A stretch of DNA of 64,000 bases, taken from assembly GCF_019237615.1 (NCBI RefSeq), contig NZ_JAFAGT010000108.1:1-64000 (forward strand), in the 5' to 3' direction. Of the stretch, positions 1 through 64,000 are shown one piece after another. Position numbers and translations under genes: made by a program. Source of the DNA: Roseateles sp. GTDB taxonomy: Bacteria; Pseudomonadota; Gammaproteobacteria; Burkholderiales; Burkholderiaceae_C. Each line of letters begins with the position of its first letter. The first letter of the stretch is position 1. The notes beneath the pieces are model-generated. The model made no database searches, had not been told where the DNA came from, and saw only the letters and a program-made list of their open reading frames with translations.

Positions 1-1859
1 GCCGCGTTGAACACGCCTTCTTCCTCGAAGGCGCTCCACGCGTCGGCGCTCAGCAGCTCGGCCCACTTGTAGCTGTAGTATCCCGCCGCGTAGCCGCCGG
101 CGAAGACATGCGAGAAGCTGTGCTGGAAGCGGTTGAAGGCGGGCGGGACCAGCACGGCGACCTCGGCGCGCACCTCGTCCAGCACCCGCTGCACGTCGGC
201 CTCGGAGCCCGGCTCGCCGTGCAGGCGCATGTCGAACAGCGAGAACTCGATCTGGCGCAGCGTCATCAGCCCGCTCTGGAAATTCTTGGCCGCGGTCATC
301 TTGTCGAACAGCTCGCGCGGCAGCGGCGCGCCGCTGTCCACATGGCCGCTGAGCTGGCTGAGGACGTCCCATTCCCAGCAGAAGTTCTCCATGAACTGGC
401 TGGGCAGCTCGACCGCGTCCCATTCCACGCCCGAGATGCCGGACACGCCCAGGTCGTCCACCTGCGTCAGCATGTGGTGCAGGCCATGGCCGAACTCGTG
501 GAAGAGGGTGATGACGTCGTCGTGGGTCAGCAGCGCAGGCTTGTCGCCGACCGGGGACGCGAAGTTGCAGGTCAGCAGCGCAACGGGCGTCTGCTGCTCG
601 CCGCTGGGCTTGAGCCAGCGGCTGCGCACCTCGTCCATCCATGCGCCGGGGCGCTTGCCGTTGCGGGCGTGCAGGTCGAGGTAGAACTGCGCGATGAGCT
701 GGCCGCCACGGCGCATCTCGTAGAACTTGACGGTCTCGTGCCAGACGGAGGCCCGGGCCTCGGAGATCGCCACGTCGAACAGCCGCTCGATGATGGAGAA
801 CAGGCCGGCGACGACCTTGGGTGCGGTGAAGTACTGCTTGACCGTCTGGTCGCTGAAGGCGTAGCGGGACTCCTTGAGCTTCTCGCTCCAGTAGGACACG
901 TCCCAGCTCTCCAGCGGCGCGCCCTTTGCAAACTCGCGCAGCTCGGCCAGGTCCTTTTCCGCGAAGGGCCGGGCACGCCTGGCCAGGTCGCGCAGGAAGC
1001 CGTTGACCTCGGCCGGCGAGGAGGCCATCTTGGGCGCCAGCGACACCTCGGCGAAGTTGGCATAGCCCAGCAGCGCGGCCTCCTCCTGGCGCAGCGCGAC
1101 GATCTCGCGCATCGCTGCCGTGTTGTCCCATTCGGGCTTGCCGGCCTCGCTGGCGCGGGTCACGTAGGCGCGGTACAGCGTCTCGCGCAGCTCGCGGTTC
1201 TCTGCGTACTGCATGACGGGCAGGTAGACCGGGAAATGCAGCGTGATCTTGTGGCCGCCGTCGTCCAGCCGGGTCGCGTCCAGCACATCTTGCGGCACAC
1301 CGGCCAGCTCGTCGGCGGAGGCCACGTGGCTCCAGCCGTCGGTGGCGTCCAGCACATGCTCGCTGAACTGCTGCTGCAGCTCGGCGCTGCGCTCCTGGAT
1401 GGCCGCATAGCGCTCGCGGGCCTCGCCCTGCAGCTCGGCGCCGGACAGGACGAAGTCGCGGATCGCATGCTTGAGCAGCTGCCGGCGCGGCGCGCTCAAG
1501 GCGGCGCCCTGCGCGGCCATGACGGCCTTGTACTTGGCGAACAGCGCCTCGTTGGCGCCCATCGCCGTGCTGAACTCGGTGACGGCCGGCAGCATCGCGT
1601 TGTAGGCCTCGCGCAGCGCCGGCGTGTCGGCCACGGCGTTGAGGTGGCCCACGGCGCCCCAGGCCGTGCCCAGGCGCTCCGTCGCCGTGTCGAGGATGCG
1701 CGACAGCGTGTCGTAGTCGGCCGGCGTCCCGGGCTTCACGGCTTCGTCCAGCGCGGCCCGCGCCGCGGTCAGCAACTGCTGGATGGCGGGCTGCACATGC
1801 TCGGGCGTGATGGCCGCGAAATCGGGCAGGGCGGCGGTGGACAGCAGCGGATTGGTCAT
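1..1859 (-). CDS. prlC: Oligopeptidase A (M3 family metallopeptidase), 3' end outside window
   Basis: Cytoplasmic zinc oligopeptidase that degrades short peptides, including cleaved signal peptides. About 619 codons are visible and the frame is still open at the left edge; the family is usually about 680 residues, so roughly the last 60 are missing. The M3 zinc motif HEFGH is at residues 454-458, followed by GLHHML. The N-terminus (MTNPLLSTAALPDF) is typical of OpdA/PrlC, with no signal peptide. The start codon lies 5 bp after the folD stop, so the two are probably cotranscribed. The large open frame on the opposite strand here is a GC shadow. Confidence 0.95.
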   Translation of the reverse strand, partial: MTNPLLSTAALPDFAAITPEHVQPAIQQLLTAARAALDEAVKPGTPADYDTLSRILDTATERLGTAWGAVGHLNAVADTPALREAYNAMLPAVTEFSTAMGANEALFAKYKAVMAAQGAALSAPRRQLLKHAIRDFVLSGAELQGEARERYAAIQERSAELQQQFSEHVLDATDGWSHVASADELAGVPQDVLDATRLDDGGHKITLHFPVYLPVMQYAENRELRETLYRAYVTRASEAGKPEWDNTAAMREIVALRQEEAALLGYANFAEVSLAPKMASSPAEVNGFLRDLARRARPFAEKDLAELREFAKGAPLESWDVSYWSEKLKESRYAFSDQTVKQYFTAPKVVAGLFSIIERLFDVAISEARASVWHETVKFYEMRRGGQLIAQFYLDLHARNGKRPGAWMDEVRSRWLKPSGEQQTPVALLTCNFASPVGDKPALLTHDDVITLFHEFGHGLHHMLTQVDDLGVSGISGVEWDAVELPSQFMENFCWEWDVLSQLSGHVDSGAPLPRELFDKMTAAKNFQSGLMTLRQIEFSLFDMRLHGEPGSEADVQRVLDEVRAEVAVLVPPAFNRFQHSFSHVFAGGYAAGYYSYKWAELLSADAWSAFEEEGVFNA

Positions 1860-1864
1860 GGTCA

Positions 1865-2725
1865 TCAGGCGGACTTGAGGCTTCGTTCCGCCGATTCAAG
1901 CGTGTTGACCAGCAGCATGGCAATGGTCATGGGGCCGACCCCACCGGGCACAGGTGTGATCCAGCCGGCCACGGCCTTCACGCCGTCGAAGTCCACGTCG
2001 CCGCAGAGCTTGCCCTCGTCGTTGCGGTTCATGCCGACGTCGATGACGACGGCGCCGGGCTTGACCATGTCGGCCGTCAGCACGTTGCGCTTGCCGACGG
2101 CGGCGACGATGACGTCGGCCTGGCGCGTCATCGCGCCCAGGTCGGCCGTGCCGCTGTGGCAGACCGTGACGGTGGCGTTCGCGGCCAGGAGCATCAGGGC
2201 CATGGGCTTGCCGACGATGTTGCTGCGGCCGATGACGACGGCATGCTTGCCCTTCAGGTTGCCCATGCCGATGCTCTCCAGCATCTTCATGCAGCCGTAG
2301 GGCGTGCAGGCCTTGAAGCCCGGCTCGCCCACCATCAGCGCGCCGGCGCTGGCGACGTGGAAGCCGTCGACGTCCTTGGCCGGCGAGATGGCCTCGATGA
2401 CCTTGTGGTCGTCGATGTGCTTGGGCAGCGGCAGCTGCACGAGGATGCCGTGGATGGTCGGGTCGTTGTTCAGCGCTTCAACGCGGGCCAGCAGCTCGGC
2501 CTCGGTCATGGAGGCGTCGTACTTCTCCAGGCGCGAGTGGATGCCGGCCTCTTCGCAGGCCTTGACCTTGTTGCGCACATAGACCTGGCTGGCCGGGTTG
2601 TCGCCCACGAGCACGACGGCGAGGCCGGGCTGGCGCCCCTTGGCGGTCAACGCTGCGGCGCGGGCGGCCGTTTCGGCGCGCAGCTGCTTGGAAAGGGCGA
2701 GGCCGTCGATCAGTTGGGCAGTCAT
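1865..2725 (-). CDS. folD: Bifunctional methylenetetrahydrofolate dehydrogenase / cyclohydrolase
   Basis: Interconverts 5,10-methylene-THF, 5,10-methenyl-THF and 10-formyl-THF in the cytosol, feeding purine and formyl-Met-tRNA synthesis. The 286 residues match the usual FolD length. Visible signatures are the substrate-site [14 protein letters not shown] with its catalytic Lys, the QLPLPKHID segment, the Rossmann region [12 protein letters not shown], and the C-terminal [15 protein letters not shown] chose the ATG giving MTAQLIDG rather than one 21 codons upstream, which would put the start inside the preceding hairpin. It follows a terminator-like hairpin after the response regulator gene and precedes prlC by 5 bp. 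Confidence 0.97.
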
Positions 2726-2739
2726 CTTTGAACTCCAGA

Positions 2740-2769
2740 AATGCAAAGAGGCCGCAAGCAGCGGCCTCT
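2740..2769 (-). terminator. Rho-independent terminator after the FixJ-like regulator gene
   Basis: A perfect 9-bp inverted repeat (agaggccgc / gcggcctct, 2747-2755 and 2761-2769) with a 5-nt loop. Read on the minus strand it is followed by a T-rich stretch. It lies between the regulator stop (2786) and the folD start (2725), so it should end or attenuate the sensor/regulator transcript. Confidence 0.7.
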
Positions 2770-2785
2770 GTGAGATGCGGGTGGT

Positions 2786-3409
2786 TTATGCCTTCGCCGT
2801 CGCACCGAGTGCGATCTTCAGCAGATCGGCCACGGTGTTGGCGTTGAGCTTTTCCATGATGTTGGCGCGGTGCGCCTCCACCGTCTTGATGCTGATGCCC
2901 AGGTCGTCGGCGATCTGCTTGTTCAGGCGGCCGGCGACGATGCGCTCCAGCACCTGGGCCTCGCGCGTCGTCAGGCGGGCCAGCAGCGCGTCGCGGCTGG
3001 CGGCTTCCTGGTGGCTGGAGAAGGCGTCGCGGGCCTGGTCCAGCATGCGCTCCACCAGGGCCAGCAGCTCTTCTTCCTTGAACGGCTTCTCGATGAAGTC
3101 CATCGCGCCCTTCTTCATCGTCTGCACCGCCATGGGCACGTCGCCGTGGCCGGTAATGAAGACGATGGGCAGTGGGCTCTTGCGTTCGATGAGGCGGTCC
3201 TGCAGCTCGAGGCCCGTCATGCCGTCCATGCGGATATCGGCAATCAGGCAGGCGACCTCGCGGGGGTCGTAGCGCGCCAGGAAGGATTCGGCCGAGTCAA
3301 AGCACTTGACCCGGTAGTCCTTGCCTTCGAGCAGCCATTGCAGGGAGTCGCGAACGGCCTCGTCGTCATCGACGACGTAGACATTGCCCTTCTTCGGGAT
3401 CAAGCTCAT
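2786..3409 (-). CDS. FixJ-family response regulator (receiver + LuxR-type HTH)
   Basis: A 207-residue DNA-binding response regulator. The receiver domain covers about residues 9-125: acidic pocket VDDDE near 13-17, phospho-acceptor Asp at about 58 (LIADIRMDGMTG), Thr in FITGHGD and Lys in EKPFKEEEL. The C-terminal LuxR/FixJ HTH (LTTREAQVLERIVAG, then NKQIADDLGISIKTVEAHR) occupies about 140-200. The ATG overlaps the stop of the upstream sensor kinase gene (ATGA), implying translational coupling and a cognate pair. It is divergent from the pyruvate dehydrogenase operon across a 187-bp gap. The signal sensed is not readable from sequence. Confidence 0.93.
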   Translation of the reverse strand: MSLIPKKGNVYVVDDDEAVRDSLQWLLEGKDYRVKCFDSAESFLARYDPREVACLIADIRMDGMTGLELQDRLIERKSPLPIVFITGHGDVPMAVQTMKKGAMDFIEKPFKEEELLALVERMLDQARDAFSSHQEAASRDALLARLTTREAQVLERIVAGRLNKQIADDLGISIKTVEAHRANIMEKLNANTVADLLKIALGATAKA

Positions 3410-5997
3410 GGTGCGGTGGGTTCGGTTCTCTGAGCGCTGCCGGAAGCACCCTGGGAGGCTTCCTGACGCAGTTGTTCTGAGGTGATGGTGACCGGGATCG
3501 TGAAGGCGAATCGGCACCCTACGACGAGAGAGCCATTGTAGAGGTTCTCGGCTTTTATCCTGCCCTGGTGGGACTCGACGATGGACCGGCATAACCCTAA
3601 CCCGATGCCAAGTCCGTCGGCCTTGGTCGAGAAGAAGGCCTCGTACATGCGGGCCAGCACTTCGTCGGGCAAACCCGGCCCCATGTCGGTCACGGAGAAC
3701 TCGATGTGGCCGCCCAGCTCCGCGCTGTGCTTGGGCACGATGCGCAACTCGATGTGGCGGCGCGATGTCGGCAGGGAGGCGTTGTCTATGGCCTCGGCGG
3801 CGTTCTTCAGCAGGTTCATCAGCACCTGCTCGATGAGGATGGGGTCCACCATCAGTTGCGGCAGGCGCTGGGCCACATAGGTATGGATGGCCACGTTGCG
3901 GCGGCGCAGCTCGATGCCGGCCAGCTCCACCGCGTCCTCGACGATGTCGGCCGCATGGGCTGGTTGGCGCTGCGGCTCGCTGCGCTTCACGAAGTTGCGG
4001 ATGCGGTGAATGATCTGGCCGGCGCGCTCCGCCTGCTTGGCGGTCTTGGTCAGCGCGGCCAGCAGTGCTTCCTTGTCGATGCTGTCGCTGCGCACGCGGC
4101 TGACCATGCCGTTGCAGTAGTTGGTGATGGCCGTCAGCGGCTGGTTCAGCTCGTGCGCCACGCTGGAGGCCATCTCGCCCATGGTCATCAGCCGGCTGGT
4201 GACCTGCGCCTTCTCGGCTTGCAGTGCGGCCTGGGCCTCGGCATGGCGGCGCATCGTGATGTCGGTGGCGATCAGCATCTGCGCCAGGCGGCCGTCGGTC
4301 CACTGCAGGTAGCGGGCGCGCACATCGAACCACATGGCCAGCGACTCGACGTAGACCTCGCGCGGGTCCGAGCCCATGTCGGTCAGCGCCTCGGCGGGCA
4401 GGCCGGAGTAGTCGTCCACCTCGTCGGACGCTTCGGGAAGGCCGCGGCGGCTGGTCGTGCCGACGAGCTGGCCGCCAGCAAGCAACGCGTGTCCTGCCGG
4501 ATCGGCGCCGAACCACAGGCGGTAGCTGCGGTTGGCGAACAGCAGTTCGGGCGGGTTGACCGACAGCACCGACACGGCCGCATCCAATCCCTCCAGCACG
4601 GTGGTGAAGCGCTCGTGCGAGGCCGACAGCTGGTCGCGCACGCGCTTGGCCTCGGTGATGTTGGTCATCGAGGTCATCCAGCCGGTCTGCTTGCCCTTGG
4701 TGTCCACCAGCGGCGACACATAGACGCGGGCGTCGAACTGGCTGGCGTCCTTGCGCTGGATCTTGACCTCGACGCCGCCCGAGGGGCTGCGGCCCTGCAG
4801 CTCCTGCTGCAGCAGGCGCGCGTTCTCCTCGCGCCGGTCCGTGGGCCAGAAGGGGTAGGGTGGCGTGCGGCCGACGAGGTCGGCCTCCGAGAAGCCCGTC
4901 ATTGCGCAGAAGGCCGGGTTCACGTAGGTGATGCGCGTCTCCATGTCCATGGCGCGCATGCCGGTCAGCATGGAGTTCTCCATGGCGCGGCGGAAGTTGG
5001 TCTCCAGCGTCAGTGCGTTCTGGATCTGCGTGCGGCGGCGCATGTGGCGCCAGGTGCCAAGCAGCATCCAGACCGTCAGGCCCGCCAGCGCCAGCACCAG
5101 CCAGAACAGCGCGTTGCTGATCAGGCCGATGGACGTGCGCCAACCCTGGCCGCGCAGCACCAGGCCGTTGAGCGCGGGCGCCAGCGGCACGTCGTGCAGC
5201 AGTGCGGCACGACGCAGCATCTGTCCGGGCATGGGCGTGACGGTGCTGGCGACGACCTGGTCGCGCGGCACGTCCAGCACCGCGATGCTGTGGCGGGTGG
5301 CCACCTCGCTGGGCACGTAGTAGCGCAGCAGCGTCTCGACGGTGTACTCCGCCACCAGCGCGCCGGCGAAGCCGCCGCGGTCGATCAGAGGGATGTGGAC
5401 CTGGAAGACGATGGCGCCGCTGGCATCGGGAAACGGCGGCGAATAGACCGGCTGGCGGCGCTCCTTGGCTGCCTCGAAGGCGATCTCGGGCGCGTTGGCG
5501 GGGCTGGGCGTGGGCATGGACGGGTCGCCGCCGTCCGCCGACATCAGGCCGTCGGTCTGGAAGCCCGCTGCGCCGACGCTGCTGCGGCGCTCGCGCTTGG
5601 CGCTCAGCCAGGTCACGTGCGTCAGCTCGGGCCGCTCGCGCGCGAAGGCCTGGGCCTGGACGGAGAACTCACGGGCGTCGATCTGCCGAGTGACCACCTC
5701 GCGCGCGATGCGCACCAGTTGCTCCTGGTTCTCGATCAGGCGCAGGCGGATCTGCTGCTGGGCGATCTCGGTGTCGCGCTTGACGGACTCGGTCTCGCGT
5801 TCGATTTCCTCGTTGCGCAGGTACCAGAAGGCCGAAATGATGGCCGCCAGGAACAGCAGCACCGAGATCAGCGGCCCGAGCGTGGCCAGGCGGTCCTGGC
5901 GTGACGGCGACTGCCGGAACCACCAGGTGGTGACCAGGCGACGCAGCGTCGCGATCCAGCGCTGACTGCGGTTGGGCGGGGCGGAAACAGGGGCCAT
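3406..5997 (-). CDS. Membrane PAS-domain sensor histidine kinase
   Basis: An 863-residue inner-membrane sensor kinase. One TM segment lies at about residues 42-66 and a second at about 300-322, enclosing a periplasmic sensor region of roughly 230 residues. Two cytoplasmic PAS regions follow (about 335-450, then a more divergent one). The HisKA box is MASSVAHELNQPLTAI with phospho-acceptor His at about 615. The HATPase has an N box NLLKNAAEAI and a G box GLGIGLGLCRSIVESHQG. The ELNQPLTAI style is that of DctB/FixL-type kinases. I see no evidence of haem binding, so I do not call it FixL. It is coupled to the FixJ-like regulator by a 4-bp overlap. Confidence 0.93.
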   Translation of the reverse strand: MAPVSAPPNRSQRWIATLRRLVTTWWFRQSPSRQDRLATLGPLISVLLFLAAIISAFWYLRNEEIERETESVKRDTEIAQQQIRLRLIENQEQLVRIAREVVTRQIDAREFSVQAQAFARERPELTHVTWLSAKRERRSSVGAAGFQTDGLMSADGGDPSMPTPSPANAPEIAFEAAKERRQPVYSPPFPDASGAIVFQVHIPLIDRGGFAGALVAEYTVETLLRYYVPSEVATRHSIAVLDVPRDQVVASTVTPMPGQMLRRAALLHDVPLAPALNGLVLRGQGWRTSIGLISNALFWLVLALAGLTVWMLLGTWRHMRRRTQIQNALTLETNFRRAMENSMLTGMRAMDMETRITYVNPAFCAMTGFSEADLVGRTPPYPFWPTDRREENARLLQQELQGRSPSGGVEVKIQRKDASQFDARVYVSPLVDTKGKQTGWMTSMTNITEAKRVRDQLSASHERFTTVLEGLDAAVSVLSVNPPELLFANRSYRLWFGADPAGHALLAGGQLVGTTSRRGLPEASDEVDDYSGLPAEALTDMGSDPREVYVESLAMWFDVRARYLQWTDGRLAQMLIATDITMRRHAEAQAALQAEKAQVTSRLMTMGEMASSVAHELNQPLTAITNYCNGMVSRVRSDSIDKEALLAALTKTAKQAERAGQIIHRIRNFVKRSEPQRQPAHAADIVEDAVELAGIELRRRNVAIHTYVAQRLPQLMVDPILIEQVLMNLLKNAAEAIDNASLPTSRRHIELRIVPKHSAELGGHIEFSVTDMGPGLPDEVLARMYEAFFSTKADGLGIGLGLCRSIVESHQGRIKAENLYNGSLVVGCRFAFTIPVTITSEQLRQEASQGASGSAQRTEPTAP

Positions 5998-6030
5998 GGG
6001 GGCAAATTATCCGGGCCGGCATCGAGTTGC

Positions 6031-6053
6031 TTGATTTCATAATAAGAAATCAA
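6031..6053. promoter_or_regulatory. AT-rich perfect inverted repeat between sensor kinase gene and aceE
   Basis: The arms ttgatttc (6031-6038) and gaaatcaa (6046-6053) are perfect 8-bp complements around a 7-nt AT spacer, in a very GC-rich background. It sits in the divergent intergenic region (5998-6184), 34 bp from the kinase start and 132 bp from the aceE start. The symmetry is what a dimeric regulator would bind. Which regulator binds it is unknown, though the adjacent FixJ-like protein is an obvious candidate. Confidence 0.45.
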
Positions 6054-6184
6054 TTCGCACCATTTGGGAACTTGAGCGGGCTATGAGACACTCCGCCGGC
6101 CCGGGGGTCGCAGTCCGGGTAGACCACCCGTCAGAAACTCAGTGCGTCGCCCGGCAGAGGCGAGCCAGATATAGGAGACCGGCC

Positions 6185-8896
6185 ATGTCCGCCCAGCCGC
6201 AAGACTTTCGAGGCGCCGCATCGAACGACGCCGACCCGCAGGAAACCAAGGAATGGCTGGATGCGCTGTCCGCCGTCATCGACCGTGAAGGCGCGGAGCG
6301 CGCGCATTTCCTGATCGAGGAGATCCTGGAGCACGCCCGCCAGCACAGTATCGACCTGCCGTTCTCGGCAACGACGGGCTACGTCAACACCATCGAGGCC
6401 GACGCGGAGGCGCGTTGCCCCGGCAACATCCAGATCGAGAAGCGCCTGCGCGCCTACATGCGCTGGAACGCGATGGCGATGGTGGTGCGCGCCAACCGGC
6501 TGCACCCCGCCGACGGCGGCGACCTGGGCGGCCACATCGGCTCGTTCGCGTCGGTGGCCAGCATGTTCGGTGCCGGCTTCAACCACTTCTGGCACGCGGC
6601 CAGCGAAGACCATGGCGGCGACTGCCTCTACATCCAGGGCCACAGCGCGCCCGGCATCTACGCCCGCGCCTACCTGGAAGGCCGCCTCAGCGAAGAGCAG
6701 CTCGACAACTTCCGACAGGAAGTCGACGGCAAGGGGCTGTCCAGCTACCCGCACCCCAAGCTGATGCCCAACTTCTGGCAGTTCCCGACCGTCAGCATGG
6801 GCCTGGGGCCGCTGATGGCGATCTACCAGGCGCGCTTCCTGAAGTACCTGCACGCCCGCGGCATCGCCAACACCGAGAACCGCAAGGTCTGGGCCTTCAT
6901 GGGCGACGGCGAGATGGACGAGCCGGAAAGCCTGGGCGCCATCGGCCTGGCCGTTCGTGAGAACCTCGACAACCTCGTGTTCGTCGTCAACTGCAACCTG
7001 CAGCGGCTGGACGGCCCGGTGCGTGGCAACGGCAAGATCATCCAGGAACTGGAAGGCGAGTTCCGCGGCGCCGGCTGGAACGTCATCAAGCTGATCTGGG
7101 GCAAGGGCTGGGACGAACTGCTGGCACGCGACAAGAGCGGCAAGCTGAAGCAGCTGATGATGGAGACGCTGGACGGCGACTACCAGGCCATGAAGGCCAA
7201 CGACGGCGCCTTCGTCCGCAAGAACTTCTTCGGCAAGTACCCCGAGACCGCCAAGCTCGTCGCCCACATGAGCGACGAGGAGATCTTCGATCTGCGCCGC
7301 GGCGGCCACGAGCCCGAGAAGGTCTATGCGGCCTTCCACCAGGCCCACAACAACACGACTGGCCAGCCCACCGTGCTGCTGGTCAAGACCGTCAAGGGCT
7401 ACGGCATGGGCAAGGCCGGTGAGGGCAAGAACACCGTCCACCAGACCAAGAAGCTGACGGACGAGGACATCAAGTACATCCGCGACCGTTTCAACATCCC
7501 GGTGCCGGACAGCGAACTGCCCAACATCCCGTATTACAAGCCGGCCGAAGACACGCCGGAGATGCGCTACCTGCACGAGCGCCGCCAGGCCCTGGGTGGC
7601 TACCTGCCCAGCCGCCGCGCCAAGGCCGACGAGCAGTTCAAGACGCCCGAGCTGGCCACCTTCCAGGCCGTGCTGGATCCGACGGCCGAGGGCCGCGAGA
7701 TCTCGACGACCCAGGCCTACGTACGCTTCCTGACGCAGCTGCTGCGCGACAAGGATATCGGCCCGCGCGTGGTGCCCATCCTCGTCGACGAGGCCCGTAC
7801 CTTCGGCATGGAAGGCCTGTTCCGCCAGATCGGCATCTACAACCCCAAGGGCCAGCTGTACACCCCGGTCGACAAGGACCAGGTCATGTACTACCGCGAG
7901 GACAAGGCCGGCCAGATCCTGCAGGAAGGCATCAACGAAGCGGGCGGCATGGCCAGCTGGATCGCCGCGGCGACGTCGTACTCGACGAACAACCGCGTGA
8001 TGATCCCGTTCTACGTCTACTACTCGATGTTCGGCTTCCAGCGCATCGGCGACCTGGCCTGGGCCGCCGGCGACATGCAGGCCCGCGGCTTCCTGCTGGG
8101 CGGCACGTCGGGCCGCACGACGCTCAACGGTGAAGGCCTGCAGCACGAGGACGGCCACAGCCACATCCTGGCCGGCACCATCCCCAACTGCGTGTCCTAC
8201 GACCCGACCTTCGCGCACGAAGTCGCGGTCATCATGCAGCGCGGCCTCAAGCGCATGGTGGAAGACCAGGAAAACGTCTTCTACTACATCACGCTGCTGA
8301 ACGAGAACTACCCGATGCCGGGCCTGAAGGCCGGCACCGAGGAGCAGATCCTGAAGGGCATGTACCTGCTGGAAGAGGCCGACGGCAGCAAGCAGGTCAG
8401 CGTCAATCTGCTGGGCTCCGGCACCATCCTGCGCGAGAGCCAGGCCGCCAAGCAGCTGCTGGAAGCGGACTGGGGCGTGGGCGCTCATGTGTGGAGCTGC
8501 CCGAGCTTCAACGAGCTGGCCCGCGACGGCCAGAACGCCGAGCGCTGGAACCTGCTGCACCCGACCGAGCTGGCCTGCGTGCCCTTCGTGACGCAGCAGC
8601 TGGGCCAGACCCGCGGCCCCGTCATCGCGTCCACGGACTACATGAAGAACTACGCGGAGCAGATCCGCGCCTTCGTGCCCAAGGACCGCACGTACAAGGT
8701 GCTGGGCACCGACGGCTTCGGCCGCAGCGATTTCCGCTCCAAGCTGCGCGAGCACTTCGAGATCAACCGCCACTACATCGTTGTCGCCGCGCTGAAGGCG
8801 CTGGCCGATGACGGCGCGGTGCCGAACGAGCGCGTGGCCGAGGCCATCGCGAAGTACGGCATCAACGCCGACAAGATCAATCCTCTGTACGCATAA
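6185..8896 (+). CDS. aceE: Pyruvate dehydrogenase E1 component, homodimeric type
   Basis: Thiamine-diphosphate E1 subunit of the pyruvate dehydrogenase complex: decarboxylates pyruvate and acetylates the E2 lipoyl arm. At 903 residues it is close to the 887 of E. coli AceE. The ThDP motif [10 protein letters not shown] and downstream [18 protein letters not shown] are clear, as are the [11 protein letters not shown] and QHEDGHSHI segments. I chose the ATG at 6185 (MSAQPQDF) because AGGAGA lies 7 bp upstream; the frame stays open 34 codons earlier but without a good ribosome site. It is first gene of aceE-aceF-lpdA, 17 bp before aceF. Confidence 0.97.
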
Positions 8897-8913
8897 GCCG
8901 AGGGAGACAAGAC

Positions 8914-10560
8914 ATGGCATTGGTTGAAGTCAAGGTTCCCGACATCGGCGATTTCGACGAGGTCGGCGTCATCGAGGTGCTGGTCAAGGTCGGCGACACC
9001 GTCAAGGTCGAGCAGAGTCTCGTGACGGTGGAGAGCGACAAGGCGTCGATGGAGATCCCGTCGTCGCAGGCTGGCGTCGTCAAGGAGATCAAGGTCGTCG
9101 TGGGCGACAAGGTCAAGGAAGGCAGCGTGCTGGTGCTCGTGGAAGGCGAGGGCGTCGCTGCCGCCCCGGCCCCGGCCCCGGTTGCCGCCGCATCGGCGCC
9201 TGCGCCTGCTCCGGCCGCCGCTGCGCCGGCGCCGGTCGCCGGCGGCTCGGTCACCGTCGAGGTGCCGGACATCGGCGATTTCGACGAAGTGGCCGTCATC
9301 GAGCTGCTCGTGAAGGTCGGCGACACCGTCAAGGTGGAGCAGAGCCTGGTCACCGTCGAAAGCGACAAGGCCTCGATGGAGATCCCGTCGTCGACGGCGG
9401 GCGTCGTCGAGGAGCTGCTGGTCAAGGTCGGCGACAAGGTCAAGAAGGGCTCGGCGCTGGCGCGCGTGAAGGCGGCCGGCGGCGCTGCCGCGGCGCCCGC
9501 GCCTGCTGCGGCTGTACCGGCCGCCGCGCCCGCCCAGGCGTCGGCACCCGCGCCGGCCGAAGCCAAGGCTGCGACGCCCGCTGCTGCGCTGCCTGCGCAT
9601 CAACCAACGTCCCCCACGGGCCAGCTGCCCCATGCCTCGCCCAGCATCCGCAAGCTGGCGCGCGAGCTGGGCGTGCCGCTGGTCGAGGTGAAGGGCAGCG
9701 GCGCCAAGGGCCGCATCACCGAGGTGGACGTGCAGGGCTTCGTCAAGGCCGTCATGGCCGGCACGGTGCAGACCGCCGCGCAGAAGGCCGCAGGGCCCGC
9801 GGGCGCTGCCGCCACCGGCGGCGCGTTCCCGGGCCTGCTGCCCTGGCCCAAGGTGGACTTCGAGAAGTTCGGCGCCGTGGAGCGCAAGGAGCTGTCCCGC
9901 ATCAAGAAGATCTCGGGCGCGAATCTGCATCGCAACTGGGTGGTCATCCCGCACGTGACGAACCACGACGACGCGGACATCACCGAGCTGGAAGCCTTCC
10001 GCGTCCAGCTGAACAAGGAGAACGAGAAGGCCGGCATCAAGGTCACGATGCTCGCCTTCATGATCAAGGCGGCCGTCGCGGCGCTGAAGAAGTTCCCCGA
10101 GTTCAACAGCTCGCTGGACGGCGACACGCTGGTGCTGAAGAACTACTTCCACATCGGCTTCGCGGCCGACACGCCCAACGGTCTCGTCGTGCCTGTCATC
10201 AAGGACGCCGACAAGAAGGGCATCTTCCAGATCAGCGCCGAGATGTCGGAGCTGGCCAAGAAGGCCCGCGACGGCAAGCTGGGGCCGGCCGACATGAGCG
10301 GCGGCTGTTTCTCGATCTCGTCGCTGGGCGGCATCGGCGGCAAGTACTTCACGCCCATCATCAACGCGCCGGAAGTGGCCATCATGGGCGTCTGCAAGAG
10401 CTCGATGGAACCCGTGTGGGACGGCAAGGCCTTCGTGCCGCGCCTGATCCTGCCGCTGTCGCTGTCGTGGGACCACCGCGTCATCGACGGCGCGGCTGCG
10501 GCGCGCTTCAACGTCTACTTCGCGTCGCTGCTGTCCGACTTCCGTCGGATCGCGCTGTAA
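8914..10560 (+). CDS. aceF: Dihydrolipoamide acetyltransferase (pyruvate dehydrogenase E2), two lipoyl domains
   Basis: The E2 core of the pyruvate dehydrogenase complex, transferring acetyl from lipoamide to CoA. In order: lipoyl domain 1 (residues 1-78, lipoyl-Lys about K43 in ESDKASME), an Ala/Pro linker, lipoyl domain 2 (about 112-190, Lys about K152), a second Ala/Pro linker, the peripheral subunit-binding domain (about 235-275, [13 protein letters not shown]), and the acyltransferase domain ending with catalytic His in [15 protein letters not shown]. The 548 residues and two lipoyl domains are typical of beta-proteobacteria (E. coli has three). AceF and LpdA share almost the same lipoyl domain. 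Confidence 0.97.
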
Positions 10561-10575
10561 GAGGGGGGTGGACTC

Positions 10576-12381
10576 ATGGCAACCATTGAAGTTCATGTTC
10601 CCGACATCGGCGACTTCGACGAAGTCGGCGTCATCGAGGTGCTGGTCAAGGCGGGCGACACCGTCAAGGTCGAGCAGAGCCTGATCACCGTCGAGAGCGA
10701 CAAGGCGTCGATGGAGATCCCGTCGTCCGCTGCGGGCGTCGTGAAGGACCTGAGGGTCAAGCTGGGCGACAAGATCAGCAAGGGCTCGGTCATCCTGACG
10801 CTGGAGTCGGACGTTGCTGCAGCGCCGGCACCGGTTGCCGCTGCGCCCGCGCCCGTTGCTGCGGCGCCCGCTGCCGCACCGGTGCAGGCGCCAGCCGCCG
10901 CGACCTACAGCGGCAATGCCGATCAGGCCTTCGACGTCGTCGTGCTCGGCGGCGGCCCCGGCGGCTACTCGGCCGCGTTCCGTGCCGCCGACCTGGGCCT
11001 GAAGGTCGCCATCGTCGAGCGCTACGCGACGCTGGGCGGTGTCTGCCTGAATGTGGGCTGCATCCCGTCCAAGGCGCTGCTGCACGTCGCGGCCGTCATG
11101 GACGAAGCCAGCCACATGGCCGACCTGGGCGTCGTCTTCGGCGCGCCGACGGTCGACATCGACAAGCTGCGTGCCCACAAGAACAAGGTCACCGGCAAGC
11201 TGACCGGCGGCCTGGCCGCGATGGCCAAGATGCGCAAGGTGACGGTGCTGCGCGGCGTCGGCTCGCTGCTGGACGCCCAGCACCTCAAGGTCGAAGCGAC
11301 CGAGGGTGCCGTGGGCCAGGCCAAGACCGGTGCGGCGCAGACCGTGGCGTTCAGGCGCCTCATCATCGCCGCCGGCTCGCAGGCCGTGCGCCTGCCCTTC
11401 CTGCCCAACGATCCGCGCATCGTCGATTCGACCGGCGCGCTGGAAATGGGCGTCAGGCCCGAGAAGATGCTCATCGTCGGCGGCGGCATCATCGGCCTGG
11501 AGATGGGCACGGTGTACTCCACGCTCGGCGCGCGCCTGGACGTCGTCGAGATGCTGCCCACGCTGATGACCGGTGCGGACCGCGACCTCGTCAAGGTCTG
11601 GCAGAAGTTCAACCAGCACCGCTTCGACAACATCATGTTGAACACGAAGACGGTGGGCGCCGAGGCCAGGCCCGACGGCATCTGGGTGACCTTCGAAGGC
11701 GAGGGCGCCCCGAAGGAGCCGCAGCGCTACGACCTGGTGCTGCAGGCCGTGGGCCGCACGCCCAACGGCAAGAAGATCGCCGCCGAGAACGCGGGCGTCA
11801 TCGTCGGCGACCGCGGCTTCATCCCGGTCGACGTGCAGATGCGCACCAACGTTGCCAACATCTTCGCCATCGGCGACATCGTCGGCCAGCCCATGCTGGC
11901 TCACAAAGCGGTGCACGAGGGCCACGTGGCGGCGGAGGTCTGCGCCGGCGAACTGCTGGGCGACGCGGCGCTTGCGAAGAGCCAGTTCGACGCCCGCGTG
12001 ATCCCCAGCGTGGCCTACACCGACCCTGAAGTCGCCTGGGTGGGCATGACCGAGGATGAAGCCAAGGCCAAGGGCATCAAGATCACCAAGGGCCTGTTCC
12101 CGTGGACGGCGTCCGGCCGCGCGATCGCCAACGGCCGCGACGAGGGCTCCACCAAGCTGATCTTCGACGAAGAGAGCCACCGCATCATCGGCGGCGGCAT
12201 CGTCGGCACGCATGCCGGCGACATGATCGGCGAGATTGCGCTGGCCATCGAGATGGGCGCGGACGCGGTGGACATCGGCAAGACCATCCACCCGCACCCG
12301 ACGCTGGGCGAGTCGCTGGGAATGGCCGCGGAAGTGGCGCATGGCTCCTGCACGGACGTGCCGCCGGTGCGCAAGAAGTAA
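10576..12381 (+). CDS. lpdA: Dihydrolipoyl dehydrogenase (E3) with N-terminal lipoyl domain
   Basis: Flavoprotein E3 that reoxidises dihydrolipoamide with NAD+. Residues 1-78 form a complete lipoyl domain (K43 in ESDKASME). An Ala/Pro-rich linker (about 79-112) follows, then the FAD Rossmann motif ([14 protein letters not shown]), the redox disulfide C157/C162 ([16 protein letters not shown]), the NAD-binding [10 protein letters not shown], and the C-terminal dimer domain with HPHPTLGES. The 601 residues exceed the usual ~470 of E3 by exactly this lipoyl extension, a known variant in beta-proteobacteria such as Neisseria and Ralstonia. It is the last gene of the operon, followed by a strong terminator. 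Confidence 0.97.
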
Positions 12382-12399
12382 AGCCCATCCCCGAAAGCA

Positions 12400-12432
12400 G
12401 GCCCGCCCCCGGCAACGGAGCGGGCCTTTTTT
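12400..12432 (+). terminator. Rho-independent terminator of aceE-aceF-lpdA
   Basis: The stem ggcccg (12400-12405) / cgggcc (12421-12426) is followed directly by six T residues (12427-12432), 18 bp after the lpdA stop. This is a textbook intrinsic terminator for the pyruvate dehydrogenase operon. Confidence 0.85.
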
Positions 12433-12546
12433 ACATCGCGTCAGCGCAGCGTCGGAAGGCCGCCCATCGGGGTTGGCGGGCCGACACCCCGTGCCTGCGG
12501 GCTAACGCTGGGCCTGGAGGGCGTCGGGTGTCGCCACAATGCCGGC

Positions 12547-12759
12547 ATGAAATTCTTCTACGGGTTCATGGCGCTGGTCATGCTCGCCACGCTGCTGCCG
12601 TCGGCCCTCTACATGGGTATCTACGTCTTCACCGGCGCCGACGAGGCGCTGGAGCGCGCGCGCAAGCTGTGGAACTTCCTGCGCGCGTTCACGCTGCTGG
12701 GCTTCAACCTGCTGGTCTGGGGCCATGTCGTCGTGGCGGCATGGCAGCTGATCCACTGA
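12547..12759 (+). CDS. Small two-TM membrane protein of unknown function
   Basis: A 70-residue protein with two hydrophobic helices (about 5-27 and 47-68) separated by a short charged amphipathic stretch (EALERARKLWNFLRA). There is no signal peptidase site or catalytic motif, so it is probably a small inner-membrane protein. It stands alone after the lpdA terminator and converges with the minus-strand gene that ends at 12760, with no gap. I do not recognise the family. Confidence 0.65.
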   Translation: MKFFYGFMALVMLATLLPSALYMGIYVFTGADEALERARKLWNFLRAFTLLGFNLLVWGHVVVAAWQLIH

Positions 12760-13326
12760 TCAGATTCGGGACTCGTACAAGCGCGGGCAGTCGGCCGTGC
12801 CGAAGCGGTCCACCGGCACGCGAAAGCGCTGCCCCACGCGCAGCTGCTTCCAGCGCTCGAGGTCCATGCGGCAGGTCCAGAGGTGGTCGCCACCGTCGCT
12901 GAGCGCTATCTCGTAGTAGGCCTCGCGCTTGCCCAGGCGCTCGCTGCCTGGCTGGCCGGGCGGGGCCACCCGCAGCGGCGGGCGGGGCCAGTCGGGCCGC
13001 GTGTCAGGGCTGCCCTCGGTCTTGGCGATCCAGCTGCGGCGCCAGGCCAGCACCATGTAGCGGCAATGCTCGGCAGGCAGGGCGCGGCGGCCGCTGGGGT
13101 CGGCCGTCATGCGGCGGCTGATGTCGAAGGCGCCCTCCGGCAGCTCGTCGCACCAGTCCGAGCCGCTCTCGGCACGCAGCCGCTCGACGACGATTTCCAT
13201 GCGCCAGCTGCGCCGGGTCAGCTCGACGGCGACGCCCGGCGGGCCGAACACCCACCAACCCACCGTGCCCAGCGTCGCCACCACCATGGCGACGAGGACG
13301 AGGACGCGCAGGCGCGGCAACCGCAT
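12760..13326 (-). CDS. Membrane-anchored hypothetical protein, partner of HDOD gene
   Basis: A 188-residue protein with a single N-terminal TM segment (VLVLVAMVVATLGTVGWWVF, about 8-27) and a periplasmic-looking remainder. That remainder contains four Cys (DWCDEL, EHCRYM, LWTCRM, ADCPRL), which could form two disulfides. I chose the MRLPRLRV start; an upstream in-frame ATG would overlap the preceding gene. It starts 5 bp after the HDOD stop, so the two are likely coexpressed. No family recognised. Confidence 0.7.
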   Translation of the reverse strand: MRLPRLRVLVLVAMVVATLGTVGWWVFGPPGVAVELTRRSWRMEIVVERLRAESGSDWCDELPEGAFDISRRMTADPSGRRALPAEHCRYMVLAWRRSWIAKTEGSPDTRPDWPRPPLRVAPPGQPGSERLGKREAYYEIALSDGGDHLWTCRMDLERWKQLRVGQRFRVPVDRFGTADCPRLYESRI

Positions 13327-13331
13327 CTGGC

Positions 13332-14222
13332 TCAGACCGCGTCGAACTGCAGGTTCACGGCCTCTTCCCACTGCGCCAGCTCGTCCCAGCCGATCTGCAG
13401 CCAGTCCATCGCGGCGGCATGGTGGCCGGCCCAGTCGGCGTCCTCGGGCAGGCCCTCGTGGCGGCGCATCAGGTGCTCGGCGATGAGGCCGGCGGCGATC
13501 AGTGTGTGGATTTCGGGGTCGATGTCACCATGGCCCAGGGCCGTGAAGTCGTGGTGCAGGCGGATGGCCGCGACCAGCGGCGGCGCCAGGTTCCACACCC
13601 GCACGACCAGGGCGCCGACGACTGCATGGTCGGTCTTGTGGTTGGCGTTCTCGGTGGCGATGTACGGGCGGTCGATGCGCGCGCCGGCCTCGACCATGGT
13701 CCCCGCATAGCCGCGCACGCTCTGCAGCAGCACCGGCATGCCGACATGCAGGAACAGGCCGAAGCTGTGCGCGAGGTCGGGCGACAGGCCCGGCAACTGC
13801 TGGGCGATAGTCGCCATCGCGATCGCGCGCTTGGTGCTGCGCTGCCAGAAGCGCGCCAGCTGCGGCGCGTTGACGGGGATGGCGTGCTGCAGCAGGAAGC
13901 CGGTCATGACGGCGACGCTCTCGCGCAGGCCGATGCGGTTCATCGCCTGGCCCACGGTGGTGCAGGGCAGGCCCACGGGCTTGAACAGAGGGCCGTTGGC
14001 GATGCGCAGCAGCGTCGCGGCCATGGCCACATCGCCGGAGGCGATGCGGGCGACGAGGTTGAGGTCGGGCTCCGGCGTGCTCATCGCCTGCTGCAGCTGT
14101 GCCAGCAGCTCGGGGCAGGGTGGGATCTGGATCTGCTGCAAGGGGCCGCGGCGGCGCGACTGGTCGATGTCGTCGCGGATCTGCTGGGCGCGCGATGTGT
14201 GAGTTGAGGCCGGGTTCTGCAT
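13332..14222 (-). CDS. HDOD-domain protein
   Basis: A 296-residue cytoplasmic protein matching the HDOD output/regulatory domain. The PPCPELLAQL lead-in at about residue 34, an ARIASGDVAMAATLLRIANG helix pair, and an RIGLRESVAVMTGFLL region are the diagnostic features. HDOD proteins are related to HD phosphohydrolases but usually lack the metal ligands, and act in signalling (chemotaxis, motility, c-di-GMP networks). Its neighbour on the other side is a LapG/LapD pair, transcribed divergently from a 65-bp gap, so a link to surface-attachment control is possible but unproven. Confidence 0.85.
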   Translation of the reverse strand: MQNPASTHTSRAQQIRDDIDQSRRRGPLQQIQIPPCPELLAQLQQAMSTPEPDLNLVARIASGDVAMAATLLRIANGPLFKPVGLPCTTVGQAMNRIGLRESVAVMTGFLLQHAIPVNAPQLARFWQRSTKRAIAMATIAQQLPGLSPDLAHSFGLFLHVGMPVLLQSVRGYAGTMVEAGARIDRPYIATENANHKTDHAVVGALVVRVWNLAPPLVAAIRLHHDFTALGHGDIDPEIHTLIAAGLIAEHLMRRHEGLPEDADWAGHHAAAMDWLQIGWDELAQWEEAVNLQFDAV

Positions 14223-14287
14223 GATCCCAAAATCTTAGGTGGGCTCCGTGCGGGTACAGTGAATTCAGTCGCAGCCCGCCGTCAATC

Positions 14288-14962
14288 TTGCCCACTTCAC
14301 CGCCTCGCGTCGCTTTCGCCTTCCGCCGGTGCCGGTGGTGGCTGGCCTTGCTGGCGGCGGCCCCGCTGCTGGCCGCGGCGGCCTACGACGCGACGCGCGT
14401 GCTGGAGGCGGCGGCTGTGCGCGGACCCAAGGTGACCGAGCAGGCCCAGGCCCTGGTGCAGCTGATCGAGCGCAGCGGCACGCAGGACGAGTTGCAGCGC
14501 TTGCGGGACATCAACGACTTCTTCAACCGCCGCATCGCGTTCCAGGAAGACGCCGTCACCTGGGGCGTGCCGGACTACTGGGCCTCGCCGCTGGAAAGCC
14601 TGGAGAAGCGCGCCGGCGACTGCGAGGACTATGCCATCGCCAAGTACTTCAGCCTGACCGCCACGGGCGTGCCGACCGCCAAGCTGCGGCTGGTCTATGT
14701 ACGGGCGCGGCTGGGTGGGCAGTCGCTGGCGCACATGGTGCTGGCCTACTATGCCCAGCCGAGCGCCGAGCCGCTGATCCTTGACAACCTGCGGCCCGAG
14801 GTGCTGCCGGCGTCGCAGCGGGCAGACCTGACACCGGTCTTCAGTTTCAACACCGAGGGCCTGTGGCAGGGCACGGGCCAGGTGACGGCGGGCAACCCGC
14901 TGGCGCGCCTGTCGATGTGGCGCGAGGTGGTGGCCAAGGTCAAAGCAGAGGGATTCTTGTGA
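14288..14962 (+). CDS. lapG: LapG-type periplasmic cysteine protease (BTLCP family)
   Basis: Periplasmic transglutaminase-like cysteine protease that releases a large surface adhesin when c-di-GMP is low. It has 224 residues with an N-terminal hydrophobic export segment (about 16-33). The catalytic triad fits Cys112 (AGDCEDYAIAK), His149 (SLAHMVLAYY) and Asp166 (LILDNLRP). The only start in this frame before the signal segment is TTG at 14288, so the start is uncertain. The next gene is the matching LapD sensor, 13 bp downstream. No LapA-like adhesin or type I secretion genes are in the window. Confidence 0.9.
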   Translation: MPTSPPRVAFAFRRCRWWLALLAAAPLLAAAAYDATRVLEAAAVRGPKVTEQAQALVQLIERSGTQDELQRLRDINDFFNRRIAFQEDAVTWGVPDYWASPLESLEKRAGDCEDYAIAKYFSLTATGVPTAKLRLVYVRARLGGQSLAHMVLAYYAQPSAEPLILDNLRPEVLPASQRADLTPVFSFNTEGLWQGTGQVTAGNPLARLSMWREVVAKVKAEGFL

Positions 14963-14975
14963 TGGGGAGTGAGTC

Positions 14976-16898
14976 ATGTCGTTGATGCGGCAGATCGCCT
15001 GGCTGGTGCTGGGCGTGGTACTGGCGGCGCTGGTGGGTGCGGTGGGGCTGTCCACGCTGTCCACGCAGCAGCTGATGCGCACGCAGCTGGAGCTGAAGAA
15101 CGCGGACAACGCGCAGGCGCTGGCGCTGGCCCTGTCGCAGCAGGGGGGCGACGGCGAGCTGATCAAGCTGCTGGTGTCCGCCCAGTTCGACACCGGCGCC
15201 TACGAGTTCGTGCGCTGGCGCGGCGTCAACGGTGAAACGCTGTTCGAGCGCAGCGAGCCGCCCCGCGCCGGCCTGGCGCCGGCCTGGTTCCGCGCGCTGC
15301 TGCCCATCACCGCGGCGCCCGGCGTGGCCCAGCTGTCCAGCGGCTGGAATGCCATAGGCTCCGTGGAACTGATGAGCCAGTCCAGCTATGCCCACGATGC
15401 GCTGTGGCTCAGCTCGCGCCAGTTGCTGGCCTGGCTGTTCATCGTCGGCATCGCCGCGGCCGTCGTGGCCTGGGGCGGCCTACGCCGCATCCGTCGCCCG
15501 CTGGACGCAGCCGTGGCCCAGGCCGAGGGCGTGCTGGTGGGCAGCTATGGCCAGGTCGCCGAGCCGCGCGTGCCCGAGCTGCAGCGCCTGACGCGCGCGA
15601 TGAATGCGATGGTGCAGCGGGTCAAGGAGATGTTCGAGGCCCAGGCCGGCCAGTTGCTGGTGCTGCGTGAGCAGGTGCACCACGACCCGCTGACCGGCGT
15701 CTCCACGCGCCGGCATTTCCTCGCCGAGCTGGATGCCGCGCTGCAGCGCGACGACGGCCCCGCCATCGCCGGCCTGGTGCTGGTGCGCCTGCGCGATCTG
15801 CCGGGGCTGAACGCCCGCCTGGGTCGGGCCGGCGTGGACGACGTGCTGCTGACCCTTGTCACGGCGCTGCAGGCCTATCCTGAGTCCGTGGCCGGCTGCC
15901 GCGTCGGCCGCCTCAACGGCGGTGATTTCGCGTTGTGGCTGCCCGCCGAGGGCGTGGCTGCCGAGACGGCGCATGCGCTCGCCGATGCGTTGCGCGCCAG
16001 CCTGCCGGCCTTCGGCCCCGGCGTGCAGGTGGCGCTGGGCGCCATCGAGCTGCCGCGCGAGCGCCCGAGCGGCGTCTGGCTGGGCGAGGCCGACGCAGCG
16101 CTGGCGCGGGCCGAGCATCTGGGCGAGGCGCGTGGCGGCTTCGTCGTCGAGATCGTGGCCGAGCCCGGCCTCGGTCGCGAGCAGGGCGAGGGCCTGTGGC
16201 GCGCCCAGCTGCAGGAGGCCGTCGGCCAGCAGCGGGGCCGCCTCGCCGAGTTTCCGGTGTGCGACCGCGCCGGCCGCGTGCTGCATCTGGAGTGCCCGCT
16301 GCAGCTGGACCTGGGCACGGGCTTCGTGCCGGCGGCATCCTGGCTGCCGCTGGCCGTGCGGGCGCGGCTGACGGCCCAGGTCGACCTGTTCGCCGTCGAC
16401 CTGGCGCTGAAGGCCATCTCGGGCGATGGCCAGGCGCGCTGCATCAACGTGGCGCCGGCCTCGCTGGCTGATGCGGTCTTCCTGCCGCAGCTGCGCGAGC
16501 TGCTGGCCCAGTGGCCGCAGGCGGCGCGTGCGCTGTTGCTGGACCTGACCGAGGCCGCGGCGACCGAGCATTTCGACCGACTGCTGGAGCTGGGCCAGCA
16601 GCTACGGCCGCTGGGCGTCAAGCTGGGCCTGGAGCACGCGGGCGCCGGGCTGGCGCAGGTGGAGCGGCTGTACCAGGCGGGGCTGGACTACGTGAAGCTG
16701 GACGCCTCGGTGCTGCTGGGCGTGGCCGGCGAGGCCGGGCGCGCGGCCTTCGTGCGGGGCATGGTCATCATGCTGCGCAGCCTGGCGCTCAAGGTCTACG
16801 GCGAGGGCGTCGTGGACGAGATGGACGCGCAGGCGTTGTGGGACTGTGAGCTGGATGGGCTCACGGGGCCGTGGGTGACTTCCAGTTTGCGGGGGTGA
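14976..16898 (+). CDS. lapD: LapD-type c-di-GMP receptor with degenerate GGDEF and EAL domains
   Basis: Inner-membrane c-di-GMP effector that sequesters LapG. Layout of the 640 residues: TM1 about 7-29, periplasmic domain 30-147, TM2 about 150-168, a HAMP-like segment to about 225, GGDEF-like domain about 235-390, EAL-like domain about 400-640. The GGDEF signature reads NGGDFALW, and the EAL signature is not intact, so it probably binds rather than makes or degrades c-di-GMP, as LapD does. It is cotranscribed with lapG; an inverted repeat follows the stop codon. Confidence 0.88.
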   Translation: MSLMRQIAWLVLGVVLAALVGAVGLSTLSTQQLMRTQLELKNADNAQALALALSQQGGDGELIKLLVSAQFDTGAYEFVRWRGVNGETLFERSEPPRAGLAPAWFRALLPITAAPGVAQLSSGWNAIGSVELMSQSSYAHDALWLSSRQLLAWLFIVGIAAAVVAWGGLRRIRRPLDAAVAQAEGVLVGSYGQVAEPRVPELQRLTRAMNAMVQRVKEMFEAQAGQLLVLREQVHHDPLTGVSTRRHFLAELDAALQRDDGPAIAGLVLVRLRDLPGLNARLGRAGVDDVLLTLVTALQAYPESVAGCRVGRLNGGDFALWLPAEGVAAETAHALADALRASLPAFGPGVQVALGAIELPRERPSGVWLGEADAALARAEHLGEARGGFVVEIVAEPGLGREQGEGLWRAQLQEAVGQQRGRLAEFPVCDRAGRVLHLECPLQLDLGTGFVPAASWLPLAVRARLTAQVDLFAVDLALKAISGDGQARCINVAPASLADAVFLPQLRELLAQWPQAARALLLDLTEAAATEHFDRLLELGQQLRPLGVKLGLEHAGAGLAQVERLYQAGLDYVKLDASVLLGVAGEAGRAAFVRGMVIMLRSLALKVYGEGVVDEMDAQALWDCELDGLTGPWVTSSLRG

Positions 16899-16903
16899 TA
16901 GGC

Positions 16904-16930
16904 GCAAAGGCTCTCGCTGAGAGCCTTTGC
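16904..16930. terminator. Perfect 12-bp hairpin between convergent lapD and TonB receptor genes
   Basis: Left arm gcaaaggctctc (16904-16915) and right arm gagagcctttgc (16919-16930) are perfect complements with a 3-nt loop. It starts 6 bp after the lapD stop and 53 bp from the stop of the convergent receptor gene. There is no T tract, so it may be a bidirectional terminator or a transcript-stabilising hairpin. Confidence 0.6.
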
Positions 16931-16982
16931 AACCCTGTGCTCCGAGCCGGAAGGCCTTGCGCAAAGGCAGCCAGCCAACCCA

Positions 16983-19229
16983 TCAGATCTTCATCTCCCA
17001 CCGCACCTGCCACTGCGTGTAGCTGGGCCCGCCGCTGTGCGACGTGATGACCTGGTCGCCAGTGTTGATCACGCTGCCCGTGAAGTAGTCCAGCGCCGAC
17101 AGGTTGGTCGCCGACAGTCGCAGCGACTGTTCCGTGTTGATGGCCCATAGCGCGAAGGCGTCGACGACGGCCTTGCGGCTGGCGGTGGTCTCGGTGATCA
17201 GCGTCTGCTGGATGGTCGTCGACGGCGTCCAGTTCAGCGATGCGCCCAGCGTCAGCGGCAGCGAACGCAGCCGGTAGTCGGCGCCGAGGTTGGCCGTGCC
17301 CTTGGGCTGGCCGTCGATGTGGTTGTTCGGCCCGGGGATGCCGTCGACCTTGGACGTGAAGACGCTGAAGTTGCTGCGCACGTTGACGGGCAGCGCATCC
17401 TCGAAGTACTCGTCCAGGCGGAAGCGCGCCTCCAGCTCGATGCCGGCCGTCGAAGCCTTGCCGATGTTCTGCGGCCGTGACACCCAGCGCTGCGTCGCCG
17501 ACCAGGACACGGTCTCCAGCGCCGTGACGCTGCGCATCAGGTTGCTGATGCGGCGGGCGAAGAAGTTGGCGCTCAGCAGGCCGCCCTTGGTCAGGTAGTG
17601 CTCGTAGCCCACCTCGAAGCCGGTGGCGAGCTCGGGCTTGAGGTCGGGGTTGCCGGCGCGGTCGGGCGTGTTGGCCTGGTGGGGCACCTGGCTGTTGATG
17701 GTGGGGCGCGCGATCAGGTCCTGCAGCTGGGGGCTGCGGTAGCTGCGCGTCAGGCTGGCGCGGATCATGTCGCGGCCGCGCTCGTCGAGCTTGTAGCGTG
17801 CATGGGCCAGCGGCGTGAAGACGCTGGACTTGTTGCGCGCGTCGTAGGTCGCCGCACTGGATTGGGTGGTGATGCCCTCCCAGCGCGCGCCGGCGTAGAA
17901 GTCCCATTGCTTGCCGACGCTCCACTCGTCCTGGGCATAGGCAGCGATGCGCGTGGAGGCGGCGTCGAGGTCGTCGCCGAAGTCGTCAAGCCCGGGCTGC
18001 GGCGCGCCGTTGACCAGGGTGATGCGGTTCTGGTGGCGGGTCGTGCCCTCGGCTTCGAAGCCGCTTACCAGCGAGTGGTCGCCGCCGAGGTTGTGCGACA
18101 GCTTGGCCAGCGCGCTCCAGCTGCCGTCGCGGCTGGTGGTGCTGTCGTCCTGCTGCCGCGTCGCGGCGCCGGCCAGGCTCTCCTGGCGGACGCTGCGGCT
18201 CTCGCCGCGTGCACGGCCCAGGCCACCGCGTGCCTCGATGCGGGTGTCGGGGCCAAGCCGGCTCTGCCACTGGGCATTCAGCCGCGCCATCGTGAAGCGG
18301 CTGTCACCCTGGGTGTCGGCCGCGTCGAAGAAGCCGGCGGGCCGCGGGTTGGGCGAGGGTGTTGTCGTCTGCAGCAACTGGGAGCTGCTGTTGGAGCGGG
18401 TGGACACGATGAAGGGCTGGATGGCCAGGCTGTCCGTTGCGTTGAGCTTGAGCTGCACGCGACCGGTGAGGTTCAGCGAGCTGCGGTCGTCCGCACTGCG
18501 GCCGCGCGAGCTCAGCAGGCTGTCGCCGTTCGTCGCCACCGTGTGGGTCAGCGTGTCGTTGATGACGTTGTCGATGCGCTCGCCGCGCGTCGCGTTGACG
18601 GTCAGGTTGTAGGCATGGCCGTCGCCGAAGCTGTCGTTGCGCGTCCAGCTCAGGCCGGGGCTGATCCGGCCGCGCTCGGTCGCGAAGCCGGCGCGGAACT
18701 CGTTGAGCTTCTTCTTCAGCGCCTCGCGCAGCACGACGTTGATGGTGCCGGCCACGGCGCGCGTGCCGTACTCGGCCGTGGGCGCGCGCAGCACCTCGAT
18801 GCGCTCGACCTGCTCGGGCGGCAACTGGTCCAGCGAGAAGCCGGGCGGCATGCGCTCGCCGTTGACGAGGATCTGCGTGTAGCCGCCGCCCATGCCGCGC
18901 ATGCGGATGTCGCCGCCGCGCCCCGGGCGGCCGCCGGTCGTCACGCCGGGCAGGCGCTTGATCATCTCGCCCAGCGTCGAGTCGCCGAACTTGTCGATCT
19001 CCTCGCGCGTGATGACGATCTTGCTGGCCGTCGAGGCCTTGCGGATGGATTCGTCGCTGGCATTGCCGCTGACCTCGACGCGCTTGAGCTGCTCGGCCCT
19101 GGTATCGGCCGGCTTGGGCGCCGAGGCGGCGGCATCGGGTGGGGTGGGACGGGTTTGGGCCTGGGCGGCAGGGCAAAAGGCGCCGCCGGCCGCCAGCATG
19201 GCGGCCACGGAAACACGGTGGAGTTGCAT
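16983..19229 (-). CDS. TonB-dependent outer-membrane receptor
   Basis: A 748-residue outer-membrane gated transporter. A signal peptide ends near residue 25 (AAMLAAGGAFCPAAQA), and the plug domain follows at about 50-155 (VITREEIDKFGDSTLGEMIKR, RGMGGGYTQILVNGERM, VERIEVLRAPTAEYGTRAVAG). The rest is beta-barrel, ending in a short aromatic-rich strand (WQVRWEMKI). There are no siderophore, haem or cobalamin genes nearby to name the substrate. It diverges from mrp across a 173-bp gap holding a GC-rich palindrome. Confidence 0.92.
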   Translation of the reverse strand: MQLHRVSVAAMLAAGGAFCPAAQAQTRPTPPDAAASAPKPADTRAEQLKRVEVSGNASDESIRKASTASKIVITREEIDKFGDSTLGEMIKRLPGVTTGGRPGRGGDIRMRGMGGGYTQILVNGERMPPGFSLDQLPPEQVERIEVLRAPTAEYGTRAVAGTINVVLREALKKKLNEFRAGFATERGRISPGLSWTRNDSFGDGHAYNLTVNATRGERIDNVINDTLTHTVATNGDSLLSSRGRSADDRSSLNLTGRVQLKLNATDSLAIQPFIVSTRSNSSSQLLQTTTPSPNPRPAGFFDAADTQGDSRFTMARLNAQWQSRLGPDTRIEARGGLGRARGESRSVRQESLAGAATRQQDDSTTSRDGSWSALAKLSHNLGGDHSLVSGFEAEGTTRHQNRITLVNGAPQPGLDDFGDDLDAASTRIAAYAQDEWSVGKQWDFYAGARWEGITTQSSAATYDARNKSSVFTPLAHARYKLDERGRDMIRASLTRSYRSPQLQDLIARPTINSQVPHQANTPDRAGNPDLKPELATGFEVGYEHYLTKGGLLSANFFARRISNLMRSVTALETVSWSATQRWVSRPQNIGKASTAGIELEARFRLDEYFEDALPVNVRSNFSVFTSKVDGIPGPNNHIDGQPKGTANLGADYRLRSLPLTLGASLNWTPSTTIQQTLITETTASRKAVVDAFALWAINTEQSLRLSATNLSALDYFTGSVINTGDQVITSHSGGPSYTQWQVRWEMKI

Positions 19230-19338
19230 GGCGGGCAGCTTGCCATGCGGGCCGCGCCGGCTTGTGGCGGCGGCGTTAACGAAAGCTTTCTTTACCCGGC
19301 GGCCGCGAATCGCTCACCGGCCTGAGGAATTGGCTGGC

Positions 19339-19363
19339 AGCCCGCGGCCCGCGGCCGCGGGCT
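19339..19363. repeat. GC-rich 10-bp inverted repeat upstream of mrp
   Basis: The arms agcccgcggc (19339-19348) and gccgcgggct (19354-19363) are perfect complements around a 5-nt spacer, 40 bp before the mrp ATG. It could be an mRNA leader hairpin or an operator. Nothing else is recognised in the 173-bp divergent gap. Confidence 0.4.
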
Positions 19364-19402
19364 AGACTGCCTACCCCCTTTGCCGTGAACCTGCCTCCTG
19401 CC

Positions 19403-20497
19403 ATGACCGCGATCTCCGAAGCCCAGCTTCAACCCCTGCTGCAAGCCGTGACGGACCCCGGCAGCGGCCGCACCCTCGGCGAGGACCGGGCGATCAAGGC
19501 GGTCAAGATCGAAGGCACCGACGTGGCCGTCGACATCGAGCTGGGCTATCCGGCCGCCAGCCAGCATGGCGCGCTGCGCGCGGCGCTGGTGGCGGCGGCA
19601 AAGGGCCTGCCGGGCGTCGGCAACGTCAGCGTTGCCATCTCGACCAAGGTCGTCGCCCATGCGGTGCAGCGCGGCGTGCAGCTCCTGCCGGGCGTGAAGA
19701 ACATCATCGCCGTTGCCTCCGGCAAGGGCGGCGTCGGGAAGAGCACGACGGCCGCCAACCTCGCGCTGGCGCTTGCCGCCGAGGGCGCCCGCGTGGGCGT
19801 GCTGGACGCCGACGTCTACGGCCCCAGCCAGCCGCTGATGCTGGGCGCCAGCGGCCGCCCCGAGACGCTGGACGGCCAGACCATGGAGCCGCACATCGCC
19901 CATGGCCTGCAGGTCAACTCCATCGGTTTCCTCGTCGACGACGACCAGGCCATGATCTGGCGCGGTCCCATGGCCACGCAGGCGCTGGAGCAGCTGCTGC
20001 GCCAGACGCGCTGGCAGGAGCTGGACTACCTCATCGTCGACATGCCGCCGGGCACCGGTGACATCCAGCTGACGCTGTCGCAGCGCGTGCCGGTGACGGG
20101 CGCCGTCATCGTGACGACGCCGCAGGACATCGCCCTCATCGACGCCAAGAAGGGCCTGAAGATGTTCGAGAAGGTGGGTGTGCCCATCCTGGGCATCGTC
20201 GAGAACATGGCCGTGCATGTCTGCTCCAACTGCGGCCATGCCGAGCACATCTTCGGCGCCGAGGGCGGCGCCAGGATGGCGGCGCAGTACGGCACCGAGC
20301 TGCTGGCCGCACTGCCGCTGGCCATGAGCATCCGCGCCCAGGCCGACGCCGGCACGCCCACCGTCGCCGCGGAGCCCGACGGCGAGGTTGCCGCGCTCTA
20401 CAAGGCGCTGGCGCGCAAGGTGAGCGCCAAGATCGCGGCGCAGGGCAAGGACTACTCGTCCAAGTTCCCCAGCATCGCCATCTCCAAGTCCACCTGA
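19403..20497 (+). CDS. apbC: Mrp/ApbC family iron-sulfur carrier ATPase
   Basis: A P-loop ATPase that binds and delivers [4Fe-4S] clusters. Of its 364 residues, the N-terminal DUF59/MIP18-like part covers about 1-90, the deviant Walker A GKGGVGKST lies at about 107-115, and the cluster-binding CxxC is C274/C277 (VCSNCGHAEH). DMPPGTGDIQLTL is the Switch II region. I chose ATG 19403 (MTAISEAQ) over GTG 18 bp upstream. It precedes the formate dehydrogenase operon, rich in Fe-S clusters, by 166 bp; a functional link is possible but Mrp is a general factor. Confidence 0.93.
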   Translation: MTAISEAQLQPLLQAVTDPGSGRTLGEDRAIKAVKIEGTDVAVDIELGYPAASQHGALRAALVAAAKGLPGVGNVSVAISTKVVAHAVQRGVQLLPGVKNIIAVASGKGGVGKSTTAANLALALAAEGARVGVLDADVYGPSQPLMLGASGRPETLDGQTMEPHIAHGLQVNSIGFLVDDDQAMIWRGPMATQALEQLLRQTRWQELDYLIVDMPPGTGDIQLTLSQRVPVTGAVIVTTPQDIALIDAKKGLKMFEKVGVPILGIVENMAVHVCSNCGHAEHIFGAEGGARMAAQYGTELLAALPLAMSIRAQADAGTPTVAAEPDGEVAALYKALARKVSAKIAAQGKDYSSKFPSIAISKST

Positions 20498-20498
20498 C

Positions 20499-20514
20499 GC
20501 GGCGCTGACGCCGC
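20499..20514 (+). terminator. Short GC hairpin after mrp
   Basis: The arms gcggcg (20499-20504) and cgccgc (20509-20514) enclose a 4-nt loop immediately after the mrp stop. There is no T tract, so termination is uncertain. The remaining 150 bp before fdnG must contain that operon's promoter, but I see no convincing -35/-10 pair. Confidence 0.35.
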
Positions 20515-20663
20515 CACAAACCCGAGCGGCTTGCTCCCCCTGGATTGCCCTCTATGGACAAGGGCTTTCCTTTGTGAAGAAATCGGCTCGCGGCGGCCAC
20601 GACCGGCCGTCGCTCTGAGTCGTTCCTGCACAAAAGCGGGCCTGGCCCGCAGGAGACAGCCGA

Positions 20664-23600
20664 ATGGACATGAACCGGAGGCAGTTCTTCCGGGTGAGCG
20701 GTGCGGGGCTGGCAGCGTCCAGCCTGGTGGCCCTGGGGTTCTCGCCGACGGCGGCCCTGGCCGAGACGCGCAACTTCAAGCTCTCCCGGGCAACCGAGAC
20801 CCGCAACACCTGCCCCTATTGCTCGGTGGGCTGCGGCGTCATCATGTATTCCCTGGGCGACAAGGCGAAGAACGTCACTGCGTCCATCATCCACATCGAG
20901 GGCGACCCCGACCACCCGGTCAACCGCGGCACGCTGTGCCCCAAGGGCGCGGGCCTGCTGGACTTCGTGCACAGCCCCAACCGGCTGAAGTTCCCGGAGA
21001 TCCGCGAGGCAGGTGCCACGGAGTGGAAACGCGTCGGCTGGGACGAGGCGCTGGACCGGCTCGTCAAGCTGATGAAGGCCGACCGCGACACCAACTTTCA
21101 GACCACCAATGCCGCCGGGCAGACGGTCAACCGCTGGACCAGCACCGGCATCCTGGCCGCCTCGGCCTCGTCCAATGAAACGGGCTACATCACGCACAAG
21201 GTGATGCGCGCCCTGGGGATGCTCGTCTTCGACAACCAGGCACGTGTCTGACACGGCCCGACGGTGGCCAGTCTGGCCCCGACGTTCGGCCGCGGCGCGA
21301 TGACCAACCATTGGGTGGACATCAAGAACGCCGACCTCGTGCTCATCATGGGCGGCAATGCCGCCGAGGCCCATCCCTGCGGTTTCAAGTGGGTCATCGA
21401 GGCCAAGCACCACAACAAGGCCAAGCTCATCGTCGTGGACCCGCGCTTCACGCGCTCGGCCGCGATGAGCGACTACTACGCGCCCATACGTGCGGGCACG
21501 GACATCGCCTTCCTGGGCGGCGTCATCAACTATCTGCTGAGCAACAACAAGATCCAGACCGAGTACGTCCGCAACTACACCAACGCGACCTTCATCGTCG
21601 GCGAAGACTACAAGTTCGATGCCGGCATCTTCAGCGGCTACGACGAGGCCAAGCGCAGCTACAACCCTGCCTCCTGGGGCTATGAGCTGGACGACCAGGG
21701 CTTCGCCAAGGTCGACATGACGATGGCGCACCCGCGCTGCGTGCTCAACGTGATGAAGCAGCATTACGCGCGCTACACGCCCGAGCAAGTCAGCAGGATC
21801 ACCGGCACGCCCAAGGACAAGTTCCTCAAGGTCTGCGAGCACATCGCCAGCACCGCCACGCCCGACCGCACCATGACCATCATGTATGCGCTGGGCTGGA
21901 CGCAACACAGCATGGGCTCTCAGATGATCCGCACCGGCGCCCTCATGCAGCTGCTGCTGGGCAACATCGGCGTCCCCGGCGGTGGCATGAATGCGCTGCG
22001 CGGCCACAGCAACATCCAGGGCCTCACGGACCTGGGCCTGCTGTCCACGTCGCTGCCGGGCTACCTGAGCCTGCCCAGGGACGCGGAGCAAGACCTGGAG
22101 ACCTATTACAAGACCCGTGCGACCAAGCCGCTGCGTCCCGGCCAGATGAGCTACTGGCAGAACTATCCCAAGTTCTTCGTCAGCTACATGAAGTCGACGT
22201 TCGGCAAGGCGGCCACGGCGGAGAACGCCTGGGGTTACCACTGGCTGCCCAAGTGGGACACCGGCTACGACGTGCTGCGCGCGTTCGAGATGATGAACCA
22301 GGGCAAGCTCAACGGCTACATCTGCCAGGGCTTCAATCCGGTGGGCTCCTTCCCGAACAAGAAGAAGATCGTCGCCGGTCTGTCCAAGCTGAAGTTCCTC
22401 GCCATCATCGACCCGCTCAACACCGAGACGGCGGAGTTCTGGAAGAACTTCGGCGAGCACAACGACGTCAAGTCGGCCGAGATCCAGACCACGGTGTTCC
22501 GCTTCCCCAGCACCTGCTTCGCCGAAGAGGACGGCGCGCTGACCAACTCTGGCCGCTGGCTGCAGTGGCACTGGAAGGGCGCCGAGCCCCCGGGCGAGGC
22601 CAAGGGCGACCAGGCCATCATCGCCGAGCTGTTCACGCGACTGAAGGCGGCCTATGTGAAGGACGGCGGTGCTTTCCCCGACCCCATCCTGAACTTGACC
22701 TGGCCCTATCTGCAGCCGACCAACCCATCGCCAGAGGAGCTGGCCAAGGAGTACAACGGCAAGGCGTTGACCGACCTGACCGACCCCAAGGACCCGACCA
22801 AGGTGCTGGCCAAGGCCGGTGAGCAGCTCAGCGGCTTCGGGCTGCTTCGCGACGACGGCTCCACGGCCGCCGGCTGCTGGATCTACACCGGCGCCTGGAC
22901 GCAGGCCGGCAACCAGATGGCCCGGCGCGACAACAGCGATCCCTGGGGCATAGGCCAGACGCTGAATTGGGCCTGGGCCTGGCCGGCCAACCGGCGCGTG
23001 CTCTACAACGCGGCCTCCTGCGACCCCACCGGCAAGCCCTGGAACCCCAGGCGCCGGCTGATCAGTTGGGCCGGCGACAAATGGGCAGGCTCCGACGTGC
23101 CGGACATCCGGCCCGACGCCAACCCGACCGACGCCGACGCTGTGCGCCCCTTCATCATGACCGCCGAGGGCGTGGCGCGCCTGTTCGCGCCCAGCGGCAT
23201 GGCGGACGGCCCGCTGCCCGAGCACTATGAGCCCTTCGAGACGCCGCTGACGATCAACCCCATGCACCCGGAGAACGCCAAGGCCAAGTCCAACCCGGCC
23301 GCGCGCGTCTTCAAGGGCGACATGGAGGCCTTCGGCACGCCCAAGGACTTCCCGTACGTGGCGACGAGCTATCGCCTCACCGAGCATTTCCACTACTGGA
23401 CCAAGAACGTGCTGACCTCGGCGGTCATCCAGCCGCAGCAGTTCGTCGAGATCGGCGAGGAGCTGGCCAAGGAGAAGGGCGTGGCCAACGGCGACTGGGT
23501 CAAGGTGACGAGCAACCGCGGCTTCATCAAGGCCGTGGCAGTCGTCACCAAGCGCATCCCGTCGCTGGACGTGGATGGCAAGCGCGTGCATACGGTGGGC

Positions 23601-23735
23601 CTGCCCAACCACTGGGGCTTCGTCGGCGTGGCCAAGCCAGGCTATCTCGTCAACACGTTGACCCCCTTCGTGGGCGACGCGAACACGCAGACGCCGGAGT
23701 TCAAGAGCTTCACCGTCAACCTCGAAAAAGCCTGA
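20664..23735 (+). CDS. fdnG: Formate dehydrogenase-N alpha subunit, selenocysteine-containing (TGA at codon 196)
   Basis: Catalytic bis-MGD molybdenum/tungsten subunit, oxidising formate on the periplasmic side. One reading frame of 1023 residues is interrupted only by TGA at 21249-21251, codon 196, the same position as Sec196 of E. coli FdnG. The context (DNQARV[13 protein letters not shown]) matches the family, so TGA is read as selenocysteine, not stop. The twin-arginine signal is [16 protein letters not shown]. The N-terminal [4Fe-4S] site is [10 protein letters not shown] plus LCPKGAG. A SECIS-like hairpin follows the TGA, and selA, selB and selC lie downstream in the same cluster. Confidence 0.97.
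21249..21291 (+). promoter_or_regulatory. Bacterial SECIS element directing selenocysteine insertion
   Basis: Begins with the TGA itself. The codons right after it (cac ggc ccg) match the start of the E. coli fdhF/fdnG SECIS region. A hairpin can form from cgacggtggcc and ggccccgacg-like arms with apical loop agtct, retaining the G-U that SelB contacts in the bacterial element. Placement directly 3' of the TGA within the coding sequence is as expected for bacteria. The exact pairing was judged by eye. Confidence 0.75.
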
Positions 23736-23745
23736 GGAGGGAACG

Positions 23746-24660
23746 ATGTCATCACTTCAATCCCTCGACATCGCCAGGCGCTCGGCCACCACCACGCCGT
23801 CCACGCAGGCGCGCAGGCATGTGCCCGAGGTCGCCAAGCTCATCGACGTGTCCTCCTGCATAGGCTGCAAGGCCTGCCAGGTGGCCTGCATGCAGTGGAA
23901 CGACCTGCGTGACGATGTTGGCGACAACCATGGCAGCTACGACAACCCGCGCGATCTGACGCCGCAGAGCTGGACGGTGATGCGCTACTCCGAGGTGGAG
24001 GTCGAGCAGGGCAAGCTGGAATGGTTGATCCGCAAGGACGGCTGCATGCACTGCGATGACCCGGGTTGCCTGAAGAGCTGCCCGGCGCCCGGCGCCATCG
24101 TGAAGTACACCAATGGCATCGTGGACTTCATCTCGGAGCATTGCATAGGCTGCGGCAACTGCGTCACCGGCTGCCCCTTCGACGTGCCGCGCATCAGCAA
24201 GGTGGACAGCAAGGCCTACAAGTGCTCGCTCTGTTCCGACCGCGTCGGCGTGGGCCTGGAGCCGGCCTGCGCCAAGGCCTGCCCGACCGGCGCGATCCGC
24301 TTTGGTACCAAGGAGGACATGCTGGACTTCGGCGCCGAGCGCATCGTCGACCTGAAGGAGCGCGGCTACGCCAACGCGGGTGTCTACGACCCGCCGGGCG
24401 TGGGTGGCACCCATGTCGTCTACGTGCTGCAGCATGCAGACAAGCCCGAGCTGTACCACGGCCTGCCTAGGGATCCCAAGATCAGCCCGCTGGTGTCGCT
24501 GTGGAAGGGCGTGGCCAAGCCGCTGGCCGTGGCGGCCATGATAGGCGCGGCGGTGGCCGGCTTCTTCCACTACACCCGCGTCGGGCCCATCGAGGACCCG
24601 GACGATCCCGAGGCCGATCGCAACGTCGCCCGCGACGATGCGAACCACCCCGCCGCCTGA
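23746..24660 (+). CDS. fdxH: Formate dehydrogenase-N beta (iron-sulfur) subunit
   Basis: Electron-transfer subunit between FdnG and the cytochrome b subunit. It has 304 residues with four ferredoxin-type Cys clusters: [35 protein letters not shown] and [21 protein letters not shown], consistent with four [4Fe-4S]. One C-terminal TM helix (about 252-275, [14 protein letters not shown]) anchors it in the inner membrane. It begins 10 bp after fdnG with a GAGG ribosome site. Confidence 0.97.
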
Positions 24661-24672
24661 CAGGAGCGCAGC

Positions 24673-25296
24673 ATGGCTACCCGCTTCATTCAGCGCTACA
24701 GCGCTGGCGAGCGCACCAACCACTGGTTGATCGTGCTGCTCTTCCTCGGCGCCGGGCTGTCGGGCCTGGCCTTCTTCCACCCGGGCTTCTATTTCCTGAC
24801 AGCCCTGTTCGGCGGCGGCACCTGGGCGCGCATCCTGCACCCCTTCATGGGCCTGCTGATGGCGCTGTGCTTCTTCGTCATGTTCCTCAAGCTGTGGCGA
24901 CACAACGTGATGAACGACGCCGACAAGGAATGGATGAAGCACAGCGGCGAGATGCTGCGCGGCGACAAGAGCCGCATGCCGCCCGCCGGCCGCTACAACG
25001 CCGGCCAGAAGCAGGTGTTCTGGGTCATGGCCACCAGCCTGGCCGTGCTGGTGCTGACCGGCTTCATCTTCTGGCAGCCCTGGTTCGCCGACAGCTTCCC
25101 CATCGTCGCGCGGCGCATCGCCGTCGTGCTGCATGCGCTGTCGGCAACCGTGCTGATCCTGACGGTCATCGTGCACGTCTACGCGGCGATCTGGGTCAAG
25201 GGCACGTTCAGGGCGATGACGCGCGGCACGGTGACCGAGGGCTGGGCGCGCCAGAATCACGCGCAATGGCATCGTGAAATGACCGGAAAGCAATGA
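24673..25296 (+). CDS. fdnI: Formate dehydrogenase-N gamma subunit (cytochrome b556)
   Basis: A 207-residue inner-membrane dihaem cytochrome b that passes formate electrons to the quinone pool. Four TM segments are visible (about 17-38, 55-75, 115-135, 150-172). The haem-ligand His candidates are RTNHWLIVLLF in TM1, LHPFMGLLMAL in TM2 and LHALSATV plus VIVHVYAAIW in the later helices. It starts 12 bp after fdxH and overlaps fdhE by 4 bp (ATGA). Confidence 0.96.
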   Translation: MATRFIQRYSAGERTNHWLIVLLFLGAGLSGLAFFHPGFYFLTALFGGGTWARILHPFMGLLMALCFFVMFLKLWRHNVMNDADKEWMKHSGEMLRGDKSRMPPAGRYNAGQKQVFWVMATSLAVLVLTGFIFWQPWFADSFPIVARRIAVVLHALSATVLILTVIVHVYAAIWVKGTFRAMTRGTVTEGWARQNHAQWHREMTGKQ

Positions 25297-26291
25297 CCGT
25301 CGGCAGCACGCAGAAGATTCTCAGCCCGGAAGAGATCGCCGTCCGCGCCGGCGAGCAGCTCAGCTTCCTGCACCTGCCCGAGGCCGGCGTCTTCGCCGAC
25401 CGCGCGCTGCGCCTGCGCGAGCTGGCCGTCGGTCATGCGATGCGCGACTTCCTGCTCTTCGTCGCCGAACTGGCCGAGGCCCAGCACCGCGCGCTGTCCT
25501 CCAGGGTCGCCGTGCCCCTGCCAACGCCCGAGCAGGTGGGCACCGCGGCGCGCGGCGGCCAGCCCTTGCTGCCGGCCGAGACCTGGCCGCGCGCACCGGT
25601 GTGGCGCGAGTCGCTGCGCACGCTGCTGAACGACCTGGCGCGCCACCTGCCTGACGGTCCGGCCAAGGCCGTGGTGTTGCAGCTGGCCGCCGCCGACGAC
25701 GAGCATCTGGAGGCGCAGGCCGGCCGCCTGCTGAGCGGTGTCATGCTGGGCCTGGACCTGGCCAGCGCGCCCTTGATCGCCGCCGGCCTGCAACTGCACT
25801 GGGTGCGGCTGGTGCAACAGACAGCGGCCCGGTCGGCCGGTCCCATCGCCGCCTTCGGCCGCACCGATGACCCCACGCTGTGCCCCTGCTGCGGCTCGCG
25901 CCCGGTCGCGTCGCTGGAGCGCCTGGGTGGCGAGGGCGCGCGCTACCTGGCCTGCGGCCTGTGCGCGACGCAATGGCACTACGTGCGTATCAAGTGCACG
26001 CATTGCCAGAGCACCAAGGGCATCTCGCTGCAAAGCCTGGTCGGCGCCGACGAACCGGCGTCGACGACGGCCGACGCCGTCGTGCAGGCCGAGTGCTGCG
26101 GCGAGTGCGGCCATTACCTGAAGCTGATGCACCCGGTGCGCGACAACGGCCTGGAACCGCTGGCCGACGACCTTGCCACGCTGACGCTGGACTTGCTCGT
26201 CAGCGAGGCTGGCCTGCAGCGCCACGGCGTCAACCTGCTGCTGCTCTTCGGCGAGCCCGACGAAGCGCCACCACCCGGACGAGAACACTGA
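25293..26291 (+). CDS. fdhE: Formate dehydrogenase accessory protein FdhE
   Basis: Cytosolic maturation factor required for active formate dehydrogenase-N/O. It has 332 residues. The diagnostic rubredoxin-like Cys pairs are LCPCCGSRP, LACGLCATQW, IKCTHCQS and ECCGECGHY, in the C-terminal half. The N-terminal half is all-alpha. Its ATG overlaps the fdnI stop and its TGA overlaps the selA ATG, so translation is coupled on both sides. Confidence 0.95.
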   Translation: MTVGSTQKILSPEEIAVRAGEQLSFLHLPEAGVFADRALRLRELAVGHAMRDFLLFVAELAEAQHRALSSRVAVPLPTPEQVGTAARGGQPLLPAETWPRAPVWRESLRTLLNDLARHLPDGPAKAVVLQLAAADDEHLEAQAGRLLSGVMLGLDLASAPLIAAGLQLHWVRLVQQTAARSAGPIAAFGRTDDPTLCPCCGSRPVASLERLGGEGARYLACGLCATQWHYVRIKCTHCQSTKGISLQSLVGADEPASTTADAVVQAECCGECGHYLKLMHPVRDNGLEPLADDLATLTLDLLVSEAGLQRHGVNLLLLFGEPDEAPPPGREH

Positions 26292-27727
26292 TGAGTGCGC
26301 CCGACGAATCCGTGGTTCACGGTTCCAAGGCCCCCGACAAAGCGGCCCCCAAGGACCTGCCGGCGCTGGACAAGCTGCTGCGCGACTGCGCGCCGCTGGT
26401 GGCACAGCACGGCCACACGCTGGTCGCCAACGAGGCGAGGGCGCTGCTCGACGGGCTGCGCTCGCGCGCCGTCGCCAGCACCCTGGTCCGCGCCGAGATC
26501 GATGCGCTGCCGCAGATGCTCGCCGGGCGCGTGGATGCGCGCATGCAGCCGAATCTGCGCGCGGTGCTCAACCTCACCGGCACCGTCATCCACACCAACC
26601 TCGGCCGTGCCCTGCTGGCCGACGCGGCGCTGCAGCAGGTGCTGGCGCTGATGGGCTCGCCCAACAACCTGGAGTTCGACCTCGATCGCGGAGCCCGCGG
26701 CGACCGCGATGACCTCATCGAGGGCCTGCTCTGCGAGCTGACCGGCGCCGAGGCCGCCACTGTCGTCAACAACAACGCCGCGGCGGTGCTGCTGGGCATC
26801 GCGGCGCTGGCGCGCGGCCGGGAGGCCATCGTGTCGCGCGGCGAACTGGTCGAGATCGGCGGCGCCTTCCGCATGCCCGACGTGATGAGCGCGGCCGGCG
26901 CGACGCTGGTGGAGGTGGGCACGACCAATCGCACTCACCCGCGCGACTACGAGCAGGCCATCACGCCGCGCACCGGACTCATCGTCAAGGTGCACACCAG
27001 CAACTACCAGGTGCAGGGCTTCACCGCGGCGGTGGACGAGGCCACGCTGGCGCCCATTGCGCATGCGGCCGGCCTGCCGCTGATGACTGACCTGGGTAGC
27101 GGCGCGCTGGTGGACCTGTCCCAATGGGGGCTGCCCGCCGAACCGCTGCCGCAGGCCATGCTGGCTGCGGGCTGCGACGTGGTGACCTTCAGCGGCGACA
27201 AGCTGCTGGGCGGCCCCCAGGCCGGCCTCATCGTCGGCAGCAAGGCCGCCGTCGGCAGGATCCGCAAGTACCCGATGAAGCGAGCCCTGCGCCTGTCCAA
27301 GCTGCCGTTCGCTGCGCTGGAGGCGACGCTGCGCCTTTACCTGCGCCCCGAACGGCTGGCGCAGGACCTGCCCACGCTGCGGCTGCTGACGCGACCCCAG
27401 AGCCAGATCGCCCAGCTCGCGCTGCACCTGCTGTCCGACGTGGCCGCGGCCGTCGCGCCGCGCTTCACCGTCGAGACGGTGGCGCTGCAGAGCCAGATCG
27501 GCTCCGGATCGCTGCCTGTCGAGCGCCTGCCGTCGGCGGGGCTGGCCATCTGCGCCGCCGACGGCCGTGGCCGCACGCTCGAAGCGCTGGCCAGCACGTT
27601 GCGCAGCCTGCCTCGTCCGGTCATCGGCCGCATCCACGATGACCGCCTGCTGCTGGACCTGAGGGGCCTGGAGGAGCCGGCGCTGCTGACTTCGCAGTTG
27701 CCGGTGCTGAAGGAGAGGCTGGCGTGA
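26291..27727 (+). CDS. selA: L-seryl-tRNA(Sec) selenium transferase
   Basis: PLP enzyme that converts Ser-tRNA(Sec) to Sec-tRNA(Sec) with selenophosphate, in the cytosol. Its 478 residues compare with 463 in E. coli. The N-terminal tRNA-binding part is followed by the fold-type I PLP domain: [32 protein letters not shown], and the PLP Lys at about K304 in [14 protein letters not shown]. The start is the ATG overlapping the fdhE stop. The stop overlaps the selB GTG start. A SelD gene is not in the window. Confidence 0.97.
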
Positions 27728-29589
27728 TCGTCGGCACTGCCGGCCATATCGACCATGGCAAGACCACGCTGGTGCGTGCGCTGACGGGCGTGGACACGGA
27801 CCGCCTGCCCGAGGAGAAGATGCGTGGCATCAGCATCGAGCTTGGCTATGCCTACCTCGATGTGCCGGGTCACGAGCAGCGGATCGGCTTCATCGATGTG
27901 CCCGGCCACGAGAAGCTCGTGCACACCATGCTGGCTGGCGCCAGCGGAATCGACTTCGCGTTGCTGCTTGTGGCGGCCGACGACGGCGTGATGCCGCAGA
28001 CTCGCGAGCACCTGGCCGTGCTGAGCCTGCTGGGCCTGAAGCGCGGCGCCGTGGCGATCACAAAGACCGACCGCGCTGAGCCCGGCCGCGTCGAGGTGCT
28101 GCGGGGCGAGGTGAGGGCGTTGCTGGCCGGCACCGGCCTGGACGACGCGCCCATCGTCGCTGTCTCCGCGCAGACCGGGCAGGGCGTGCACGCGCTTCGC
28201 GAGTTGCTGTTCGACGTCGCCCGCCGCACGCCGCCGCGCGCGACGCAGGGCCTGGCGGCCCGACTTGCGGTGGACCGCGCCTTCAGTCTGGACGGCGTCG
28301 GTACCGTCGTCACCGGCACGCTGCGTGCAGGTGAGATCACCGTCGGCGACGAACTGGTGGTCCACGGCCAGCGCGCCCGTGTGCGCAGCCTGCACGCGCA
28401 GAACCGCGCCGTCGAGCGCGCGCGGGCGGGCGAGCGCTGCGCCGTCGCGCTGGCGGGCCTGGCCAAGGAGCAGGCCCCGCGCGGCCAGTGGCTGACGGCG
28501 CCGACGGCAGCGCTCGCCACCGACCGCTTCGATGCCCGCCTCACGCTATGGCCCGGCGAGGCCAGGCCGTTGCGCTCCGGCACTCGCGTGCACCTGCACC
28601 TGGGCGCGCAGTCGGTGACGGCCAGCATCGCCGTGCTGGACGGCGACGCCATCGCGCCCGGCGCCTCGGCCCGCGTGCAACTTGTCTGCCACGCGCCGGT
28701 CGGTGCCTGGCGCGGCGACCGCCTCGTGCTGCGCGATGCCGGCGCCGCCCGCACCCTCGCCGGCGGCGTCGTGCTGGACCCGTTCGCGCCCGTGCGCTAC
28801 CGACGCACGCCCGCGCGCCTGGCCGAACTGGCCGCCTGCGAACTGCCCGTGTTGGCCGAGCGCCGCGAGCGGCTGCTGGCGCTGTCGTCGCTGGGTCTGG
28901 ACCTGGCCCGGTTCGCGCAGTCGGAGGGACTTGCCCTGCCGCTCGAAGGCTGGGCACTGGGCGACGAGGCCCGCGCCGCATTGACCGCCAGGCTGCTCGC
29001 CGCGCTGGCCGACTTTCACGCCAGGTCGCCCGACGAACTGGGGCCCGACGCGGCCCGGCTGCGCCGCCTCGTTGCACCGCGCATCGCCGAGCCGCTGTGG
29101 CGCCAGCTGCTGGCCGAGTTGCGTGCCACCGGCCGAATCGCCGTGCGCGGCGCCTTCGTGCACCTGCCGGAGCACGGCGTGCAGCTGTCGGCCGCCGAGC
29201 AGCGCATCGCGCAGAAGGTGGCGCCGCGCCTGGCCGCCGCCGGAGCCGAGGGCGCCTGGGCGCGTGACCTCGCCCGGGACTGCGCCGAGCCCGAGGCGCT
29301 GCTGCGTGCGACGCTGGCGCGCCTTGCGCAGCAGGGCGAGTTGCACCAGGTGGTGAAAGACCTCTACTGCGACACCGCGACGCTGGTCAGACTCGCTGCC
29401 ATCGTGCGGGCGTTGGGCGCCGAGCAGGGCAGGGTCACGGCGGCGACCTTCCGCGACGCGACGGGCCTGGGCCGCAAGCGGGCCATCCAGCTGCTGGAGC
29501 ATTTCGACCGCATCGGACTGCTGCGCCGCGTGGGCGACGAGCACCGGCTGCGCGCAGGCAGCGCACTGTTCTCGGAGACGACGAATTGA
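27724..29589 (+). CDS. selB: Selenocysteine-specific translation elongation factor
   Basis: GTPase that carries Sec-tRNA(Sec) to the ribosome at UGA codons marked by a SECIS. Of its 621 residues, the G domain has G1 GHIDHGKTT, the G3 region [13 protein letters not shown] and G4 ITKTDRA. EF-Tu-like domains 2-3 follow, then C-terminal winged-helix repeats (about 370-621) that bind the SECIS, ending in [21 protein letters not shown]. The start is GTG, overlapping the selA stop (GTGA). selC begins 4 bp after its stop. Confidence 0.97.
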
Positions 29590-29593
29590 TCAT

Positions 29594-29689
29594 GGAAAGA
29601 GAACGACACCGGTGTGTCGGCCGGGCTTCAAACCCGGTGGGTGGCGCCACGCGCCGCCGGGTGGGTTCGACTCCCTCCTCTTTCCGCCA
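29594..29689 (+). tRNA. selC: tRNA-Sec (anticodon UCA), CCA encoded
   Basis: A 96-nt tRNA with an 8-bp acceptor stem (ggaaagag pairing ctctttcc), discriminator G and encoded CCA at 29687-29689. The D arm is extended, the anticodon loop is cttcaaa with anticodon TCA at 29628-29630, the long variable arm is GC-rich, and the T loop contains ttcgact. These are the hallmarks of bacterial selenocysteine tRNA. Its position 4 bp after selB suggests cotranscription with selA-selB and processing from an mRNA precursor. Confidence 0.96.
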
Positions 29690-29752
29690 CCAGCCTGGCC
29701 TCGCCTGCTGCGTGGGCACATCCGCGCCCGTGGTCAACGGGGAGTGCTGCCC

Positions 29753-30196
29753 ATGACGGACACCGAGGTCATGACCCTGCCGTCGGGCTTCTGGCTCTGG
29801 CCCGAAGACCAGACCTGGGCCCAACCCCTTCCGGGCGGCCAGGTCCGGATCGGCATCACGGCGCTGGGCCTCAAGGCCTCGGGCGACATCTACATGTGCC
29901 GGCCCAAGCCGGTGGGCAGCAAGGTTGGGCAGGGGGGCTCCATCGGCGTCGTCGAGCTGTCCAAGTCCATCGTGGCGGTGAAGTCGCCACTGTCGGGCGT
30001 CGTCACGCGTGTGAACGAGGCGCTGGAGGAACGGCCCGAACTGGTCCACCAGTCGCCCTACGAGGCGGGCTGGATGGTCGAGCTGGCACCGTCTGAGCTC
30101 GATGCAGAGCGGCGGAAGCTCGCCATCGGCGAGATCGCCATCCGCGAGGCGATGGCGCACTGGGCCTGGCTCAACCAGCTGGACGCCGCGCCGTGA
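29753..30196 (+). CDS. Glycine cleavage H-like lipoyl protein
   Basis: A 147-residue protein resembling GcvH in its lipoyl fold. The segment GVVELSKSIVAVKSPLSG aligns with the H-protein lipoylation loop, putting the likely lipoyl-Lys at K71. PELVHQSPYEAGWMVEL matches the conserved H-protein C-terminus. No gcvT or gcvP is nearby, so a role in glycine cleavage is unlikely. I chose ATG 29753 (MTDTEVM); an earlier in-frame start would overlap selC. Its stop overlaps the GTG of the DsrE-like gene (GTGA). H-like lipoyl proteins paired with DsrE-like proteins are known from sulfur metabolism; that parallel is an inference. Confidence 0.8.
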   Translation: MTDTEVMTLPSGFWLWPEDQTWAQPLPGGQVRIGITALGLKASGDIYMCRPKPVGSKVGQGGSIGVVELSKSIVAVKSPLSGVVTRVNEALEERPELVHQSPYEAGWMVELAPSELDAERRKLAIGEIAIREAMAHWAWLNQLDAAP

Positions 30197-30573
30197 AGCG
30201 CTCCGGCCTCGCCATCCTGCTCTGGGCTGCCGACCCCGACGACCCCGTGCGCCTGGCCACTCCCTTCGCGCATGCCGCGGCGGCCGCGGCACTGGAGATG
30301 CAGGTGGAGGTCTATTTCTCGGCACGCTCGGTGCTGCTGCTCAAGCCCGGCGTGGCCGGCCAGCTGCGCGCCTCCGAGCGCTTCGACAAGACCATCGCCG
30401 ACTGGATGGACGACGCGCTGGCGCATGGCGCGCGCTTTTTCGTCTGCTCCGACGCGCTTGCAGCCCAGGGCCTCACGCAGGACGATCTGATCCCGGCAGG
30501 CCGCCGTCACGGCGGTGCGGTCCAATACGCATCCCGCGCCGCCCAGGCGGCGTGGACCACCTTGGTGTTCTAA
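30193..30573 (+). CDS. DsrE-family protein
   Basis: A 126-residue small cytosolic protein of the DsrE/DsrF-like (sulfur-carrier) fold: beta strands LAILLWAADP and VEVYFSARSVLLL, and the family's C-terminal loop ARFFVCSDALAAQGL with a single Cys at about residue 85, where related proteins carry a persulfide. Start is GTG, overlapping the stop of the H-like gene, so the two are translationally coupled. In this selenium cluster it could carry sulfur or selenium on Cys85; nothing in the sequence tells which. Confidence 0.75.
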   Translation: MKRSGLAILLWAADPDDPVRLATPFAHAAAAAALEMQVEVYFSARSVLLLKPGVAGQLRASERFDKTIADWMDDALAHGARFFVCSDALAAQGLTQDDLIPAGRRHGGAVQYASRAAQAAWTTLVF

Positions 30574-30593
30574 CCCCCTTCAGGAGAATTCAC

Positions 30594-31463
30594 ATGGCCC
30601 TCTCTCGTCTCGTCGCCGGTCTGGCGCGCGGTGTGGTGATGTCGCTGGCGCTGGCCGGCGCGGCGGCGCAGGCGCAGCAGGTGCTGCGCGTGACCGCCAT
30701 CCCCGACGAGTCACCCACGGAGCTGGCGCGCAAGTTCGCACCGCTGGGCCAGTACCTGGAGAGCAAGCTCGGCATGAAGGTGGAGTGGACGCCGGTGACC
30801 GACTATGCCGCGGCCGTCGAGACTGTCGTCAACAAGAAGATCGACCTGGCCTGGTTTGGCGGCTTCACCTTCGTGCAGGCCAATGTGCGTTCGGGCGGCA
30901 AGATCCTGCCGCTGGTGCAGCGCGAGGAGGACGAGAAGTTCCGCTCCGTCTTCATCACCGAGGCAAAGAGCGGCATTGCCAAGCTGGAGGACCTGAAGGG
31001 CAAGACGCTGTCCTTCGGCTCGCAGAGCAGCACCTCGGGCCACCTGATGCCGCGCAGCTTCCTGCTGGCCGCCAAGATCAACCCCGACGTGGACCTGAAG
31101 CGCGTGGCGTTCAGCGGTGCGCATGATGCGACCATCGCCGCCGTCGCCAGCGGCAAGGTGGATGCCGGTGCGCTGAACATCTCGGTCTGGGAGAAGTTCG
31201 TCGCCGAGAAGAAGGTGGACCCGGCGCAGGTCAAGGTCTTCTACACGACGCCGCCCTACTACGACTACAACTGGTCGGTCCATGCCGACATGCCGGAGGC
31301 CCTGCGCGAGAAGATCAAGGCCGCCTTCCTGGCGCTGGACCCGTCCACGCCGCAGGGCAAGGAGATCCTGGGCCTGCAGCGCGCCACGCGCTTCATTCCG
31401 AGCAAGCCCGAGAACTACAACGGCATCAAGGCCGCCGCCGAGAACGCCGGGCTGCTGAAGTGA
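30594..31463 (+). CDS. PhnD-type periplasmic substrate-binding protein (possible selenium oxyanion binder)
   Basis: A 289-residue exported solute-binding protein. The signal peptide ends near residue 28 (AGAAAQAQQ). The fold is that of the phosphate/phosphite/phosphonate PhnD group: AIPDESPTELARKFAPL, DLAWFGGFTFVQA, TLSFGSQSSTSGHLMP. Similar proteins annotated as putative selenate-binding proteins occur beside selenium genes; I recall this from annotation practice and cannot verify it here. Ribosome site AGGAG is 8 bp upstream of the ATG. No cognate ATPase or permease gene is in the window. Its stop overlaps the next gene's GTG. Confidence 0.8.
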   Translation: MALSRLVAGLARGVVMSLALAGAAAQAQQVLRVTAIPDESPTELARKFAPLGQYLESKLGMKVEWTPVTDYAAAVETVVNKKIDLAWFGGFTFVQANVRSGGKILPLVQREEDEKFRSVFITEAKSGIAKLEDLKGKTLSFGSQSSTSGHLMPRSFLLAAKINPDVDLKRVAFSGAHDATIAAVASGKVDAGALNISVWEKFVAEKKVDPAQVKVFYTTPPYYDYNWSVHADMPEALREKIKAAFLALDPSTPQGKEILGLQRATRFIPSKPENYNGIKAAAENAGLLK

Positions 31464-32041
31464 CCATCCCGCCCGCGCTCGACGCGCTGCTCGGCCGCTT
31501 TTCGGTGGGCCCCAAGCATCTGGTCGAGCCGGGCCCCAGCGACGAGCAGCTTGCGCTGATGACGCAGGCGGCGCTGCGCGCGCCGGACCATGCGGAGCTG
31601 GTGCCTTATCGATTCAAACTGGTGCGTGGCACAGCAAGACAAGGCATGGCCGTGCTGTTTGCCGACGCGGCCCGCAGGGCCGGCAAGGGCGAGGAGGGCG
31701 CCGCGCTGGATGCCGAGCGCGCGCTGAACCCGCCGGTGACGGTGGCGGTCGTCGCCCGCATCGACCTTGGCCATCCGCAGGTGCCGGCCCATGAGCAATG
31801 GGCGGCCGTGGGCGGCGCGATCAGCAACTTCCTGACGGCGGCCCATGCGCTGGGCTTGGGCGGCAAGATGCTCAGCGGCGTCAAGGTGCGCGATCCGGCC
31901 ATCTCGGCGGCCTTCTGCGAGCCCGGCGAGACGCTGGTGGGCTGGATCGCGCTGGGAACGCCCGCGCGCCGCCCGGCCGGGCCGGCGCGCAAGCCGGCGC
32001 CGGCCGAGGTGCTGGTGGATTGGGTCAGACCAGACCGGTGA
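31460..32041 (+). CDS. YdjA-like nitroreductase-family protein
   Basis: A 193-residue FMN-dependent nitroreductase-family protein of the short YdjA type. ALRAPDHAELVPYRFKLV is the flavin-binding N-terminal region and EQWAAVGGAISNFLTAAHALGLG the central helix. Start is GTG, overlapping the upstream stop (GTGA). In E. coli, ydjA lies next to selD, so its presence at the end of a selenium cluster fits a recurrent association. The substrate is unknown. It converges with the haem peroxidase, overlapping its likely 3' end by 17 bp. Confidence 0.85.
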   Translation: MTIPPALDALLGRFSVGPKHLVEPGPSDEQLALMTQAALRAPDHAELVPYRFKLVRGTARQGMAVLFADAARRAGKGEEGAALDAERALNPPVTVAVVARIDLGHPQVPAHEQWAAVGGAISNFLTAAHALGLGGKMLSGVKVRDPAISAAFCEPGETLVGWIALGTPARRPAGPARKPAPAEVLVDWVRPDR

Positions 32042-33522
32042 ACTTCAGGATCGCCCAAAACATTGCCGATCATCGGCGTCCAGCCCGAAGGCGCAGCCCT
32101 GCGGAAGCTGCGCTGGTCGCTGTCGACGATGCCGTTGAAGACTTCCATCAGGATGCGGCCGCCGACGGGGCCGAGCTGCGAGACCGAGCAGGGGCCGGTG
32201 GCGAAGTCGTCGTCGTTGAGGTCGCGCTGGCCCACCTCACGCCAGTAGGCCAGCGTCGGCTGCTGGGCTTCGGCCAGGATGTAGAACCACAACGGGGTCT
32301 CGGTCAGGAAGCGCGGGTCGGCGCTGGCGATGCTCCTGAAGCTGAAGCCGTTCGGGGTCTTGACGCGCACCATCAGGTCGCCGGCGCCCAGAGGCTTCTC
32401 GTGCAGCTTGGCGGCGAAGTCCTGGCCGGTGGCGATGGCGTAGGTGGGCAGGTTGCCGCGCTTGAGGTTGAGAACGGCCAGCGAGGCGCCCGCGCCGACC
32501 GAGGGCGGCAGCTTGGCCAGCGGGTCCACCAGCGAGGGGTCGATCTTGTAGGCCCATTGCAGGCGCACCGCGGGGTCGTTCTTGACTGGCGTGGGACCGT
32601 TCCTGACGGGAATGCCGAAGCCCGGCGTGAAGAAGCGGCCCCAGTCGTCGATGACATGGGCGGCCAGCAGGGGCTGGAAGCCGATCAGGCTTTCGTCGGG
32701 CGAGTCGGTTGCGTCGAAGATCAGCTTCTTGGTCTCGGTGTTGAGCCGATAGCCGCGGCGCACCATGGAATGGCCGAAACGGTAGGCCGCGCCGACAAAT
32801 TCCGTGGGCAGGTTGTCGCGCATCTGCTTGTTGTTCACGTACAGGTCGTAGGCACCGTCGCCCAGGGCCGCATGGCGCTGGGTGAAGAAGTCATAGGTGT
32901 GCGTGTCGATGATGCGGTGCAGATAGTCCTCCAGCACGACGCGCTGGTAGGTCCACGTGACCTCGGCGCGGGCGCGCTCGAACAGGTTGGCCGTGTTGCT
33001 GCCGGCCTTGATCCTGGTCACGACGGCGTTGTGGAACTTGATCATCGCCAGCTGGACCTGGCAGACGATGGAGTTCTCGTCGTTGCGCTTGTCGCCGATG
33101 ATGGCGCGGCCGTTGGCGGCTTGGCGCATCAAGTCCTTGCCGCCGGGGGCGATCAGCAGCGTGGCGCCATCGGCGTCGTACATATAGGGCTGGTCCTGCG
33201 GGCCGGCGCCGTAGATGCAGTCCAGGTCCAGCGCCGGCGTGCGCAGGTTGGACGCGGCCGCCGCTGGGTCGGAGAACGAGGAGGTGGTGTCCAGCGTCAG
33301 GTCATGGTCGACGAACTGGCCGAAATAGGTGTATCCGGCCGGCACGGCGAGGTTCTCCTCCGCGTCAGCGCCGTCGTTGAGTTCATCGTCCTCCACGATC
33401 ATCAGCGCGGCCAGCGCCTCCAGGCTGGCGTCGCTGAAGGGCTTGGGGTTCTCGGGCAGCATGCGGACGAACTTGCGTTCGCGCGTGCCGAGCAGGCCAT
33501 GGCCGTTGTTGGGTGTGGTCAT
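32025..33522 (-). CDS. Animal-type haem peroxidase, with apparent frameshift near the 3' end
   Basis: A member of the bacterial branch of the myeloperoxidase-like superfamily. YTYFGQFVDHDLTLD carries the distal His region and FGHSMVRRGYRLN the proximal His region. The start MTTPNNG has AGGAGA upstream; there is no signal peptide. About 485 residues are in one frame up to GWTPMIG (around 32065-32085). That frame then runs on antisense through the nitroreductase to 31606, giving low-complexity sequence. A one-base shift instead gives FWAILKFTGLV and a stop at 32025, which looks like a native C-terminus. So either a frameshift mutation or a sequence error is likely. Confidence 0.8.
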
Positions 33523-33680
33523 CGCGGTCTCCTGAATGAACGAGAGGGGACGGCATCGTGAACCTGCGCCCTGCGCGGTGAATCCCCAGCCTTGCGGAGA
33601 AACCCTCGCCGGCACGCTTCAAGCTAGGGGTTAGCAGGCACCGGACACCCGGATGCGGGCATCGCCGAGGACCTGGTTTC

Positions 33681-33707
33681 GTTGGGGTTCACTGTGCTCA
33701 CCCCAAC
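33681..33707. repeat. REP-like palindrome upstream of transposase remnant
   Basis: The arms gttggggt (33681-33688) and accccaac (33700-33707) form a hairpin. The string gctcaccccaacctgcgt (33696-33713) recurs exactly at 34233-34250 on the other side of the transposase remnant. Confidence 0.65.
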
Positions 33708-33721
33708 CTGCGTCTGACACC

Positions 33722-34251
33722 ATGCGCTACGGCCGCGCCAACACGCCGGGCGCCACCTACTTTTTCACGTTGAATGCGGCGGACCGTGGCGGCCGGCTGT
33801 TGACGGACCACATCGATGCGTTGCGGGACGGTTTTCGCACCGTGCGTCAGTCGCGCCCTTGCGTGGTGGATGCCATCTGCGTGCTGTCGGAGCACATGCA
33901 ACGGCTGATGACGCTGCCGCGCGAGGACGCCGACTTCGCGACGCGGGGCATGCTCATCATGCAAGGCTTTTCGCGGCGTGAGCCGGGCCTCGAAGGGTGA
34001 GCGAGGCCTTTGACCGCGGCGCTACTGGGAGCACCTGATTCACGATGACGCCGGCTTCGAGCGACATGTGAACTACATCCATTTCAACCCGGTGAGGCAC
34101 GGCTGGGTGAAGCGGGCGGCCGACTGACCGCATTCCAGCGTTCACCGCTTCATCCGCGCAGGCGTGATCGATGCGTCGTGGACGGACGTCGGGGGCATGG
34201 AGATCGATGCGGGGGAGTGCGGCGTTGGGGGGGCTCACCCCAACCTGCGTG
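33722..34251 (+). pseudogene. Degenerate REP-associated tyrosine transposase (RAYT)
   Basis: The first part (MRYGRANTPGATYFFTLN, then TLPREDADFATRG) matches the RAYT/Y1-transposase N-terminus, but the HUH metal-binding site is altered (SEHMQRL where H-x-H is expected). That frame stops at 34000. A second frame from about 34017 continues the homology: YWEHLIHDDAGFERHVNYIHFNPVRHG, including the catalytic Tyr region, then TGA at 34125 where the family has Trp, then PHSSVHRFIRAG. At least one frameshift and one nonsense mutation make it inactive. It is flanked by its REP-like repeats. Confidence 0.85.
34224..34250. repeat. REP-like palindrome downstream of transposase remnant
   Basis: Arms gttggggg and accccaac form a short hairpin at 34224-34244, followed by ctgcgt. 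It contains the 18-nt direct copy of the upstream REP-like element (34233-34250). Confidence 0.65.
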
Positions 34252-34278
34252 TCTACCGCTTGCCTCCCGCAGTGCAGC

Positions 34279-34308
34279 AAAGGAAAAGGGCCTGCATCGC
34301 AGGCCCTT
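34279..34308 (-). terminator. Rho-independent terminator of the M13 peptidase gene
   Basis: Arms aagggcctgc (34286-34295) and gcaggccctt (34299-34308) are perfect 10-bp complements with a 3-nt loop. On the minus strand they are followed by TTCCTTT. It lies 36 bp beyond the peptidase stop. Confidence 0.75.
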
Positions 34309-34343
34309 CGTCCTTCAGCGGCGGCTGCGCGCCGTCGCGTTCA

Positions 34344-36380
34344 TCACCAGATGATGACCCGCTTGTCCTCGGGGCGCACCATGGCGTCACTCGGCTTGCA
34401 GCTGTAGGCCTTGGCGAAGGCCGGCATGTTGGACGGGGCGGCGTTGGTGCGGAAGCCGGCCGGGGCGTGGGGGTCGGTGTTCAGGCGCACGAGCTGGGCC
34501 TCGGGGCGGATGGCGCCGGCCCAGACCTTGGCCCAGTTCATGAAGAAGCGCTGGTCGCGGCTCAGGCCGTCGAGCATGGGGTCGGGCTGGCCGGCCGTGG
34601 CCTTGACCATCGCGTCGTAGGCCATGTTCAGGCCGCCCAGGTCGCCGATGTTCTCGCCCAGCGTCAGGCGGCCGTTGGCCTTCTTGTCGGGGTACTGGGG
34701 CAGGGGCGCGTACTCGTCGGCCTGGGCCACGAGCTTGTTGGCGCGGGCCTCGAAGCGCTGGCGGTCCTCGGCCGTCCACCAGTTGGCGTTGTTGCCCTCG
34801 CCGTCGAACTGGCTGCCCTGGTCGTCGAAGCCGTGGCCGGCCTCGTGGCCGATGACGGCGCCGATGCCGCCGTAGTTGATGGCGTCGTCACCCTTGGCGT
34901 AGAAGAAGGGCGGCTGCAGGATGGCTGCGGGGAAGTTGATGGTGTTGGTGGAGGGGCTGTAGTAGGCGTTGACGGTCTGCGGCGTCATGCTCCACTCGTA
35001 GCGGTCGGTGGCCTTGCCGATCTTGGCCAGGTTGTAGCGCTGGTTGAACTGGCGGGCGGCGCGCACGTTGGCGTAGTGGCTGTCGGGCGTAACGGCCAGG
35101 CCGCTCCAGTCGCGCCAGGTGTCTGGGTAGCCGATCTTGGGCAGGAAGGTCTGCCACTTGGCGATGGCCTTGGCCTTGGTCTCGGGGCTCATCCAGTCGA
35201 GGTGCTCGATGCGCGCCTTCAGCGCGTTGCGCACGTTGTCGACCAGTTGCTGCGCGCGGATCTTGGCGTCGGGCGTGAAGTACTCCTTCACGTAGAGCTG
35301 ACCCAGGGCCTGGCCCATGCCCGCATTGACGGCGCCTAGCGCGCGCTTCCAGCGCACTTCTTGCTCGGGCGTGCCATTGATGGTCTTGCCGTAGAACGCA
35401 AAGTTCTGGTCCTGGAAGGCCTTGGACAGCGAGGGGGCAGCGCCGTCTATCGCATGGAAGGCGAAGTAGGCCTGCCATTGCGCCACCGGCGCTTCGGCCA
35501 GCAGCGCGTCGAGGGCGGTGAAGAACTTGGGCTGCGACAGCGAGAAGCCGCCTGCTGCCTGGACGCCGGCGTCGACCTTCATGATCTTGAAGTACTGGGC
35601 CCAGTCCCAGTGCGGCGTGAGCTTGTTGGCCTGCTCGATGGTGACGAAGTGGTACTGGTTCTCGGGCTTGCGCAGCTCCACGCGCAGGAAGGACGCGGCG
35701 GCCAGCTGGGTCTCCAGCGCCATCACGAGGGCGGCGCGGGACTGGGCCTCCTCGGCCGGCGTGCCGGTCAGCTCGAACATCTTGGCGATGTGGGCCACGT
35801 AGGCGCTGCGCAGTTTGGCGTACTCGTCCTTGCTGTAGTACTCGGGGCCGGGCAAGCCCAGGCCGCCCTGGCCGGCGAAGGCGATCTGGCGCTTGGCGTT
35901 CTTGTAGTCGGCGCTGACGCCGAAGCCGAAGGTGCGGCCCTCTGCGCGCGCATGGGCGTGCTGCAGCCAGGTGACGATGTCGGCGCGGGTCTTCAGCGCG
36001 TCGATGGCGGCAAGATCTTTCCTGATCGGGTCGAAGCCGGCGCGCTCAATGGCGGCCTCGTCCATGGCGGCGCGGTAGAGCCAGCCGATCTTCTGTTCGA
36101 TGGAGCCGGGCTTGGCGCCGTCGGCGCTCCGGGCAGCGTTCTCGACGATGTCGTGCTGTGCGTTCAGGCTCTTCTCGGCCAGCGCGTCGAAGCTGCCCCA
36201 GCGGCTTTTGTCCGCCGGGATGGGGTTGGCCTGGATCCAGCGGTTGTTGGCCCAGGCGTTGAAGTCTGTGCAGGCGGACTGGCCGGGGTCCACATCGGGC
36301 ACGAATTCGGGAATGGACGCGGCGTGGGCGAGGCCGGCGCAGCACAGCGCGGCAGCCAGGGTGATGGCGCGAAGGGTCAC
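34344..36380 (-). CDS. Exported M13 family zinc metallopeptidase (neprilysin/PepO-like)
   Basis: A 678-residue M13 endopeptidase cleaving oligopeptides. Motifs: NAYYSPSTNTINFPAAIL, zinc site HEAGH at 512-516 (VIGHEAGHGFDDQG), GENIGDLGGLNMAYDA with the third ligand Glu, and the characteristic C-terminus CKPSDAM...VIIW. A signal peptide (TLRAITLAAALCCAGLAHA) follows a GTG start at 36380, so it is periplasmic or secreted. An ATG 53 codons upstream in frame would bury the signal and is rejected. It is divergent from another exported metallopeptidase gene, 176 bp away. Confidence 0.93.
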   Translation of the reverse strand: MTLRAITLAAALCCAGLAHAASIPEFVPDVDPGQSACTDFNAWANNRWIQANPIPADKSRWGSFDALAEKSLNAQHDIVENAARSADGAKPGSIEQKIGWLYRAAMDEAAIERAGFDPIRKDLAAIDALKTRADIVTWLQHAHARAEGRTFGFGVSADYKNAKRQIAFAGQGGLGLPGPEYYSKDEYAKLRSAYVAHIAKMFELTGTPAEEAQSRAALVMALETQLAAASFLRVELRKPENQYHFVTIEQANKLTPHWDWAQYFKIMKVDAGVQAAGGFSLSQPKFFTALDALLAEAPVAQWQAYFAFHAIDGAAPSLSKAFQDQNFAFYGKTINGTPEQEVRWKRALGAVNAGMGQALGQLYVKEYFTPDAKIRAQQLVDNVRNALKARIEHLDWMSPETKAKAIAKWQTFLPKIGYPDTWRDWSGLAVTPDSHYANVRAARQFNQRYNLAKIGKATDRYEWSMTPQTVNAYYSPSTNTINFPAAILQPPFFYAKGDDAINYGGIGAVIGHEAGHGFDDQGSQFDGEGNNANWWTAEDRQRFEARANKLVAQADEYAPLPQYPDKKANGRLTLGENIGDLGGLNMAYDAMVKATAGQPDPMLDGLSRDQRFFMNWAKVWAGAIRPEAQLVRLNTDPHAPAGFRTNAAPSNMPAFAKAYSCKPSDAMVRPEDKRVIIW

Positions 36381-36556
36381 GCGAGAACTCCGTACAGGGC
36401 GAAAAAACGAAACGCGCACCTTAGCTGCGCGCCGGCTGTGCCCGCCATGCTGAAAGTCATTGCGGATTGCAAAGGCCGGTAAACCGGCATCACTTCGGTC
36501 AGCCCCGGCAGGGCGCGGCGACACTGCGGCGCTTTTCACCTGCCCCGGTTCGATCC

Positions 36557-38413
36557 ATGAAGCACCTGCCTGTCTCCCGCGCCCTCGCGCTCAGCTTGGC
36601 CCTGGCCTTCAGCAGCCAGGCCCCCGTCCAAGCCGACCCGCTCCCCACCACCTGGGACCTGAGCCCGCTGTACGCCAGCGACGCCGACTGGGAGGCCGCC
36701 CGCAAGGCCCTGCTGGCCGACCTGCCCAAGCTCGCGGCGCTCAAGGGCACGCTGGGCAAGAGCGCCCAGAGCCTGCGCGCCGGTCTGGACGCCGTCAGCG
36801 CCGCCAACCTGCGCTACGAGCGGCTGCGCGTCTACGCCAGCATGAAGCAGAGCACCGACAACCGCGACGCTGCCAACCAGGAGCGTAGCGGCCTGGCCGG
36901 GAAGCTTGGCGGCGAATACGGCAGCACCATCGCCTGGCTGGAGCCCGAGATCCAGTCGCTGGGCGAGGCCAAGGTGGCGGCCTTCCTGAAGACCGAACCA
37001 GGCCTGAAGAAGCATGCCGAGCACCTGCGCAACAGCCTGCGCCAGGCCAGGCACACGCTCAGCGCCGAGACCGAAGCCGTCATCGCGGCACTGGCCCCGG
37101 TGCGCGGCGCCACGGGCGATGTGCGTACGCTGCTGTTCAACGCCAACACCAGGTGGCCCGAACTGACGGTGGACGGCAAGACCGAGAAGGTGGATGGCAC
37201 CAAGTACGGCCTGCTGCGCCAGCACCCGGACCGCGCGGTGCGCAAGCAGGCGTTCGACGCCTTCTTCGGCGCCATTGGCCAGTATGAAGACACCTACGGC
37301 GTGACGCTGGGCAATGTGGTGCAGGACGACACCACCATGGCCAAGCTGCGCCGCTACCCCAGCGCGGTGGCGATGAGCCTGGGCGCCGAGGAGATCCCCG
37401 AGGCCGTCTACCGCACGCTGGTGGCGGAGGTGCACAAGGGCTTGCCCACGCTGCACCGCTACTTCAAGCTGCGCCAGAAAATGCTGGGCCTGCCGGACCT
37501 GCACTACTACGACATCTACCCGGCCCTGGTCACGCAGAAGAAGCAGTACAGCCTGGACGATGCCGCCGCGCTCACATTGGCGGCCACCCGGCCGCTGGGC
37601 GAGGACTACCAGGCCCTGCTGAAGACCACCTTCAAGGCCAACACCATGCATGCGCTGCCGGCCCCGGGCAAGAGCGGCGGCGCCTACCAGGACGGTGTCT
37701 ACGACGCGCCGCCATTCGTGTTCCTGAACCACCAGGGCGAGTTCGACTCGGTCAGCACCTTCGCCCACGAATGGGGCCATGCCATGCACACGGCCATGGC
37801 CAATCGCGCCCAGCCCTACGAGACGGCGGGCTACTCGCTGTTCGTCGCCGAGATCGCCTCCACCGCCAACGAGGTGCTGCTGAGCCACTACATGCGCGGC
37901 CAGGCCGGCAGCAAGGAGGAGAAGCTGTTCCAGCTGGGCTATGCGCTGGAGCGGCTGCGCGGCACCTTCTTCCGCCAGGCCATGTTCGGCGAGTTCGAGC
38001 TCAACACCCACGACGCCGCGGCCAAGGGTGAGGCGCTGAACGGCAAGCGTTTCACCGAGATCTACTGCAAGCTGCTGAAGGACTATCACGGCGACGCGGC
38101 CGGCATCATGAAGATCGACCCGCTGTACTGCCAGGAGTGGGCCTTCATCCCGCATTTCTACCGGCCGTTCTACGTCTACCAATACGCCACCTCCATCACC
38201 GCGGCGCTGCACTTCGCCGAGGACATCCTGGCGGGCAAGCCCGGCGCGCGCGACAACTACCTGAAGCTGCTGGCTGGCGGCGGCTCGGTGGCGCCCTACC
38301 AGGCGCTGAAGAACGCCGGCCTGGACATGGCGACACCGGCGCCCTACCAGGCCGTGATCAAGCGCATGGACGGCATCATGGACGAGATGGAGGCGCTGCT
38401 CGCCGCCAAGTGA
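36557..38413 (+). CDS. Exported M3 family oligoendopeptidase (PepF-like)
   Basis: A 618-residue M3B oligoendopeptidase F family enzyme. The zinc motif HEWGH is at 404-408 (FAHEWGHAMHTAMA), and the second-helix Glu falls in LFVAEIASTANEV. The N-terminus MKHLPVSRALALSLALAF...AQA is a signal peptide, unlike cytosolic PepF, so it should act in the periplasm. The start chosen puts the signal first. Together with the divergent M13 gene it forms a locus of two exported peptide-degrading enzymes. Confidence 0.92.
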   Translation: MKHLPVSRALALSLALAFSSQAPVQADPLPTTWDLSPLYASDADWEAARKALLADLPKLAALKGTLGKSAQSLRAGLDAVSAANLRYERLRVYASMKQSTDNRDAANQERSGLAGKLGGEYGSTIAWLEPEIQSLGEAKVAAFLKTEPGLKKHAEHLRNSLRQARHTLSAETEAVIAALAPVRGATGDVRTLLFNANTRWPELTVDGKTEKVDGTKYGLLRQHPDRAVRKQAFDAFFGAIGQYEDTYGVTLGNVVQDDTTMAKLRRYPSAVAMSLGAEEIPEAVYRTLVAEVHKGLPTLHRYFKLRQKMLGLPDLHYYDIYPALVTQKKQYSLDDAAALTLAATRPLGEDYQALLKTTFKANTMHALPAPGKSGGAYQDGVYDAPPFVFLNHQGEFDSVSTFAHEWGHAMHTAMANRAQPYETAGYSLFVAEIASTANEVLLSHYMRGQAGSKEEKLFQLGYALERLRGTFFRQAMFGEFELNTHDAAAKGEALNGKRFTEIYCKLLKDYHGDAAGIMKIDPLYCQEWAFIPHFYRPFYVYQYATSITAALHFAEDILAGKPGARDNYLKLLAGGGSVAPYQALKNAGLDMATPAPYQAVIKRMDGIMDEMEALLAAK

Positions 38414-38417
38414 GGCC

Positions 38418-38438
38418 GGAGCGCCCCCGGGGCGCTCC
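38418..38438 (+). terminator. GC hairpin after the M3 peptidase gene
   Basis: Arms ggagcgcc (38418-38425) and ggcgctcc (38431-38438) with a 5-nt loop begin 5 bp after the stop. There is no T tract, so it is a weak terminator call. Confidence 0.45.
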
Positions 38439-38611
38439 CGATCGGCGACAAGCGCCGGCTGGACGAATTCAGGCTTCACGGGAGGCGGCGCATCGGGCGC
38501 GTGGCCGCTTGGCTGGCGCGCCGCGTGATGCGTATGCTTTGCGCGTTGGCCGCCTGGGCAGCCAGCAGTCTTCGTACTGCGCGGGCCAGCTGCGAGAACC
38601 CGAGGGCTCTC

Positions 38612-39119
38612 ATGTCCAGACGCAGGCGCCTGAGCCTGCTGCAGAGTCTTGTTTGCGTGCTGTCCGCCTGTGGCGGTGATGGGGGCTCGAGGGGGCCTGC
38701 GCCGTTGGCGACCCAGCCGCCCGCGTCGGTGCCCGGCCCCGCCTATGTGTATGCGGGCGAGGTGGAGCGCGAGAAGTCCATCGCGTCCCGCATCACCGGC
38801 ATCACCTATGCTGAGCACCGAGGGCGTGGCGGCGCCGTTCTTCACGAACTACCTGCTGTTCGATGGCTCCTTCTGGGCCATGACGGCCAGGAGCATCAAG
38901 GACGAGGCTGTTCCGCTTCGCGGCCAGCCACCGCCTGCCGGTGTGCCTCATCCTGAGCAGCGCCGGCGCGTCTGGCAACGTGCTCGACGTGATTGCCTAC
39001 GATGCCCGCTACAAGGGCCGGGCCTACGAGGGCTTGATGATAGAGCGCAAGGACTTCAGCGTCGCGCACACGACGTGGGCGACCCGTCGTTCGGCTGGGC
39101 CATGGACTTGATCGAGTAG
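38612..39119 (+). pseudogene. Broken lipoprotein gene with several frameshifts
   Basis: Starts with a lipoprotein signal (MSRRRRLSLLQSLVCVLSAC, lipobox LSAC) and runs to about SIASRITGITY near 38815. Coherent sequence then continues in a second frame (AAPFFTNYLLFDGSFWAMTA...SIKDEA) and a third (LFRFAASHRLPV, LILSSAGASGNVLDVIAYDA, GRAYEGLMIERKDFS), with a final return giving DPSFGWAMDLIE before the stop at 39119. The readable pieces join end to end, which argues for single-base indels in one former gene of about 165 codons. Family unknown. Confidence 0.55.
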
Positions 39120-39129
39120 GCGCGGGCCG

Positions 39130-39789
39130 TCAGCCCTGGCCGAGGCGCCGCCTGAAAACCAGCGTGTGCCAGCGCGTGCCGGTGCCGGCCAGCACCACGT
39201 CGCTGGTGCTCGCGCTCTCCAGTTCCAGCATCGAATCGGCCAGCAGCGCCTGCACGGCCGCCGGCTCATGGTTGTGAAAGCGCCGGCCATCGCCGTCCCG
39301 GTCGCCGCTCAGGCGCTCGGCGAGCATCTCGGGCAGCGAGATCAGCAGGGCGGGGCGCCGCTGCGCCGATTCGCCATCGACCGGAGGGCGCAGCTGCCGC
39401 GCCAGCGATGCCAGCGCGCGCGCCAGCCCCGCGGGCTCGACATGCATCAGCACGGCGCTGCACACGACGGCGTCGAAGCCGTGCGGGCGGCGCGCGGAGA
39501 AAGGGCGCCCCAGATCCGGCAGGCTGGCGTCGGCCAGCCGGCCGGCCAGGTCCGGCCGCAGGCGCAGGGCGGTCTCCCGCATGGCGGCGTTGGGCTCCAC
39601 TCCCAGGGCCTCGAAGCCGAGTTCAAGCAGGGCCGCCATGTCGCGCCCCGAGCCGGCGCCGACGTCCAGCACCCAGGTGCCCGTTGCCAGCGTGGCCTGC
39701 AGGGTGGAGAGCATGGCGCTGCGGCCGGCCTCGGTCGCGGCCAACCGGGTGGCGTAGGTGTCGTAGAAGGCGGAAGTGCGGGCGTCCAA
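39130..39789 (-). CDS. Class I SAM-dependent methyltransferase
   Basis: A 219-residue cytosolic protein with SAM motif I VLDVGAGSGRDMAAL (about 40-54), the motif II acidic residue in LGVEPNAAMRE, and VVCSAVLMHVEP as motif IV-like. The substrate cannot be read. Gene order: the quinoprotein-like gene stops 10 bp upstream, so the two are probably cotranscribed. Confidence 0.88.
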   Translation of the reverse strand: MDARTSAFYDTYATRLAATEAGRSAMLSTLQATLATGTWVLDVGAGSGRDMAALLELGFEALGVEPNAAMRETALRLRPDLAGRLADASLPDLGRPFSARRPHGFDAVVCSAVLMHVEPAGLARALASLARQLRPPVDGESAQRRPALLISLPEMLAERLSGDRDGDGRRFHNHEPAAVQALLADSMLELESASTSDVVLAGTGTRWHTLVFRRRLGQG

Positions 39790-39799
39790 GCGACGTGCC

Positions 39800-41122
39800 T
39801 CAGGACTTGGCCGTTGGCCGGAACGCCCGGACTCTGCCGAGCGCGTCCACCACGATCAGCTGCCCTTCCACCCACACCGGCGATGCGATGAAGGCTCCCA
39901 GGCGCTTGACATGCTCGATCGCCGACACCATCTCGTCCGGCCGCGTGCCGTACAGGCGCTGCTGGTCGAACTTGCCCTCGGCGTCGAGGATGCCGCGCGT
40001 GTTGGCCAGGCGTTCGGGCGTCATGAAGCGCCACAGCGGCTTGCCGCTGGCCGCGTCGAGCTGGTGGAGTTGTCCATCCACGGTGGCGACGACGACGCTG
40101 TCGCCGAGCAGGATGGGCGACGCGAAGGTCCAGACCTTGGTGGGGAAATCGTAGAGCTTGCGGCCGCTGCGCTTGTCGAGCACGGCCAGCACGCCGGCGT
40201 CGGACGTGGGGACGAAGACCTGGCCAGCGCTGACGGCAGAGGTGCCGGGCACCCAGGAGCCCTTGGCGTCGTGGCGCCAGCGCAGCTGGCCGGTCGCGGT
40301 GTCGAGCGCGTAGAGGAAGCCGTCGCGCGAGCCGGCGTAGACCATGTCGCCGTCCACGCTGGCCGCGGCCTGTATGCCCAGCATGATGCTGTGCTTTTGG
40401 TCGGCGCCGGTCTGGTAGCGCCAAGCCAGGGTGCCGGTCGCGAGGTCCAGCGCGTAGACCGCGCTGTCCCAGGCGCCGACGATGACGCGCGAGCCAGCAC
40501 GTGCGGGCGCGGCGTGCACCATGCCGCCGGTCTTGTAGGCCCAGGCCATGGCACCGGTCTTGGCGTCCAGCGCGTAGACATGCTCGTCGCTGCTGCCGAA
40601 CACGACCTTGCCGTCGGCCACCAGCGGCGAGGACAGGTAGAAGTCCCAGGGGTCGGTGCGCCTGTGGCCATCGCGCGGCAGTCCGAACATGCCATGGGCG
40701 GCAAAGCGTGCCTCGCCGCCGGTCTTGAAGCTCCAGCGCGGCGCGCCGCTTGCGGCGTCCAGCGCATGCAGTTGGCCATCGCGGGAAAGGAAGTAGACGA
40801 GGCCGTCGGCCACGGTGGGCGTGGATGCGATGCCGGCGTCCGCATGGAAGAGCCAGCGCAACTGGCGCGTGGCGAGGTCGATGGCGTGCAGGTTGCCGTC
40901 CTCGGCCGCGACGAACAGCAGGCCGCCGGCGGCTACGGGCGAGGCCGTCACGGGGGCATGCAGCTCGTGCTCCCAGGCCAGTTGGAAGCCGCCGGGCGCA
41001 TGGCCGGCAACGGCCATGGCACCGCTGCGGGCGGTGTCGCCCATGAAGGTTGGCCAGTCCGCCGCATGCGAGGCGTTGCTCAATGCCAGGCCCAGCAGCG
41101 CAGCGAGCGCAAGATGGCGCAT
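39800..41122 (-). CDS. Exported PQQ-like beta-propeller protein
   Basis: A 440-residue protein with a signal peptide (MRHLALAALLGLALSNASHA) and repeated propeller blades of the quinoprotein/BamB type. The recurring pattern is aspartate plus A..G...W plus G.VY.GS...YALD, e.g. GSSDEHVYALDAKTGAMAW and GSRDGFLYALDTATGQLRW. It is not placed near BAM-complex genes and is longer than BamB, so BamB identity is unlikely. The ATG at 41122 was chosen over one 22 codons upstream because it puts the signal peptide first. Confidence 0.85.
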   Translation of the reverse strand: MRHLALAALLGLALSNASHAADWPTFMGDTARSGAMAVAGHAPGGFQLAWEHELHAPVTASPVAAGGLLFVAAEDGNLHAIDLATRQLRWLFHADAGIASTPTVADGLVYFLSRDGQLHALDAASGAPRWSFKTGGEARFAAHGMFGLPRDGHRRTDPWDFYLSSPLVADGKVVFGSSDEHVYALDAKTGAMAWAYKTGGMVHAAPARAGSRVIVGAWDSAVYALDLATGTLAWRYQTGADQKHSIMLGIQAAASVDGDMVYAGSRDGFLYALDTATGQLRWRHDAKGSWVPGTSAVSAGQVFVPTSDAGVLAVLDKRSGRKLYDFPTKVWTFASPILLGDSVVVATVDGQLHQLDAASGKPLWRFMTPERLANTRGILDAEGKFDQQRLYGTRPDEMVSAIEHVKRLGAFIASPVWVEGQLIVVDALGRVRAFRPTAKS

Positions 41123-41229
41123 CGTTCCTCCAACGTCGAAGTGGGCGCAACGATAGCGAAACCCGCCGCCTGTGTAGGAAGTTTGCACCGGCGCGCGGCC
41201 CGGGCCGAGACCGCCCGGGCGGCTTCAGT

Positions 41230-41856
41230 TCATCGCGAGACCAGCAGGCGCAGGCCCAGGCCGATGAACACCGTGCCGGCCAGCCGGTCCAGCCAGGGGC
41301 CGATGGCGGGGCGGCGGTTCAGACAGGCGCCCACGCCGCCGGAGAAATGCCCCAGCAGCCCGAACAGCAGCGCCGCCTGCGCCGTGAACAGCAGGCCCAG
41401 CAGCCCCAGCTGTACCGCCACCGGGCCCTGGGCGGCGACGACGAACTGCGGCAGGAAGGCCAGGAAGAACAGCACGACCTTGGGGTTGATGGCGTTGGCC
41501 ACCAGGCCCTTGACGAACAGCTGGCGCAGCGAAGCGCCGTCGCCCGTCGCGCCCCCCACCGGGACCCGGCCCGCATGCCGCCAGGCCTGCACGCCCATCC
41601 ATACCAGATAGGCTCCGCCCAGGCTCTTGAGCAACCCGAAGGCCAGCGGTGATGCCGCCACCAGCGCGCTGATGCCCACCACGGCCAGCAGCGTGTGGCT
41701 GAGGCAACCCAAGGCGCAGCCGAGCCCGAAGGCCATGCCTGCGCGCCGCCCGCGCGACATGCCCATGCTCAGCACCATCAGGTTGTCCGGTCCCGGCGTG
41801 GCGGTCAGCACCAGTGCGGTGGCGAGGAAGGCGAGGGTTTGTGGCGTGCTCAGCAT
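41230..41856 (-). CDS. LysE/RhtB-family amino-acid exporter
   Basis: A 208-residue inner-membrane protein with about six TM helices. The family signature is in the N-terminal region: TALVLTATPGPDNLMVLSMG followed by GRRAGMAFGLGCALG. Family members export amino acids such as lysine, homoserine or threonine; the specific substrate is not readable. Same strand as the upstream GDT1-type exporter, 34 bp apart, so cotranscription is possible. Confidence 0.92.
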   Translation of the reverse strand: MLSTPQTLAFLATALVLTATPGPDNLMVLSMGMSRGRRAGMAFGLGCALGCLSHTLLAVVGISALVAASPLAFGLLKSLGGAYLVWMGVQAWRHAGRVPVGGATGDGASLRQLFVKGLVANAINPKVVLFFLAFLPQFVVAAQGPVAVQLGLLGLLFTAQAALLFGLLGHFSGGVGACLNRRPAIGPWLDRLAGTVFIGLGLRLLVSR

Positions 41857-41890
41857 GGGCGAATGCTAAGGCGGTGCACCGTCAGGCCTG

Positions 41891-42463
41891 TCAGAACAGG
41901 TGGCCCACGTTGAACAGCGTCAGGATGCCAAGCACCGCGAAGATGGCCGCTGCCACGCCGTGCACCATGCGCATCGACACTCGCTTGGCGATGCGATCGC
42001 CCAGGAAGACCGCGGGGACGTTGGCGAGCATCATGCCCAGAGTGGTACCCAGCACGACCTGCACCAGGTCCGTGTAGCGCGCGGCCAGGGCCACCGTGGC
42101 GATCTGCGTCTTGTCGCCCATCTCAGCGAGGAAGAAGGCCACGATGGTGGTGCCGAAGACGCCGAAGCGTTGCGACAGGCGGGTGTCGTCCTCGTCGAGC
42201 TTGTCGGGGATGAGCATCCAGCCGGCCATGCCGAGGAAGGACAGGCCGATGACCCAGCGCAGCAGGTCAGGCCCCATGGCGTGGGCGACCCAGCCGCCCA
42301 CGGCGCCGGCGGCGGCATGGTTGACCAGCGTGGCGACGAAGATGCCGGCGATGATGGGCCAGGGCCTGCGGAAGGCAGCCGCGAGCACGATGGCCAGCAG
42401 TTGGGTCTTGTCGCCCATTTCACCGAGGGCGACGACACCAGTAGAGACGAGGAAGGCTTCCAT
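41891..42463 (-). CDS. TMEM165/GDT1-family cation exporter (probable Mn2+ exporter)
   Basis: A 190-residue membrane protein with about six helices and the two family repeats: ALGEMGDKTQLLAIVL in the N-terminal half and FLAEMGDKTQIATVAL in the C-terminal half. The E-x-G-D-K-T motifs define the GDT1/UPF0016 family, whose bacterial members export manganese. The start MEAFLVST was chosen because it begins at the first repeat helix; the frame is open 15 codons upstream. The leader contains a yybP-ykoY riboswitch, which strongly supports the manganese role. Confidence 0.93.
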   Translation of the reverse strand: MEAFLVSTGVVALGEMGDKTQLLAIVLAAAFRRPWPIIAGIFVATLVNHAAAGAVGGWVAHAMGPDLLRWVIGLSFLGMAGWMLIPDKLDEDDTRLSQRFGVFGTTIVAFFLAEMGDKTQIATVALAARYTDLVQVVLGTTLGMMLANVPAVFLGDRIAKRVSMRMVHGVAAAIFAVLGILTLFNVGHLF

Positions 42464-42509
42464 GCGAGAGTCCAACGGGCCGGTGAAAAACCAATGACCG
42501 CACAGCATC

Positions 42510-42645
42510 CCCGGCCCAATCCGGAGGCTGCGAGGTCAAAGGTCTTGCCAGGCGTTGAAGCTGCGCGCGCCATGGCCGTGAGGCCAAGTGTGTTGACGCG
42601 GGCCCCTGCATGGCGCAGGGCGGCTACTCCCCAATGACGATGCTG
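42510..42645 (-). promoter_or_regulatory. yybP-ykoY (Mn2+-sensing) riboswitch
   Basis: Read on the minus strand, the leader of the GDT1-type gene contains the conserved core of this class in order: ggggagtagcc (42622-42632), then tcaacacacttg-like sequence, and a second conserved block gcaagacctttgacc (around 42535-42550). These internal-loop sequences form the metal site of the riboswitch. In other bacteria it switches on exporters at high manganese. Boundaries are approximate, as the full pairing was not computed. Confidence 0.88.
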
Positions 42646-42699
42646 CAGTTTAGCCCAGCGGTCCGGGTGCCGGAGTCCAGGGCCGCATGCGGACTGCGC

Positions 42700-43512
42700 T
42701 CAATCGCGGAACGCGGGCACCGTGCCCTTGCCGGCCATCATGGCCCGGGTCAGGTCCTCGCTCATCAGCATCGCCGCATTCCACGTCGCGACGTGATTCA
42801 GGCCGTCGGCCACCGAATGGTCGCGCGCGTAGTTCAGCATGCCCTTGGTGCCGCGGATGGACAGCGGCGACTTGGTCGCGATGCTGGCGGCGATCTCGCG
42901 CACGCCGGCCTGCAGCGCCTCTTGGCCGTCGAAGACGCGGTTGACGAGGCCGATCTCGCGCGCCTCGGCCGCGTCCATGCGCCGCCCCGTGTAGGCCAGC
43001 TCGCGCACCAGGCCTTGCGAGCCGATGATCTTGGGCAGGCGCTGCAGCGTGCCGACGTCGGCCACCATGCCGATGTCGATCTCCTTGATGGAGAAGTAGG
43101 CGTCGGCGCTGCAGTAGCGCATGTCGGCGCAGCAGATCAGGTCAATGCCGCCGCCCACGCAGGCACCGTGGATGGCGGCCAGCACGGGCTTGCGGCAGCG
43201 CTCCAGGCTGGTGAGCGTGTCCTGCATGTCCAGGATGACGCGGCGCAGGTTCTCGCGGGTGCGGCCGTCGCAGGGGTCCTGGATCTGCGGTGCCAGGCCC
43301 ATCATCAGGGCGAGATCGATGCCCGCCGTGAAATGCCGACCCTCGCCCTCCAGCACGGCCACGCGGGCCTCCGGCTGGGCGTCCACCCAGTCGAAGGCGC
43401 GGCGGATGTCCAGCCACATCGTGGCGTTCATCGCGTTGGCCTTGTCCGGGCGGTTGAGGCGGACGGTGGCGATGCGGTCCTGGACGGAGACGGTGAGCGT
43501 TTCGAGTTGCAT
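42700..43512 (-). CDS. Crotonase-family delta3,5-delta2,4-dienoyl-CoA isomerase-like enzyme
   Basis: A 270-residue crotonase. HFTAGIDL and GACVGGGIDLICCADMRYCS form the oxyanion-hole regions. The stretch KEIDIGMVADVGTLQRLPK is close to eukaryotic ECH1, and all three acidic residues of that isomerase (the Asp in GGGID, the Glu in KEID, the Asp in VADVG) are present. This favours the isomerase over a standard hydratase; it would handle unsaturated fatty-acid beta-oxidation intermediates. It stands alone, divergent from the ureE-like gene (90 bp). Confidence 0.88.
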   Translation of the reverse strand: MQLETLTVSVQDRIATVRLNRPDKANAMNATMWLDIRRAFDWVDAQPEARVAVLEGEGRHFTAGIDLALMMGLAPQIQDPCDGRTRENLRRVILDMQDTLTSLERCRKPVLAAIHGACVGGGIDLICCADMRYCSADAYFSIKEIDIGMVADVGTLQRLPKIIGSQGLVRELAYTGRRMDAAEAREIGLVNRVFDGQEALQAGVREIAASIATKSPLSIRGTKGMLNYARDHSVADGLNHVATWNAAMLMSEDLTRAMMAGKGTVPAFRD

Positions 43513-43602
43513 GGCGGCTGGGTCTGCGCGGCGGAGACCGCATGATGCCCGCCAATCCCCTGGCGCGCTGTCGCCATCGGGGCAGCGCCGATACTTGAGC
43601 CC

Positions 43603-44187
43603 ATGATCCACGCCACCAAACGCATTGCCGGCGGCGCCGGCCTCGCCGCCGTGCTCGTCAAGCGAGCCCCCACGCTCGAACTCGACTGGGACGCCCGCAG
43701 CAAGAGCCGCTTCTCGGCCACCGACTCCATGGGCCGCGAGATCGGCGTCGTGCTGCCCCACGACACCGCGTTGCGCGGTGGCGACGTGCTGGTGGCCGAG
43801 GATGGCACGCTGCTGCGCGTCGTCGCCGCGGCCCAGCCGGTGCTGCAGGTGCGCTTCTGCGCCGAGCATGGCAGCCCCTTGGACCTGCTGCGCGCCGCCT
43901 ACCACCTTGGCGGCCGTCATGTGCCGCTGGAGCTGCAGCCCGAGTTGCTGCAGCTCGGGCCCGACGCCGCGCTGGCCGACATGCTGCGCCGTCAGCACCT
44001 CATCGTCACCGAAGCACAGGCGGCGTTCGAGCCCGAGAGCGGCGCGCATGGCGAGGGCGCCGGGCATGGGCACCATCATCATGGCCATGCCCATGAACAT
44101 GTGCCGGCCCGCAAGCCGCTGGCCATTCCGGTCAAGGTGCACGACGCCGGCCATGTCCACGGCCCCGGCTGCAATCACGACCACTGA
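43603..44187 (+). CDS. ureE: UreE-like nickel-binding urease accessory protein (orphan)
   Basis: A 194-residue protein with the UreE core AAYHLGGRHVPLELQPEL and ADMLRRQHLIVTEAQAAFEPE, followed by a His-rich tail (GHGHHHHGHAHEH and HVHGPGCNHDH). UreE is a nickel metallochaperone for urease assembly. No ureA-D, F or G gene is in the window, which is unusual since ureE normally sits inside the urease operon. It may serve a urease elsewhere or have become a general metal-binding protein. Confidence 0.87.
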   Translation: MIHATKRIAGGAGLAAVLVKRAPTLELDWDARSKSRFSATDSMGREIGVVLPHDTALRGGDVLVAEDGTLLRVVAAAQPVLQVRFCAEHGSPLDLLRAAYHLGGRHVPLELQPELLQLGPDAALADMLRRQHLIVTEAQAAFEPESGAHGEGAGHGHHHHGHAHEHVPARKPLAIPVKVHDAGHVHGPGCNHDH

Positions 44188-44307
44188 TCGGGCTGCGGTC
44201 CGGCGCCGCGCGACGATTGCACGAAGTTTCGCAGTTGGCATGTCGCGTTTCGTTCCGCCCCGTCAGGGGGCGGACGCGCCATCACGTCGATTGCCACAAA
44301 GAGTGAC

Positions 44308-44904
44308 ATGACATCCTTCCGTACCCTCATCGCCGGGCTGGCGCTTGGCCTGCCCGCGGCAGCCTGGGCGCAGGTGCCCAACCTCGCCGAGTCCACCTAC
44401 ATCGGCGTGTAGCTCGGCACCGGCAAGGTTGGCCTGAACTGCCCCGTCAACACGGCTTGCAGCCCGGTCGATGCGAATCGCGTACTGCGCGTCGGCCACC
44501 GGTTCAACGCCTCCTGGGCGTTCGAGGTGAGCTACGCCACTATCGACGCGGACCGGGGTCTGCTCGCCCGCAACTATTCGGCGGAGTTTGCGGGCTTAGG
44601 CATCGGCGTGGCGTACTCGATGCCGCTGTCCCCCAGCATCAGCGCGGTGCTGCGGGCGGGTGGCTCCTCCAGCGAACTGAAGCTGCAGCCCGCCGTGGGG
44701 CTGCTCTCGAAGAACCCCGGCACCATCACGACGCGCTCGTTCAAGCCCTCCGCGGGTTTGGGGGCGTCCTGGCAGTTTGCGCGCCACTGGAGCGCCAGCC
44801 TGAACGCCGACTGGACGCGCGCCGACCTGCGCGACGCCCCGGACGGTGCCAGGCAGGACGTCGCCGTGCGCATGCTGGGCGCCGGCGTGGCCTTCAACTT
44901 CTGA
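44308..44904 (+). pseudogene. Outer-membrane beta-barrel protein gene interrupted by an amber codon
   Basis: ATG at 44308 begins a signal peptide (MTSFRTLIAGLALGLPAAAWA) and YIGV, then TAG at 44410-44412 (codon 35). The same frame continues without further damage to 44904 as a small OmpA/Opa-like beta-barrel: alternating hydrophobic strands, RVLRVGHRFNASWAFEVSY, FKPSAGLGASWQFARHW and a terminal VRMLGAGVAFNF with C-terminal Phe. A single C-to-T change (CAG to TAG) explains it. Either a recent nonsense mutation or a sequencing error. Confidence 0.8.
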
Positions 44905-44926
44905 CACTCGGCGAGCGGGCGCGGGC

Positions 44927-45736
44927 TCAGCCCTCGCCATCGTTCGGTGGCGCGATGCAGCGCAGCGCTTCGGTCATGTGGTGGACGGATGCGTCCGGAT
45001 CGAGCAGGGCTCGTCCGCGCGCGACGACTCTTTCGGCGTCGGCCTCGCGGCGATCCTTGCAGAGCACGTAGGCGACGCGCGCCAGCTGAATGTCCACATG
45101 ACGCTGCTGCCAGCGCTTCATGTCCTCGACCTGGTCGGCGGGCAGCGACGACTTGAGCGCCTTGATATGCCCATAGAAGCGCTCAACGCGGTTCAGCTCC
45201 TCGTCCACGCGCAGGTGCTTGCTGGCGAGCTCGATGTCGTTCAGCTCGATCAGTGCGGGCAGGACATCCGGTGTTGATCGCTCCGCGACCACGGGGTCGC
45301 GTTGCAGCAGGCGGTTGAACGCATCGCGCGTGGACTCCGGCGCGTGCATGTAGTTGTTGATGCTGATCACCTCGTTCAGCGCCTGCTTGCCGGCCATGCC
45401 ACCGGCGTCGATCCGTGTCACCGTGCTGTCGCGCACGGCGATCAACTGCGCCATCGCGGGAGGGTAGCGGCGCGCCAGTGCCACCCAGTCGTGCATGGCG
45501 AACGAGAGCCGCACACCTTCCATCGATGGCTCACGTTCCAGCACATGCTGGTGGAACCAGAGATGTTTTTCCGCCGCTTCGGCCAGCCGGCCCGCGGATG
45601 CGTCCTGGCGGGCGTCCCGCAGCACCTGCTGGGCGGCCATGTCCTGCGCAGGTTCCCAGGCCTGCGCCGTTGATGCGGCCAGCGCAAGAATCACGGCGCA
45701 GGCGCAAGCCTTGCCGGAGCCGATGGATGTGCGCAT
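44927..45736 (-). CDS. Exported hypothetical protein, helical
   Basis: A 269-residue protein with a clear signal peptide (AVILALAASTAQA, cleavage near 26). The mature part is mostly charged amphipathic helices, possibly TPR-like, with no catalytic motif I can name. It converges with the interrupted beta-barrel gene (22 bp). About 525 bp upstream hold no convincing gene. Family not recognised. Confidence 0.7.
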   Translation of the reverse strand: MRTSIGSGKACACAVILALAASTAQAWEPAQDMAAQQVLRDARQDASAGRLAEAAEKHLWFHQHVLEREPSMEGVRLSFAMHDWVALARRYPPAMAQLIAVRDSTVTRIDAGGMAGKQALNEVISINNYMHAPESTRDAFNRLLQRDPVVAERSTPDVLPALIELNDIELASKHLRVDEELNRVERFYGHIKALKSSLPADQVEDMKRWQQRHVDIQLARVAYVLCKDRREADAERVVARGRALLDPDASVHHMTEALRCIAPPNDGEG

Positions 45737-46260
45737 GTCGGTGTTCTCCCCTCGCGCGCCAGCGGCGCTCGCGGCCGAGTTTAGGCTTCGCCTGCGCTGT
45801 GCCGGTATTCACCACGGACGGGAATTTGCACCTGTCCGTCCCCGCCAGTTGGGAATCCCGGGGGGCGGAAGCGGCCGTTGATGCCGGGGGCGTGCAGGAC
45901 GAGATCCGCGCGGGCGAGCGGCTGCTGAATCGGCTCTAGCTTGCGCAGGCCCGCGCAGAGCTGCGCGTCGCGGCCACCGCGCATGCGGCTGCTCGGGTCC
46001 CTATGGCATTCGCCCGGCCCGGCTGAAACCGGGATGCGGCAGAGCCGCGGAGCCGGTGAGAGCCTGCAGCAGTCCCGCAGGTGGGGCGCAGCTTGCTGGT
46101 GTGCATGCAGGGCCTGATGTCGGACGTGGCGGCGCTCTGCGACGAGGTGGAGTCCTTCACGCTGGCGTTGCGGCGGCTGAGGGCGCATTGGCGCGGGCGG
46201 CTGAGGGCCGCGCCCCGGAGCGACCTGCGCTTCTGGGCCTCCTGAACCCGCAGTTGCGGG
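45737..46260. other. 524-bp region without a convincing gene
   Basis: Contains only short, mutually conflicting open frames. The best is on the plus strand, 46081-46245 (54 codons from GTG; GRSLLVCMQGLMSDVAALCD, then ESFTLALRRLRAHWR), which looks like a helical fragment but has no recognised family. The region must contain the promoter for the minus-strand exported protein gene at 45736. It could be the eroded remains of a gene. Confidence 0.4.
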
Positions 46261-46659
46261 TCACAAGGCTCGCCAGGTGGGAACGCAATGCCTGGCCAGC
46301 GCCGTGACCCAGTCGGGCTCGTCCGGCACGAAGGCAAAACCGAAGCGGGGGCTGACGACAAAGCCCGCGCGCTCGAAGAAGTCGTCGTCCTGCGCCTCGA
46401 CGAAGCCGGCCAGCGCGGAGAAGGGGATGGCCAGGGCGCCCAGGTGCAGCACCGGCGCGCGCCGGGTGACCTCCTCGAGCCGGCCACCGTCCTGGAAGCG
46501 GTAGATGCTGTGGCCGTAGTCGTGGGCGGTCAGCGCGACCTTGCTGCGCTCGACGCGTTCGGGCGGTCCCAGGCGCGCGATGAGTTCCGCGGGCGAGATG
46601 CCGAAGGAGATGCCGTCGACGGCGATGAAGGGCGTCAGGTGCACGCCCCGAGTGTGCAT
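46261..46659 (-). CDS. Conserved-looking hypothetical protein
   Basis: A 132-residue soluble protein with no signal or TM. SFGISPAELIARLGPPERVER resembles the start of proteins that track a phospho-/lipid-binding or DUF fold, and AHDYGHSIYRFQDGGRLEEVT is a beta-rich middle. No family named with confidence. It lies 1 bp downstream of terC on the same strand, so the two are likely cotranscribed. Confidence 0.65.
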   Translation of the reverse strand: MHTRGVHLTPFIAVDGISFGISPAELIARLGPPERVERSKVALTAHDYGHSIYRFQDGGRLEEVTRRAPVLHLGALAIPFSALAGFVEAQDDDFFERAGFVVSPRFGFAFVPDEPDWVTALARHCVPTWRAL

Positions 46660-46660
46660 G

Positions 46661-47419
46661 TCAGTCGTCGCCGCCCGGGATCTGCTGGCGCAGCCTGACC
46701 TTGGTGACGGCGTTCTTGCGCATCTTGATGTTCATCATCTCGACGCTCAGAGAGAAGGCCATCGCGAAGTAGATGTAGCCCTTGGGCACATGGTGGCCGA
46801 AGCCCTCGGCCATCAGCACCACGCCGACGACGACGAGGAAGCTCAGTGCCAGCATCTTGATCGTCGGGTTGTTGGACACGAAGCGGCCGATGGGGCCGGC
46901 GAACAACATCATCAGGCCGACCGAGCAGATCACGGCGGTGATCATGATGCGCACGTCGTCCACCATGCCGACGGCGGTGATGATGGAGTCCAGCGAGAAC
47001 ACCAGGTCGATCAGCATGATCTGCAGGATCACCGAGGCGAACGCCGCCTTGGCCTTGCTGCTGGCGTTGCTGACCTCGTCCTCGCCCTCCAGCGAACCGT
47101 GGATCTCGACCGTGCTCTTCCAGATCAGGAACAGGCCGCCGCCGATGAGGATGAGGTCCCTGCCGGAGAAGCCGTAGCCGAAGACGTGGAACAGCGGCTC
47201 CACCATGCCGACGATCCAGGCCAGCATCATCAGCAGGCCGATGCGCATGAACATGGCCGCGAACAGGCCCAGCCGGCGGGCCAGCTCCTGGCGGGCCTTG
47301 GGCAGCTTGTCCACCAGGATGCTGATGAAGATGATGTTGTCTATGCCCAGTACCAGCTCCAGCGCGGTCAGCGTGGCGAGGGCGATCCAGGTCTGCGGGG
47401 AAGACAGCAGTTCAAGCAT
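46661..47419 (-). CDS. TerC-family integral membrane protein
   Basis: A 252-residue inner-membrane protein with about seven TM helices. The TerC signatures are ALELVLGIDNIIFISIL (with the conserved Asp) and IMLIDLVFSLDSIITAVGM. The family includes tellurium-resistance and metal-ion (Mn) handling proteins; the exact substrate cannot be read. No riboswitch is apparent upstream. The start is the ATG giving MLELLSSPQTW. Confidence 0.92.
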   Translation of the reverse strand: MLELLSSPQTWIALATLTALELVLGIDNIIFISILVDKLPKARQELARRLGLFAAMFMRIGLLMMLAWIVGMVEPLFHVFGYGFSGRDLILIGGGLFLIWKSTVEIHGSLEGEDEVSNASSKAKAAFASVILQIMLIDLVFSLDSIITAVGMVDDVRIMITAVICSVGLMMLFAGPIGRFVSNNPTIKMLALSFLVVVGVVLMAEGFGHHVPKGYIYFAMAFSLSVEMMNIKMRKNAVTKVRLRQQIPGGDD

Positions 47420-47551
47420 GAGGGCCGGGTGGAATATGGGCAGCCCGGGATTGTCGTCAAGCGGCCCGGCTCACGCAGCCAGGCCGGAGCTGAAGGAATC
47501 TTCGGCGTTGCTTGCGGTATCGGCGGCGCCGGCCGGCGGCGAGGCGGGGCC

Positions 47552-48565
47552 TCAGGACAGCCCGATGGCCTTCAGGAGCTCGGCCGGGGAATAGGGACGG
47601 CGGCGCTTGGGCCAGGCCTGCACCAGGGCCTGCATGCGCTGGTTCAGCGGCGCGCCGCGGCCCAGGCCGTGGGCCAGGCGAACGATCTCGCCGCACAGTG
47701 CGTCCACCTCGGTGATGCGGCCCTGGGCCAGGTCGTCGGCCATGCTGGAGCGGGCCTTGGCGTCGATGCGCAGCATGCGCGCGGCGGCGAGGCGGAACAG
47801 GGGCGTCGGCATGCGCAGCAGCATCAGCAGCCGGCGCGGCGGCAGCGGCGTCAGCTGGGCGACGGGGCGGTGGGCGGCGTCCAGCAGCTCCAGCGCCTCC
47901 TGCTGCAGCGCCGCCAGCACGCGCCGGTAGCCGCGCTGCAACAACTCGTCGCGCAGCGGCAGGCCGGACAGCGCGTTGACCGGGTTGTTCAGATTCAGCA
48001 GCAGCTTGCCCCATTGCACCGGCGCCAGGTCGGCGTGCAGCTGCAGCCCCATGCCGCTGCGGGCCAGCGCGGCCTGCCAGGCGGCCAGCGCCAGGTCCTC
48101 GGCCGAGCCTTCGGCGGCCAGCGCGCCGCCGGTGCCGCGGTGGTAGTGGCCGGGCGAGATCTCGGCGACGTTGAAGGGCACCATGCCGGCGTGCCAGTGC
48201 AGCTGCGGTGCAGCCTCGCGCGCGGCCGAGGCGTTGCTGATGCCGTTCTGCAGGCTGACGACGGGGGTGCCCAGCGGCAGTGTCAGGCCCAGGGTCGCGG
48301 CCGCCTCGACGGTGGCGCCGGACTTCACGCACAGCAGCACCAGGTCGGGCCTCAGGCTCGTCGGCGGCTCCTCGTGCAGGCGCAGGTCCAACGCCGGGAT
48401 GCGACGGTCCAGGCCGTCCTGGTCGGTCAGGCGCAGGCCCTGCTTGCGCAATGCGCCCAGCACGCGCGGGCGGCCGACGAAATGCACCGGCACGCCGGCC
48501 AGCTGGGTCAGTCCCCCGATGAAGCAGCCGACGGAGCCGGCACCCATGACGAGAACGCCGGTCAT
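47552..48565 (-). CDS. panE: 2-dehydropantoate 2-reductase family (ketopantoate reductase)
   Basis: A 337-residue NADP(H)-dependent reductase of pantothenate synthesis, reducing ketopantoate to pantoate. The N-terminal Rossmann motif is MGAGSVGCFIGG. VVSLQNGISNA is the conserved Asn region. QWGKLLLNLNNPVNALSG carries the catalytic Lys and helix, and the acidic residue lies in the ITEVDALCGEIVRLA segment. No other pantothenate gene is nearby, and PanE paralogues with other substrates exist, so the symbol is probable rather than certain. Confidence 0.85.
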   Translation of the reverse strand: MTGVLVMGAGSVGCFIGGLTQLAGVPVHFVGRPRVLGALRKQGLRLTDQDGLDRRIPALDLRLHEEPPTSLRPDLVLLCVKSGATVEAAATLGLTLPLGTPVVSLQNGISNASAAREAAPQLHWHAGMVPFNVAEISPGHYHRGTGGALAAEGSAEDLALAAWQAALARSGMGLQLHADLAPVQWGKLLLNLNNPVNALSGLPLRDELLQRGYRRVLAALQQEALELLDAAHRPVAQLTPLPPRRLLMLLRMPTPLFRLAAARMLRIDAKARSSMADDLAQGRITEVDALCGEIVRLAHGLGRGAPLNQRMQALVQAWPKRRRPYSPAELLKAIGLS

Positions 48566-48719
48566 CGCAACGGGTCAACGGAGAGCGTTGCAGGGATTGC
48601 GGGCCGAGCGTGGGGCAGCTTCCAAGTCGGCCCGCGCTGCCGATGTGCGAGCAGCTGAATGCCACGAGCATCGCCGCCCCCTCGGGGGACCGGCCACGGC
48701 ATTCCTCGGACGGAAGGCT

Positions 48720-49256
48720 TCAAGGGTGCGCCAGGTCGCGCAGATGCGTCGGGCCGACGCGTTTCTCGATCTCGGCCAGCAGCGGGCGGCCCCAGCCGAG
48801 CATGAACATCGCCTCGCCGACGACGAACATCGGACCCACGAGCAGGCCCACGAGGTCGTCGACGAAGGCAGGCTTGCGACCCTCGTAGTAGTGGCCCACG
48901 AACTGGATGATCCAGCCGACGGCGAAGCTGCCGACGCCGATGACCAGCCAGCTCGTCATCGAGCCCTGGGCGGCCGTCATGGCCAGCGCTGTCAGCACGC
49001 CGTTGACGATGGCGGTGGCGGCGCCCAGCGCAAGGTTTCCGCGCGTGAGGTACCAGAGCGAGCTGACGGCCCACAGCACGATGGCCGCGTTCATGGGCGC
49101 GTCGCCAAGCGTGAACGCGACGCGCGCGAGCAGCACGCTGATGGCGAAGACGATGAGGGGGATGCCAACGAAATGCGTCGCGATGTTGCGGCGGTCGCGG
49201 TGGTAGGCGGCGTATTGCGCCATCAGGTCGAGGGCGGGGCGGAACAGGCTGGCCAT
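48720..49256 (-). CDS. Mpo1-like / DUF962 membrane protein
   Basis: A 178-residue membrane protein with about four TM helices. The family signatures are YAAYHRDRRNIATHFVGIP at the N-terminus and QFVGHYYEGRKPA in the third segment, with His residues that in yeast Mpo1 bind iron for alpha-oxidation of 2-hydroxy fatty acids. The bacterial function is not established. The start codon overlaps an opposite-strand ATG, so the divergent YceI gene begins close by. Confidence 0.85.
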   Translation of the reverse strand: MASLFRPALDLMAQYAAYHRDRRNIATHFVGIPLIVFAISVLLARVAFTLGDAPMNAAIVLWAVSSLWYLTRGNLALGAATAIVNGVLTALAMTAAQGSMTSWLVIGVGSFAVGWIIQFVGHYYEGRKPAFVDDLVGLLVGPMFVVGEAMFMLGWGRPLLAEIEKRVGPTHLRDLAHP

Positions 49257-49353
49257 GGCGGGCTCCGTTGAGGAGGATGATGGCTATGCTAGTCCAGCCC
49301 GGCGCCGCGGCGATGCGCGCCGGTCGATAACCCCCTCGCGGAAAACCCCCGAC

Positions 49354-49956
49354 TTGAGCGTACGCAAGACATCTCGACGGCGCCTTCTGCTGGCGACGCT
49401 GGCCGTCCTGGCCGGCTGTGCAAGCCCGCCGCCCGGGCCCATGCCGGCCGCGGGCGACGAGTTGCGCATCCTCGTGTTCCGCGCCGGCGCCGCAGCCCGG
49501 CTGGGCCACAACCATGTGCTGCGCGCGGCCGGGTTGCGGGTGGACTGGCCGGCCGAGGGCCCGGTGCTGCGCTTCCGCCTGGACGCGCTGGAGATCGACC
49601 CGCCGGCCCTGCGCGGAAGTCTTGGGCCGGCGTTTGCCAGCGCGGTGGACGACGCAGCCCGCGCCGGCACGCGCGCCAACCTGCTGAAGGCACTGGACGC
49701 GGCGGCCCACCCCGAGGTCGTCGTGCGCACGCTGCAGCAGCTGGGCGAGGGAGGGCGGCGTGCCGTCGAGGCGGAGGTCACGCTGCACGGCGTCACGCGG
49801 CGGCAATGGTTCGTCGCCGCGGTGGACGGCGGACGGGCGCATGGCGAGGTCGTCGTGCGGCAGAGCGAGTTCGGCATCCAGCCCTTCACGGTACTGGGCG
49901 GCCTGCTGGCCGTGCAGGACGCGGTGGTCGTGCAGTTCGAGCTAGCCCAGCCCTAA
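49354..49956 (+). CDS. YceI-family lipoprotein
   Basis: About 200 residues from a TTG start, with a lipoprotein signal (RRRLLLATLAVLAGC, lipobox LAGC) and a YceI-type beta-barrel: FRAGAAARLGHNHVLRA, then strands ending in SEFGIQPFTVLGGLLAVQD. YceI proteins bind long isoprenoid or lipid ligands. The start is uncertain: an ATG at 49255 in frame would add 33 residues before the signal and is less likely. It converges with and overlaps the GNAT gene by 15 bp. Confidence 0.8.
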   Translation: MSVRKTSRRRLLLATLAVLAGCASPPPGPMPAAGDELRILVFRAGAAARLGHNHVLRAAGLRVDWPAEGPVLRFRLDALEIDPPALRGSLGPAFASAVDDAARAGTRANLLKALDAAAHPEVVVRTLQQLGEGGRRAVEAEVTLHGVTRRQWFVAAVDGGRAHGEVVVRQSEFGIQPFTVLGGLLAVQDAVVVQFELAQP

Positions 49957-50466
49957 CCGCATCAAGTCCTTGTCCAGGCGTCGCCCATCGGGCAGGCGTA
50001 TGGCGTCCGGCAGGCGGCCGTAGCGCACGAAGCCCTGGCTTTCGTAGAGGCCGATGGCGGCGCGGTTGCTGGCCGTCACGCTGAGGGTGACCTGGGCCAG
50101 CCCTGGCGTGGCCCTGAGCCTGGCCACGGTCGTGGTGAGCAGGGCCCGGCCTATGCCGCGGCCGCGGTGGGTGTCGGCCACCATCATGCCCACCAGATGG
50201 GCGATGTGCTGCACCTTCTGGCGCCGCTCGCGCTCGCAGGTCAGCGCGCCCACGAGGCGGCCATCGTCCAGCGCCACCAGCGTGAACAGCGTGGCGCCGT
50301 CGCTGCCGCCCGCCAGGCGGTTGCGGTAGCTGGCGAGGTCGCGCCGGCTCTCGGTATCGGCGTCCGACGTGAAAGCCTCGGGATGGCCGGCAAGCATCGC
50401 ATCGCGCAGCGCCTTGTACGCGAGCAGGTCGGGCTCCAGCATGGGCCGGATCGGGAGGTCAGTCAT
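49942..50466 (-). CDS. GNAT family N-acetyltransferase
   Basis: A 174-residue acetyltransferase. The acetyl-CoA signature is GMMVADTHRGRGIGRALL (R-G-x-G-I/A), followed by LSVTASNRAAIGLYESQGF. The acceptor substrate is unknown. The start MTDLPIRP overlaps the 3' end of mobA by 8 bp, so it is the last gene of the moaA-mobA-GNAT run. Confidence 0.9.
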   Translation of the reverse strand: MTDLPIRPMLEPDLLAYKALRDAMLAGHPEAFTSDADTESRRDLASYRNRLAGGSDGATLFTLVALDDGRLVGALTCERERRQKVQHIAHLVGMMVADTHRGRGIGRALLTTTVARLRATPGLAQVTLSVTASNRAAIGLYESQGFVRYGRLPDAIRLPDGRRLDKDLMRLGLG

Positions 50467-51019
50467 GCAGGTCGGCAGGGTGGTTGAGGTTGGCGAAGGC
50501 GGCCTCGTCATCGAAGTCGGCGATGCCGTGCGGCCGGGACGTCATCCAGCGCAGCACGGCTCGGCCGCCGCCGCGCAGATGCGCGGCCAGCGGCTCGCAC
50601 AGGCGGGCGTGCAGCAGCGCATGGGTGGGGTGTTTGCGCGCCGCCCGGGCGAAGGCGAGGCCGTGGGGCCGGGCCGCGGCCAGCAGGCGCCGGGCCAGGT
50701 CCGCCGGCAGGTAAGGTCCGTCGCAGGGCGCGGTCAGCAGCCAGGCGTCGTCGGGAAGGGCTCGCATGCCGGCCAGCATGCCGGCCAGCGGGCCGGCGAA
50801 CTCGAGGCCGGGCGGGTCGGGCAGCACCGGGTGGCCGAAGGCGGCATAGGCGTCGAGGTGGCGGTTGGCGCTGATCAGCACCGCGGCAGCCTGCGGCGCG
50901 AGGCGCTCGATGACGTGGGCGACGAGCGGCCGGCCGTCCAGCAGCTGCAAGCCCTTGTCCACGCCTCCCATTCGGCTGCCGCGGCCGCCGGCGAGGACGA
51001 GGGCATGAAGCTCAGCCAC
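50459..51019 (-). CDS. mobA: Molybdenum cofactor guanylyltransferase
   Basis: Attaches GMP to molybdopterin, giving the bis-MGD used by DMSO-reductase-family enzymes such as FdnG in this window. Of 186 residues, the nucleotidyltransferase signature is [20 protein letters not shown] near the N-terminus and [13 protein letters not shown] lies further on. The start is taken as GTG at 51019, which overlaps the moaA stop (51012) and places the signature at the usual distance. It also overlaps the GNAT start downstream. Confidence 0.93.
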
Positions 51020-52118
51020 CGATGTAGTGCATTTCGACCCGGGGTTCAGCTGCGGCCGCGGCCGTGCCGCGCAATTGCGAATAGCGGTCGCTGCGGCCCG
51101 TCCACACACCGGCGATGGCGCCCGCGAGCCGTGCGTCATCGACAGGCTCGCCGCGCACCAGTGCGCGCAGGTCGTGCCCGCGGTGCGCGAACAGGCATGT
51201 GTAGAGCCGCCCCTCCGTCGACAGGCGGGCGCGATTGCAGTCGCCGCAAAAGGCCTGGGTGACCGAGGAGATGAAGCCGATCTCGCCACCACCGTCCGCA
51301 TAGGCCCAGCGCTCGGCCGTCTCGCCCGGTGCGCTGTGCGACAGCGGCGTCAGCGGGAACTCGGCGGCGATGCGGCGCTGCACCTCGCTGCTGGGCAGCA
51401 CCTGGTCCATGCGCCAGCCGTTCGTCGCGCCGACGTCCATGTACTCGATGAAGCGCAGCACGACGCCGCTGTGCCGGAAGTGGCGGGCCATGGGCAGGAT
51501 CTGGTCGTCGTTGACGCCGCGCTGAACGACCATGTTGACCTTGACCGGCCCCAGGCCTGCGGCTTGCGCGGCGGTGATGCCGGCCAGCACGTCGGCGACC
51601 GGGAAGCCGACGTCGTTCATGCGCTGGAAGATGGCGTCGTCCAGTCCGTCAAGGCTGACCGTCAGGCGCTTCAGGCCGGCGGCGCGCAGGCCTGCGGCCT
51701 TCTTGACGAGCGTCGAGCCATTGGTCGTCAGCGTCAGGTCCGGCGCGCGGCCGTCGGGCGTGCGCAGCCGGGCCAGCATCTCGACCAGCGTCTCCAGCCC
51801 GCGGCGCAGCGTGGGCTCGCCGCCCGTGATGCGCAGCTTCTCGACGCCCAGGCCGACGAAGACGCGGGCCAGCCGGGTGATTTCCTCAAAACTGAGGAGG
51901 TCAGCATGGGGCAGGAACTCGTGGTGCTTGTCGAACACCTGCTTGGGCATGCAATAGCCGCAGCGGAAGTTGCAGCGGTCCGTCACCGAGATGCGCAGGT
52001 CGTGCAACGGCCGGCCGAGCGTATCGGCGAGCGGCAGGGCCGGCGGGTCGGCCAGGTCGGGCGCCAGCGCGGCCGGCGCCGGGCGGGCGTCGTGCAGGGG
52101 GATCACGCGTGCAGACAT
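51012..52118 (-). CDS. moaA: GTP 3',8-cyclase (molybdenum cofactor biosynthesis)
   Basis: Radical-SAM enzyme of the first step of molybdopterin synthesis, acting with MoaC. It has 368 residues. The SAM cluster is [13 protein letters not shown]. The second, C-terminal [4Fe-4S] site is [20 protein letters not shown]. The end MHYIGG is the GG tail typical of MoaA. It is translationally coupled to mobA. It diverges from the sugar-kinase gene across 72 bp. Confidence 0.96.
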
Positions 52119-52190
52119 GGGGCCGATTGTGTCAGCGACCGAAAGCCCGGGGCTTGCAGCGGGACGGCGGGCGCGCTTGAATCGGTGGCG

Positions 52191-53132
52191 ATGTCCGAAA
52201 TTCTGCATCCCGACCTGCCGCATTTCGTTGCGTTCGGCGAGGCGCTGACCGATCTGGTCCGCATCGCGCCGGACCGCTGGCGCAGCAGCAGCGGCGGCTC
52301 GCCGTGGAACGTGGCCGTCGCGATGTCGACGCTGGGCCGGCTGAGCGCCTTCGGCGGCGCGATCAGCCAAGATGTCTTCGGCGCCGATATCTGGCAGTCC
52401 AGCCAGGATGCGCACCTGGACATGCGCTTCATCCAGCAGCTGCCGCGGCCGCCGCTGCTGGCCGTCGTGCACGAGCTGGACCCGCCGCGCTACTTCTTCA
52501 TCGGCCAGGACAGCGCCGACCTGCATTTCCGCCCCGAGGGCCTGCCGACGGGCTGGGCGCGTTCGCTGCGCTGGGCTCATTTCGGCAGCCTGGGCCTGGC
52601 GCGGGAGCCGCTGGCGGGGCGGCTGCTGGCGCTGGCCGAGGCGTTGAAGAACGAGGGCCGGATGATCAGCTACGACCCCAATTTCCGCGCGCCGGCCATG
52701 GATTCGCGCTACGACGACACGCTGGCGCGCATGTGCCGGCTGGCCGACGTCATCAAGGTGTCCGACGAGGACTTGCGCGGCCTGTTCCGCGTGCCCGACC
52801 ACCGCTCCGGCCTGGCCCAGATCGCCGCCTGGAACCCCGGCGCCTGGCTGCTGCTGACGTGCGGCGAGGCGCGGGCGACGCTGTACCACGGCGTGGAGGA
52901 GTGCAGCGGCCTGCCGCCGCGGGTCGATGTCGTCGACACGGTGGGTGCCGGCGACTCGGCCCTCGCGGGCTTGCTGGACAGCTTGATGCGCGATGCCGGC
53001 GCGCCGGCCGAGCAGCATCTGCGCTGGGCGTTGGCGGCCGGGGCGGCGGCATGCACGGCGCCCGGGTTTGCGCCGCCGCGGCCGGACTTCGTCGCGGCGC
53101 TGGCGGAAGACATCGAGGTCAGTAAAAACTAG
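52191..53132 (+). CDS. PfkB-family carbohydrate kinase
   Basis: A 313-residue ribokinase-family kinase. [11 protein letters not shown] at the N-terminus, [15 protein letters not shown] as substrate region, and the ATP/anion-hole signature [15 protein letters not shown] near the C-terminus with the catalytic Asp. The architecture resembles fructokinases, but the sugar cannot be assigned because no sugar transporter is adjacent. It ends 19 bp before the paa promoter. Confidence 0.9.
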
Positions 53133-53150
53133 GGTTTTCCCTTGTTTCAC

Positions 53151-53179
53151 TTGATCCAGATCAAGCGGACTCCTAGGAT
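53151..53179 (+). promoter_or_regulatory. Sigma70-like promoter of the paa operon
   Basis: The -35 TTGATC (53151-53156) and -10 TAGGAT (53174-53179) are separated by exactly 17 bp. The paaG ATG is 27 bp downstream of the -10, and the palindrome that follows covers the expected transcription start. Confidence 0.7.
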
Positions 53180-53181
53180 TA

Positions 53182-53195
53182 ACCGACCGGTCGGT
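53182..53195. promoter_or_regulatory. 14-bp palindromic operator, probable PaaR (TetR) site
   Basis: accgaccggtcggt is a perfect palindrome at 53182-53195, 2 bp after the -10 hexamer and 11 bp before the paaG start. That position would block open-complex formation or escape. The size and symmetry fit a TetR dimer, and the TetR gene lies in this operon. Phenylacetyl-CoA as inducer is an inference from known Paa regulation. Confidence 0.75.
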
Positions 53196-53206
53196 AGAGA
53201 AATTCC

Positions 53207-54010
53207 ATGTCCGAACACCTGATCCAGATTGAACAGCATGGCGCGGTGCGCCTGCTGCGCCTGAACCGCCCCGAGGCGCTGAACGCGTTGACGACTGGCC
53301 TGCTGGGCCACCTGCGCCAGATGCTGGAAGCGGCGGCCGAGGACGGCGCCACGCGCTGCGTGCTGATGACCGGCGCCGGCCGTGCCTTCAGCGCCGGCCA
53401 GGACCTGTCCGACCCGCATGTGGCGCCCAGCCGCGACCCGGGCACCCCGCCCAAGGACATCGGCCACCTGCTGGAGCACTACTACATCCCGCTGGCGTTG
53501 CGTCTGCGCAGCATGCCCATCCCCGTTGTCGCGGCCGTCAATGGCGTGGCGGCTGGCGCCGGCGCCAGCCTCGCGCTGGGTTGCGACCTGGTCGTGGCCG
53601 GCGAGAGCGCCAGCTTCATCCAGGCCTTTTCCAAGATCGGCCTGATTCCCGACTGTGGCGGCACCTGGCTGCTGCCGCGCCTGGTGGGGCGCGCCAAGGC
53701 GCTGGAGATGGCGCTGCTGGGCGACAGGCTCAAGGCCGCGGACGCCGCGGCGCTGGGCCTCATCGCCCGCGTCGTGCCCGACGCCGAGCTGCCCGACACC
53801 GCGATGGCGCTGGCGCAGAAGCTGGCCGCCATGCCCACCCGCGCGCTGGCCGAGACGCGCCGTGCGATGGACGAGGCGCTGAAGCTGGACTTCGAGGAGG
53901 CGTTGAAGCGCGAGGCGGGGCTGCAGAGCCAGCTCGGCTTCGCGGACGACTACCTCGAGGGCGCCGCCGCCTTTCTCGACAAGCGCAAGCCCGAGTTCAA
54001 GGACCGCTGA
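53207..54010 (+). CDS. paaG: 2-(1,2-epoxy-1,2-dihydrophenyl)acetyl-CoA isomerase
   Basis: A 267-residue crotonase that isomerises ring epoxyphenylacetyl-CoA to the oxepin form, the second step of the CoA-dependent phenylacetate pathway. [13 protein letters not shown] and [19 protein letters not shown] are the oxyanion-hole segments, and [12 protein letters not shown] carries the usual acidic residue. First gene behind the paa promoter. It overlaps paaI by 1 bp (TGATG). Confidence 0.93.
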
Positions 54011-54438
54011 TGGACCCGCAAGCCATTGCCGACAAGGTCCGCGACGTGATGTTCGCGGACGACGCCGCCAGCCGCATGCTGGGGTTGCAGATCGCCGAGA
54101 TCGCGCCCGGCCGCGCGGTGCTGACGATGGCCGTGCGGCCCGACATGCTGAACGGCTTTGCCATCTGCCATGGCGGCCTGATCGCGACGCTGGCGGATTC
54201 GGCCTTCGCCTTTGCCTGCAACAGCCGCAACGCGCTGACGGTGGCCTCGGGCTTCGGCATAGACATCCTGAAGAGCGCCCGGTTGAATGACGTGCTGACG
54301 GCGACGGCGGAGGAGACATCGCTGGCCGGCCGCACGGGTCTGTACGACATCACGGTGAAGAACCAGAACGGCGAACTGGTCGCGATGTTCCGCGGCCGCT
54401 CCTACCGTCTCGCCGAACGCAAGGTATTCGAGTCATGA
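54010..54438 (+). CDS. paaI: Hydroxyphenylacetyl-CoA thioesterase
   Basis: A 142-residue hot-dog-fold thioesterase. The family signature is NGFAICHGGLIATLADSAFAFACN. PaaI releases CoA from dead-end intermediates of the phenylacetate pathway, protecting the CoA pool. The start overlaps the paaG stop, and its stop overlaps the paaK ATG. Confidence 0.94.
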   Translation: MDPQAIADKVRDVMFADDAASRMLGLQIAEIAPGRAVLTMAVRPDMLNGFAICHGGLIATLADSAFAFACNSRNALTVASGFGIDILKSARLNDVLTATAEETSLAGRTGLYDITVKNQNGELVAMFRGRSYRLAERKVFES

Positions 54439-55733
54439 CAGTCAAATCCCCCCGCCCCGGCGACCTGGACCGCATGGAGACCGCCAGTCGCGACGAACTG
54501 CAGGCGCTGCAGCTCGAGCGCCTGCGCTGGAGCCTGCAGCATGCCTACGACAACGTGCCGCATTACAAGGCCAGGTTCGACGAGAAGGGCGTGCACCCGT
54601 CGGACCTGAAGACGCTCGCCGACCTGGCCAGGTTCCCGTTCACGACCAAGCACGACCTGCGCGCGAACTACCCCTTCGGCATGTTCGCGATGCCTCGCGA
54701 GAGGCTGGCCCGCATCCACGCGTCGTCCGGCACCACGGGCAAGCCCACGGTCGTCGGCTACACGCTGAAGGACATCGACAACTGGGCCAACCTCGTCGCG
54801 CGCTCCATCCGCGCCGCCGGGGGCCGCGCCGGCGACCTGGTGCACGTGGCTTATGGCTATGGCCTGTTCACCGGCGGCCTGGGCGCGCACTACGGTGCGG
54901 AGCGGCTGGGCTGCACCGTCATTCCCATGAGCGGCGGCCAGACCGAGAAGCAGGTGCAGCTGATTACGGACTTCAAGCCCGACATCATCATGGTAACGCC
55001 CAGCTATATGCAGGTGCTGGTGGAGGAGTTCGCCCGCCAGGGGCTGGACGCGCGCGAGTCGTCGCTGAAGGTGGGTATCTTCGGTGCCGAGCCCTGGACC
55101 GAGGCGATGCGCAAGGAGATCGAGGCCAGCGCCGGCATCGACGCGGTGGACATCTACGGCCTGTCCGAGGTGATGGGCCCGGGCGTGGCCAGCGAATGCG
55201 TCGAGAGCAAGGACGGCCCCGCCATCTGGGAAGACCATTTCTATCCCGAGATCATCGACCCCGACACCGGCGAGGTACTGCCGGACGGGTCCGAGGGTGA
55301 ACTGGTCTTCACGTCGCTGACCAAGGAGGCCATGCCCGTCATCCGCTACCGCACGCGCGACCTGACGCGCCTCTTGCCGCCTACGTCACGCAGCATGCGC
55401 CGCATGGGCAAGATTGTCGGCCGCAGTGACGACATGCTCATCATCCGCGGCGTCAACCTGTTTCCGACCCAGGTCGAGGAGCTGGTGCTGCAGGAGAAGG
55501 GCCTGGGCGGCCAGTACCAGCTGGTCGTCACGCGCAACGGCCATCTGGACGAGCTGCTGATCCGCTGCGAGCTGGCGCTGGGCGCGACCGACGACGGCAT
55601 CGCCCGCCGCCTGGCCGATCGCATCAAGAACCTCATCGGCGTCACGGCAACCATCCACGTCGAGCCGAACAACTCCATCGAGCGCACGCTGGTCGGCAAG
55701 GCCCGTCGCGTGGTGGACCAACGCAAGAAGTAA
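54435..55733 (+). CDS. paaK: Phenylacetate-CoA ligase
   Basis: A 432-residue adenylate-forming ligase that activates phenylacetate to phenylacetyl-CoA. The AMP-binding P-loop is [16 protein letters not shown], and [12 protein letters not shown] plus the C-terminal hinge [18 protein letters not shown] are as in PaaK. It overlaps paaI by 4 bp and precedes paaA by 10 bp. Confidence 0.96.
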
Positions 55734-55743
55734 GGAGCCTGCC

Positions 55744-56748
55744 ATGTATACGCAAGCGATGGACCTGATGGCCCGCGAAGCCAAGCCCAAGGTCGTCAAG
55801 AGCGCCGAGGAGCTGGCCCGCGAGGAAGCGTTTGAAGCCCGGATTACCGCCGGCGACTTCATCGAGGCCAAGGACTGGATGCCCGACCACTACCGCAAGA
55901 CGCTGGTGCGGCAGATCAGCCAGCATGCGCACAGCGAGATCGTCGGCATGCTGCCCGAGGGCAACTGGATCACGCGCGCGCCGACGCTCAAGCGCAAGGC
56001 CATCCTGCTGGCCAAGGTGCAAGACGAGGGCGGCCACGGCCTCTACCTCTACGCCGCGGCCGAGACGCTGGGCACCAGCCGCGACGAGATGACCGAGGCA
56101 CTGCTGTCGGGCAAGGCCAAGTACAGCTCCATCTTCAACTACCCCACGCTGACCTGGGCCGACATCGGCGTCATCGGCTGGCTGGTGGACGGCGCGGCCA
56201 TCATGAACCAGGTGCCGCTGTGCCGCTGCTCCTACGCCCCGTATGCGCGGGCCATGATCCGCGTCTGCCGCGAGGAGAGCTTCCATCAGCGCCAGGGCTA
56301 CGAGAGTCTGCTGACGATGATGACGCACGGCACCGAGCAGCAGAAGGCCATGGTGCAGGACGCCGTGAACCGCTGGTGGTGGCCGTCGCTGATGATGTTC
56401 GGCCCGGCGGACAAGGACTCGCCCAACTCCGAGCAGAGCATGCGCTGGGGCATCAAGCGCGTCACCAACGACCAGCTGCGTCAGAAGTTCGTCGACGCGA
56501 CCATCCCGCAGGCCGACATTCTTGGCGTCACCGTGCCGGACCCGGCGCTGAAGTGGAACGCCGAGCGCGACAGCTATGACTTCGGCGACATCGACTGGGC
56601 CGAGTTCTGGCGCGTGGTGGGCGGCGAAGGCCCCTGCAACCGTGAGCGCCTCGCGGCTCGCAACAAGGCCTGGGACGACGGCGCCTGGGTGCGCGACGCG
56701 GCCCTGGCCCATGCGCGCAAGCAAGCTACCAAGGCGCAGGCCGCCTGA
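55744..56748 (+). CDS. paaA: 1,2-phenylacetyl-CoA epoxidase, catalytic subunit A
   Basis: A 334-residue diiron oxygenase subunit that epoxidises the aromatic ring of phenylacetyl-CoA. The ferritin-like helices carry E-x-x-H motifs: [14 protein letters not shown] and [16 protein letters not shown]/protein context and length are those of PaaA. Its ribosome site AAGGAG is 8 bp upstream. Forms the complex with PaaB-C-D-E downstream. Confidence 0.96.
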
Positions 56749-56759
56749 AGGATCACGAC

Positions 56760-57053
56760 ATGAGCAACATGCAAAACGAATGGCCGCTGTGGGAGGTCTT
56801 CGTCCGCAGCAAGGCGGGCCTGGACCACAAGCATTGCGGCAGCCTGCACGCGGCCGACTCGGCCATGGCAGTTCAGATGGCGCGCGACGTCTACACGCGC
56901 CGCCAGGAAGGCACCAGCATCTGGGTCGTGCGCTCCGAGCAGATTGTCGCCAGCGACCCGGCCGAGAAGGGCAGCCTGTTCGAGCCGGCCGACGACAAGG
57001 TCTACCGCCACCCCACCTTCTACGAGCTCCCCGAAGAGCTCAACCACATGTGA
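56760..57053 (+). CDS. paaB: 1,2-phenylacetyl-CoA epoxidase subunit B
   Basis: A 97-residue structural subunit of the epoxidase. WPLWEVFVRSKAGLDHKHCGSLHA and QMARDVYTRRQEGTSIWVVRS are the conserved PaaB core. 11 bp after paaA, and overlapping paaC by 1 bp (TGATG). Confidence 0.96.
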   Translation: MSNMQNEWPLWEVFVRSKAGLDHKHCGSLHAADSAMAVQMARDVYTRRQEGTSIWVVRSEQIVASDPAEKGSLFEPADDKVYRHPTFYELPEELNHM

Positions 57054-57817
57054 TGGACTCCAAGCTCAACTACGTGCTGCAGCTGGCGGACACGTGCCTG
57101 ATCCACAGCCAGCGGCTTTCCGAATGGGCCGGCCATGCGCCGGTGCTGGAGGAAGACCTGGCCCTGTCCAACATCGCGCTGGACCTGCTCGGCCAGGCCC
57201 GCGCGCTGCTGACGCACGCCGGCCAGATCGAAGGCGCGGGCCGTGACGAAGACCGGCTCGCCTTCCTGCGCGAGGAGCGCGACTACCGCAACATCGTGCT
57301 CGTCGAGCTGCCCAACGCGGCGGCCAGCCCCAGCGATGGGGGCGGCGGGCGCGACTTCGCGCTGACCATGCTGCGCAACGCGGCGGTGTCCATCTGGCTG
57401 GAACTGCTGTACGAGCGCCTGCAGGCCAGCGGTGACGCGGAGCTGGCCGGCATCGCCGCCAAGTCGCTGAAGGAGGTGCGCTACCACCGCCAGCACAGCT
57501 GCGACTGGGTGGTGCGCCTGGGCGACGGCACGGGCGAATCGCAGGCGCGCATGCAGGCCGCGCTGGGCGTGCTCTGGCCCTACTTCAACGAGTTGTTCGC
57601 CGCCGGGGGCGTGGACGGCGTCGGCCCGGCCTGGAGCGAGCTGGAGCCCGAGTGGCGCGCCCGCTGGGCCGCGCTGATGCAGGAGGCCACGCTGACGCCG
57701 CCGCGCGACAGCGCGATGCAGTCGCGCGGCATCGACGGCATCCACAGCGAGCACATGGGCCACATGCTGGGCACGATGCAGTTCCTGCAGCGCACCTATC
57801 CCGGAGGCGTGTGGTGA
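57053..57817 (+). CDS. paaC: 1,2-phenylacetyl-CoA epoxidase subunit C
   Basis: A 254-residue ferritin-like subunit that pairs with PaaA but lacks the full diiron site. IALDLLGQARALLTHAG and EVRYHRQHSCDWVVRLGDGT are typical, and GIDGIHSEHMGHMLGTMQFLQ is the C-terminus. The start overlaps the paaB stop. The stop overlaps the paaD GTG. Confidence 0.95.
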   Translation: MDSKLNYVLQLADTCLIHSQRLSEWAGHAPVLEEDLALSNIALDLLGQARALLTHAGQIEGAGRDEDRLAFLREERDYRNIVLVELPNAAASPSDGGGGRDFALTMLRNAAVSIWLELLYERLQASGDAELAGIAAKSLKEVRYHRQHSCDWVVRLGDGTGESQARMQAALGVLWPYFNELFAAGGVDGVGPAWSELEPEWRARWAALMQEATLTPPRDSAMQSRGIDGIHSEHMGHMLGTMQFLQRTYPGGVW

Positions 57818-58281
57818 ACCTTGCCGCCGCTCGCGAGCGCCTCGCCGCCGTGCCCGATCCTGAGATCCCTGCGGTGACGCTGGTGGATCTCGGCATCGTG
57901 CGCGACCTGCGCGAGACGCCGGGCGGCGTCGAGGTCGTGCTGACGCCCACCTACAGCGGTTGCCCGGCCACCGAGCTGATTGCCGACGACGTGCGAGCGG
58001 CGCTGGCCGAGTTCGGCGAGGTGGTCGTCACGATGCAGCGCACGCCGGCCTGGACGACGGACTGGATCACGCCGGAGGGCCGCGAGAAGCTGCAGCAGTA
58101 CGGCATCGTGCCGCCGCAGTGCAGCGCCGAGCAGGCCATCCGCCTGGTGCCGAAGCTGCGCTGCCCGCGCTGCGACGGCGGCCGCACCGAGCAACTGTCG
58201 CGCTTCGGCTCGACCGCCTGCAAGTCCACCTGGCGCTGCATAGCCTGCGGCGAACCCTTCGAATACTTCAAGCCGATCTGA
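57814..58281 (+). CDS. paaD: 1,2-phenylacetyl-CoA epoxidase assembly factor D
   Basis: A 155-residue DUF59/MIP18-like Fe-S assembly protein of the Paa epoxidase. VPDPEIPAVTLVDLGIVRDL is the core, GCPATELIADDV the conserved Cys loop. The C-terminal zinc/Fe-S knuckle is LRCPRCDGG plus WRCIACGEP. The start is GTG at 57814, overlapping the paaC stop (GTGA). Confidence 0.95.
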   Translation: MNLAAARERLAAVPDPEIPAVTLVDLGIVRDLRETPGGVEVVLTPTYSGCPATELIADDVRAALAEFGEVVVTMQRTPAWTTDWITPEGREKLQQYGIVPPQCSAEQAIRLVPKLRCPRCDGGRTEQLSRFGSTACKSTWRCIACGEPFEYFKPI

Positions 58282-58288
58282 TCCGACG

Positions 58289-59353
58289 ATGGCACTGCAT
58301 TTCCACCCCTTGCGCGTGACCTCCGTCGAGCGCGACACCGACGACGCGATGGTCGTCGGCTTCGAGGCGCCCGCCGAAGCTTCCTTCGCCTTCGAGCCCG
58401 GTCAGTACCTGACGCTGCGCACTCGCGTCGGCGGCCAGGAGCTGCGCCGCAGCTACTCCATTTGCTCGGACAGCCGCCTGCAGGTCGGCATACGCCGCGT
58501 CGACGGAGGCGCGTTCTCGACCTGGGTGCACGAGCAGCTCAGGGCCGGTGACGTCATCGAGTCCTATCCGCCGCAGGGCCGCTTCGTGCTGCCGGCGGCC
58601 AACGGCGAGGGCCGCCATGTGCTGCTGATCGCCGGCGGCTCGGGCATCACGCCCATCATCGCCATCCTCACCGCGCTGCTGGAGCGCGAGCCCGGTTCGC
58701 GTGCGACGCTGATCTATTCGAACCGCCGTACCGCGTCGACGATGTTCAAGGAGGAGCTCGAGGACCTGAAGAACCGCTTCATGACGCGGCTGTCGCTGCA
58801 TCTGATCTTCAGCCGCGAGGCGGTGGATGCACCGCTGTACGGCGGCCGCCTGGACGCCGGCAAGCTCAGCGCCTTCCTGGCCGGACCCGTGCCGGCAGCC
58901 AGCGTGGACGAGGCCTTCGTCTGCGGCCCGTTCGAGATGAATGACCAGGCCGAGGCCGCGCTGCGCGGCGCGGGGGTGCCAGCAGAGCGCATCCACATCG
59001 AGCGCTTCGGCACGCCGGAGACGCTGAGCGGCCGGCCCGTGCCTCACGAGGTCAAGCCCGGCGACGCGCCGCAGGCGCGCGTGACGGTCATCCGCGATGG
59101 CCTGTCGCGCGAGATCGAGTTCCATTCCAGCGACCCCAGCCTGCTCGACGCCGCTGCGCGCGAAGGCATGGACGTGCCGTTCTCTTGCAAGAGCGGCGTC
59201 TGCTCCACCTGCCGCTGCAAGCTCGTCGAGGGCGAGGTGCGCATGGACAAGAACTTCGCGCTGGACAAGGACGAGGTCGCCGCCGGCTTCATCCTGAGCT
59301 GCCAGGCGCATCCGCTGACCGAGCGCGTGGTCATCTCCTTCGACGAGCGCTGA
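58289..59353 (+). CDS. paaE: 1,2-phenylacetyl-CoA epoxidase reductase subunit E
   Basis: A 354-residue NADPH-dependent reductase feeding electrons to PaaA. The ferredoxin-NADP reductase-like N-terminal part has RRSYSICSD (FAD) and LLIAGGSGITPIIAI (NADP). The C-terminal plant-type [2Fe-2S] domain (about 260-354) has FSCKSGVCSTCRCKLVEG and a distal Cys in ILSCQAHP. It overlaps the TetR gene by 1 bp. Confidence 0.96.
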   Translation: MALHFHPLRVTSVERDTDDAMVVGFEAPAEASFAFEPGQYLTLRTRVGGQELRRSYSICSDSRLQVGIRRVDGGAFSTWVHEQLRAGDVIESYPPQGRFVLPAANGEGRHVLLIAGGSGITPIIAILTALLEREPGSRATLIYSNRRTASTMFKEELEDLKNRFMTRLSLHLIFSREAVDAPLYGGRLDAGKLSAFLAGPVPAASVDEAFVCGPFEMNDQAEAALRGAGVPAERIHIERFGTPETLSGRPVPHEVKPGDAPQARVTVIRDGLSREIEFHSSDPSLLDAAAREGMDVPFSCKSGVCSTCRCKLVEGEVRMDKNFALDKDEVAAGFILSCQAHPLTERVVISFDER

Positions 59354-59970
59354 TGGCCAGAAAACGTGCCCCCGGCTTCGAAGCCCAGCGCGAGGACATC
59401 CTGGCCGCCGCTGCACGCCTGTTTGCCGAACAGGGCTTCAGCGCCACGTCCATGAACCAGGTTGCCGAGGCCTGTGGCGTTGCCAAGCCCACGCTGTACC
59501 ACTATTTCCAGGACAAGCAGGACCTGCTCGCGCAGATCTGCGACACCCACGTGCATGCGCTGCTGATCCTGGTGGACGAGGTCAAGGCGCTGCAGTTGTC
59601 GCCCGACGCCCAGCTGCGCGCCCTCATCGAGCGCTTCACCCGCTCCTATGCCGACGCCCAGGCCCAGCACCGCGTGCTGACCAGCGAGATCAAGTTCCTG
59701 GCCGATGCCGAGCGCGAACGCCTGCTGGACGTGGAGCGCCGCGTGGTCGGCGAGTTCGCGGCCGCGGTCTGTCGCGTGCGCCCCGAGCTGCGCGAGGCCA
59801 AGTTGCACAAGCCCTTGACCATGCTGCTCTTTGGCATGATCAACTGGACGTTCACCTGGCTGCGTCCCGACGGCGAGCTGTCGCACGAGGCGCTGGCGGC
59901 CCTGGTAAGCGACCTGTTCTTCGGCGGTCTCGGCGCGGTGCAACTGCGCCAGCCCGCCCTCATCCAATAA
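59353..59970 (+). CDS. paaR: TetR-family repressor of the phenylacetate operon
   Basis: A 205-residue TetR regulator. The N-terminal HTH covers about residues 14-60 (EDILAAAARLFAEQGFSATSM, ACGVAKPTLYHYFQDKQDLL); the C-terminal half is the helical ligand domain. It lies inside the paa operon, overlapping paaE, so it would be autoregulated through the palindrome upstream of paaG. The assignment as PaaR rests on location and that operator; phenylacetyl-CoA as inducer is known for this family group. Confidence 0.88.
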   Translation: MARKRAPGFEAQREDILAAAARLFAEQGFSATSMNQVAEACGVAKPTLYHYFQDKQDLLAQICDTHVHALLILVDEVKALQLSPDAQLRALIERFTRSYADAQAQHRVLTSEIKFLADAERERLLDVERRVVGEFAAAVCRVRPELREAKLHKPLTMLLFGMINWTFTWLRPDGELSHEALAALVSDLFFGGLGAVQLRQPALIQ

Positions 59971-59991
59971 CCCAACGAGGAGACGACCCCC

Positions 59992-61140
59992 ATGAAGCAA
60001 TTCAAGCAACTCGCCCTGGCCCTGGCCGCGATGTTGAGCCTGTCGGCGCAGGCCGACATCAACGTCGGCGTCACGCTGTCGGCCACCGGTCCGGCCGCCT
60101 CGCTGGGCATTCCGGAGAAGAACACCGTCGCGCTGATGCCGACGACCATCGCCGGCCAGAAGGTCAACTACATCGTGCTGGACGACGCCTCCGACACGAC
60201 CACCGCCGTCGCCAACACACGCAAGTTCATCACCGAGAACAAGGTCGACATCGTCATCGGCTCCACTGTCACGCCCAACTCGCTGGCGATGATCGACGCG
60301 GTGGCCGAGTCCGGCACGCCCATGATCTCCATGGCCGCCTCGGCCCGCATCGTCGAGCCCATGGACGCGAAGAAGCGCTGGGTCTTCAAGACGCCGCAGA
60401 ACGACATCATGATGGCCCTGGCCATCGTGACCCACATGGTCGACAACGGCATCAAGACGGCGGGCTTCATCGGCTTCGCCGATGCCTACGGCGAGGGCTG
60501 GTGGGGCGAGTTCAACAAGATCGCCGCGACCAAGCACCTCAACATCGTCGCCAGCGAGCGCTACAACCGCACCGACACCTCCGTCACCGGCCAGGTGCTC
60601 AAGCTGGTCGCCGCCAAGCCCGATGCCATCCTGATCGCAGGCTCGGGCACGCCCGCCGCGCTGCCGCAGAAGGCGCTGAAGGAGCGCGGCTACACCGGCA
60701 AGATCTACCAGACCCATGGCGTCGCCAACAACGACTTCTTGCGCGTGGGGGGCAAGGACGTGGAGGGCACGCTGCTGCCGTCCGGCCCGGTGCTCGTCGC
60801 GTCGCAACTGCCGGCGGACCATCCGGTGCGCAAGAGCGCGATGGACTACATCGCCAGGTACGAGGCCGCCAACGGCAAGGGCAGCGTGTCCACCTTCGGC
60901 GGCCATGCCTGGGACGCCGGCCAGCTGCTCGCCGCAGCCGCGCCCGAAGCGCTGAAGAAGGGCGGCCAGCCCGGCACGCCGGCCTTCCGCGCCGCGCTGC
61001 GCGACGCGCTGGAGAGCGTGAAGAACGTGGCTGGCGCGCATGGCGTTTTCAACATGTCCGCACAGGACCACCTCGGCCTGGACCAGCGCGCCCGCGTGAT
61101 GGTGCAGATCGAGAAGGGCGCCTGGAAATTGATCAAGTAA
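59992..61140 (+). CDS. Branched-chain-type ABC transporter substrate-binding protein
   Basis: A 382-residue periplasmic binding protein (Leu/Ile/Val type) with a signal peptide ending at AQA. NVGVTLSATGPAASLGIPEKN begins the mature fold, and KVDIVIGSTVTPNSLAM and GFADAYGEGWWGEF are typical. It lies between paaR and paaZ, with no permease or ATPase gene nearby. It probably captures phenylacetate or a related aromatic acid, which is an inference from position. Confidence 0.9.
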   Translation: MKQFKQLALALAAMLSLSAQADINVGVTLSATGPAASLGIPEKNTVALMPTTIAGQKVNYIVLDDASDTTTAVANTRKFITENKVDIVIGSTVTPNSLAMIDAVAESGTPMISMAASARIVEPMDAKKRWVFKTPQNDIMMALAIVTHMVDNGIKTAGFIGFADAYGEGWWGEFNKIAATKHLNIVASERYNRTDTSVTGQVLKLVAAKPDAILIAGSGTPAALPQKALKERGYTGKIYQTHGVANNDFLRVGGKDVEGTLLPSGPVLVASQLPADHPVRKSAMDYIARYEAANGKGSVSTFGGHAWDAGQLLAAAAPEALKKGGQPGTPAFRAALRDALESVKNVAGAHGVFNMSAQDHLGLDQRARVMVQIEKGAWKLIK

Positions 61141-61146
61141 GAGCGT

Positions 61147-61169
61147 CGCCGCGGCCACAGGCCGCGGCG
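61147..61169 (+). terminator. Strong hairpin between the binding-protein gene and paaZ
   Basis: The arms cgccgcggcc (61147-61156) and ggccgcggcg (61160-61169) are perfect 10-bp complements with a 3-nt loop, 6 bp after the stop. There is no T tract. It may partly terminate transcription and lower paaZ expression, or protect the upstream mRNA 3' end, as seen in ABC binding-protein operons. Confidence 0.55.
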
Positions 61170-61235
61170 CAGGCGCGGGCACCCCTCCCGGTTGCCCGCT
61201 AACGGCCCGCGCCGCCGCGGGCCAGAGGATTTGAG

Positions 61236-63284
61236 ATGGCAGTTCCCACACTTCAGAGCTACATCGCCGGCCGCTGGGTCGGTGAGCGCGCAGCCAAGCC
61301 GCTGGCGAGCGCGATCAACGGCCGCGTCGTCGCGCACACGCACGAGGAGGGCCTGGACTTCGCCGAGGCCATGGCCTATGCGCGTGGCACGGCCCTGCCG
61401 GGCCTGCTGCGCACGCATTTCCAGGACCGCGCGCGCGTGCTGAAGGCACTGGCGAACTACCTGATGGAACGCAAGGAAGTCCTGTACGCGATCAGCGCTC
61501 ATACCGGTGCGACGCGCAGCGACTCCTGGATAGACATCGAGGGCGGCATCGGCACGCTGTTCGCGTACGCCTCCATAGGCGGCAAGGACCTGCCCAGCAG
61601 CAACGTGCTGCACGAAGGCCCGCCCATGCGGCTGGGTGCCAACAACCACTTCATCGGCAGCCATGTGCTGGTGCCCAAGCGCGGCGTCGCGCTGCACATC
61701 AACGCATTCAACTTCCCGATGTGGGGCATGCTGGAGAAGTTCGCGCCCAGCTTCCTGGCCGGCATGCCCTGCCTGGTCAAGCCCGCCACGGCGACGAGCT
61801 ATGTCGCCGAGGCCTGCGTGCGTCTCATCGTCGAGTCCGGCCTGGTGCCGGCGGGCGCGCTGCAGCTCATCGTGGGCGGCACGGGCGACCTGTTCGAGCG
61901 TCTGGATGAAGCCGACGTCGTCACCTTCACCGGCAGCGCCGACACGGCGCTGATGCTGAAGGCCCACCCCAACCTGTTGAAGAAGAGCATCCCCTTCAAC
62001 GCCGAGGCGGATAGCCTGAACTGCGCCATCCTCGCGCCCGACGTGACGCCGGACGATCCGGAGTTCGATCTCTTCATCAAGGAAGTGGCCCGCGAGATGA
62101 CGGCCAAGGCCGGCCAGAAGTGCACGGCCATCCGCCGCACGCTGGTGCCGCGCCACCTGACCGATGCGGTCGCGACGGCGCTGAAGACGCGCCTGTCCAA
62201 GACGGTGGTGGGCGACCCCGCCATCGACGGCGTGCGCATGGGGGCTCTCGCCAGCAAGGCCCAGCAGGCCGACGTGGCCGAGCGGGTCGCGCAGCTCGCG
62301 CAGAACTGCGAGCTGCTGCTGTCCGAGCGCGATGGTTTCGCGCCCAAGGGCGATGGCGTGTCCGAAGGTGCCTTCTTCGCGCCCACGCTGCTGCTGGCGC
62401 GTGACTCCGCCGCCAGCGACGCGCATCACCTGGAGGCCTTCGGCCCGGTGACGACGCTGATGCCCTATGGCGACTTTGAAGAGGCGCTGCACCTGGCCAC
62501 GCTGGGCCGCGGCAGCCTAGTCGGTACCGTCTGCACGAAGACGCCGGCCTTGGCCGCGCAAGCCGTGCCCACGTTCGCGGCCTGGCATGGCCGCATGCTG
62601 GTGCTGGACCGCGAGGCGGCGCTGGAGAACACCGGCCACGGCTCGCCGCTGCCCAAGCTCAAGCACGGCGGCCCCGGCCGCGCGGGCGGTGGCGAGGAAC
62701 TGGGCGGCCTGCGCGCGGTCAAGCACTACCTTCAGCGCTGTGCCGTGCAGGGCTCGCCGACGATGATGTCTGCCGTCACCGGCGAGTACCAGCGCGGTGG
62801 CGCGGTCACCGAAAGCGAGGTTCATCCCTTCCGCCGTTACTTCGAGGACGTCGAGGTGGGCATGAGCCTGCTGACGCACCGTCGCACTGTGGGCGAGGCC
62901 GACATCGTCGCCTTCGGCGGCCTGTCGGGCGACTACTTCTACATGCACTTCGACGAGGTCGCGGCCAAGGCTTCGCCCTTCGGCCAGCGCATCGCGCATG
63001 GCTACTTCGTGCTGTCGGCCGCGGCCGGCCTGTTCGTCAGCCCGGCCCCGGGCCCGGTGCTGGCCAACTACGGCCTGGAGAACCTGCGTTTCGTGACGCC
63101 GGTCGCCATCGGCGACACCATCCAGGCGCGGCTGACCGCCAAGCGCAAGATCGACCGTCCGCCGCGCGACGACCAGCCTGCCCAAGGCGTCATCGGCTGG
63201 GACGTGGCTGTGACCAACCAGCGTGGCGAGCTGTGTGCGAGCTACGAGATCCTGACGCTCGTCGCCAAGCGAGTGGCCGGCTGA
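61236..63284 (+). CDS. paaZ: Bifunctional oxepin-CoA hydrolase / 3-oxo-5,6-dehydrosuberyl-CoA semialdehyde dehydrogenase
   Basis: A 682-residue fusion enzyme that opens the oxepin ring of the phenylacetate pathway and oxidises the aldehyde formed. The N-terminal aldehyde dehydrogenase domain has INAFNFPMWGML, VTFTGSADTAL, and catalytic Cys296 in AGQKCTAIRR. The C-terminal MaoC-like (R)-hydratase domain (about 540-682) has GLSGDYFYMHFDE with Asp566 and His571. Lengths and residue positions agree with E. coli PaaZ (Cys295). It starts after a 95-bp gap with a hairpin, and overlaps the next gene by 1 bp. Confidence 0.95.
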   Translation: MAVPTLQSYIAGRWVGERAAKPLASAINGRVVAHTHEEGLDFAEAMAYARGTALPGLLRTHFQDRARVLKALANYLMERKEVLYAISAHTGATRSDSWIDIEGGIGTLFAYASIGGKDLPSSNVLHEGPPMRLGANNHFIGSHVLVPKRGVALHINAFNFPMWGMLEKFAPSFLAGMPCLVKPATATSYVAEACVRLIVESGLVPAGALQLIVGGTGDLFERLDEADVVTFTGSADTALMLKAHPNLLKKSIPFNAEADSLNCAILAPDVTPDDPEFDLFIKEVAREMTAKAGQKCTAIRRTLVPRHLTDAVATALKTRLSKTVVGDPAIDGVRMGALASKAQQADVAERVAQLAQNCELLLSERDGFAPKGDGVSEGAFFAPTLLLARDSAASDAHHLEAFGPVTTLMPYGDFEEALHLATLGRGSLVGTVCTKTPALAAQAVPTFAAWHGRMLVLDREAALENTGHGSPLPKLKHGGPGRAGGGEELGGLRAVKHYLQRCAVQGSPTMMSAVTGEYQRGGAVTESEVHPFRRYFEDVEVGMSLLTHRRTVGEADIVAFGGLSGDYFYMHFDEVAAKASPFGQRIAHGYFVLSAAAGLFVSPAPGPVLANYGLENLRFVTPVAIGDTIQARLTAKRKIDRPPRDDQPAQGVIGWDVAVTNQRGELCASYEILTLVAKRVAG

Positions 63285-63610
63285 TGGACGCCGGCAAGGC
63301 CCGCGAACTTGCGCTGGCCTTGCCGGGTGCGGTGGAGAAGCCACATCACGAGCTGACGTCCTTCCGCATGCCCGGTGCCAAGGGGCGTATCTTCGCCACC
63401 ATGACGCACGATGGCGCCGAGCTGCGCGTCTTCATCAGGGACGAGGCTGCGCGCGACGCGTGGATCGCCAGAGGGGCTGGCGTCGTCGAGCCGCTGTTCT
63501 GGGGGGGCCGGCGTCGCGGAGTCAAGCTGCTGCTGGCCAAGGCCAGGCCGACCTGGGTCGGGGAACTGCTCGCGCAGTCCTGGCGCGAGAACGGCGGGGT
63601 CAGTGAGTGA
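63284..63610 (+). CDS. YjbR/MmcQ-family protein
   Basis: A 108-residue small cytosolic protein of the CyaY-like YjbR fold: ALALPGAVEKPHHELTSFRM, GRIFATMTHDGAELRVFI, and the closing GGRRRGVKLLLAKARPTWV. The family binds DNA in some members. Its ATG overlaps the paaZ stop (TGATG), so it is translated from the paa transcript. A link to phenylacetate metabolism is not established. Confidence 0.85.
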   Translation: MDAGKARELALALPGAVEKPHHELTSFRMPGAKGRIFATMTHDGAELRVFIRDEAARDAWIARGAGVVEPLFWGGRRRGVKLLLAKARPTWVGELLAQSWRENGGVSE

Positions 63611-64000
63611 CCGGCGCCTCGGCCGCGGCCTTCAGATCGGCGCGGCGCGCGCCGGTGAAGCGCTTGGCCCAGTAGGAATCACGCATGTCCTCCACGCGCA
63701 CGGCGCTGCCGCTGCGCGGCGCGTGGATGAACTTGCCCTCGCCGACGTAGATGCCCACGTGGCTGAAGGTGCGCCGCATCGTGTTGAAGAACACCAGGTC
63801 GCCGGGCTTGAGCTCCTCGCGGCGGATCGCGGCCAGGCTGCTGTCCTTGGCCTGCTCGTCGGCGCGGCGCGGCAGCACCAGGCCCACGCTCATCTCGAAG
63901 ATGTGGCGCGTGAAACCGCTGCAGTCGAAGCCGTTCTCCACCGAATTGCCGCCCAGCTTGTAGCGCACGCCGAGGAAGTTCATCGCCGACAGCACCAGGT
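63600..64000 (-). CDS. NlpC/P60-family cell-wall hydrolase, 5' end outside window
   Basis: The C-terminal ~133 residues of an NlpC/P60 cysteine peptidase that cleaves peptide crosslinks in peptidoglycan. NGFDCSGFTRHIF holds the catalytic Cys, FSHVGIYVGEGKF the His, and FIHAPRSG the third residue. The start lies beyond the right edge. It converges with the YjbR-like gene, overlapping it by 11 bp. Confidence 0.9.
   Translation of the reverse strand, partial: LVLSAMNFLGVRYKLGGNSVENGFDCSGFTRHIFEMSVGLVLPRRADEQAKDSSLAAIRREELKPGDLVFFNTMRRTFSHVGIYVGEGKFIHAPRSGSAVRVEDMRDSYWAKRFTGARRADLKAAAEAPVTH

Follow-up and report, generated by a model that had tools for sequence, protein, structure and literature searches.

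Many genera have, next to tRNA-Sec and selB, paired genes for a GcvH-like lipoyl-domain protein and a single-cysteine DsrE-like protein, a recurrence beyond chance. The link of these genes to selenium is well supported. As sampled, the sel-type pair looks confined to the Burkholderiales (GTDB wide sense). On balance the genes probably serve selenium supply, as a module built into the selenocysteine (Sec)-dependent formate dehydrogenase operon, with uptake of an oxyanion followed by a lipoyl/DsrE relay towards SelD.

Genomic locus

The window is a 64-kb stretch of DNA from Roseateles sp. (NZ_JAFAGT010000108.1). Gene order is fdhG, fdhE, selA, selB, tRNA-Sec, then the genes for the GcvH-like protein, the DsrE-like protein, a periplasmic binding protein (binder) and a nitroreductase (Table 1). 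The four open reading frames given by a first-pass annotation for 29753-32041 are present there, and so are the two GTGA overlaps it gives (30193, 31460) and its 20-bp gap between the DsrE-like and binder genes. Pfam cut-offs of PF01597, PF02635, PF12974 and PF00881 are all exceeded by the window genes.

Table 1. Features of the selenocysteine and formate dehydrogenase locus in the 64-kb window.
Feature	Position	Strand	Evidence
fdhG, formate dehydrogenase-N alpha subunit	20664..23735	+	In-frame TGA (Sec) at 21249-21251; TIGR01553 1480 bits, 1 TGA inside
fdhE, formate dehydrogenase accessory protein	25293..26291	+	Pfam FdhE_N 119.8, FdhE_C 102.9, FdhE_central 61.8 bits
selA, selenocysteine synthase	26291..27727	+	PF03841 SelA 514 bits
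selB, Sec-specific elongation factor	27724..29589	+	TIGR00475 449 bits (cut-off 242)
tRNA-Sec (selC), anticodon TCA	29594..29689	+	ARAGORN
GcvH-like lipoyl-domain protein, lipoyl Lys K71, Glu68	29753..30196	+	PF01597 87 bits
DsrE-like protein, single conserved Cys85	30193..30573	+	PF02635 34.6 bits (cut-off 22.7); best PDB fold match 3mc3
Periplasmic binding protein, putative selenate ABC transporter substrate-binding protein (SBP)	30594..31463	+	TIGR04553 401 bits (cut-off 250); PF12974 253 bits
YdjA-like nitroreductase	31460..32041	+	PF00881 57 bits; NF008088 88.4 bits, under cut-off 183

Description of the lipoyl and DsrE-like proteins

The GcvH-like protein is predicted to be lipoylated at K71, the lysine named in the first pass. 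K71 and E68 are kept in 88/88 sel-type sequences, the window's included (an alignment that leaves out rows of repeat loci, those of genome G169 among them), and K71 lies in the turn joining strands 63-69 and 73-77 in the structure model (pLDDT 90.5). Scores for canonical GcvH fall below the cut-offs (TIGR00527, 67.5 of 115.85 bits; NF002270, 82.8 of 117). In the tree, canonical GcvH is a clade of 15 rows (support 100/99) and LbpA proteins are a clade of their own (99/97); the 32 sel rows used fall outside both, forming a grade between them with long branches. A canonical GcvH adjoins GcvP on another contig of the same genome. A glycine cleavage role of the window protein was rejected on its position outside the canonical clade and on this second GcvH.

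With 126 aa and one Cys, the DsrE-like protein (P0002) consists of a DsrE domain only and belongs to the DsrE/DsrF-like family. Its model (pLDDT 97.4) matches 3mc3 (DsrE/DsrF-like), 2qs7 and 3pnx, with C85 directly after strand 81-84. Recognized earlier as the single Cys, C85 is present in 90 of 91 DsrE rows, the remaining row having a gap; housekeeping DsrE proteins keep this position equally, which counts against a special selenium role. Sel-type DsrE rows are one side of a branch in the tree (SH-aLRT 97). No match of NCBIfam profiles to P0002 was found.

Distribution

An order sample of 200 genomes (54 with selB, 146 without) and a second sample, the best 80 loci by DsrE similarity with 53 weaker relatives beyond them, were analysed. 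Presence and counts use stop-to-stop open reading frames with profiles, since the gene caller picks antisense frames in GC-rich loci. The pair is located beside selB and tRNA-Sec in 10/54 selB-bearing genomes of 7 families, a count from which a weak DsrE-only match at L047 (19.8 bits) is excluded. In an eleventh genome, G169, it follows a Sec-formate dehydrogenase and fdhE. The finding named in the first pass as refuting its reading, a wide occurrence of the set where selenium genes are lacking, did not appear: all 11 genomes with the sel-type pair carry selB. None of the 146 genomes without selB was seen to have it; the search behind this negative ran P0002 against all 200 genomes, gave matches in 52 and took in the flanks of only 30 match loci. 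LbpA/DsrE pairs of the sHdr type are not counted here; G010 has one in the absence of selB, as do, judged by position and sequence, G028, G034 and G078. The pair was not seen in 43/54 selB-bearing genomes (three of these loci stop within 1.5 kb behind selB), and is thus not required for Sec synthesis in general.

In the best 80 loci, the two genes are on one strand and no more than 1.5 kb apart in 74; selA, selB or tRNA-Sec is present in the examined DNA of 68, and either these or formate dehydrogenase genes in 76. Binder and nitroreductase are optional (9/80 and 22/80), so the pair and not the four-gene set is the core; the earlier proposal of one conserved four-gene unit was rejected, binder and nitroreductase joining only a minority of loci. 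The pair is on the strand opposite to selB in 7/80 and therefore not always part of the operon. Titles of the 80 loci are Betaproteobacteria or unspecific; one short contig (L165) is titled Actinomycetota. Searching the whole class with the DsrE alignment gave matches in 90/321 genomes. Its top 20 loci are without selB, tRNA-Sec or a sel-type pair: 1 has an hdr cluster and a GcvH-like protein, 19 have the DsrE gene only. One of the 19 also carries a SenA-like open reading frame.

Link to formate dehydrogenase

The active-site codon of formate dehydrogenase is TGA in 40/40 covered cases (from 89 loci), matches of <50% identity being dropped. One such match, at L211, is to a different enzyme with 23% identity and shows Cys. 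All 11 pair genomes of the order sample carry a Sec-formate dehydrogenase (G030 by fragment), so selenium supply and another role in maturing this enzyme cannot be separated here. It is rather unlikely that the pair matures formate dehydrogenase and supplies no selenium, acting as a lipoyl and DsrE persulfide sulfur relay, either to put sulfur on the Mo/W cofactor or to assist FdhE, with nearness to selB a property of the operon only. In keeping with such a role, the pair follows formate dehydrogenase and fdhE at L195, L198, L201-L204 and L225, and fdhE alone at L213 and L218, all in examined DNA without selA/selB; FdhE is present in 62/80 of the best 80 loci; TupA/TupB genes or a ModA-type binder adjoin the pair in several loci. 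A metal-cofactor role fits the ModA-type binder or tungstate genes that occupy the slot after the pair in some loci. Against the maturation reading, the pair accompanies selA-selB with formate dehydrogenase ~24 kb off at L217/L080 (one genome), and accompanies selD-selA-selB at L194 with no formate dehydrogenase within the 20 kb examined, though the genome has one; no pair alongside a Cys formate dehydrogenase was seen. The pair is absent from the six genomes with only a non-Sec formate dehydrogenase-N (0/6 vs 11/42, p 0.31, not significant).

Binding protein and split transporter

The binder exceeds the cut-off of TIGR04553, a family that NCBI already names for putative selenate binding. An STS motif is located at 146-148. 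The first-pass statement that no ABC permease or ATPase is present holds for the operon and fails for the genome, where matching ones are encoded elsewhere. On another contig an ATPase and two permeases adjoin selD, senB and senA. The cognate-like permeases (C18, 58193-59783) are 64% and 40% identical to an L145 permease, and one scores as PhnE (257 of 216.7); the ATPase is PhnC-like, under the cut-off (173 of 266). SenA and SenB of this genome exceed NCBIfam cut-offs. A binder was sought at the ATPase/permease-selD locus of three genomes, the window's and two related ones, and was found in none; each of these split genomes has one TIGR04553 match, always in the sel operon. A complete SBP-ATPase-permease-permease set is located inside the sel locus in 7/80 of the best 80 loci (L145, L146, L147, L150, L151, L152, L173). 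The complementary loss of binder and permeases at two loci indicates that the binder is in use, and the two halves of the transporter would work together.

It is improbable that the binder is a leftover, decaying after the operon lost its ATPase and permeases, or merely senses an oxyanion. The window operon is indeed without ATPase or permease, unlike L145, but the binder is intact, is the sole TIGR04553 copy of its genome and is 96-97% identical to the copies in L144 and L143, and no binder was found at the permease loci of the three split genomes.

In the order sample, TIGR04553 tends to accompany selB (22/54 genomes with selB, 23/146 without) and selD (40/143 with selD, 5/57 without); of the 45 TIGR04553 genomes, 23 are without selB and 5 without selD over the cut-off. 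Among selB-bearing genomes no association of pair and binder was found (6/11 vs 16/43, p 0.32). Permeases are present at 41 of 44 TIGR04553 binder loci (window excluded), selD at 10.

Proposed mechanism

The supply module is proposed from the observed gene neighbourhood, the conserved Lys and Cys, the family membership of the binder and the split transporter genes. The TIGR04553 protein would catch a selenium oxyanion in the periplasm. Solved relatives bind phosphite, which is similar in shape to selenite; selenite is for this reason the favoured substrate. The oxyanion would be handed to the PhnC/PhnE-type ATPase and two permeases, here encoded beside selD-senB-senA, in some relatives in the sel operon. 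Once in the cytoplasm, selenium would be reduced or bound by the dihydrolipoyl dithiol on the GcvH-like protein, the YdjA-like flavoprotein or some other reductase supplying the electrons. The DsrE-like protein would then take over the selenium on Cys85 and relay it towards SelD (selenophosphate) and SelA, free selenide being kept low. Such a relay has precedent in thioredoxin, described as reducing selenite via a protein-SeO intermediate and as mattering for formate dehydrogenase activity (PMC8538045).

The first-pass reading of the genes keeps its selenium link, oxyanion-type binder, lipoyl carrier and likeness of the lipoyl/DsrE genes to sulfur lipoate-binding-protein systems; it is corrected in that the unit is not fixed, the binder had already been named by NCBI and ABC parts exist in the genome.

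A dedicated route is suggested more tentatively, as a possibility: lipoic acid may be a selenium redox carrier, with selenite imported by a PhnD/PhnCE-type ABC transporter common to selenocysteine and selenoneine synthesis, reduced on the lipoyl protein and passed via the DsrE Cys to SelD. To our knowledge, lipoic acid has so far been known from carbon and sulfur metabolism. If the route is true, lipoate gains a role in the metabolism of a further element, and the route includes the first selenium importer that is specific and of high affinity. The lipoyl/DsrE pair itself would count as a selenium (or Sec-enzyme) carrier set hitherto unrecognized. Reviews of 2022 and 2026 (PMC9312934, PMC13188914) and a study of 2024 (PMC11097638) state that selenium has no known transporter that is specific or of high affinity. 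Gene order connects the candidate transporter family with selB, tRNA-Sec, selD and selenoneine genes in named bacteria, some of them cultured, and its natural subunit split allows a clean genetic test.

Comparison with known systems

LbpA and DsrE of the sHdr pathway (PMC6067878) have the same two folds as the sel pair, a GcvH-like lipoyl protein beside DsrE and a conserved lipoyl Lys. The sel pair differs in being tied to selenocysteine genes, in having no hdr or ligase genes alongside and in mostly lacking the two LbpA cysteines, N- and C-terminal, reported as conserved in that source (10/88 and 1/88 sel-type sequences, respectively). A reading of the pair as a variant sHdr carrier set, borrowed as such from sulfur oxidation, is already disfavoured and very improbable: the shared folds, the cluster of HdrB-type and lipoyl-ligase domains beside LbpA-like and DsrE genes in G010, and the scores of LbpA2-like proteins against the sel GcvH model (127-136, vs 56-95 for canonical GcvH) speak for it, while the separate LbpA clade, the rarity of the cysteines and the lack of matches to HdrA-like, HdrB, HdrC and LplA queries from G010 in the window, the 80 loci, nine selB loci and L225 speak against it. 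The G010-derived Hdr and LplA queries do match in L226, and the Hdr ones also in L300. LbpA membership of the window protein was rejected on clade position, missing cysteines and the lack of hdr genes alongside.

Among the selenium candidates YedF/YedE (PMC5322559) there is likewise a DsrE-type protein whose gene neighbourhood ties it to selenium. YedF is described there as combining a SirA/TusA domain with a CGXC motif; P0002, in which an N-terminal SirA/TusA domain and CGXC were looked for and are absent, is DsrE alone with one Cys. YdjA of E. coli is of the same fold family as the window nitroreductase, and in strain K-12 its gene adjoins selD; the window protein is under the equivalog cut-off and is located with selB and tRNA-Sec. 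The TIGR04553 system (ABC_peri_selen) is matched by the score of the binder and by the ATPase and PhnE-type permeases in the same genome; the window binder has its gene in the sel operon, away from theirs, whereas in the order sample the binder mostly heads a complete operon. The senABC selenoneine locus is a different locus with a different product. In the window's genome it houses the ATPase and permeases matching the binder, and a binder is present at sen loci L099, L105, L106, L111, L119 and L135.

Operon layout and proteins of the tail

In the window a formate dehydrogenase operon, whose fdhG contains an in-frame TGA, is followed by fdhE, selA, selB and tRNA-Sec, and these by the four-gene tail. 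The close packing described in the first-pass annotation, two GTGA overlaps and a 20-bp gap, was confirmed. Pfam families of the tail genes are, in order, GCV_H, DsrE, Phosphonate-bd and Nitroreductase. An ORF of the animal-haem-peroxidase type (PF03098, 70 bits) runs antisense to the nitroreductase gene over about 435 nt.

Coordinates of features in and beside the tail
Feature	Position	Strand
Four-gene tail	29753-32041	
GTGA overlap	30193	
Binding protein (TIGR04553-type)	30594-31463	
GTGA overlap	31460	
Nitroreductase (YdjA-like)	31460-32041	
Haem-peroxidase-type ORF	31606-33615	minus

Sel-type GcvH-like proteins have invariant K71 and E68 (88/88), with K71 in a hairpin turn of the structure model (pLDDT 90.5). 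Identity as canonical GcvH, or as LbpA, the lipoate-binding protein of the sHdr sulfur-oxidation pathway, was ruled out by score, tree, cysteines and neighbours. The DsrE-like protein is modelled at pLDDT 97.4, its top PDB matches being DsrE/DsrF-like proteins. C85 is kept in 90/91 sel rows; because 31/31 housekeeping and 5/5 sHdr-side rows conserve it too, the alignment marks it as a sign of the fold's function, not of selenium. All 31 sel-type DsrE rows of the tree fall on one side of a branch with SH-aLRT 97 (quick method, few columns). The closest entries to the nitroreductase are YdjA-type; E. coli ydjA stands directly upstream of selD.

Distribution of the GcvH-like and DsrE-like pair

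The conserved core of the four-gene set is the pair of GcvH-like and DsrE-like genes. It follows selB and tRNA-Sec in 10 of the 56 selB loci surveyed (54 genomes; 55 loci fetched, plus the window), from 7 families, three loci without the pair ending less than 1.5 kb behind selB. In G169 it stands behind the Sec-formate dehydrogenase, not behind selB/tRNA-Sec. The DsrE alignment, run against 84,980 species genomes, gave 133 relatives. Among the best 80 of these 133 loci, picked by DsrE similarity so that the rates are descriptive, a GcvH-like gene is present in 78 (same strand and at most 1.5 kb from DsrE in 74), selA, selB or tRNA-Sec in 68, these or formate dehydrogenase genes in 76, a nitroreductase in 22 and a binder in 9. 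Four loci lack sel and formate dehydrogenase genes: L165, with a length of 3.7 kb, and L185, L192 and L205, which end at most 3 kb from the pair on one side. The pair shares the strand of selB in 59 of the 80 loci and is opposite in 7; the remaining 14 gave no selB match to compare. Carriers include, by name, Hydrogenophaga, Pelomonas, Rubrivivax, Variovorax, Comamonas and Rhodocyclus.

Selenium or formate dehydrogenase

The pair could belong to selenium supply or to formate dehydrogenase. Matches to fdhG at 50% identity or more are present in 55/89 loci; 40 of these include the active-site codon, which is TGA in 40/40, and it is still TGA in L195, L198 and L201-L204, which have no selA/selB nearby. 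Five genomes checked as possible exceptions all have the Sec enzyme, G030 through a fragment under the cut-off. Among selB-bearing genomes, pair and binder are not associated (6/11 vs 16/43, p 0.32). Therefore the pair accompanies Sec-formate dehydrogenase, and co-occurrence does not separate the two readings here. Six of the 200 genomes sampled from the order (G019, G027, G053, G058, G149, G186) have only a non-Sec enzyme of the fdhG type; none has a match to P0002, the DsrE-like protein, the test being too small (p 0.31).

The position behind the pair looks as if it were an oxyanion-uptake slot serving formate dehydrogenase. In L050 the slot holds a ModA-type binder (SBP_bac_11), and in L195, L201-L205, L218 and L225 tungstate TupA/TupB-type genes (in L225 presumably so, by the sequence), not a selenium-type transporter in either case.

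Binding protein and split transporter

The binder scores 401 bits (cut-off 250) against NCBIfam TIGR04553, putative selenate ABC transporter substrate-binding protein. Genomes over cut-off among the 200 number 45 for TIGR04553, 54 for selB and 143 for selD. TIGR04553 is associated with selB (22/54 with, 23/146 without; Fisher p 0.0003) and with selD (40/143 with, 5/57 without; p 0.002), both p values being optimistic as the sampled genomes are related. The binder is seen in 44 of 45 fetched loci; around it, on contigs of which several are short, are permeases in 41/44, selD in 10/44, senA or senB in 6 and formate dehydrogenase genes in 2. Its STS motif (146-148) is kept in more than 97% of 54 TIGR04553-type rows. 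Its second-best PDB match is 5lq5, the phosphite binder PhnD1 of Prochlorococcus, for which extracts of PMC8786288 describe a similar motif in the binding cleft. This likeness would suit a small-oxyanion ligand; selenite is a candidate, judged from shape.

A complete TIGR04553 ABC operon adjoins the Sec-formate dehydrogenase operon in L123 and L141, from two genomes of family f18 (G184, G064) which also have the pair. The gene beside it we take to be moeA-like.

The only TIGR04553 match in the window's genome is the window binder. The permeases that match best, with 64% and 40% identity, are on another contig, C18, downstream of an ATPase, adjoining selD, senB and senA (SenB 422, cut-off 300; SenA 464, cut-off 420); the 19 kb fetched at this place showed no binder. 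In the L143 and L144 genomes, likewise, ATPase and permeases stand beside selD, with the binder absent there and the single TIGR04553 match of each genome in the sel operon; in L143's genome one permease is split across two contigs. G049, a genome from the family of the window's own, has the binder at its selD-senB-senA locus (L135). In L145 and L173 the order is selB, tRNA-Sec, GcvH-like, DsrE, binder, ATPase, two permeases, nitroreductase. In L146, L147, L150, L151 and L152 the transporter is upstream of selB, with selA ahead of it except in L151. From the split and the L145/L173 orders, therefore, the window operon looks like an L145-like operon minus ATPase and permeases, compensated, to judge by gene content, by the selD-locus copy.

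Other sel-locus variants

Eight other Burkholderiales genomes (L063, L064, L068, L070, L074, L076, L083, L084, L086) have, in place of the pair behind selB, a protein of the pyridine-nucleotide-disulphide-oxidoreductase type (cluster c14, assigned by Pfam from its L074 copy). Their SelD may itself be a selenoprotein, because selD carries an in-frame TGA. Between selA and selB, L147, L150, L154, L161, L169, L176 and L180 have a gene that, in family scans of its L154 copy, resembles type III sulfide-quinone reductase / flavocytochrome c sulfide dehydrogenase; it is an additional chalcogen-type redox gene of the sel locus. In L148, L183, L216 and L221 the same interval contains thioredoxin proteins like ResA/TlpA (c37); three of these loci also have a transglutaminase-like protein there (c38; one copy of each scanned).

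Proposed role and comparison with known systems

In one way or another the gene set probably serves selenium or the formation of Sec enzymes; selenium supply in outline is slightly favoured. A selenium oxyanion would be imported by a transporter whose parts come from two loci. More tentatively, the selenium would be reduced or bound on the dihydrolipoyl arm, then passed to DsrE Cys85 and to SelD; the lipoyl step as drawn is doubtful. The abstract of PMC8538045 offers a precedent, selenite reduction on the protein dithiol of Pseudomonas stutzeri thioredoxin, feeding selenoprotein synthesis. LbpA proteins, according to parts of PMC6067878, are thought to present lipoate-held sulfur to enzymes.

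Candidate selenium genes named in sections of a 2022 review (PMC9312934) are YedE, YedF, a DUF3343 protein and LysR_Se. Sections of this review and of one from 2026 (PMC13188914) state that a high-affinity uptake system for selenium had not been identified. In full-text searches of open-licence literature, none of the papers listed has a title or abstract describing this gene set, and the TIGR04553 product name does not occur in the 20 papers listed by a loose search for it. The parts are of known kinds; their combination and the link to selenocysteine appear to be new.
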